The notes under the pieces were generated by a model, which ran no database searches, had not been told where the DNA came from, and saw nothing but the letters and a program-made list of their open reading frames with translations. The translations under genes and the position numbers were made by a program. A stretch of 32,085 nt of DNA, taken from Candidatus Bathyarchaeota archaeon. GTDB taxonomy: Archaea > Thermoproteota > Bathyarchaeia > Bathyarchaeales > Bathycorpusculaceae. Below are positions 1 to 32,085 of this stretch, one piece after another (within the stretch, counting starts at the first letter, position 1; every line of letters begins with the position of its first letter). The stretch covers positions 1 to 32,085 of the forward strand of contig JASEJA010000007.1 of the NCBI GenBank assembly GCA_030017755.1. The letters run 5' to 3'.

Positions 1-609
1 TTTGAGAAGATTCCTTCCATTGCCTCATCTGGATTGCTGACTCCTGGGTCGGTGCTCCATTCTGTCCATATGCCATCTTCCTTGCCATAGTAAATGTTTG
101 CGTCTTTTAATGTTAGTTTTCTTCCATAAAGTTTTAAACCGAAATTGCATGCGTGGTTTCCGTCAAGTTTCAAGCCCACAATTTCAACCTCTACAGCCGC
201 GCCCGTGGAGTTTGTGCCAGCAAATTCATCAAAACCTTCGGATTTTATTGCAGCATCTATGTTGACGTTGTCTGCAACAGTTATTTTTCCCTGAAACTCG
301 AGAATAGTGTATGACTTTACAATTATGGTGTTTGAAATTGTGAAGTTGCCTTTTAATATTATTTTTTCCTTCCATGTCCTATTTGTGGTTAAAGAGTCCA
401 TGGCTGATTGGATTACTTGGCTTGCGTTTTTCCCGCTAAACCCGATTCCCCCCAGCGTCAGCAGCGCAATAATTGTCTCCTTCCCGCCAAACTATAAAAC
501 TTGCCCCAATTGGATTGGTGGTTGGTTTTGAAAACATATAAACTAAAAGTGCCAAGAGCAAACCAATTATTAAAAATTGGGCTATGACTATTTTCTTCGA
601 ATTTTCCAT
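1..609 (-). pseudogene. Signal-anchor, beta-helix/pectate-lyase-like surface protein, N-terminal part, frameshifted and running off the window
   Basis: Minus strand ATG at 609 gives MENSKKIVIAQFLIIGLLLALLVYMFSKPTTNPIGASFIVWREGDNYCAAD..., then a stop at 436-438. Coding resumes in another frame as ...FSGKNASQVIQSAMDSLTTNRTWKEKIILKGNFTISNTIIVKSYTILEFQGKITVADNVNIDAAIKSEGF... to base 1. The frames meet near a C6 run (448-453). Confidence 0.65.
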
Positions 610-677
610 AACATTTCCACCCTTTTAATTTTCGATTACCACAATAATCATTTAAAACTTCTCTAATTGCTTTCTCT

Positions 678-1178
678 TTATTTCGCTTTTGTCCACTCCA
701 AAATAGAATAAACCACTAATATAATTACCGTCATTTCAACAATGATTGAGGCGGTTCCCAAATAGAATGGGTTTCCATAAGCTAATGGGTAAGTAACGTA
801 TGGTATATCCTTATGGGTGAACATGTCAAAAAAGACGTGAGTGAAGCCTCCGAGCAAACTGCAAAGGTATACTATTAAAATGGGATATCGCACTTGCTTT
901 GGTTTAAGCCGTAAGGCATTATATGCAAACCACAACTTTTTCCCAAACAAACGCTCCACAAAATAAACTCCAATTGTGACGAGGATGGGGTAGGCGGTTA
1001 GTGCCAATGCGAAGCCATGCCAAATCCTATGGTCTAATGGTTCTCCAACCAACAGATAATAGAGGGGTTCCAAATCAATAAAGGTGGCTGAAACCGTCAA
1101 AGCCAAAGGGTCAACCCGCTTCTTATCCTTAAAATAAATGAACATGAGAGAAAGTGCATGAAGAGGCGTTAAGGGCAT
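678..1178 (-). CDS. Multi-pass membrane protein, possibly DUF457/YdjM-like metal-dependent hydrolase
   Basis: 166 aa ORF with MPLTPLHALS start, several hydrophobic segments, and conserved-looking His/Asp (DHRIWHG, HVFFDMFTH). Confidence 0.6.
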   Translation of the reverse strand: MPLTPLHALSLMFIYFKDKKRVDPLALTVSATFIDLEPLYYLLVGEPLDHRIWHGFALALTAYPILVTIGVYFVERLFGKKLWFAYNALRLKPKQVRYPILIVYLCSLLGGFTHVFFDMFTHKDIPYVTYPLAYGNPFYLGTASIIVEMTVIILVVYSILEWTKAK

Positions 1179-1190
1179 TTAAAACACAGC

Positions 1191-2018
1191 TTAAAGCGGT
1201 ATCCTTTTTCCATCAAAATCTCGTTTGGAAATTCCCAACTCATCCTTAACCTCTCTCAACTGTTCATCATTGAAAACTGGACCATCTTTGCAAACGCGGT
1301 ATTTTCCTATGACGCAGCTTCCACACAAGCCTATAGCGCAGCGCATTAGGCGTTCCAAGCTTGCTTCCATGCTTATTCTAGCTTTTTCAGCGGTTTCAAA
1401 GACTTTGCGTATCATCTGCTCTGGTCCACAAGCGTATACTGTATCATATTTTTCTTTGGTTAAAATTGTTTCTGAAACTTCTGAGGCTAAGCCTTTAACG
1501 CCATAACTTCCATCATCGGTTGTTGCCAACAAATTCTCTCCTTTGCACCAGCCTTTCAGTTTTTCCATGAAGAGCAATTCTTCCCTTGTTTTCGCACCAA
1601 CCACAAGGGTTAATTTTGAAGCTTTAGGCGCCAACTTTTTCGCTAAAAAAAATAGTGGAGCCATTCCGATTCCGCCGCCAACCACCAAAATTTTCCCAAC
1701 CTTCAAAGTGAAACTGTTTCCGAATGGTCCTCGCAAGCCTATAAAATCGCCAACCCCTTTGTTATGTAAGGCTCGGGTTGCCTCACCAACTTTTTTAACA
1801 GCCACAGAAACATTGCCTTCCTCATCCACATCTAATATGCTTAGGGGAATTTCGTCCACGTCTGGAATCCAAAGCATAAGAAATTGTCCTGGCTTAGCCC
1901 TTGCGCATATCTTATCTTTAAAAGTGAAGGTTTTAACTGTTGGGCTTTCCTTCTTTATGTCTAAAATTCTTGTTGCTCTGTGTTTGTTAGCTTTTATGCG
2001 ATAACCCGACAATTTCAT
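1191..2018 (-). CDS. pyrK: Dihydroorotate dehydrogenase electron transfer subunit (FAD/2Fe-2S)
   Basis: ORF with ferredoxin-reductase-like fold motifs (GPFGNSF, VVGGGIGMAPLFFLAK), C-terminal Cys cluster (CAIGLCGSCVIGKYRVCKDGPVF), and pyrD adjacent. Confidence 0.9.
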   Translation of the reverse strand: MKLSGYRIKANKHRATRILDIKKESPTVKTFTFKDKICARAKPGQFLMLWIPDVDEIPLSILDVDEEGNVSVAVKKVGEATRALHNKGVGDFIGLRGPFGNSFTLKVGKILVVGGGIGMAPLFFLAKKLAPKASKLTLVVGAKTREELLFMEKLKGWCKGENLLATTDDGSYGVKGLASEVSETILTKEKYDTVYACGPEQMIRKVFETAEKARISMEASLERLMRCAIGLCGSCVIGKYRVCKDGPVFNDEQLREVKDELGISKRDFDGKRIPL

Positions 2019-2916
2019 CCACGCTCCTAAAGCCTTTCCTTTTTAAATAAGCATCAATTCCCCTTGTAATCGCCTTGAATATGTTTGACCCTTTCGTGGC
2101 TATGGCTGTTCCAATTTGAATTGCTGAGGCTCCAGCTAAAAGAAATTCCACGGCATCGTGCCAGTTTGTTATTCCACCGCAACCTATTATGGGTACGTTA
2201 ACATGCTGGTAAATTTCGTAGACGCATCTTAAGGCTATGGGCTTTATTGCTGGTCCGGATAACCCGCCTACCTTATTGCTTAGGATGGGCTTGGCTGTTT
2301 CCACATCGATTGCCATGGCTTTAACAGTGTTTATGGCTGTTATGACATCAGCCCCAGCGTCAACAGAAGCCTCTGCAATTTCCATTATGCTTGTGACGTT
2401 TGGAGAAAGCTTAACAAAGACTGGCTTGGGCACGGCGGCCTTAACTTTTTTTATAACCTCTTTTAGAATTTCGGCTTTTTGTCCAATTTCTGAGCCTGTC
2501 TCTTTAACGTGGGGGCATGAAACATTAAGCTCCACGGCATCGGCGCCTGCAGTCGCAGCCTTCTTTGCTACTGTGGCGTATTCTTCTGCTGTGAAACCAT
2601 AAATGCTGACAATTAATGGGATATGTAAAACGTTTTTTGTTTCGCTTATTTCTTTGGCGAACTCTTCTATTCCTGGGTTTGGGAGTCCCATGGCGTTTAT
2701 TAGGCCGCAATTGGTTTGTGTTACTGTTGGGTTTGCGTAGCCGCTTCTTGGTTTTAAGCCAACAGACTTGGTTACTATTGCACCTGCCCCGCCGTCGGCG
2801 ATGTTTTTGAATGTTTCAGTTGTGTAGCCCAGAATTCCAGAAGCCAACATTGTTGGATTTTGGAGTTTTAAACCAGCCAGATTTATGCCTAAACGGTTTT
2901 CTTTCAAAGTTTTCAC
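1987..2916 (-). CDS. pyrD: Dihydroorotate dehydrogenase catalytic subunit
   Basis: 309 aa; LNVSCPHVKETG, VFVKLSPNV, GGLSGPAIKPIALRCVYE, GCGGITNWHDAVEFLLAGASAIQIGTA; overlaps pyrK by 32 nt. Confidence 0.93.
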   Translation of the reverse strand: MKTLKENRLGINLAGLKLQNPTMLASGILGYTTETFKNIADGGAGAIVTKSVGLKPRSGYANPTVTQTNCGLINAMGLPNPGIEEFAKEISETKNVLHIPLIVSIYGFTAEEYATVAKKAATAGADAVELNVSCPHVKETGSEIGQKAEILKEVIKKVKAAVPKPVFVKLSPNVTSIMEIAEASVDAGADVITAINTVKAMAIDVETAKPILSNKVGGLSGPAIKPIALRCVYEIYQHVNVPIIGCGGITNWHDAVEFLLAGASAIQIGTAIATKGSNIFKAITRGIDAYLKRKGFRSVDEIVGLSHKS

Positions 2917-2985
2917 CGCGGGTGGTTTCTGTAATGTTGTTGTTTTGGTAAGATAAAGCTTAGTTTTGTAAGGCGGTATTATTGC

Positions 2986-3198
2986 TTATTTCTTCTTTTT
3001 CTTTTCCATTCCTGGTTCTTCTGCTCCAAGCAATATTCTTAAGGATTTTACTTCTTCCCTTAGCATGCTTATTTCGCTTTCTAAAGCTTTGGCTTTGGCG
3101 TCAGCCATTTTTCTAAGCTCTTCGATTTCCAGCATAAGATTTTTTCTTTCAGTTTCTAAATTTTTAATTTTCTCCACTAAACTTTTTAGGTTATTCAT
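2986..3198 (-). CDS. Small coiled-coil protein with Lys-rich C-terminus
   Basis: 70 aa; heptad-like MNNLKSLVEKIKNLETERKNLMLEIEELRK...; ends MEKKKKK. Confidence 0.55.
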   Translation of the reverse strand: MNNLKSLVEKIKNLETERKNLMLEIEELRKMADAKAKALESEISMLREEVKSLRILLGAEEPGMEKKKKK

Positions 3199-3319
3199 AA
3201 ATTTGCTTTCTCTCCATTGTTTTGGAAAAGTATGCTTCTTTTTGCACTTAAGATTTGTGCAACAACTATTTATGGGATAAAGCTATGGAATAATTGTTAA
3301 TGGGGAAGGAGGCATCAGC

Positions 3320-4540
3320 GTGAAGGCAACAATAGTTGAGTGTTCTTTTGGAGTTTTGGCTTTCAACGAGAATAACGAGCTAATAGCTAATATTTTGTTT
3401 CCTAAGGACCCTCAAAAGGCTGCTGAAGCCTTAATGAAAATTGCGAATGGAAAAGTTGTGAATGAAGTTAAAGAGTTGGTTGAGAGGCTTAAGGGGGGTG
3501 GTTATGAAATTTTCGTTTTTGAAAATTCAAGTCTTGCCAAAGAAATTGAGGAAACGTTTAAAGTCAAAGTGGAGGTTTCTAAGCCCTCTTCTGCTGGTGA
3601 TGTCCTTAGGTCTAGTATGGAAAGTTTTGCTGTCAAAACTGGCTTTGCCAAGGATTCAGGGGAGTTTAGCCTTTGGGTGCATAAAGTGAGTATGGAGATG
3701 GCCAAGTTAAGGGTTAAGGGGGCTGTGGAGAAAAGAGACTTGATTGTTGCGCAGGCTATTCAAACTTTGGATGATTTGGATAGAACCATAAACTTGTTTA
3801 TGGGACGCATTAGGGAATGGTATGGCATTCACTTTCCAGAGCTTGACCGTTTGGTGGATAAGCATGAAACTTACGCCCGCTTAGTATCGGAGCTTGGAAG
3901 CAAGGAGAATTTCATTGTTGAAAGGCTTGAGAAGGAGGATTTTCCTAAGGCTAAGGCGGAGCAAATAGCCAAAATGGCTGAATCCTCAATGGGTGCAGAC
4001 ATAACCGAAACAGACTTGGCTCAGATTCAAGATTTGTGCAGGAATGTGCTGGGTTTATACCAGTTAAGGCAAAATTTAGAGCAATATTTGGACATGGCTA
4101 TGGAGGAGGTGGCTCCAAATACGAAAGCCTTGGTGGGTTCCCTTTTGGGGGCTCGTTTAATTGCGCTTTCTGGGGGTTTGGCGAATTTAGCTAAGATGCC
4201 CGCCAGCACAATTCAGGTTTTAGGCGCTGAAAAAGCCCTCTTTCGTTCTTTGAAGACTGGGACGAAGCCGCCGAAGCATGGAATAATCTTTCAGCACACG
4301 TTTTTGCATGAAGCCAAAAAGTGGCATAGGGGTAAAATTGCAAGGGCTTTGGCTGGGAAATTGGCTATTGCTGTTAGGGCTGATGCTTTTGGTGGGCGGC
4401 ATTTGGGCGAAGAGTTGAAGGCTGGCTTGGAAAAGCGAATAGACGAAATTCATGAGAAGTATGCTGAGCCTCCGCCTATTCCAGAAAGGAAGCTTAAGCG
4501 TGAGAGGAGGAGAAAATGGAAACGTGCAGGTAAACGTTAA
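3320..4540 (+). CDS. Nop5/Nop56-58-like C/D box RNP core protein
   Basis: 406 aa, GTG start; NOP-domain region (GSLLGARLIALSGGLANLAKMPASTIQVLGAEKALFRSLKTGTKPPKHGIIFQH) and Lys/Arg-rich tail; fibrillarin follows. Confidence 0.95.
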   Translation: MKATIVECSFGVLAFNENNELIANILFPKDPQKAAEALMKIANGKVVNEVKELVERLKGGGYEIFVFENSSLAKEIEETFKVKVEVSKPSSAGDVLRSSMESFAVKTGFAKDSGEFSLWVHKVSMEMAKLRVKGAVEKRDLIVAQAIQTLDDLDRTINLFMGRIREWYGIHFPELDRLVDKHETYARLVSELGSKENFIVERLEKEDFPKAKAEQIAKMAESSMGADITETDLAQIQDLCRNVLGLYQLRQNLEQYLDMAMEEVAPNTKALVGSLLGARLIALSGGLANLAKMPASTIQVLGAEKALFRSLKTGTKPPKHGIIFQHTFLHEAKKWHRGKIARALAGKLAIAVRADAFGGRHLGEELKAGLEKRIDEIHEKYAEPPPIPERKLKRERRRKWKRAGKR

Positions 4541-5219
4541 ACCGCATCCGCGTTTTCCCGCAATTTTTGAGGTTACGCTTGAGGATGGAGCCCAAAGACT
4601 TGCCACAAAAAATCTTTCGCCTGGAAGAAATGTTTATGGTGAGAGGCTTATACGCTTTGAGGGTTTTGAGTATCGGGTTTGGGATGCTTTTAGGAGTAAG
4701 TTGGCAGCTGCTATATTAAAAGATTTGAGGACTGTTCCCATAAAGCCAAGGCATAGGGTTCTTTATCTTGGGGCTGCCTCTGGAACAACAGCAAGCCACG
4801 TTTCGGACATTGTTGGCGGGGATGGGCATGTTTATTGCGTGGAGTTTGCTGCAAGAGCCCTAAGGGAGCTTGTCAACAACGTTTGTGCTTATAGGGTTAA
4901 CATGGTGCCAATTTTGGAGGATGCCCGTTTTCCAGAAAAGTATGCGGTTTTTATAAGTGGAAAGGTTGATGACATTTACTGTGACATAGCCCAGCCTGAA
5001 CAAGCAAAAATTTTGGCTGATAATGCTGATTTATTTCTAAAGGATGGTGGGTGGATAATGCTTGCAGTTAAAGCCCAAAGCATAGACGTGACAAAAGAGC
5101 CATCCGAAATTTATGAGCGTGAGATTAGGGTTTTGGAGAACAGGGGCTTTCGCATAGAGGAAGTTGTGCATTTAGAACCCTACGATAAAGCTCATGCCAT
5201 GATAGTAGCCCAAAAATAA
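4524..5219 (+). CDS. flpA: Fibrillarin-like rRNA/tRNA 2'-O-methyltransferase
   Basis: VLYLGAASGTTASHVSDIVGGDGHVYCVEFAARALREL and DDIYCDIAQPEQA. The ORF track starts at 4452, but GTG at 4524 preceded by GGAGGAG (4506-4512) fits better; overlaps the nop5 3' end. Confidence 0.93.
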   Translation: MQVNVKPHPRFPAIFEVTLEDGAQRLATKNLSPGRNVYGERLIRFEGFEYRVWDAFRSKLAAAILKDLRTVPIKPRHRVLYLGAASGTTASHVSDIVGGDGHVYCVEFAARALRELVNNVCAYRVNMVPILEDARFPEKYAVFISGKVDDIYCDIAQPEQAKILADNADLFLKDGGWIMLAVKAQSIDVTKEPSEIYEREIRVLENRGFRIEEVVHLEPYDKAHAMIVAQK

Positions 5220-5303
5220 CGATTTACGTGAAATGTACTATTGTTATAGAAGATAAGTATAGTTTATATCAGACATTGCTTATGATTCTTTTGTGACGTT
5301 TCG

Positions 5304-6245
5304 ATGACTTATAGGGAGAAGGAAAACTTTAAGGCTCCAGAAGAAGTGCTGAAAGAAGCAGGCTTTAGGGTTTCAGAAAAATGTTGTTGCAGACCAAGCT
5401 GCTTCGACTATGCAGCAAGAAAAAACGAAAAAGTGATTTTTATAAAATTTCAGCATGACATTGACAACTTCTCCCAAACGGATTCAGAAGAGCTTAAACT
5501 CATATCAAAATCTGTTTCAGCCACCTCAGTCTTGATAAGCGAAAAAACCCGAAAAAAAACCTTAGAAGATGACACAGTCTATTCCAGATACAACATTTTT
5601 GCTGTAACCCCAAAAACCTTCGAAAACATCATACTCAGAAACATCCACCCCTTAATTCAAGCTGCTCCAGGAGGCTACTATGTAGAGATTAATTGGGAAG
5701 CTGTTAAACGAAGGAGACAAGAATTGGGCATGTCTGTGGGTGAAATGGCGGAGATGATTGGCATTTCCAGAAGAACCCTTTACGGTTATGAGCGGGGCTT
5801 GGCTAAAGCCTCTGTCTCAGCAGCCTACAACCTAGTTTACACGCTTGGGATTCCAGTGGCAAAATCCATAAACATATTCGAAAAATCAAAAGAACAACGC
5901 AAATGTTTCCTATCACGGGCTGGACAAGCCATAACCAGAAACAAGCTTCTCCAAAAGATTTTCAGAAAATTCTCCCGCTACAACATTACAGCAGTAAAGA
6001 AGGCGCCCTTCGACTTTGTTGTAACCGTTCCAGAAGATAAAATGCGAATAATAGGCGGAATCGCAAACAACAACGAAAAGGAATTAAACAAGCGGGTTGA
6101 CGAAATCATAAGCGTAAGCAAAATCGTAAAAGCCCACCCAATCCTCATAACAGAAGGAAGAAAACCAACAAACAAGGATATTGCATGCATTTACAAGGAA
6201 GAAATCGCAAAAATAAAAAATCCAGAAGACCTAATAAGGCTTTAA
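5304..6245 (+). CDS. Archaeal HTH-type (Xre-like) transcriptional regulator, COG1395-like
   Basis: 313 aa; central HTH RRQELGMSVGEMAEMIGISRRTLYGYERGLAKASVSAAYNL; N-terminal restriction-endonuclease-like region. Confidence 0.8.
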   Translation: MTYREKENFKAPEEVLKEAGFRVSEKCCCRPSCFDYAARKNEKVIFIKFQHDIDNFSQTDSEELKLISKSVSATSVLISEKTRKKTLEDDTVYSRYNIFAVTPKTFENIILRNIHPLIQAAPGGYYVEINWEAVKRRRQELGMSVGEMAEMIGISRRTLYGYERGLAKASVSAAYNLVYTLGIPVAKSINIFEKSKEQRKCFLSRAGQAITRNKLLQKIFRKFSRYNITAVKKAPFDFVVTVPEDKMRIIGGIANNNEKELNKRVDEIISVSKIVKAHPILITEGRKPTNKDIACIYKEEIAKIKNPEDLIRL

Positions 6246-6254
6246 ACAAGCCTT
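6236..6254. terminator. Candidate shared hairpin at convergent stop codons
   Basis: AAGGCTT (6236-6242) - 5 nt - AAGCCTT (6248-6254), spanning the overlapping stops of 5304..6245 (+) and 6242..6904 (-). Confidence 0.35.
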
Positions 6255-6904
6255 TTCTGGCGTGAATCGTTTTCGCTTTTTGCCCTTTTAGCCGGCTTCC
6301 AAGACTTCCTAACAAAGTCTGGATATTCCCCAAACCTTTCCAACCATCGCCTCAGAAAACCTAAAGTTTTCGGGTCTGTTGGGTATCCACAGCCCAAATC
6401 TCCATACTTTTCCGCTAATTCGGCAATCGCCTTATCCCTTTCCACCTTCGCAATTATCGACGCTGCAGAAACTATGGGATACTTCCTATCCGCCTTATGT
6501 TCAGAAACAATTTTCGGCTTGAAGGATAAGCATTCTAGAATGTGCTGCTTAAACCTTTCTTCCAAAACATCAGAAGCATCAACATAAGCTATGTCTGGCT
6601 TAAGCATTTCAATGATTTCAGCCATTTTCTGCGCCTCCAACCTGTTTAACCTATGAAGCTTTCTGCCCTTCTCCACAACCTTGTCAATTTCTTTCGGCGA
6701 AATTTTTACCACACTAAATTTTTGGGCAACCCGCTTAATTTCAACAGCAAGAATTTCCCGCCTATGTGCCGACAAAAGCTTCGAATCTCTAACCTTTAAT
6801 TCAGCAAGTTTTGGCAATTCCTCCTCCTTCATGAGGATTCCAGCTATAACTAATGGACCAATCACGGAGCCCCTTCCAGCATCATCAACGCCCGCAACCA
6901 ACAT
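6242..6904 (-). CDS. rnhB: Ribonuclease HII
   Basis: 220 aa; MLVAGVDDAGRGSVIGPLVIAG, DSKLLS, YVDASD, SAASIIAKVERD. Confidence 0.95.
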   Translation of the reverse strand: MLVAGVDDAGRGSVIGPLVIAGILMKEEELPKLAELKVRDSKLLSAHRREILAVEIKRVAQKFSVVKISPKEIDKVVEKGRKLHRLNRLEAQKMAEIIEMLKPDIAYVDASDVLEERFKQHILECLSFKPKIVSEHKADRKYPIVSAASIIAKVERDKAIAELAEKYGDLGCGYPTDPKTLGFLRRWLERFGEYPDFVRKSWKPAKRAKSENDSRQKRLV

Positions 6905-7010
6905 TAGAAAGCCTTCTAAATTTTATAACAATTTTAAAGTTATAACATTTTTTGGTTTACAGCACAACCAATACGGAGTCTACTCTCTATCTTTTCTGCA
7001 AAATCTTACT

Positions 7011-7628
7011 ATGCGTTCTAAACGAAATATTGGGTCTAAATGGAGGTTTAGCCTTTTGGATTTGAAAGGTAGCAGAACCGAAAAGAATTTGTTGGCTGCC
7101 TTCGCCGGAGAATCCCAAGCGAGAACCCGCTACACTTTCTTCGCCAGCGTCGCCAAAAAAGAAGGTTATGAACAAATAAGCGCCATTTTCACAGAAACAG
7201 CCGAAAATGAGAAGGAGCATGCGCAACTATTCTTTAAACTCTTGAAAGGCGGAATGGTGGAGATTACGGCTGCCTATCCAGCCGGCGTTATTGGCTCAAC
7301 AGCGGAAAATTTGAGGGCTGCAGCTGAAGGAGAAAAACACGAGTGGGGAACCCTCTATCCAAACTTTGCCGAAATTGCAGATGAAGAAGGCTTTGCAGAA
7401 GCCGCAAGAACTTTCCGAATGGTTGCTAAGGTGGAAGAATACCATGAAAGGCGATATAGAAAGTTGCTGGCAAACGTGGAACAGGACAAAGTGTTCAAAA
7501 AGGACTCGCCAGTCATGTGGAAGTGCAGAAACTGCGGATACGTTTTTGAGGGGAAGGAAACGCCAGAAAAATGTCCAGTTTGCGACCATCCAAGAAGCTA
7601 CTTTGAATTATGGTGCGAAAACTACTAA
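7011..7628 (+). CDS. Rubrerythrin
   Basis: TEKNLLAAFAGESQARTRYTFFAS..., TAENEKEHAQLFFKLL, and C-terminal rubredoxin motif WKCRNCGYVFEGKETPEKCPVCDHPRSYFEL. The ORF is open from 6681, but the real start is 7011 or slightly downstream. Confidence 0.93.
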   Translation: MRSKRNIGSKWRFSLLDLKGSRTEKNLLAAFAGESQARTRYTFFASVAKKEGYEQISAIFTETAENEKEHAQLFFKLLKGGMVEITAAYPAGVIGSTAENLRAAAEGEKHEWGTLYPNFAEIADEEGFAEAARTFRMVAKVEEYHERRYRKLLANVEQDKVFKKDSPVMWKCRNCGYVFEGKETPEKCPVCDHPRSYFELWCENY

Positions 7629-8266
7629 TCACTCTTTCTTTTTGATTCAAAATATTCAATGGCTTTAACCAAAATTGCCTCATGTATTCTATCCCTATTT
7701 TCATACGTAACAGCGTAAATTTCCGCATCTTCCCTCGCCTTCACCTCATCAATAAGCCTATGCTTCGCTTTCCAATGCACAACACCTATTATTGGCTTGG
7801 GGCTTTCAACAGCCCTTTTAACGGCTAATCTAAATTTTTCAGAAAACAACTCCATAGGACCAATCTCATCTATAGCTATGACATCGCATTCCGCAATAGC
7901 CTTCAAAATGGCTTCTGCTCCAATATTATCCAAATCCGCCAAGTTAACACGATACTTGCCAACCTGAGGACCAACCTTCTGGTTTACATGGGCAAGCCAC
8001 CCACGCCTACTGCTGCCTAAATCTAAAATTTCAAAACCAACCCGCCTTCCGCATGAGCGAACCTCACGGCTTATCATACCACCCACACTATAATCCTTAG
8101 CCTTTAATGCTTCAACCGTCTTTAGCAGAACACTTGTCTTTCCTATTCCTGGACTGCCAGTTAAAAGCAAAACACGCTTTTCCAATTTTGCATCCCAAAA
8201 CCAGAATTCTAATATTGCCTTAATTAATGATTTCTCATAATCCCTAAATGAGGAAAGCCTAAGCAT
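7625..8266 (-). CDS. THEP1-family nucleoside-triphosphatase
   Basis: Walker A GSPGIGKTSVLLKTVEALK, GGMISREVR, Walker B-like CDVIAIDEIGPMELFSEKF. The ORF extends to 8299; start taken at 8266 (MLRLSSF), and an internal TTG at LEKRVLLLTG is also possible. Confidence 0.88.
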   Translation of the reverse strand: MLRLSSFRDYEKSLIKAILEFWFWDAKLEKRVLLLTGSPGIGKTSVLLKTVEALKAKDYSVGGMISREVRSCGRRVGFEILDLGSSRRGWLAHVNQKVGPQVGKYRVNLADLDNIGAEAILKAIAECDVIAIDEIGPMELFSEKFRLAVKRAVESPKPIIGVVHWKAKHRLIDEVKAREDAEIYAVTYENRDRIHEAILVKAIEYFESKRKSD

Positions 8267-9479
8267 GGATTTTCCAACAGAAATTGTGCATGAAGGCAAA
8301 GTTAAAATATTAGTTCCAAAGCTTAGGGCTTTCGTTAAAACGCCTTCTGAGTATGCACCTTCAAAGGCTCCAGTCTTCTACAACCCACTCATGGAATTAA
8401 ACCGCGACATAGCCGTCCTAGCCCTCCAAACATACCAAAAAACAGTCAACCGCAAAATTGTTGTTTGCGAACCTTTAGCAGGCTGCGGCGTTAGGGGTAT
8501 ACGCTTTGCAAGCGAAGTTGAAGGCGTCAAAAAAGTCTTAATCAACGATATTAACGAAAAAGCGTTCCAGCTTGCAAAGGCTAACGTGCAAATGAATAAG
8601 CTAAATAAGCGTGTCATAGTGAAGAATGAGGATGCAAACCGCCTCTTAAGCCGTTATGGGGCGCCCCGAAAAAGGTTTGACGCCATAGACATAGACCCCT
8701 TTGGCTCACCAGTTCCATATCTGGATTCAGCCATAAGAGCCCTAAGAGACGGCGGCCTTATAGCCCTAACAGCAACGGACATGGCGCCCTTATGTGGAGT
8801 CTATCCGAAAGCGTGTATACGCAAATATGGTGGAAAACCACTGCGAACAGAATATTGCCATGAATTGGCTTTGAGGCTTCTGGCTGGATGCTTAGCCGCA
8901 ACAGCTGCAAAATATGACATTGGCATAAATGTTGTCTTTAGTCATAGCACAAACCATTACATTCGCCTATATGCAGAAATAGCCTATGGCGCAAAAAAGG
9001 CTGATGAAAGCCTAAAAAACATGGGTTATATACTGCACTGTTTCAATTGTTTCCACAGAGAAACCCTAAAAACACCGTCTTTAATTGGGCATTCCGGGCG
9101 ATGCAGCGAATGCAACTTAAAATTGGATTACGCTGGACCATTATGGCTTGGAAAAGTAACAGACAAAAAATTTTGTGAATTGATGAAAAACAAAGTTGAA
9201 AACATGGTGTTTAAGCAGAAAGAAAAAATCCATAAAATTTTGACCTTAATAAAAAATGAAGTTGACGCTCCAATAACTTACTATGTCATCGACAGGATAT
9301 GTGACAAATTCGGCTTTCCAGTTCCATCAGTTAAAAAGGTTATTGAGACTTTGAAAACGAAAAGCCTCCGAGCCACTCAACCCCACTTCAATCCAAAAGG
9401 AATAAGAACCGATGCCTCAGCTAGGAGTATGAATAAAATTTTGCAAAAACTGTCACAAACTGATTATGACAAATTTTAA
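8265..9479 (+). CDS. trm1: tRNA (guanine(26)-N(2))-dimethyltransferase
   Basis: 404 aa; KAPVFYNPLMELNRDIAVLALQ, PLAGCGVRGIRFASE, DIDPFGSPVPYLDSAIRALRDGGLIALTATDMAPLCG. Confidence 0.95.
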   Translation: MDFPTEIVHEGKVKILVPKLRAFVKTPSEYAPSKAPVFYNPLMELNRDIAVLALQTYQKTVNRKIVVCEPLAGCGVRGIRFASEVEGVKKVLINDINEKAFQLAKANVQMNKLNKRVIVKNEDANRLLSRYGAPRKRFDAIDIDPFGSPVPYLDSAIRALRDGGLIALTATDMAPLCGVYPKACIRKYGGKPLRTEYCHELALRLLAGCLAATAAKYDIGINVVFSHSTNHYIRLYAEIAYGAKKADESLKNMGYILHCFNCFHRETLKTPSLIGHSGRCSECNLKLDYAGPLWLGKVTDKKFCELMKNKVENMVFKQKEKIHKILTLIKNEVDAPITYYVIDRICDKFGFPVPSVKKVIETLKTKSLRATQPHFNPKGIRTDASARSMNKILQKLSQTDYDKF

Positions 9480-9520
9480 ATAGAATCTAAAGCTAGAACA
9501 GACTCTAAGCAGGTGATTTA

Positions 9521-10105
9521 ATGAAAGGTAAAATTATATTGATTCTTATAGCAGCAACAATATTGACCTCAGCGTTTATATTTGCACAAACAGCCAAGGC
9601 AGCAGCTCCGGATTTGGTGGTTTATGGCTATACGGACAAAACATACTACACACCTGGCGAAACGGTGACGTCGAAATTTTGGATATATAACAGAGGCGAT
9701 GCCACTGCTATTCTGAAAAATGTCACAATTGAGTACCCTTGGTATAACGTAATTTGGGGAGGAAACAAGACAATCATAATCGACGCCAACCTTTCTCCTA
9801 ATGGAAACTATAGCGGAACGGACACATTCGAAATACCAAAAGACGACAGGGCAAGCGGAGGAGATGTCAAGTTCAGGGTTTATTATGAGTTCGGAGGATC
9901 AACAACTTACCAAACAGGCAGTGTTTCTGTTGATGTTGTTACAGGTGAGACATATGCGTCGCTTAAAGCTATGGATAGTATAATAACGTTATTCACGATT
10001 CAAGTGGTGTTAATAATTGTTTGCACAGTTATAATCGCTGCCACTGTGTTTCTTTCAGCGCGTAGACCCCAAGTGATGTGGAAGGCAGAGGAAAAGGGAG
10101 AATAA
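9521..10105 (+). CDS. Secreted, membrane-anchored protein with CARDB/NEW3-like beta-sandwich domain
   Basis: 194 aa; N-terminal signal peptide, DLVVYGYTDKTYYTPGETVTSKFWIYNRGDATA, C-terminal TM segment then basic tail; AGGTGA SD before ATG. Confidence 0.6.
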   Translation: MKGKIILILIAATILTSAFIFAQTAKAAAPDLVVYGYTDKTYYTPGETVTSKFWIYNRGDATAILKNVTIEYPWYNVIWGGNKTIIIDANLSPNGNYSGTDTFEIPKDDRASGGDVKFRVYYEFGGSTTYQTGSVSVDVVTGETYASLKAMDSIITLFTIQVVLIIVCTVIIAATVFLSARRPQVMWKAEEKGE

Positions 10106-10178
10106 AATAAATCTCCTTCATTTTTCTTTCTAAAGCAATATAAGCTATTAGGCTTTTCAGAATTGTAGAGGTAAAATT

Positions 10179-11070
10179 ATGCCAAGGATAAGCTTAGATG
10201 GAATTTTTGTGCCGCATATAACGCCTTTCATAAGGGAAGGCGAATTGGACGAAGAGGCTTTGAGAAAATGCTTAAGGTTTCGGGTTGATGGTGGAGTTTC
10301 TGGGCTTGTGCCTTGTGGAAGCAATGGTGAAGCGCCTTACCTCAACAGAGAGGAGCGAAAGAAAGTTATTGAAATTGTGATGGAGGAGGCTGGCGGAGGG
10401 TCAGCGTCATTGCTGGAACGGGAAGCCTAAGCACAAGAGAAACCATCCAATTTACAAGGGATGCTAAAGAGTTGGGTGTTGACGCCGCTTTGGTGGTGAC
10501 GCCGTTTTATTTTAAACTTCAAATAGGGAGTTGATAGCGCATTATAAAGCCGTCTTAGAAGCCGTTGACCTACCAATAGTGCTTTATAGCGTGCCAAAAT
10601 TCACAGGCTTTTCCTTAGACCCGGCTGTGATTGCTCAGCTTGCTTCGGAATATGAAAATGTTGTGGGCGTAAAAGACAGCGGAGGCAACATTGGAAGCAT
10701 AGCTGAAACTATCCGATTGGCTGGAGACAAAATTTCAGTGTTAGCTGGAACCGCTGATGTTACTCTTCCAACCCTAATGTTGGGAGGGAAGGGTGCCGTA
10801 ATCGCTGTGGCAAATGTTTTCCCAAGAATTTACCGAAGTCTGTATGACGCTTTCAAGAGGGGCGATTATGAAAAAGCAAGCCTTTTGCAGCAGCGCTTAA
10901 ACTACTTAAATGAAATTCTCGTGAAAAAGTACAATCAACTCTCAACAATAAAGGAGGCATTAAAACTGTTTGGCTTGCTAGCGGGTTACCCGCGAAGTCC
11001 AGCACTGCCATTGAGCGAGGAGGAGAGAAGGGAAATAGAAGAAGCGCTTAAAGCTGTAGAGGCAACATAA
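10179..11070 (+). pseudogene. Dihydrodipicolinate synthase / N-acetylneuraminate lyase family protein with two frameshifts
   Basis: ORFs 10179..10430 and 10531..11070 plus an intervening third-frame stretch [40 protein letters not shown] join into one DapA-like protein. Catalytic motifs LYSVPKFTG and VVGVKDSGG are intact. Confidence 0.85.
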
Positions 11071-11115
11071 ATAATTAAGTAATAGTACTCACATTTTCAT
11101 ATAGTTTGGAGGTGC

Positions 11116-12813
11116 GTGAAACTCGGAAAAGTTTTGGTCACTTCCGCATGGCCATACATAAACGTTACACCCCACATAGGCAATTTAGTTGGCTCTGTTT
11201 TGTCCGCGGATGTGGTTGCCCGCTATTACAGGCTGAAGGGCGAAGAAGTTGTAATGGTTAGCGGTTCGGATGAGCATGGAACACCAATAGAAGTTGAAGC
11301 CATAAGGCTTGGGGTTTCGCCCAAAAATTTAACAGATAAGAACCATGCAAGGGTTTCTGCGCTCTTTAAAGAGTGGGGAATATCCTTCGACAACTACACA
11401 AGAACAGAAAACCCCGTGCATAAAGAGTTCGTCCAAAACCATTTAATGAAAATATTCAATAACGGCTATATTTTTGTCCAAGAAACAACAATGCTCTACT
11501 GCGAAAACTGCCACCGCTTCCTACCCGACAGATTTGTGGAGGGAAAATGTCCCTACTGTGGAAATGAGTCAGCCCGCGGTGACCAATGCGACTCTTGCGG
11601 AAGACTTTTAGAACCCACAATTCTCTTAGAGCCTTACTGTGTTATTTGTAAAGGAAAACCCGTAACCAAAGCAACTAAGCATTGGTATTTTGACCTTTCA
11701 AAATTCTCTGAAAAACTAAGCAGTTATTTAGGCGGTAATGAGCAGTTGCCAACAACCACCAAAAACTTCAGCCTAAACTTGATAAAGGAAGGTTTAAAAC
11801 CCAGAGCCGTCACAAGGGATGTGGGCTGGGGAATTCCAGCGCCCTTTCCTGGAGCAGAAGGCAAGACAATTTATGTTTGGGTTGAAGCCGTTTTGGGTTA
11901 TGTTTCAGCCACAATTGAGTATTTTAGAAACCTTGGCGAACCAGAAAAATGGAAAGAATACTGGTTTGACAAAAATGCCAAAACATTATACTTCATAGGG
12001 AAGGACAACATTCCATTTCACACAATAATTCTTCCAGCATTACTTTTGGCTTCGGGTGAAGATTACAATTTGCCATGGAATGTTTCGGCAACGGAGTTCC
12101 TTCAGTTTGGTGGTGAAAAGGCTTCAAAAAGTCAAAGGAGAGGAATTTTCATTGATGAGGCTATAAAGCTTTTTCCAGTGGATTATTGGCGTTACTATTT
12201 GATGGCAACAAGACCAGAAACCAAAGACTCAAACTTTTCATGGGAACTCTTCATCGAAAAAGTTAACTCTGATTTAAACGACACTTTGGGCAATTTCATC
12301 CACAGAACATTAACGTTCATAAACACCCAGCTTAACGGCGAAGTTCCACAACCAAAAACTTTGGAAAAGGATGACGAAAAAATTCTGGAAGTGCTTAAAG
12401 AAAAAGTTGAAACAATAGCGAAAGAGTTAGAAAACTGCAAGTTGCAGTCTGCAGCAAACAATGTGATAAGCATAAGCCGCATGGGAAACCAGTACCTAAA
12501 CGAGAAGGAACCATGGAAACTAATAAAAAAGGATAGGGAAAAAGCCTTAAACATAATTTATGTGGCAGCCCAAATCGTTAAAGCCCTAGCCATAATCTCA
12601 GCGCCGTTCATGCCCTTCGCAGCCGAGGAACTTTGGAAAACTCTAAACTTGCTTGGAAGCGTTCATGAGCAGAAATGGGATGAAGCTCTAAAGCCATTAA
12701 CAGCCAAACATAAAATAGCTGAAGCCAAGCCCTTATTTAAGAAGATAGAGGTCAGCGAGAAACAGCTTGATGAATTGTTGACAAAGGTTAGGGAAAACTT
12801 GAAGAAAACTTAA
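11116..12813 (+). CDS. metG: Methionyl-tRNA synthetase
   Basis: 565 aa; SAWPYINVTPHIGNLVGS, GSDEHGTP, two zinc knuckles (CENCHRF..CPYCG, CDSCGR..CVICKG), KASKSQRRG (KMSKS equivalent). Confidence 0.96.
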   Translation: MKLGKVLVTSAWPYINVTPHIGNLVGSVLSADVVARYYRLKGEEVVMVSGSDEHGTPIEVEAIRLGVSPKNLTDKNHARVSALFKEWGISFDNYTRTENPVHKEFVQNHLMKIFNNGYIFVQETTMLYCENCHRFLPDRFVEGKCPYCGNESARGDQCDSCGRLLEPTILLEPYCVICKGKPVTKATKHWYFDLSKFSEKLSSYLGGNEQLPTTTKNFSLNLIKEGLKPRAVTRDVGWGIPAPFPGAEGKTIYVWVEAVLGYVSATIEYFRNLGEPEKWKEYWFDKNAKTLYFIGKDNIPFHTIILPALLLASGEDYNLPWNVSATEFLQFGGEKASKSQRRGIFIDEAIKLFPVDYWRYYLMATRPETKDSNFSWELFIEKVNSDLNDTLGNFIHRTLTFINTQLNGEVPQPKTLEKDDEKILEVLKEKVETIAKELENCKLQSAANNVISISRMGNQYLNEKEPWKLIKKDREKALNIIYVAAQIVKALAIISAPFMPFAAEELWKTLNLLGSVHEQKWDEALKPLTAKHKIAEAKPLFKKIEVSEKQLDELLTKVRENLKKT

Positions 12814-12830
12814 AATGCGTTGGATAAGCC

Positions 12831-13475
12831 TTGCACCTCAAAATAGACCTTCACGTTCACACAAACTATTCCTATGACTCCGTAATAAAACCAGAAGAAG
12901 TTGTTTTCTACGCTCAAAAACATGGGTTAGATGGCGTTGCCATAACAGACCATGACAAAATAGATTGTGCATTAAAAATGGCTAAAGAAACAAATTTTCT
13001 AGTTATTCCCGGAATAGAAATTTCAAGCTTGGATGGACATGTGCTAGCCCTTAACATTCAAGAACCCATCCCAAAAGAATTAAGCGTGGATGAAACTGTA
13101 GACAAAATCCACAGCTTAGGCGGCATAGCAGTGGCTTGCCATCCCACATCACTTTTTAAAGGAAGTTTAGGAGAGCAAATAAGTTCAAAGTTTGACGCTG
13201 TAGAAGTTATAAACGCTTCAGCCTTCCCCTTCAATTATTCCGTAAAACATGGTCAAAAAATTGCTTCCCGCCTTGAGATAGCTCAAGTTGCTGGTAGTGA
13301 TGCTCATTATGGTCCTGAAATAGGCTGCGCCTACACCTTAGTGAATGCTGAGTCAGAGGTTGAGGAAATAGTTAAATCCATAAGTAATGGGTTATGTCAA
13401 CCATTTGGTAAAGCGATACCATTAACCGTAAGATTGAAAAGAGAACTTTTGGTTTTCAAACGGAAGCTTTCATAA
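12831..13475 (+). CDS. PHP-domain phosphoesterase
   Basis: 214 aa; KIDLHVHTNYSYDS, AITDHDKID, PGIEISS, ACHPTSLFKG, GSDAHYGPEIG; TTG start. Confidence 0.9.
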   Translation: MHLKIDLHVHTNYSYDSVIKPEEVVFYAQKHGLDGVAITDHDKIDCALKMAKETNFLVIPGIEISSLDGHVLALNIQEPIPKELSVDETVDKIHSLGGIAVACHPTSLFKGSLGEQISSKFDAVEVINASAFPFNYSVKHGQKIASRLEIAQVAGSDAHYGPEIGCAYTLVNAESEVEEIVKSISNGLCQPFGKAIPLTVRLKRELLVFKRKLS

Positions 13476-13485
13476 AAAGAAGGTT

Positions 13486-14631
13486 TTATGGGCTTTTTTC
13501 CATCTGGTAAAGGTTTAATTCTATGTTTAATGGTTTTTCTGGCTCTGCATATGGTTCAAGGTTGAAAAGTTGAGGCGCAATTGTTCCGAACCCGCTTAAG
13601 ACATGGAGGGAATTCACACCCGTCATAACTAATGTGACTTTTAATTTTCCATCCTGTTGTGGGTTTACCCTTGCGCCCCATATGACTAAAGCGTTATTAT
13701 CCATCATTTCTGTTACTATTTCGCCTACGCGGTTTGCCTCTTCAATGGTCATTTGGCTGTCGCCAGTAACATGAATTAGGGCTCCAGTGGCGCCCATATA
13801 ATCCACATCTAATAATGGACTTCTTAGTGCGTTTCGAACGGCTTCTTCTGCCCTGTTTGGTGCGTCTGATTCGCCTACGCCTACAACGGCAACTCCGCCC
13901 CGCTTAACAATAGTTTTGAAATCTGAGAAGTCAAGGTTGATTAGGCTTGGCGCCGAAATTGTTTCAACTATTCCCTTAATCATGTTCGCCAAAACCTGGT
14001 CCGCCATCCTAAAGGCTTCGTTTATTGGTAATTGAGGCATAAGATGCATAAGCTTATTATTGTCTATTACAACAACGGTGTCGCATTGTCTCCGCATCTC
14101 CGTTAGCGCTGCAGCTGCATACTCAATTCTTCCCTTTTCAATACGAAAAGGCGTTGTTACAACACCAACAGTTATCGCCCCTTTTCTTCTGGCAATTTCC
14201 GCAATGACTGGCGCAGCGCCAGTTCCTGTTCCTCCGCCCAAACCAGCCGTTATAAATGCTATGTCCACGTCGGAAAGCAAATCCTCTATTCGCTTTCTGG
14301 ACTCTTCAATTGCTGCCCTTCCAAGCTTTGGGTCGCCACCCACACCCAACCCTTTTGTGAGTTTTTCCCCTATCAAAACTTTCTGATGAGCCCTTGAAAC
14401 GCTCAAATGGAGCGCATCTGTATTTACTGCAATACATTCTGCGCCGACAATACCCATCTCCATCAGCCTACTAACAGTATTATTGCCAGCCCCGCCAACG
14501 CCTATCACAACTATGCGGCAGTGACCGAGAGGCAGAACTTCCCCGCTTACTTCGTTATGCCAAGTATACCTAAGCGCATGCTCCGCTGGGCTAGTTTTAG
14601 CCAACCCTCTTCCTCCGAACAACCTCATCAT
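13486..14631 (-). CDS. ftsZ: Cell division protein FtsZ (FtsZ2-like)
   Basis: 381 aa; VIGVGGAGNNTVSRL, tubulin signature GLGGGTGTGAAPVIAEIA, VVTTPFRIEKGR, VIDNNKL. Confidence 0.97.
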   Translation of the reverse strand: MMRLFGGRGLAKTSPAEHALRYTWHNEVSGEVLPLGHCRIVVIGVGGAGNNTVSRLMEMGIVGAECIAVNTDALHLSVSRAHQKVLIGEKLTKGLGVGGDPKLGRAAIEESRKRIEDLLSDVDIAFITAGLGGGTGTGAAPVIAEIARRKGAITVGVVTTPFRIEKGRIEYAAAALTEMRRQCDTVVVIDNNKLMHLMPQLPINEAFRMADQVLANMIKGIVETISAPSLINLDFSDFKTIVKRGGVAVVGVGESDAPNRAEEAVRNALRSPLLDVDYMGATGALIHVTGDSQMTIEEANRVGEIVTEMMDNNALVIWGARVNPQQDGKLKVTLVMTGVNSLHVLSGFGTIAPQLFNLEPYAEPEKPLNIELNLYQMEKSP

Positions 14632-14752
14632 TTATCAAATCACGGATAGCCACCCGAATGGCCTCAGCCCTATTCGGATAAAATCTTTCATTCACAAGCT
14701 GATCTAACGCCTTAATGTAAGGCTCAGGAAGATAAAGCGTAATCAACTTCAT
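14597..14752 (-). CDS. Ribbon-helix-helix protein, CdrS-like
   Basis: Absent from the ORF track (51 aa). ATG at 14752: MKLITLYLPEPYIKALDQLVNERFYPNRAEAIRVAIRDLINDEVVRRKRVG*. SD-like GGAGGG upstream (minus-strand CGGAGGGAAGAAATGTATG). Overlaps the ftsZ start by 35 nt. Confidence 0.85.
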   Translation of the reverse strand: MKLITLYLPEPYIKALDQLVNERFYPNRAEAIRVAIRDLINDEVVRRKRVG

Positions 14753-14959
14753 ACATTTCTTCCCTCCGTAGAGGATACAAAAAATTCTTCGCTGAGCTAT
14801 AGTGCTATATATTATGTCTAAAATATGATTTAAATATGTTCGTTGCTGATTATTTAAGCATTATCTGGAAACATTTCAGATTTTTGTAAATTCTGGCTGT
14901 TGGCAACCCTTATGTTTTTATTCCTTTTTAAAGCATTTAATGTATTGCGATGGAATGCT

Positions 14960-16246
14960 ATGAAAGTTTTCGTTAAGAGCTTCGGCTGTTCAACAAATTT
15001 GGCTGACGGCGAGGTTTTGGCTGGATGCTTAGCGGAGGCTGGATATCAAATTGTGAATTCTGATTCTGAGGCAGACATTTTGATTTACAACACTTGTGCG
15101 GTTAAGGGACCAACAGAAAATCGTATGATTGAAATTTTGAGGAGGGTCCCAACTCGTAAAAAGTTGATTGTGGCTGGATGCCTACCCCTCATCAATTTTG
15201 AAAGATTATGCAAAGAGGTGCGCTTTGATGGGGCTGTTGGTCCAGCGGCGGGCGACATTATTGTTAATGTGGTTGAGCGCGTTTTAAATGACGAAAAAAT
15301 TGTTACTTTAAAAGGAGCAGTTAATTCCAAGCCAAATCTAAGTCTGCCTCGCATCCTTTCAAATCCTGTAGTAGGCATTATCCCAATAAATTATGGATGT
15401 CTAGGCTCATGCGCCTACTGTTGCGTAGTTTTCGCCAGAGGACATCTAAGAAGCTATGGCATTCAAGAAATTGTGGAGAGGATGAAAAAGGATTTAGCTA
15501 TGGGCGTGAAGGAGTTTTGGCTTACTTCGCAGGATACGGCTTGTTATGGAAGGGATATTGGCACGAACTTGGGTGAACTGCTTTGGGCTTTATGCGCTAT
15601 TGAAGGAGACTTCAGGATTCGTGTAGGAATGATGACTCCAAACGTGGCATTAGACATTCTTGAAAATTTAACTCACGCCTTCAAAAGTGATAAAATTTTC
15701 AAGTTTGTTCACCTACCAGTTCAAAGCGGAGACAACAAAATTCTAAAAAACATGCGAAGATTTTACTCGGTCGCTGATTTCAAAAAAATAGTGGACACTT
15801 TTAGGAAAAACTTTCCAGAATTAACCCTTGCCACAGATGTCATTTGCGGTTTTCCAGGCGAAGATGAAGAAGCCTTTGAAAAAACTCTGCAATTAATCCG
15901 AGAGGTTAAACCAGATATAGTAAACGTTTCAAAGTTTTTTGCGAGACCAGGAACGGTTGCGGCTAAAATGTCAGACACCGTGCCAGCATCGGAAATTAAA
16001 TGCAGAAGCGCTATGGCAAGTGAACTGGCTAAGGCAATAGCTCTAGAAAGAAACAAGCGTTGGGTTGGCTGGGTTGGCGAAGTCCTAATCGATGAGATTG
16101 GAAAGGCTTTTGGGTCTTGGGTTGGACGCAACTTCGCATATAAGCCAATTGTTGTTAAGAGTGAGGATAATCTTTTTGGTAAGGCTGTAAAAGCCAAAGT
16201 GGTTAATGCTTTTTCTACTCATCTGGAAGCCGAAAAACTCGGATAA
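14960..16246 (+). CDS. tRNA N6-threonylcarbamoyladenosine methylthiotransferase (radical SAM, MiaB/CDKAL1-like)
   Basis: KVFVKSFGCSTNLADGEVLAG, YNTCAVKGPTENRM, radical SAM GCLGSCAYCC, C-terminal TRAM-like region. The ORF is open from 14900, but ATG at 14960 starts the family N-terminus. Confidence 0.92.
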   Translation: MKVFVKSFGCSTNLADGEVLAGCLAEAGYQIVNSDSEADILIYNTCAVKGPTENRMIEILRRVPTRKKLIVAGCLPLINFERLCKEVRFDGAVGPAAGDIIVNVVERVLNDEKIVTLKGAVNSKPNLSLPRILSNPVVGIIPINYGCLGSCAYCCVVFARGHLRSYGIQEIVERMKKDLAMGVKEFWLTSQDTACYGRDIGTNLGELLWALCAIEGDFRIRVGMMTPNVALDILENLTHAFKSDKIFKFVHLPVQSGDNKILKNMRRFYSVADFKKIVDTFRKNFPELTLATDVICGFPGEDEEAFEKTLQLIREVKPDIVNVSKFFARPGTVAAKMSDTVPASEIKCRSAMASELAKAIALERNKRWVGWVGEVLIDEIGKAFGSWVGRNFAYKPIVVKSEDNLFGKAVKAKVVNAFSTHLEAEKLG

Positions 16247-16282
16247 ATTATTTATTTGGATGCAACCTATTTGTTTTTGGAG

Positions 16283-16552
16283 ATGAAAAGTTTGAGTGAA
16301 GAAAACGTTGTTGAGGTTGGACGAATAACCCACTTCTTCTCAAAAATAAGCGTAGCCGTTATAGAGCTTAAAGCGCCTTTGGCGGTTGGCGACAAAATAG
16401 CCATCAAGGGTCCAACAACAGATTTTGAACAAATTGTGGATTCCATGCAGATTGAGCATAAAAATGTTCAGAGGGCTGAACCTGGACAAAGCATAGGCTT
16501 AAAAGTTGCTCAACGCGTAAGAGAAAAAGACATAGTATACAAGAAAATCTAA
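16283..16552 (+). CDS. Small EF-Tu domain II-like translation elongation factor-like protein
   Basis: VGRITHFFSKISVAVIELKAPLAVGDKIAIKGPTTDFEQIVDSMQIEHKNVQRAEPGQSIGLKV; ATG 16283 within ORF 16256..16552. Confidence 0.8.
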   Translation: MKSLSEENVVEVGRITHFFSKISVAVIELKAPLAVGDKIAIKGPTTDFEQIVDSMQIEHKNVQRAEPGQSIGLKVAQRVREKDIVYKKI

Positions 16553-16568
16553 TATCTCTTTTTATCCT

Positions 16569-16931
16569 CTAAAGAACTGGTTCTTCCCAGTCCGTTTGAC
16601 AACCATCCTCAGGAATCAAAATAATAGTTGTTCCGTTTGGCAGTGGCATTAAAGGATTTTCTCTCAGGTTTAAAAATTCTGATTCAACATGGGCGTGAAC
16701 AGCCACCTGATTGTAAAATCTATTTTTGTATGGGTGATAAACCATTTGAAAGAGGCTCTTATACTTCTCAACTGGAAATCTTCCCATTTTCTTGATTATT
16801 TCTTCGTCGACTGCTTTTATTGCATCAATTATGGAAGCCGCATCTTCTAAAGTAAGCTGAAAGCCGTATGGGAAGATTTTGCTAATTTCCCGCTGACGAA
16901 TAAACAATAAGACCTTTTTCATATCTATCAT
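16569..16931 (-). CDS. Hypothetical protein
   Basis: 120 aa ORF with plausible coding composition; no family recognised. Confidence 0.55.
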   Translation of the reverse strand: MIDMKKVLLFIRQREISKIFPYGFQLTLEDAASIIDAIKAVDEEIIKKMGRFPVEKYKSLFQMVYHPYKNRFYNQVAVHAHVESEFLNLRENPLMPLPNGTTIILIPEDGCQTDWEEPVL

Positions 16932-16965
16932 ATTTTATGTGAATGCTGTATTTTTGCATATTGCA

Positions 16966-17709
16966 TTAACTTAACCGCTTTGTTAAAGTTTTTTCATGTA
17001 ATTTTATCGCTGCCAAAGAGAGTACAAAAGCAAAAACTATTATCATTAGAAGGTTTAATGCCAATGGATAATAGCCCTTTTCTAATATTAGCTGTCTTAT
17101 TAGGTCTGTGAAATATGTTAATGGCGAAAAAGACGCTATTATTCTTCCCCACTCTGGCAGCTGCTCAACTGGTATGAAAACTCCGCTGATGAAAACCAAT
17201 GGGAATTTGACTAGGGAAGATAACATCTGGGATGTGGCTGGAATATCAGTTGGCGGATAAGCTGACAAAAGAATGCTTAAGGCAGAAAAACAAAAGTTTG
17301 CGATAATTAGGCTGAAAAGCAAAACTATGAAGTTTAACAACCCTATATTTAGAGTCAAAGCGTAAAGAAGCGAACTACAGATATGACAAGTCCGAAAAGG
17401 AAAGCATATCTCCGAAAATAATTGTCCAAAGAGCAACTGGACAGCATAAAAGTCTTTCAAGGGTTTTTGAGCGGGTTTCCCAAGGAACGATGGTAGGGCC
17501 TACTGATGTGGCTGTGAAAAACGTTGTCATTCCAATTAAACCCGGTAATACCTCTTTTAATGGTATATTTCTTCCTATAACATAAGCCAGAGCCAAAAAA
17601 GCGGGAATACTAATCCGAAAATAATAACTGGTCCTTTTGAATAGTAAATTTTTATGTTCTTTTTGGCTATGACAAAAGAGCGCCTAAATTGTTCTGTAAA
17701 ATGACTCAA
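16966..17709 (-). pseudogene. ABC-2 type transporter permease, multiply frameshifted
   Basis: Pieces in three frames join to (L)SHFTEQFRRSFVIAKKNIKIYYSKGPVIIFGLVFPLF / LALAYVIGRNIPLKEVLPGLIGMTTFFTATSVGPTIVPWETRSKTLERLLCCPVALWTIIFGDM / AFLFGLVISVV / SLLYALTLNIGLLN...LSLAAIKLHEKTLTKRLS. Confidence 0.85.
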
Positions 17710-18332
17710 ACTGTTGCCTCCTTTTCTTTTATGAGTTTTATGAAAACGTCCTCCAATGAGGGCATCATCGTGTTTAAACTTAAAATGCGTAGGCGTTTCT
17801 GTTTGGCAAATTCCACTAAAAATTCTATTACGGCTGATGGGTTAGCTGTATAAACTCGCACCTTATTTCCAGCAAAGGAAGCCTTGCTGATGTTTGGGCT
17901 TTTTGAAATTTCTTCAATATTCACTTGTTTGTCAAAGAGTGCTTCTATGTATTGTAGTTCCACGCTTTGAGCTCTTAGGTTTTCAGGCGTGTCTATGGCG
18001 GCTATTTTCCCTTGGTTTATGATTGCTGTTCTGTGGCCTATAGCTGGTTTGCTTCTTCCATGTGTGGGTTGAAAGGAAAACAGTCTTTCCATCCTTATTG
18101 TATTGGGTTATTTTCTCTCGCAGAAGTCTGGCACTTTCAACATCAAGCCCAGAAGTCGGTTCATCAAGAAAAAGCACTTCTGGATGGTTCACTAAAGCCA
18201 TACATAATAGAAGTTTTTGCTTCATTCCTTTCGAAAAGCCTCTAACAAGTTTATCCTTAACTTCGTATAATCCGAATTCCTTCAAAAGTTTGGTGGCGTT
18301 TTCCCTAAGTCTATGGCTTGGAACTCCATAGC
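17706..18332 (-). pseudogene. ABC transporter ATP-binding protein, 5'-truncated and frameshifted
   Basis: YGVPSHRLRENATKLLKEFGLYEVKDKLVRGFSKGMKQKLLLCMALVNHPEVLFLDEPTSGLD...FLSTH / MEEANQL / GHRTAIINQGKIAAIDTPENL... in three frames. Signature and Walker B are present; the Walker A region is absent. Confidence 0.88.
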
Positions 18333-18348
18333 GTGGAACATGGAGTTC
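18321..18348. repeat. 9-bp inverted repeat at the ABC/agmatinase junction
   Basis: GAACTCCAT (18321-18329) and ATGGAGTTC (18340-18348), 10-nt spacer. Confidence 0.8.
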
Positions 18349-18615
18349 ACTTGTTTGGACGATGTTAATAACGTGTATTTATCCTTCGATGTTGACGTTT
18401 TAGATCCAGCATTTGCCCCAGGAGTTCGCAATCCAGAAGGTGGAGGAATAACATTAAGAAACCTTATAAACGTAATCCATAACTTGAAAAGTTTAAACAT
18501 GATGGCCTTAGACGTTGTGGAAGCAAATCCAGATTATGACTGCATGGGCATAACTTTTTGCAGCACATTAAAATTCATCAGAGAATTTTTAGGAGTTGCT
18601 GCTGCAAAACTCTAA
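18340..18615 (+). pseudogene. Agmatinase/arginase-family C-terminal fragment
   Basis: VYLSFDVDVLDPAFAPGVRNPEGGGITLRNLINVIHNLKSLNMMALDVVEANPDYDCMGIT matches the ureohydrolase C-terminus; the N-terminal two-thirds is absent. Confidence 0.88.
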
Positions 18616-18660
18616 TTTGTTTCTGAAAATCCAAAAATCATGTTGCCCGCAAACTAAAGA

Positions 18661-19818
18661 CTAAGGAATTATTTCGCAGCCGTTGTACTTCATGAATTTA
18701 AAGTCTTCCAACCGAATTTTCTCTTGTCTAATAAGCTTTTGTATCCTTGGCATTTCAGCGTGTATGGCTTCTATTAGATTTCTCACAGTTTTACAAACTA
18801 ATCTATAGGCAGAGGCATTCCAACGTTTAGTAACATTAGCGTATAGGCATCTTCCTCCACACGCGGTGAAAATTTCACATTTTGTACATGGTTCTCCGAC
18901 GAAAATTTTCCTAAGCCTTAAAGGGTTAACATTGCGTATGTGCCCTAAATAGTAGTTTTTCATTCCCCACATGCTTGGACATGGAATTATGTGGCCATCA
19001 GTCTGTATGGCATAATTTATCCAGCCCCCTCCACAACGCAAAAGGCTTTCCTCTTCATTGAAAATAATTGAGTTTGCTATTCCAAGAAAAGGATAAAGCC
19101 GCAAGACCGCGCAGTTCCTTTCCATAAAGTCAACCCAAAAACCCACAAGCTTACGAATTCTTGGATTATAGTTTTCTTCACTCCATTTTTTGAAGTTTCT
19201 CCGCTCGAAATCCTTCCAAAAACCAGCGTTCAACTGCCAATGTATAGAAGAGAATGGAAACTCTTTGTTCTCCACAAGCCACCTAACCTGCGTGTAAATG
19301 TCCGTCTGCTCCATAACAGTCATACGCGCAATAATTTCACCTTTAAAGCCGTTCCGCCTAATTAACTTCAAATTATCAATGACTTTTCTGAAAGTGCCAC
19401 GCCCCCTATAAAAGTCTGTTAGGGCTTCGTCGCCGTCTATGGAGACCAAAATTGTATGGAAACGATTAACATATTCTGGCTCCAACCTGTCCAGAAGCAA
19501 ACCATTCGTTTGAACAATAAAATACTTAGCCCTAACATTATCCATAAACCGCTTAATCTCATCCAAACAAAGCAATGGTTCGCCACCATAAAAAATCAAA
19601 ACGCAGTCTGCATCATGCCTACAAAACCCATCCAACAAACCAACACTATAACTTACCCTTTTAGGCAAGGAATAATCAACATCAAAACCACCAAAACCCA
19701 CATCAAAATCTTCTAAGGCTTCACCAAAACAGTATCGACACTGCAAATTACACTCCGTAGTCAACATAACATGAAAGAACACGCTTACGTCCTCCCCTAA
19801 AACAGGAAGCCTAACCAA
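18661..19818 (-). CDS. Radical SAM/SPASM putative peptide-modifying enzyme
   Basis: 385 aa, TTG start; CxxxCxxC TTECNLQCRYCFGEA; SPASM-type C-terminal cysteines (CGGGWINYAIQTDGHIIPCPS...CTKCEIFTACGGRCLYA). Resembles the archaeal AF1577-type family from memory. Confidence 0.88.
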   Translation of the reverse strand: MVRLPVLGEDVSVFFHVMLTTECNLQCRYCFGEALEDFDVGFGGFDVDYSLPKRVSYSVGLLDGFCRHDADCVLIFYGGEPLLCLDEIKRFMDNVRAKYFIVQTNGLLLDRLEPEYVNRFHTILVSIDGDEALTDFYRGRGTFRKVIDNLKLIRRNGFKGEIIARMTVMEQTDIYTQVRWLVENKEFPFSSIHWQLNAGFWKDFERRNFKKWSEENYNPRIRKLVGFWVDFMERNCAVLRLYPFLGIANSIIFNEEESLLRCGGGWINYAIQTDGHIIPCPSMWGMKNYYLGHIRNVNPLRLRKIFVGEPCTKCEIFTACGGRCLYANVTKRWNASAYRLVCKTVRNLIEAIHAEMPRIQKLIRQEKIRLEDFKFMKYNGCEIIP

Positions 19819-19821
19819 TTT

Positions 19822-21051
19822 TTAAGCATATTTTTCCTTAATCTTCTTAGCCTTCTCAATATACGCTCTAAGCTCCCGCTCACGAATCTTTTTCTCAGGC
19901 AAAGTCTCAGGAGCATACATAAGCGGAACAACAGCCAAAAACAGAAAGAGTGCGGCAAAGGAGAAAATTGCATATTCCGACACCATATTCATTATAAAGG
20001 GACCTAGTGTTACTCGCAGAAAGCCAGAAAGCGCATAAGGCAACAGTCCAAGTGCATAATATTTCTCGCTTGATTTTTCATGTGCAAGGTCTCCCCATAT
20101 TGTGAACCAAAAAATCACGCCTATTATTCCCCAAGCAATTCCGTCAATAATTGTGTACAAGTACCATGCGTAAATATTAAAGGGATAGATTCCAAGCACA
20201 GCATACCCGATACCAAAGATTATAAATCCACTTACGAGAGTTGGCTTCCGTCCAATGTTATCTGCAAGGAAACCAGCCACAAGAGCAAAAATCCCTGCAA
20301 TAATGTTGGTTACAAGAACCGAAGATTCTATAAATTCCTCTTCATAGACCCTGCTGCATATAGACCAACTCAAATAGTTAATTAACGAGAACATGGTCCA
20401 TGGAACAAAGTAAAGAAGCACTGAGCGATCTTTAAAAAGTGAAATTATGGAATAGTTTTTCTTATGTTCTCCATTTTCAAAAAGACTTCCCAATAGGAGA
20501 AAGCCTACTAAGCCAGAGAGTCTCCAAGCTGCTAATACCAGCGCATATAAAGACAGGTTTGCTGGAACTATAAATCCAAAAGCGAACACTCCAAAGAACA
20601 TCGAAAGAATTACTATTGATCCGAACCGCGCTCGGTTCTCTTCCTTCGTTACATCTGAAAAACTAGCTAGGCAGATAGGCAACCCAAGTCCAAACGACAC
20701 ACTTACTAAAGGTAGGAGGAATGACACATTGGCTATCGTTGCGTTTTCTAATATCACCAGTGATAAAGAAGAAAGTACTCCTATCAAATTCCATGTTAAA
20801 AGAAAATATTTTCGGCTAGTCAGTTTGTTTACGAGAGAAGCACCAGCCAATATGGAGACAATCGCACCTAAAAACAGTATAATGTAAAAAATCAGTTTCT
20901 CACAATAAACAAAGCATATTTCGTCAATAGCATCTCTTAGAATTGCAGAAGCGTAAAAGTACCAAACAAACACATTGGCAATCATAAGCATATTTCCTAA
21001 TGCGACCTTTAGGGGAATACCCATTTTTGTAAAAGGCAAATGCATTTGCAT
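19822..21051 (-). CDS. MFS transporter
   Basis: 409 aa, about 12 hydrophobic segments, AGFLADNIGRKPTLVSGF loop motif; 3 nt separate its stop from the rSAM start. Confidence 0.85.
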   Translation of the reverse strand: MQMHLPFTKMGIPLKVALGNMLMIANVFVWYFYASAILRDAIDEICFVYCEKLIFYIILFLGAIVSILAGASLVNKLTSRKYFLLTWNLIGVLSSLSLVILENATIANVSFLLPLVSVSFGLGLPICLASFSDVTKEENRARFGSIVILSMFFGVFAFGFIVPANLSLYALVLAAWRLSGLVGFLLLGSLFENGEHKKNYSIISLFKDRSVLLYFVPWTMFSLINYLSWSICSRVYEEEFIESSVLVTNIIAGIFALVAGFLADNIGRKPTLVSGFIIFGIGYAVLGIYPFNIYAWYLYTIIDGIAWGIIGVIFWFTIWGDLAHEKSSEKYYALGLLPYALSGFLRVTLGPFIMNMVSEYAIFSFAALFLFLAVVPLMYAPETLPEKKIRERELRAYIEKAKKIKEKYA

Positions 21052-21061
21052 TGAGCGCTCA
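21036..21061. promoter_or_regulatory. Tandem perfect palindromes at the MFS-rSAM operon 5' end
   Basis: GCAAATGCATTTGC (21036-21049) and TGAGCGCTCA (21052-21061), both perfect. Confidence 0.45.
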
Positions 21062-21148
21062 GAATTTTGTATAACCCGATTTCAGATAAAGATTTAGTAT
21101 TTAGAATATGGAGTTCCAATACATAAAGCGCAAAGCTTTTAAGTCTTA

Positions 21149-21235
21149 ATGTTCAACAATAATACAGTTGGCGGGAGGAAGATGAAGGCTCGAAAAAAGC
21201 CAATACGGCTATTTGGCGGACGTCTCTGGTTGTAG
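21149..21235 (+). CDS. Candidate micropeptide / RiPP precursor
   Basis: In-frame ORF MFNNNTVGGRKMKARKKPIRLFGGRLWL* from 21149 (28 aa), or MKARKKPIRLFGGRLWL* from 21182 (17 aa) preceded by GGGAGG (21173-21178). TATA-like stretches at about 21119-21127 and 21135-21143. Confidence 0.45.
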   Translation: MFNNNTVGGRKMKARKKPIRLFGGRLWL

Positions 21236-21267
21236 ACTAGCTTTTATAGGTTAGCTAGAGCTAGTCT
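21234..21267. terminator. Inverted repeat at convergent 3' ends of the micropeptide ORF and polyprenyl synthase
   Basis: AGACTAGCT (21234-21242) / AGCTAGTCT (21259-21267), 9-bp perfect arms, 16-nt loop. Confidence 0.4.
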
Positions 21268-22233
21268 TAATAGGTCCCTTAATAAATTGATGCTTTTACA
21301 TCTTTTATATTTGCTTAATATATTTTTTCCCTCTTCTATCAAACTCCGCATTTCAGCCCTAAAAATTTGAACCTCTTTTGTTTCTAACACGACATCTGCT
21401 ACTTCCATTGCGTCATCATCTGTTAACTCCTTTTTCTTGAGCAAATGCGTTATTTTTTCCTTTGCTTTTGGATTACACATGGCATACAACATTGGTAATG
21501 GCAAACATTCGTTGTCTCTTCTGTTCCTAAGTTCTTCTGCCTCGAAAATATCTACAAACTCGTCTCTAATATTCATTAGCATACCAAATATTCTGCCGAT
21601 CTTCCCCCACTCTTCAACTTCCTCTTGTGTTGCGCCTCCAACCACGGCGCCAATGCGCGCCGTGGCTTCTGCGACGGCTGCTTTCCTTCTGATTATGTCT
21701 AGATACTCTTCCGGAGTCAAGTTCCAGTTGCCTTTAAGGCTAGCTTCTTTCGCTTCTGCTGTTCCAAGTTCAAAAAAGCCTCGTTTTAAGAGTTCTTGCA
21801 CAGTCTTTTCATGTTCTTTTGGTAGTGTTTCACATGCAGCATTCAGAAGTGTAAGTCCTTCAAACAATAACGCATCGCCCGCGAGAAGCGAAATGTCTTG
21901 TCCAAACTTGCCGAATGCTGTTGCCTTTGAGCCTTTCGTTTTAGATTTGTCTATAATATCATCATGTATATCCGCTGCCCCTGTAAGAAGCACCAATGCA
22001 GCGCCTATTGACGCTGTCTTTTCTGGATTGCCGCCAACAGCTTCACATGCAATCGCAAGCAGCGCAGGATGTTGAAAATTACGCCATTCTTGAATAAAAT
22101 AACTTACGGCTTCGTGGAGGGTTTTGTGTTCAAACTTTTCCTTCGTTGTGATTTCTTTTGCAATTTCGTAAGCTTTTCTTCCTAGCCGCTCAATTTCTTT
22201 TTGTATTTTCTCAACTGCTTCTTTGCTGCTCAT
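21244..22233 (-). CDS. Polyprenyl (geranylgeranyl-type) diphosphate synthase
   Basis: 329 aa; first Asp-rich motif DIHDDIIDKS, second motif variant NIRDEFVDIFE. Confidence 0.88.
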   Translation of the reverse strand: MSSKEAVEKIQKEIERLGRKAYEIAKEITTKEKFEHKTLHEAVSYFIQEWRNFQHPALLAIACEAVGGNPEKTASIGAALVLLTGAADIHDDIIDKSKTKGSKATAFGKFGQDISLLAGDALLFEGLTLLNAACETLPKEHEKTVQELLKRGFFELGTAEAKEASLKGNWNLTPEEYLDIIRRKAAVAEATARIGAVVGGATQEEVEEWGKIGRIFGMLMNIRDEFVDIFEAEELRNRRDNECLPLPMLYAMCNPKAKEKITHLLKKKELTDDDAMEVADVVLETKEVQIFRAEMRSLIEEGKNILSKYKRCKSINLLRDLLRLALANL

Positions 22234-22244
22234 ATTAATCGGTT

Positions 22245-22571
22245 TTATTTTATATTTTGTTTTGATATTTGTTCTTTTAGTATGCTGTTATACGCGTCAA
22301 TATATTCCATTCCTTTTTCTGTTATTGTGTATATTTTTCTTGTTCTTCCGCCTTGTTGTTGTTTTTGGCTTTTTAGGAAGCCTTTTTGTTCTAACGCATT
22401 TAACAGTGGGTATAGGGCTCCGTGGCGTAGTTTTACGCCTGTTGTGGCTTCTATTTGTTTTTTTATTTTGTAACCCCACATTGGTTCTGCAGTTAGCAGC
22501 CTTAGTGTTTGGATGTCTAGTAGGTTTCTGGTTATGCGTTGAACAATTTCTTTTCTGAACTGTTCAGTCAT
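22245..22571 (-). CDS. PadR-family transcriptional regulator
   Basis: 108 aa; LTAEPMWGYKIKKQIEATTGVKLRHGALYPLLNALEQKGFLKSQKQQQGGRTRKIYTITEKG. Confidence 0.9.
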   Translation of the reverse strand: MTEQFRKEIVQRITRNLLDIQTLRLLTAEPMWGYKIKKQIEATTGVKLRHGALYPLLNALEQKGFLKSQKQQQGGRTRKIYTITEKGMEYIDAYNSILKEQISKQNIK

Positions 22572-22734
22572 TTATTTTCACGTTTTATGTGTTCTGTTTC
22601 TGACTTATTTCATGTTTCGCCTTATTTGTTTTATGTATGGTGTGGAATATTTCTGTTATGTGCTTGTATGCTTTTTTATGTTTGTGTTAAGCATGAACCT
22701 TTATATTGTCGTTTAGGCTTTATAGAGTCTTGAG

Positions 22735-22768
22735 ATATGTCTAAAAAGAGACATATTGTACACGTGTA
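22735..22768. promoter_or_regulatory. Candidate PadR operator upstream of padR-2
   Basis: ATATGTCT (22735-22742)-N6-AGACATAT (22749-22756), then perfect palindrome TACACGTGTA (22759-22768), downstream of TATA-like CTTTATAG. Confidence 0.5.
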
Positions 22769-22802
22769 GAACAAAAAAACACATTAAAGGAAGGATAAAA
22801 TA

Positions 22803-23222
22803 ATGGTTAACAACTCAAAAGAAGTTCAAGTCAAATTGATGAAAGGCTTACTAGACCTAATAGTGCTCCAGTTTCTAAGCTCGCAGCCAATGCACGGCTA
22901 CCAGATAATCACAAAAGTACGCAAGACTTTTGGGGTCTATTTTGGACCAAGCACAATTTATCCGCTCCTAAACGCCTTAGAAAAGAAGGGATACGTGAAA
23001 AGTGAATGGAATATGAACAGCGAAAGACCGAGGAAAGTTTACAAGTTAACATCTGAGGGACAAAGCCTACTGAACTTCACAGAGGACTCGCTTAACTTCA
23101 TCTGCCGAAAAATTGGAACGCAAAGACTACCGAAAGGCGGTTTGGGAGAGGAAAACGCTCCTCAGCCAGCTTTGCGTCCTTTCCTAAAGAAAATTGAAGA
23201 AAAGCCAGTGCTCAAACTGTAA
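22803..23222 (+). CDS. PadR-family transcriptional regulator
   Basis: 139 aa; LSSQPMHGYQIITKVRKTFGVYFGPSTIYPLLNALEKKGYVKSEWNMNSERPRKVYKLTSEG; AAGGAAGG SD upstream. Confidence 0.92.
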   Translation: MVNNSKEVQVKLMKGLLDLIVLQFLSSQPMHGYQIITKVRKTFGVYFGPSTIYPLLNALEKKGYVKSEWNMNSERPRKVYKLTSEGQSLLNFTEDSLNFICRKIGTQRLPKGGLGEENAPQPALRPFLKKIEEKPVLKL

Positions 23223-23278
23223 AGTGCCCCAAACATTTTAAACTCAGATTACAAAAGCCAGCTAAACGTATTCTTTTT

Positions 23279-24604
23279 ATGTTAATTTTTCATCATAAAC
23301 TAAATGGGGTGCTTTTGGAAAAGGCGGATACTCTGATTTATGGATGCACCGTTTTGCCCATGAATGGTAAATATTTCATAGAAGATGGCGCCATAGCCAT
23401 AAAGGATGGAAAAATAGTTTTCGTTGGCAAAGCTTCACTTGTAACCAGCATTAAAGCTGAGAACAGAATAAATGCTAAGGGAAAAGTTGCCATGCCAGGC
23501 TTAATTAACTGTCACACTCATGCGCCAATGACATTATTTCGCGGATTCGCCGAAGACAAGCCATTAACTGTTTGGTTAAGGGAAGCCATTTGGCCTTTAG
23601 AAGCTAAGCTTAGAGCTGAAGACGTTTATGTTGGAGCCCTTTTAGGCTGTTTGGAGATGATTAAAAGCGGAACAACATGTTTCGCTGACATGTATTTTCA
23701 CGAGGAAATAGTTGCAAGGGCTGTGGAGCAAAGCCGAATAAGGGCAGCTTTAGCCCAAGGCATAATCGAGGCTGGAAATAAAGAGTTAGGAAGGAAAATG
23801 TTCAGGGAAAGCGTGGGTTTCGCTAAAAAATTTAATGGGCACGCTGATGGCAGAATAACAGTCTTGCTTGGTCCTCATGCGGTTTACAGTTGCAGTCAAG
23901 ACTTGCTTAGAGAAGTAAGCGAAAAGGCTTCTGAACTTGGAGTTGGCGTGCATATGCATTTGGCTGAATCAAAAGAAATTTTGCAGGGTGTTAGCGAAGT
24001 GGAATTTCTTGAGGAAATAGGTTTTTTTAAGAGTTGTGTTTTAGCTGCTCACTGCATAAACCTAACAGAGAACGATATGCACATACTTTCTAAGAGAGGC
24101 GTCAATGTAGTTCATGTTCCAGTGGCTAACATGAAACTCGGCTTGGGAGCAGCTAGAATAAAAGACTTAATCAGTTTAGGCGTTAATGTGTGTTTGGGGA
24201 CGGATGGACCAGCAAGCAATAATACCCTTGATATGTTTGAAACTGTGAAATTTGCGGCGTTGCTTCAAAAACTTACGTATATGAACCCGACGGTTTTGTC
24301 TGCTTATGAAGTTTTGAAGATGGCAACTATGAATGGCGCAAAAGCTTTAGGGCTTGCGGACAAAGTTGGTTCGCTTGAAATTGGAAAAAGGGCTGATTTA
24401 ATATTAATTGACTTTTCAAAGTCGCATTTGAAACCCTTACATGACGTGTTTGCGAGTCTTGTTTATTCCGCTCGTGGAAGTGATGTTGACACTGTTATTG
24501 TTGATGGAAAAATCATAATGGAAAATCGGCATGTGAAGTCGTTGGATGAGATAAGCATAATCGAAGAAGCCGAGAAGACAGCCGCAGATTTGCTTGCAAG
24601 ATAG
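23279..24604 (+). CDS. Amidohydrolase, 5'-methylthioadenosine/S-adenosylhomocysteine deaminase-like
   Basis: 441 aa; MPGLINCHTHAPMTLFRGFAEDKPLTVWL, VHMHLAESKEIL, LAAHCINLTENDM, LGTDGPASNN. Confidence 0.9.
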   Translation: MLIFHHKLNGVLLEKADTLIYGCTVLPMNGKYFIEDGAIAIKDGKIVFVGKASLVTSIKAENRINAKGKVAMPGLINCHTHAPMTLFRGFAEDKPLTVWLREAIWPLEAKLRAEDVYVGALLGCLEMIKSGTTCFADMYFHEEIVARAVEQSRIRAALAQGIIEAGNKELGRKMFRESVGFAKKFNGHADGRITVLLGPHAVYSCSQDLLREVSEKASELGVGVHMHLAESKEILQGVSEVEFLEEIGFFKSCVLAAHCINLTENDMHILSKRGVNVVHVPVANMKLGLGAARIKDLISLGVNVCLGTDGPASNNTLDMFETVKFAALLQKLTYMNPTVLSAYEVLKMATMNGAKALGLADKVGSLEIGKRADLILIDFSKSHLKPLHDVFASLVYSARGSDVDTVIVDGKIIMENRHVKSLDEISIIEEAEKTAADLLAR

Positions 24605-24659
24605 TTAATCTTATTTATTTACTTAATTATTGTATTTGCTTCAACGTCTGGGTCCAGAA

Positions 24660-25616
24660 ATGCCACCGATAATTCGAATGGTCAACTTAACAAAAAAGTT
24701 TGGAGAGTTCACGGCAGTTGACCATCTGAACCTGGAAGTTGAGGAAGGCGAAATCCTCGGGCTTCTCGGTCCAAATGGAGCTGGAAAAACTACAACCTTG
24801 CTTATGTTAACAACCGTTATAAAACCTACTGAAGGAACAGCATTTGTTGGTCCTTATGATGTTGGTCAAGAGCCTGACAAGGCTAGAACGCTTATTGGCA
24901 TGGCTTTTCAAGAGCCCAAACTTTTATGGGTTGATTCGCCTTGGGACATTCTTAATTGGCATGCTAAAGTTTGTGGTTTATCAGCTGAGGAGCGTAAAAA
25001 GAAGGTTCGCTGGGTTTTAGAGCAGGTTGAATTGTGGAATGACCGACTTAAGAGTGTTCATGCTTTTTCTGGTGGGATGCGTAAAAGGGTTGAAATAGCT
25101 AAAATTCTAATTCAGAGACCAAAAATAGCTATTGTTGATGAACCAACAGCCCAGATTGATATTGTTGGAAAACATAGAATATGGAATATGCTCCGCGAAT
25201 TGAGGGATGAAGGTTCAACCATACTGTTGGCGACCAATGAGCTTTACGAGGCTGACGTGCTCTCAGACCGTGTTGCCATAATGCACAAAGGCAAGCTTCT
25301 TGTCTGCGACGAACCCAAAAAGCTGAAGGATAGCATTCCAGGCGGGGATGTTGTAGAAATAGCTTTAGAAAAGGATATTACTACGGCGGCGCTTGCGAAG
25401 TTGAAGGAAATCCCTCGTGTGGTGAATGTTTTAACCATAAAGCAGAACCAATTGAAAATCTACCTAAATCAGGCGGAGGAGGTGCTTCCAAAAATAACAG
25501 AATTTTTCATGAAAGAGCGGTTGCAAGTAAAATCCATACGCATGAGTGAGCCATCGCTTGATGATGTTTTTGCACATTATACAGGTTTGACAATTGAAGA
25601 GGCTCAGAGGGAATGA
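24660..25616 (+). CDS. ABC transporter ATP-binding protein (DrrA/CcmA-like)
   Basis: Walker A GPNGAGKTT, signature AFSGGMRKRVEIA, Walker B IAIVDEPTAQID. The ORF is open from 24630; ATG 24660 is likely. Confidence 0.93.
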   Translation: MPPIIRMVNLTKKFGEFTAVDHLNLEVEEGEILGLLGPNGAGKTTTLLMLTTVIKPTEGTAFVGPYDVGQEPDKARTLIGMAFQEPKLLWVDSPWDILNWHAKVCGLSAEERKKKVRWVLEQVELWNDRLKSVHAFSGGMRKRVEIAKILIQRPKIAIVDEPTAQIDIVGKHRIWNMLRELRDEGSTILLATNELYEADVLSDRVAIMHKGKLLVCDEPKKLKDSIPGGDVVEIALEKDITTAALAKLKEIPRVVNVLTIKQNQLKIYLNQAEEVLPKITEFFMKERLQVKSIRMSEPSLDDVFAHYTGLTIEEAQRE

Positions 25617-26398
25617 TAAGCCTAAAAAAGGTTTGGACTGTAGCTGAAAGAGACATTCGGATGTTTCTTCGTTACAAGTTTCTTTTGATAATGCGTGCCA
25701 TATGGTTTGTTTCTCAAATAGCCCTCTTTGGTTTGGTTGTTAACAGAATGTTTCGTCCAGACGTTCAAAGCGCTGTTGGTGGGAACTATTTCAATTATTA
25801 TGCTGCTGGAATAATAATAACAATGTTGTATTCAACAACAGTTTTCATTGGATACGACATTTATGAGGAGGCTGACCATGGCGTCATAGAATATCTCCTA
25901 AGCGTTCCAGTTTCCCGTAAGGAACTGGTTCTTGGAAGGTCTATTGGTGGAGGCTTAAGAAGTTTCTTGTATGTTGGTCCAATGATGCTATTCGTCTTAT
26001 ATTTAATTGGAGTTTCAAATGTTCTGCAGCTTTTTGCGGCTTTGTTATCGCTTTTTCTTTTCACTTTTGGTGTGGCTGGTTTCAGCATAACATTGGCTGT
26101 TAGCATAAAATCCTCAGACAGATTTGATATTTTAATGGGCGTCATCGACGCTTTAATAGTTAGATTAAGCACGACACTTTATCCAATAGCTTATATGCCT
26201 TCACCTTATCAGGGAATTGCGTCAATTAATCCTCTAACTTTTGCTGCTGACCTCTTCAGATGGGGTGCTGGATTGGAATCAGCAGCACTTGTGCCGCCGA
26301 TGCTAGCGGTTCTTAGCATAGTTGTTTTCTTTTCAATGTTCACTTTTTTTGGCATATTCTTGCATGAGCGGAAACTGGAGGGTGGGGGTTGGCAATAA
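25613..26398 (+). CDS. ABC-2 type permease
   Basis: 261 aa, six hydrophobic segments, DIYEEADHGVIEYLLSVPVSRKELVLGR; ATGA overlap with the ATPase gene. Confidence 0.88.
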   Translation: MISLKKVWTVAERDIRMFLRYKFLLIMRAIWFVSQIALFGLVVNRMFRPDVQSAVGGNYFNYYAAGIIITMLYSTTVFIGYDIYEEADHGVIEYLLSVPVSRKELVLGRSIGGGLRSFLYVGPMMLFVLYLIGVSNVLQLFAALLSLFLFTFGVAGFSITLAVSIKSSDRFDILMGVIDALIVRLSTTLYPIAYMPSPYQGIASINPLTFAADLFRWGAGLESAALVPPMLAVLSIVVFFSMFTFFGIFLHERKLEGGGWQ

Positions 26399-27162
26399 AA
26401 CCAGTGCTGCATATTGTTCAGAGAGATTTCAAGTATTTCTTCCGTTATAAATGGTGGGTTGCGGGAATGATAAGCATGAACCTTGCCGACCTTTTTATAA
26501 TGGCAATAGTTTACACAAGAATGGTTAATCCAGATATCATAACAGATTACTTTGTTTTCTTTGCTCCAGGCTTGACTATAACTGCTCTTTTTGCTGCAGC
26601 TTTTATGATTGGAAGGGAAATCAACATGGAAGTTAGGCGGGAGATTTCCCATTACATGTTAAGTTTGCCTATAAAAAGATGGGAGTTGGCTATTGGGAGG
26701 GTTTTGGCTGGCGGGCTTAGGGGAATCATTTACATGGCTCCGCTTCTCGTTACAACTCTGATAATAACTTACATTTACACAAGCGTCTTTCCTCATCCAC
26801 TGCAGTTTTTAACGATAGTTTTGGCTTTATTTTTGATATCTATTGGGACTTCTGGTTTAAGCATAGCCCTTGCCGTGTCAACAACAAGCTTTGAGAAGTA
26901 CATAACAGCCAGAGGCGTTGTCTACTATGTGCTTTTCTTCTGTAGCACAGTATTTTATCCCATGAACCTTATACAAACTGCGTTGCCTCAGCTAGTGTTA
27001 TTAGCGCAATATAATCCTTTAAGCTGCGGCGCAGACCTTTCAAGGGCTTTTCTCTTGGGAAATCCGCCCTTCTCGCCTTTTATGCTGGTTGACATAGCTT
27101 TGTTTGCGTTAATTTTTGCTTCCCTTGCAACATTTGCTTATATGAAAGTAACTCAAAAGTGA
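26389..27162 (+). CDS. ABC-2 type permease
   Basis: 257 aa, REINMEVRREISHYMLSLPIKRWELAIGRVLAGG; overlaps the previous ORF by 10 nt, TTG start. Confidence 0.87.
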   Translation: MAIKPVLHIVQRDFKYFFRYKWWVAGMISMNLADLFIMAIVYTRMVNPDIITDYFVFFAPGLTITALFAAAFMIGREINMEVRREISHYMLSLPIKRWELAIGRVLAGGLRGIIYMAPLLVTTLIITYIYTSVFPHPLQFLTIVLALFLISIGTSGLSIALAVSTTSFEKYITARGVVYYVLFFCSTVFYPMNLIQTALPQLVLLAQYNPLSCGADLSRAFLLGNPPFSPFMLVDIALFALIFASLATFAYMKVTQK

Positions 27163-27238
27163 CCATGGTTAAATTTATGAATATGAACAGCGTATTTTCT
27201 TTCCTTCAACATTAAAATTTGATTGGAAGGTTTAACTA

Positions 27239-28591
27239 ATGGATGAAGTGAAGGCTATCTTTGAGCCAAAATCCGCCATTCTCATAGGCTCAAGCACTCT
27301 TCGGGAAAAGGTTGGCATGACCTCCCCGCAGCTTTTTAAAGACGTCATTTATAACATGAAAAAGTTCTTTCATGGAAAGACCTACATTTTTGATGTGGAT
27401 GCGAGCGATAGAAGTTTAAATGAGTTGCCAGAGGTTTCGGAACTTGCTGTGGTTATGCTTCCTCCTGAACAATCAATTTTTATGGTAGAAAAATGCGCAC
27501 AAATTGGCGTAAAAGCCATTGTCATAATCACTGGCGGATACAAAGACTTTCAACGTGAAAAACTTGTCAAAATTAGAGAAAGATTTGGCGTTCGAATTTT
27601 GGGACCAAACACCATTATGGGCGTCATAAATACTGCCAACGGGTTAAACACAACCTTTGAGAAGGGCGTTATGCCAAAAAAAGGAAACATTGCAGTGATA
27701 TCTCAAAGCGGCGGGGTTGGCGCTTGCATCCTTGACTGGGCTTGCTACTACAATGTTGGGATAAGCAAATTCGCTTTTATGGGTGATAAGATAGACGTGG
27801 ATGACGTTGAATTGCTGCAGTATTTCGGCAAAGACAAGCAAACGAAAGTTATATGCTTATACATGGAAGGCATAAAAAACGGAAGAGCTTTCATAGAAAC
27901 AGCTAGAAAAATCGTCAAAGAAAAGCCAATCATAGCTTTAAAAGGCGGGATAACAAAAGAATCAGCACACAGAGCCAAATCCCACACAGCTTCAATGGCT
28001 GGAACAGACGAAATTTTTGACGCAGCCCTCAGAAAGGCTGGCATAATTCGTGTTGAAAATGTAGAAGAGTTAATGGACGCAGCCGTAGCCCTTTCCAAGC
28101 AGCCTCCAATGCGTGGAGACAACATAGCTATAGTGAGCAACGTTGGCGGACCAGCAATTTTGGCTGGCGATGCGGTTGCAAGAAGCAATCTTAAACTTGC
28201 AGCTTTAACAGAAGAGACAAAGAGGAAAATTGAAAGTTCTTATCCAGGCGTAGATGCAACAAACCCCATAGACATGATAGCTGATGCAAGGGCTGACAGA
28301 TATGCGAAGGTTTTGGAGCTTGTGCTTTCAGACAAGAATGTGGATGGCGTTGTGATAATAAATATGCTTAAGTCATGCTTTTTTGAACCCAAAGACGCAA
28401 AAATAATTCCAAAAATAGCCAAAAAATATCCAAATAAGCCCGTCGTGGATGTTCCAGCCGGCGGAGAAGATTTCGCCCTAGTTTACAAGGTTTTGGGCAA
28501 CACGAATATTCCGTTGTATAATTTGCCTGAAAAAGCTGTTAAAGCCCTAAAAGTTTTGAGGGCTTATGGCAAAATAGTCGAAAAGCATTAA
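27239..28591 (+). CDS. ADP-forming acyl/acetyl-CoA synthetase, alpha-type subunit
   Basis: 450 aa; CoA-binding Rossmann region, VISQSGGVGACILDWA, KSHTASMAGTDEIFDAALRKAGIIRVENVEELMD (phospho-His region). Confidence 0.88.
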   Translation: MDEVKAIFEPKSAILIGSSTLREKVGMTSPQLFKDVIYNMKKFFHGKTYIFDVDASDRSLNELPEVSELAVVMLPPEQSIFMVEKCAQIGVKAIVIITGGYKDFQREKLVKIRERFGVRILGPNTIMGVINTANGLNTTFEKGVMPKKGNIAVISQSGGVGACILDWACYYNVGISKFAFMGDKIDVDDVELLQYFGKDKQTKVICLYMEGIKNGRAFIETARKIVKEKPIIALKGGITKESAHRAKSHTASMAGTDEIFDAALRKAGIIRVENVEELMDAAVALSKQPPMRGDNIAIVSNVGGPAILAGDAVARSNLKLAALTEETKRKIESSYPGVDATNPIDMIADARADRYAKVLELVLSDKNVDGVVIINMLKSCFFEPKDAKIIPKIAKKYPNKPVVDVPAGGEDFALVYKVLGNTNIPLYNLPEKAVKALKVLRAYGKIVEKH

Positions 28592-28650
28592 CTATATTTT
28601 GTAGGCTATAGATTCTATTTTTGGTTACTCTTACTCATTAAGGTGGAAAG

Positions 28651-30354
28651 TTGGTTCAAAACTTAAAGCTGTTTGATGAAATTCTTGATTTTTGTAGACA
28701 TATTGCTGATGCTAATCAGATAATTGCTGCTTGCGTTTGCAGTGATTATGCTTTAGGATTGTCTAATGAAAAGAGTTTGGCGGAAGTTTTGCTTATAGTT
28801 CACGGTTTTCAGCCTAAGCTTATGAATTATTTGAAAGTTTTTAGAGAAAGAAGCGCTATTGTTTTAGTCGTAGACCAAGGAGTTTATGAAATGGATGTAG
28901 AACGAGGGTTTTTAGGTGAAGCCATAGCAAGTGGGCTTCTTTTTCCTTACATACCCTTAGTTAATGGAGATTACCTTCGTTTTCAAGAAATTAAATTGAA
29001 GAAGCGCTTAATCCTTGAACTTTTGGAGAATCTTGTTTTAGCTTTTCCAGAACTTTCCTACGAGTTTCACATAAAACCAGAATACTTCCTCTATGAAACT
29101 ATTTTGAGTAGAGCCCGCCTTTTCCCACCCATGCTCTATAATGTTTTCAATTTTATGCGAAAAGATGTTAAAAAGAAAAATGTGGAGAATTCTTTGAAAG
29201 GGTATTTGGAGGCGTTAAAAGATTTAGAAAGTGAAAATGTTATTGAATTTTCAGATGATTACGTAAGAATTTCCAAAGAGTTTGCAGATAAAGCCAAAAC
29301 CCGAAAAGTTCGTTTCACAAGCCTTTTTAAGACCGCCCAAAGGGCTTTGTTCACATCTTTGCTCGGATTTTTCCCAAAAACCTTAAGTTTCATTTCACAA
29401 AGCAGAGAAGCACTTTTCAGACTTCAGAGATTTCCCAAAGAAAATTCTGAAATTGTTCACCAAATTGAAGACCCTCAAAAATACTTGTATGTTCCTACGG
29501 CAAGCGGGCTTATTCCCTTAGCAAGCAAGGTTGATGTTGAAACCTTTGCTAAGAAAGTGCTTTGTGCTGGTGAGGATGCGAAGGTGGAGGTTGAGGAAGT
29601 CGGCGGGGTTTTGAACGATGTTTATTTGGTTAGGGGTTTAGTGAATGGTGTGGAGAAAAAGGTTGTTGTAAAAAGTTTCAGGGATTGGTCAAGTTTTAAG
29701 TGGTTCCCTCTTACGTTGTGGACTTTTGGAACAAGAACTTTTGCGGTTTTGGGACTGTCAAGGCTGGAGAGGGAATGCGCAATAAACCAGCTTTTGCGCT
29801 CTAAAGGCTTTAGGGTTCCAAAAATTTTCCACGTAAGTCACAGCCAACGCCTAATTTTCATAGAATACATAGAAGGCGAAAACCTTAGCAACATAATAAA
29901 AAGGATTTTGGCTTCAAAAACTGCTGACAATGTGAGTAAGGAATTAGAAGTTGTAAGGAGAGTTGGAGAGGAATTTGCCAAAATTCATGCTTTAGGCATT
30001 GCTTTAGGTGACACAAAACCTGAAAATATCATAGTTGGAAAAAATGGGGAAATTTACATTTTAGATTTTGAACAAGCTTCGCGAAATGGCGACATGGTTT
30101 GGGATGTTGCTGAATTTTTGTATTATGCTGGGCATTACGTTTCGCCTTTCGTTGGCGTTCGCTCAGCAGAGCTTATCACAAAAGTTTTTATTGAAGGTTA
30201 TTTGGGAGTTGGCGGAGACGTTAAAATTGTTAAGGAGGCTGGAAAGCCAAAATACACAAAAGTTTTCAGTGTTTTCACCCTTCCACACATAATGCTTACA
30301 ATTTCAAATGCTTGTAGGAAAGCGGATAAGCCAAAAGGGATAAGCCATGGTTAA
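28651..30354 (+). CDS. Fusion: nucleotidyltransferase-like N-terminal domain and Bud32/RIO-like kinase C-terminal domain
   Basis: 567 aa; kinase motifs KKVVVKSF, RLERECAINQLL, GIALGDTKPENIIVG, IYILDFEQAS. N-terminus ACVCSDYALGLSNEKSLAEVLLIVHGF resembles a degenerate GSxAxG...SDxD. Confidence 0.7.
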   Translation: MVQNLKLFDEILDFCRHIADANQIIAACVCSDYALGLSNEKSLAEVLLIVHGFQPKLMNYLKVFRERSAIVLVVDQGVYEMDVERGFLGEAIASGLLFPYIPLVNGDYLRFQEIKLKKRLILELLENLVLAFPELSYEFHIKPEYFLYETILSRARLFPPMLYNVFNFMRKDVKKKNVENSLKGYLEALKDLESENVIEFSDDYVRISKEFADKAKTRKVRFTSLFKTAQRALFTSLLGFFPKTLSFISQSREALFRLQRFPKENSEIVHQIEDPQKYLYVPTASGLIPLASKVDVETFAKKVLCAGEDAKVEVEEVGGVLNDVYLVRGLVNGVEKKVVVKSFRDWSSFKWFPLTLWTFGTRTFAVLGLSRLERECAINQLLRSKGFRVPKIFHVSHSQRLIFIEYIEGENLSNIIKRILASKTADNVSKELEVVRRVGEEFAKIHALGIALGDTKPENIIVGKNGEIYILDFEQASRNGDMVWDVAEFLYYAGHYVSPFVGVRSAELITKVFIEGYLGVGGDVKIVKEAGKPKYTKVFSVFTLPHIMLTISNACRKADKPKGISHG

Positions 30355-31690
30355 GGATGAAACAACCTTAACCTTTTACGGCGGAGTAAACGAGGTTGGC
30401 GGAAACAAAATCCTATTGCAAGATAGGGATACAAGGGTTTTCTTTGATTTCGGCATGTCTTTCGCAATGAAACGCCAATTTTATTCTCCGCCTTTTCTCT
30501 CGCCTAAAAGCGAAAAAAGTCTTCAAGCCCTAGGAATTTTGCCAAAAATTGACGGCATATACAAGTTTGATGATAAGGCGTCTGAAGTAGATGCCGTTTT
30601 CATTTCTCATGGGCATATGGACCATTCAGCCTACTTATCCTTTATAAAACGTGAAATTCCCGTTTATTGCGGCGAAACGACGCAGATTATTTTGCAGGCT
30701 ATGGGTGAAATACGTAGAGCTGATTTGGAGTTTGATGTTGAAGGCATAAATTTTGAGACTTTTAGGACCGGACGTAAAATATGTGTTGGCTGTTTGGAAA
30801 TTTTGCCAGTTCACGTTGACCACTCTGTTCCTGGAGCTTATGGCTTTATTATTCAAACTTCTAGTGGCGTTGTTGTTTACACTGGAGACTTTAGGGTTCA
30901 CGGTGCCAAGAAGGAAATGACAGAGGATTTCGTTGAGAAAGCGAAAGAGACTGAGCCAACAGCCGTTATCACAGAAGCCACAAACATGACTGGCGCATCC
31001 GTTTCCTTTGAAAGTGAAGTTGAAAACAAATTAAATGAAATTGTCCAGCAAACAGATGGCATCGTGCTGACTGATTTTGCCTCAACAGATGTTGATAGGT
31101 TTAACTCTTTCTATCGAGTCGCCAAGAAAAATGGGCGGTGCCTAACTGTTTCACTGAGGCAAGCCTTCCTAATTGATGCACTACGCAAAGACAGGAGTTT
31201 AAAGCTTCCAGACCTAAACGACGAGAACATTCTGGTTTTTCGAAAGTCGAAGAAACGCTATGAGAAATGGGAATGCAGCATAATTGAAAAGTATAAGGAC
31301 AAAGTTGTTGACGTCTTCGAAGTTTCGAAGCAAGAACGCCAATGCAAATCCATATTAGCCATGTCCCTCTACGATTTTGAAGAACTCGTGGAAATCCAAC
31401 CAGAAGCTGGAAGCTGCTATGTTCTTTCTGCTTCTGAACCCTTCAATGAAGAGATGGAAATCGACTTTGAAAGACTCCTTAATTGGCTGAGGCATTATGG
31501 ACTGCCACAGTATCATGTGCATGTTTCCGGACACATAATGCCCCTCCAACTCAAAAAAGCGCTTAAAGAAATGAACGCATCAAAAATTTTTCCAGTGCAT
31601 ACGGAAAGTGCAGAATTGTTCGCCAAGTTCATGCGAGACTTGAAAAGCAAAACCATACTCGCCGAAAAAGGCAGGGAATACAAAATTTAA
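30347..31690 (+). CDS. Metallo-beta-lactamase/beta-CASP RNase J-like hydrolase
   Basis: 447 aa; FISHGHMDHSAY, VHVDHSVPGAYGFII, VYTGDFRVHG, HVSGHIMPLQLKKALKEMNASKIFPVHTE. Confidence 0.9.
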   Translation: MVKDETTLTFYGGVNEVGGNKILLQDRDTRVFFDFGMSFAMKRQFYSPPFLSPKSEKSLQALGILPKIDGIYKFDDKASEVDAVFISHGHMDHSAYLSFIKREIPVYCGETTQIILQAMGEIRRADLEFDVEGINFETFRTGRKICVGCLEILPVHVDHSVPGAYGFIIQTSSGVVVYTGDFRVHGAKKEMTEDFVEKAKETEPTAVITEATNMTGASVSFESEVENKLNEIVQQTDGIVLTDFASTDVDRFNSFYRVAKKNGRCLTVSLRQAFLIDALRKDRSLKLPDLNDENILVFRKSKKRYEKWECSIIEKYKDKVVDVFEVSKQERQCKSILAMSLYDFEELVEIQPEAGSCYVLSASEPFNEEMEIDFERLLNWLRHYGLPQYHVHVSGHIMPLQLKKALKEMNASKIFPVHTESAELFAKFMRDLKSKTILAEKGREYKI

Positions 31691-31890
31691 CCATCCAAAA
31701 CAGAAAACCTAGAGGATAGGGGCGATATTGGAAAAGAAACACTTCATTAAAAGGCTAAAGATGGCATGGTTTTAGTAAACGGAATTGGAAAGCTAATTTT
31801 TAATTCGAAAGTTGAATCTTAAGGTTTTGTTGTGTGTTTGGATTCATAACGTATAAGTTAACGTAGCAACTCTTGATATTCACGATAAAG

Positions 31891-32085
31891 ATGAAGCTCA
31901 ACCGCCAAATACTAATGCTCATCCACACTTTAGGCTTAAGCTGCCTAGGAGGAGCCATATTCCTCCAAATCCTAGTCTTCACAGATATTCTCCAACACGG
32001 CTATTTCATGGCGGTTGAAAATAACCCAGCAATACTATTCCTCGAAATAATTTTAACAGCATTCGCCTTCATCTACTTCATATAC
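31891..32085 (+). CDS. Membrane protein, N-terminal part, truncated by window end
   Basis: ATG at 31891, open to the end: MKLNRQILMLIHTLGLSCLGGAIFLQILVFTDILQHGYFMAVENNPAILFLEIILTAFAFIYFIY; two hydrophobic helices. Confidence 0.55.
   Translation, partial: MKLNRQILMLIHTLGLSCLGGAIFLQILVFTDILQHGYFMAVENNPAILFLEIILTAFAFIYFIY

What the first reader, a model, noticed from the sequence alone, without database searches (positions are those of the whole stretch)
18661..21235. Candidate archaeal RiPP-like locus: radical SAM/SPASM enzyme, MFS transporter and an unannotated micropeptide
Seen: an rSAM/SPASM gene (CNLQCRYC plus SPASM cysteines) sits 3 nt after an MFS gene in one operon. Divergent from them is a tiny basic ORF, MFNNNTVGGRKMKARKKPIRLFGGRLWL (or the 17-aa MKARKKPIRLFGGRLWL). 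Known: SPASM-domain rSAM enzymes commonly modify ribosomal peptides, and their short precursors are routinely missed by gene callers. Archaeal AF1577-type enzymes were classed as putative peptide modifiers with, as far as I recall, no established substrate. Inference: the micropeptide is the substrate and the MFS protein exports the product.
Basis: partly seen in the sequence, partly recalled or inferred. Interest (0 to 1): 0.8.

Follow-up and report, generated by a model that had tools for sequence, protein, structure and literature searches.

The report
Archaeal micropeptides paired with prenyltransferase-like enzymes
A 17-residue gene that annotation would miss is a real, conserved gene found across an archaeal phylum, almost always beside an altered isoprenoid (prenyl) enzyme and an exporter, which suggests that these archaea make tiny lipid-tagged peptides, possibly as signals, something known so far only in bacteria.

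Summary
The micropeptide is real. The 17-aa form (21182-21235 +, MKARKKPIRLFGGRLWL) belongs to an unannotated family found at 88 Bathyarchaeia loci (87 distinct sequences, 8-23 aa) and in a second class of the phylum. It has a K/R-rich start, usually P-x-R with an invariant Arg, and a hypervariable, Trp-rich tail. dN/dS is 0.22 over 11 independent pairs, with its own ribosome-binding site and a conserved promoter palindrome. The rSAM is not its obligate partner. Micropeptides occur beside clusters without any rSAM, in near-complete genomes lacking one, and in another class. Conversely, rSAM-MFS pairs without the polyprenyl-synthase-like gene have no detected micropeptide. The constant partners are that gene (21244-22233 -) and the MFS gene, plus two PadR genes in many clusters. 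The enzyme keeps the allylic-diphosphate DDxxD but has lost the IPP-binding motifs in 34/34 copies; housekeeping paralogs keep them. It resembles, but is not a member of, bacterial peptide Trp-prenyltransferases (ComQ, PalQ): their Trp-recognition Gln is absent. Some clusters add a secreted trypsin-like protease and a second micropeptide with a similar tail. Best reading: a prenylated, exported archaeal peptide (signal or antimicrobial), with rSAM as accessory tailoring. Prenylation itself is inferred, not shown.

The parts
21182..21235 (+). micropeptide gene, 17 aa, MKARKKPIRLFGGRLWL (leader MKARKKPIR, proposed core LFGGRLWL)
   Evidence: 88 homologous loci, 87 distinct peptides, invariant Arg, dN/dS 0.22
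21173..21178 (+). ribosome-binding site GGGAGG of the micropeptide
   Evidence: sequence; similar purine-rich sites precede most homologs
21136..21143 (+). TATA-like element CTTTTAAG of the micropeptide promoter
   Evidence: sequence; similar element at this place in many loci
21150..21158 (.). promoter palindrome TGTTCAACA, candidate PadR operator, between micropeptide and MFS gene
   Evidence: TGTWSWACA in 72 of 88 micropeptide-MFS promoters, 0.9 expected from mononucleotide shuffles
21244..22233 (-). polyprenyl-synthase-like protein (PF00348), proposed peptide prenyltransferase
   Evidence: DDxxD kept, IPP-binding motifs lost in 34/34 orthologs; the constant partner of the micropeptide; AF2 pLDDT 94.6
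19822..21051 (-). MFS transporter, proposed exporter
   Evidence: PF07690 62.5 bits; weak best NCBIfam matches are exporters EmrD, BcbE, EntS; adjacent in almost all clusters
18661..19782 (-). TIGR04084 (AF0577) radical SAM/SPASM protein, accessory; GTG start proposed
   Evidence: 306 bits; cysteines; linked in part of the clusters only
22245..22571 (-). PadR-family regulator 1, upstream of the prenyltransferase-like gene
   Evidence: PF03551 72.6 bits; conserved in many clusters
22803..23222 (+). PadR-family regulator 2, divergent
   Evidence: matches the PadR model built from regulator 1 and its orthologs; conserved neighbour
22765..22773 (.). second copy of the palindrome (TGTTCTACA on the - strand) between the two padR genes
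   Evidence: 11 of 44 padR-padR intergenic regions, 0.5 expected
21236..21265 (.). short inverted repeat directly behind the micropeptide stop, overlapping the 3' end of the prenyltransferase-like gene; possible terminator, not tested
   Evidence: sequence

Best explanation
The locus makes a very small ribosomal peptide that is prenylated and exported. The micropeptide (basic leader ending in Arg plus a short Trp-rich core) is expressed from a divergent promoter that carries a candidate PadR operator. The polyprenyl-synthase-like protein binds an allylic diphosphate at its intact DDxxD motif but cannot bind IPP normally, and transfers the prenyl group to the peptide, most likely to the Trp or other aromatic residue near the C-terminus. 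The MFS protein exports the product. Cleavage after the conserved Arg (by a secreted trypsin-like protease where one is encoded) would free the core, which would act as a signal or antimicrobial. The TIGR04084 rSAM is an optional tailoring enzyme. Shown: gene reality, conservation, constant partners, loss of the IPP site, palindrome. Inferred: prenylation, acceptor residue, order of steps, biological role.
For: Micropeptides in nearly all examined gaps between the prenyltransferase-like and MFS genes, with or without rSAM, and at 11 loci of another class (e.g. MKKYNPTPIRIWVPVP). Coding selection: dN/dS 0.22, all six Arg codons at the invariant Arg. Core composition: Trp 21.7%, Trp in 67 of 87 cores, usually 1-3 residues from the end; ComX is modified at the 3rd or 4th residue from the end and PalX at the last (PMC5331326, PMC10853753). 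The prenyltransferase-like proteins keep DDxxD in 34/34 but lose GGKRxRP, RRGxP and FQxxDD, which the 9 housekeeping paralogs largely keep. Foldseek neighbours include Ord1, a Trp farnesyltransferase, among canonical GGPP synthases. Clusters with a secreted trypsin-like protease (PF00089) carry a second micropeptide directly behind it; in three clusters it ends like the first: TGWY/TGWY, LTGWY/LTGWY, TGGWY/TGGWY. Shared palindrome in the micropeptide/MFS and padR promoters.
Against: No biochemical data. Eight of 87 cores have no aromatic residue (e.g. VGP, AGP, ALPP), so Trp cannot be the acceptor in all. The Gln that ComQ/PalQ/Ord1-type enzymes use to recognise Trp (PMC13290415) is absent. 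The best fold match is an ordinary archaeal GGPP synthase. Three loci of one genus (L066, L160, L161) have the two enzymes but no recognisable micropeptide. No PF00089 protease was found in the window's own genome (88% complete). The similar tails in three clusters come from closely related genomes whose cores resemble each other anyway.
Confidence: 0.6

Rival explanations
1. One reading: the micropeptide is the substrate of the TIGR04084 rSAM/SPASM enzyme (a radical-SAM RiPP) and MFS exports the product; the polyprenyl-synthase-like gene is incidental.
For: rSAM sits directly behind MFS and the micropeptide in many diverse clusters; SPASM enzymes often modify peptides, and the next-best family matches are peptide maturases (PapB, nif11-like).
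Against: Micropeptides persist where rSAM is unlinked or not found in the genome and in another class without linked rSAM; rSAM-MFS pairs without the prenyltransferase-like gene lack it; on the enzyme tree rSAM linkage changes at least 6-9 times.
Confidence: 0.15
2. The peptide is modified by the prenyltransferase-like enzyme at a residue other than Trp: the invariant Arg (guanidine prenylation, known for unrelated cyanobactin enzymes) or the C-terminus.
For: Arg is the only residue common to all first-type peptides, including those without aromatics; the Trp-recognition Gln is missing.
Against: Trp is strongly enriched in the core; the known enzymes of this fold that act on peptides target Trp (PMC13290415); second-type peptides can have Lys in place of Arg, which fits a cleavage site better.
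Confidence: 0.25
3. The peptide is not modified: it is a regulatory or signal peptide (for example a PadR ligand), while the altered polyprenyl synthase makes a small terpenoid exported by MFS.
For: Loss of IPP binding with an intact DDxxD also fits a terpene-synthase-like enzyme; PadR regulators usually sense small molecules; the palindrome lies in the micropeptide promoter.
Against: Hypervariable cores behind a conserved basic leader look like a product rather than a regulator; the secreted trypsin-like protease next to second-type peptides suggests maturation outside the cell.
Confidence: 0.15

Closest known systems
ComQ/ComX (Bacillus comQXPA quorum sensing; PMC5331326)
   Same: Polyprenyl-synthase-fold enzyme with intact FARM encoded next to a short Trp-containing peptide; species-specific C-terminal core; regulator genes nearby.
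   Different: Archaeal; precursor 8-23 aa instead of 53-58; basic leader ending in Arg; second Asp-rich motif partly retained instead of the ComQ NDxxx/GDxxx; MFS exporter; PadR instead of ComP/ComA; often rSAM.
PalQ/PalX (Paenibacillus alvei, C-terminal Trp prenyltransferase; PMC10853753)
   Same: trans-IDS-like enzyme beside a peptide with Trp at or near the C-terminus; reported PalQ preference for GW/GGW (PMC13290415) matches cores such as AVGGW, ACGGW and TGGWY.
   Different: PalX has a long NHLP-type leader; here the leader is about 4-19 residues and cores often extend past Trp; the Gln upstream of the SARM is absent.
Ord1 (Trp farnesyltransferase, PDB 9v4g-9v4j)
   Same: Same fold (TM 0.70-0.75); 3e-14 sequence match.
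   Different: Acts on free Trp; its conserved Gln is not present here.
TIGR04084 / AF0577 radical SAM-SPASM family
   Same: The window protein scores above the curated cut-off.
   Different: Most members have no conserved context and no micropeptide; no substrate found in the literature searched.

Membership tests
TIGR04084 (AF0577) rSAM/SPASM | curated score cut-off | tested here: met
   306 bits against 225
TIGR04084 (AF0577) rSAM/SPASM | CxxxCxxC and SPASM auxiliary-cluster cysteines | tested here: met
   invariant C11, C15, C18, C250, C268, C299, C302, C308, C312 in 24 sequences; C330 in at least 90%
trans-IDS-like peptide prenyltransferases (ComQ, PalQ, ChrPC) | polyprenyl synthase fold with intact first Asp-rich motif | tested here: met
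   PF00348, DDxxD 34/34, AF2/Foldseek
trans-IDS-like peptide prenyltransferases (ComQ, PalQ, ChrPC) | IPP-binding determinants lost | tested here: met
   GGKRxRP, RRGxP and FQxxDD absent from 34 cluster proteins, largely kept in 9 paralogs
trans-IDS-like peptide prenyltransferases (ComQ, PalQ, ChrPC) | conserved Gln directly upstream of the SARM (Trp recognition) | tested here: not met
   feature per PMC13290415; no conserved Gln at that place
trans-IDS-like peptide prenyltransferases (ComQ, PalQ, ChrPC) | linked precursor peptide with a Trp acceptor near the C-terminus | tested here: inconclusive
   linked peptide in nearly all clusters, Trp in 67 of 87 cores; 20 cores without Trp
trans-IDS-like peptide prenyltransferases (ComQ, PalQ, ChrPC) | prenyl transfer to a peptide | not testable with these tools
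   needs enzyme assay
RiPP precursor (general) | conserved leader, variable core, dedicated modifying enzyme and exporter | tested here: inconclusive
   sequence pattern and gene linkage met; modification not shown
radical-SAM RiPP precursor | obligate association with the rSAM maturase | tested here: not met
   micropeptides in rSAM-less clusters and genomes

The most novel reading that the evidence does not exclude
A phylum-wide archaeal peptide communication or antimicrobial system in which 8-23 aa micropeptides are lipid-tagged by a new clade of polyprenyl-synthase-derived peptide prenyltransferases acting on an acceptor that is not always Trp (Arg or C-terminus), exported by MFS, cut after Arg/Lys, sensed through PadR regulators, and further tailored by a SPASM enzyme in some lineages.
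Probability: 0.3. Interest if true: 0.93.

Novelty: new variant of a known kind. Interest (0 to 1): 0.82.

Why it matters
If right, archaea make post-translationally prenylated peptides, with precursors among the shortest known, in the abundant and little-cultured Bathyarchaeia and at least one other class. Peptide signalling in archaea is largely uncharted; this gives concrete genes, a predicted operator and a one-step mass-spectrometry test. It also gives TIGR04084, which has no known substrate in the literature searched, a candidate substrate in some lineages, and adds an enzyme clade that may prenylate peptides without the known Trp-recognition residue.

Tried and rejected
A protein search with the 17-aa query found no relative in 60 genomes: the family is too short and variable for similarity search and was found only through synteny. 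Rfam and tRNA scans of the window: nothing. Conserved context for TIGR04084 outside the linked clade: none. Micropeptide in rSAM-MFS loci without the prenyltransferase-like gene, also by a genome-wide DNA pattern: none. Trypsin-like protease in the window's own genome: none found. Literature on TIGR04084/AF0577 or archaeal peptide prenylation: nothing relevant in the held library. The 28-aa form was rejected (start at the edge of the promoter palindrome). Rejected as chance: the similarity of LFGGR to the N-terminus of the FtsZ-like protein (13486-14631 -).

Full report
OBSERVATION. The window is a contig of a Bathyarchaeia genome assembly (G000, 1.2 Mb, 88% complete; its relatives bear Bathyarchaeota titles). 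The rSAM ORF (18661-19818 -), MFS gene (19822-21051 -) and divergent small ORF (21149 or 21182 to 21235 +) are as described. The rSAM belongs to TIGR04084, the AF0577 family, with CxxxCxxC and a full SPASM cysteine set. Homologs and a GGGAGG site point to GTG 19782 as its start. For the micropeptide, GGGAGG at 21173-21178 and ATG 21182 give the 17-aa form; the 28-aa start lies at the edge of a conserved promoter palindrome.

CONSERVATION. Thirty-eight rSAM loci were fetched from named Bathyarchaeota and related records. Their neighbourhood is a conserved series: polyprenyl-synthase-like gene, MFS, rSAM, often preceded by PadR. In almost every such locus the gap between the polyprenyl-synthase-like gene and MFS holds, on the antisense strand, a short ORF with a purine-rich ribosome-binding site: a basic leader, usually P-x-R with invariant Arg, then a hypervariable tail. 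Examples: MRRKQKVPIRGWTAWGF, MKNNKPIRLAGSWI, MKKPIRPIRGVWW, MAKRVKKVPIRAGP, MKKVRACGGW.

STATISTICS. On 33 gaps a rule built from them was met in 31 on the antisense strand and 0 on the sense strand; shuffles give 0.4 (post hoc). The unchanged rule on 54 new gaps: 22, 0 on the sense strand, 0.57 expected. Most of the other new gaps hold clear relatives that fall outside the rule in length, spacing or the residue before Arg; these were recognised with a wider filter and by eye. In all, 88 Bathyarchaeia loci gave 87 distinct peptides of 8-23 aa, mean net charge +4.9; Trp is 21.7% of core residues and present in 67 of 87 cores. All six Arg codons occur at the invariant Arg. Pooled dN/dS over 11 independent close pairs is 0.22; L132 and L183 encode the same peptide with 7 synonymous differences. 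This settles coding.

WHICH ENZYME IS THE PARTNER? The rSAM is not. G048 has PadR, polyprenyl-synthase-like gene and MFS with the micropeptide MQKKLPVRLYWR while its rSAM is about 200 kb away. A search with the polyprenyl-synthase-like protein found it in 94 of 257 genomes of the class. Eighty loci were fetched; many have PadR, this gene and MFS without rSAM and still carry the micropeptide. Eight such genomes, 92-100% complete, have no relative of the rSAM at E 1e-15. rSAM-MFS pairs without the polyprenyl-synthase-like gene (L030, L032, L033) have no recognisable micropeptide, and the other TIGR04084 members have no conserved context. The enzyme also occurs in another class; there 11 of 16 fetched loci carry antisense micropeptides of the form MK-x-Y-N/S-P-T-x-[VI]-R-x-W, in L192 and L197 as two tandem copies. 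On the enzyme tree the rSAM label changes 9 times, at least 6 on well-supported branches, and presence of Trp in the core 5 times.

THE PRENYLTRANSFERASE-LIKE ENZYME. In 34 cluster proteins the first DDxxD is intact, but GGKRxRP, RRGxP and FQxxDD, which bind IPP in canonical enzymes, are gone, while 9 housekeeping paralogs largely keep them. The AF2 model (33-sequence alignment) has mean pLDDT 94.6. Foldseek ranks archaeal GGPP synthase first, with Ord1, a Trp farnesyltransferase, among the best. Known peptide prenyltransferases of this fold (ComQ, PalQ, ChrPC) act on Trp, keep the first motif and use a Gln before the second motif for Trp (PMC5331326, PMC10853753, PMC13290415). That Gln is absent here, so I do not file the protein as a member of that group.

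MATURATION AND REGULATION. In five loci a gene for a secreted trypsin-like protease (PF00089, GDSGG, N-terminal hydrophobic signal-like segment) is followed by a second micropeptide and MFS; these peptides end in WW (in L139 no standard start codon is present). In L020/L165, L168 and L184 protease and second peptide stand before the prenyltransferase-like gene, and the two peptides of each cluster end alike: TGWY, LTGWY, TGGWY. This supports a core at the C-terminus released by cleavage after Arg/Lys, with the caveat that these loci are related. The micropeptide-MFS promoters share TGTWSWACA (72 of 88, 0.9 expected), also found between the padR genes (11 of 44, 0.5 expected; mononucleotide shuffles), a candidate PadR operator.

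CONCLUSION AND LIMITS. Established: a new family of micropeptide genes under purifying selection, linked to an IPP-site-deficient polyprenyl-synthase-like enzyme and an MFS protein. Inferred: prenylation, the acceptor residue, export and signalling or antimicrobial role. Against Trp as sole acceptor: 20 cores lack Trp and 8 lack any aromatic. Three loci of one genus lack a recognisable micropeptide, and five loci of the second-class set gave none (L195, L198 and L201 end at or shortly after the enzyme gene; L202 and L207 have no detected MFS). All data are from assemblies, largely metagenomic; absence of genes is judged on incomplete genomes. The literature search covers open-licence papers only.

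Noticed in passing
window 17983-18285 (-) and 18313-18615 (+): Two truncated genes lie head to head: an ABC ATPase lacking its N-terminal part and an agmatinase lacking about its first 200 residues, both cut at about 18285-18313. This looks like a rearrangement breakpoint or an assembly chimera next to the rSAM gene.
   Followed up: partly
window 17375-18285 (-): The ABC transporter region is broken into several overlapping short ORFs, suggesting frameshifts (decay or assembly errors).
   Followed up: no
window 10179-11070 (+): A dihydrodipicolinate-synthase-like gene appears split into two ORFs (10179-10430 and 10531-11070), probably frameshifted; judged from the translations only.
   Followed up: no
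L122, L139, L141, L146, L167 (about 1.3-2.6 kb): A second cluster type: divergent prenyltransferase-like gene, then protease, micropeptide ending in WW, and MFS.
   Followed up: yes
L192 3370-3650 and L197: Tandem copies of the micropeptide, each with its own ribosome-binding site (identical MKNYNPTPVRLWVPG in L192).
   Followed up: partly
L110 1705-3328 and L192 4853-6015: In two different classes a ParA-like ATPase plus a small HTH protein lies convergent behind the MFS gene, where rSAM sits in the window; this may be an older conserved neighbourhood.
   Followed up: no
L041, L043-L047, L049, L051 and L068-L099: TIGR04084 rSAM genes in other lineages have no conserved neighbour, so the family probably has an unlinked substrate there.
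   Followed up: partly
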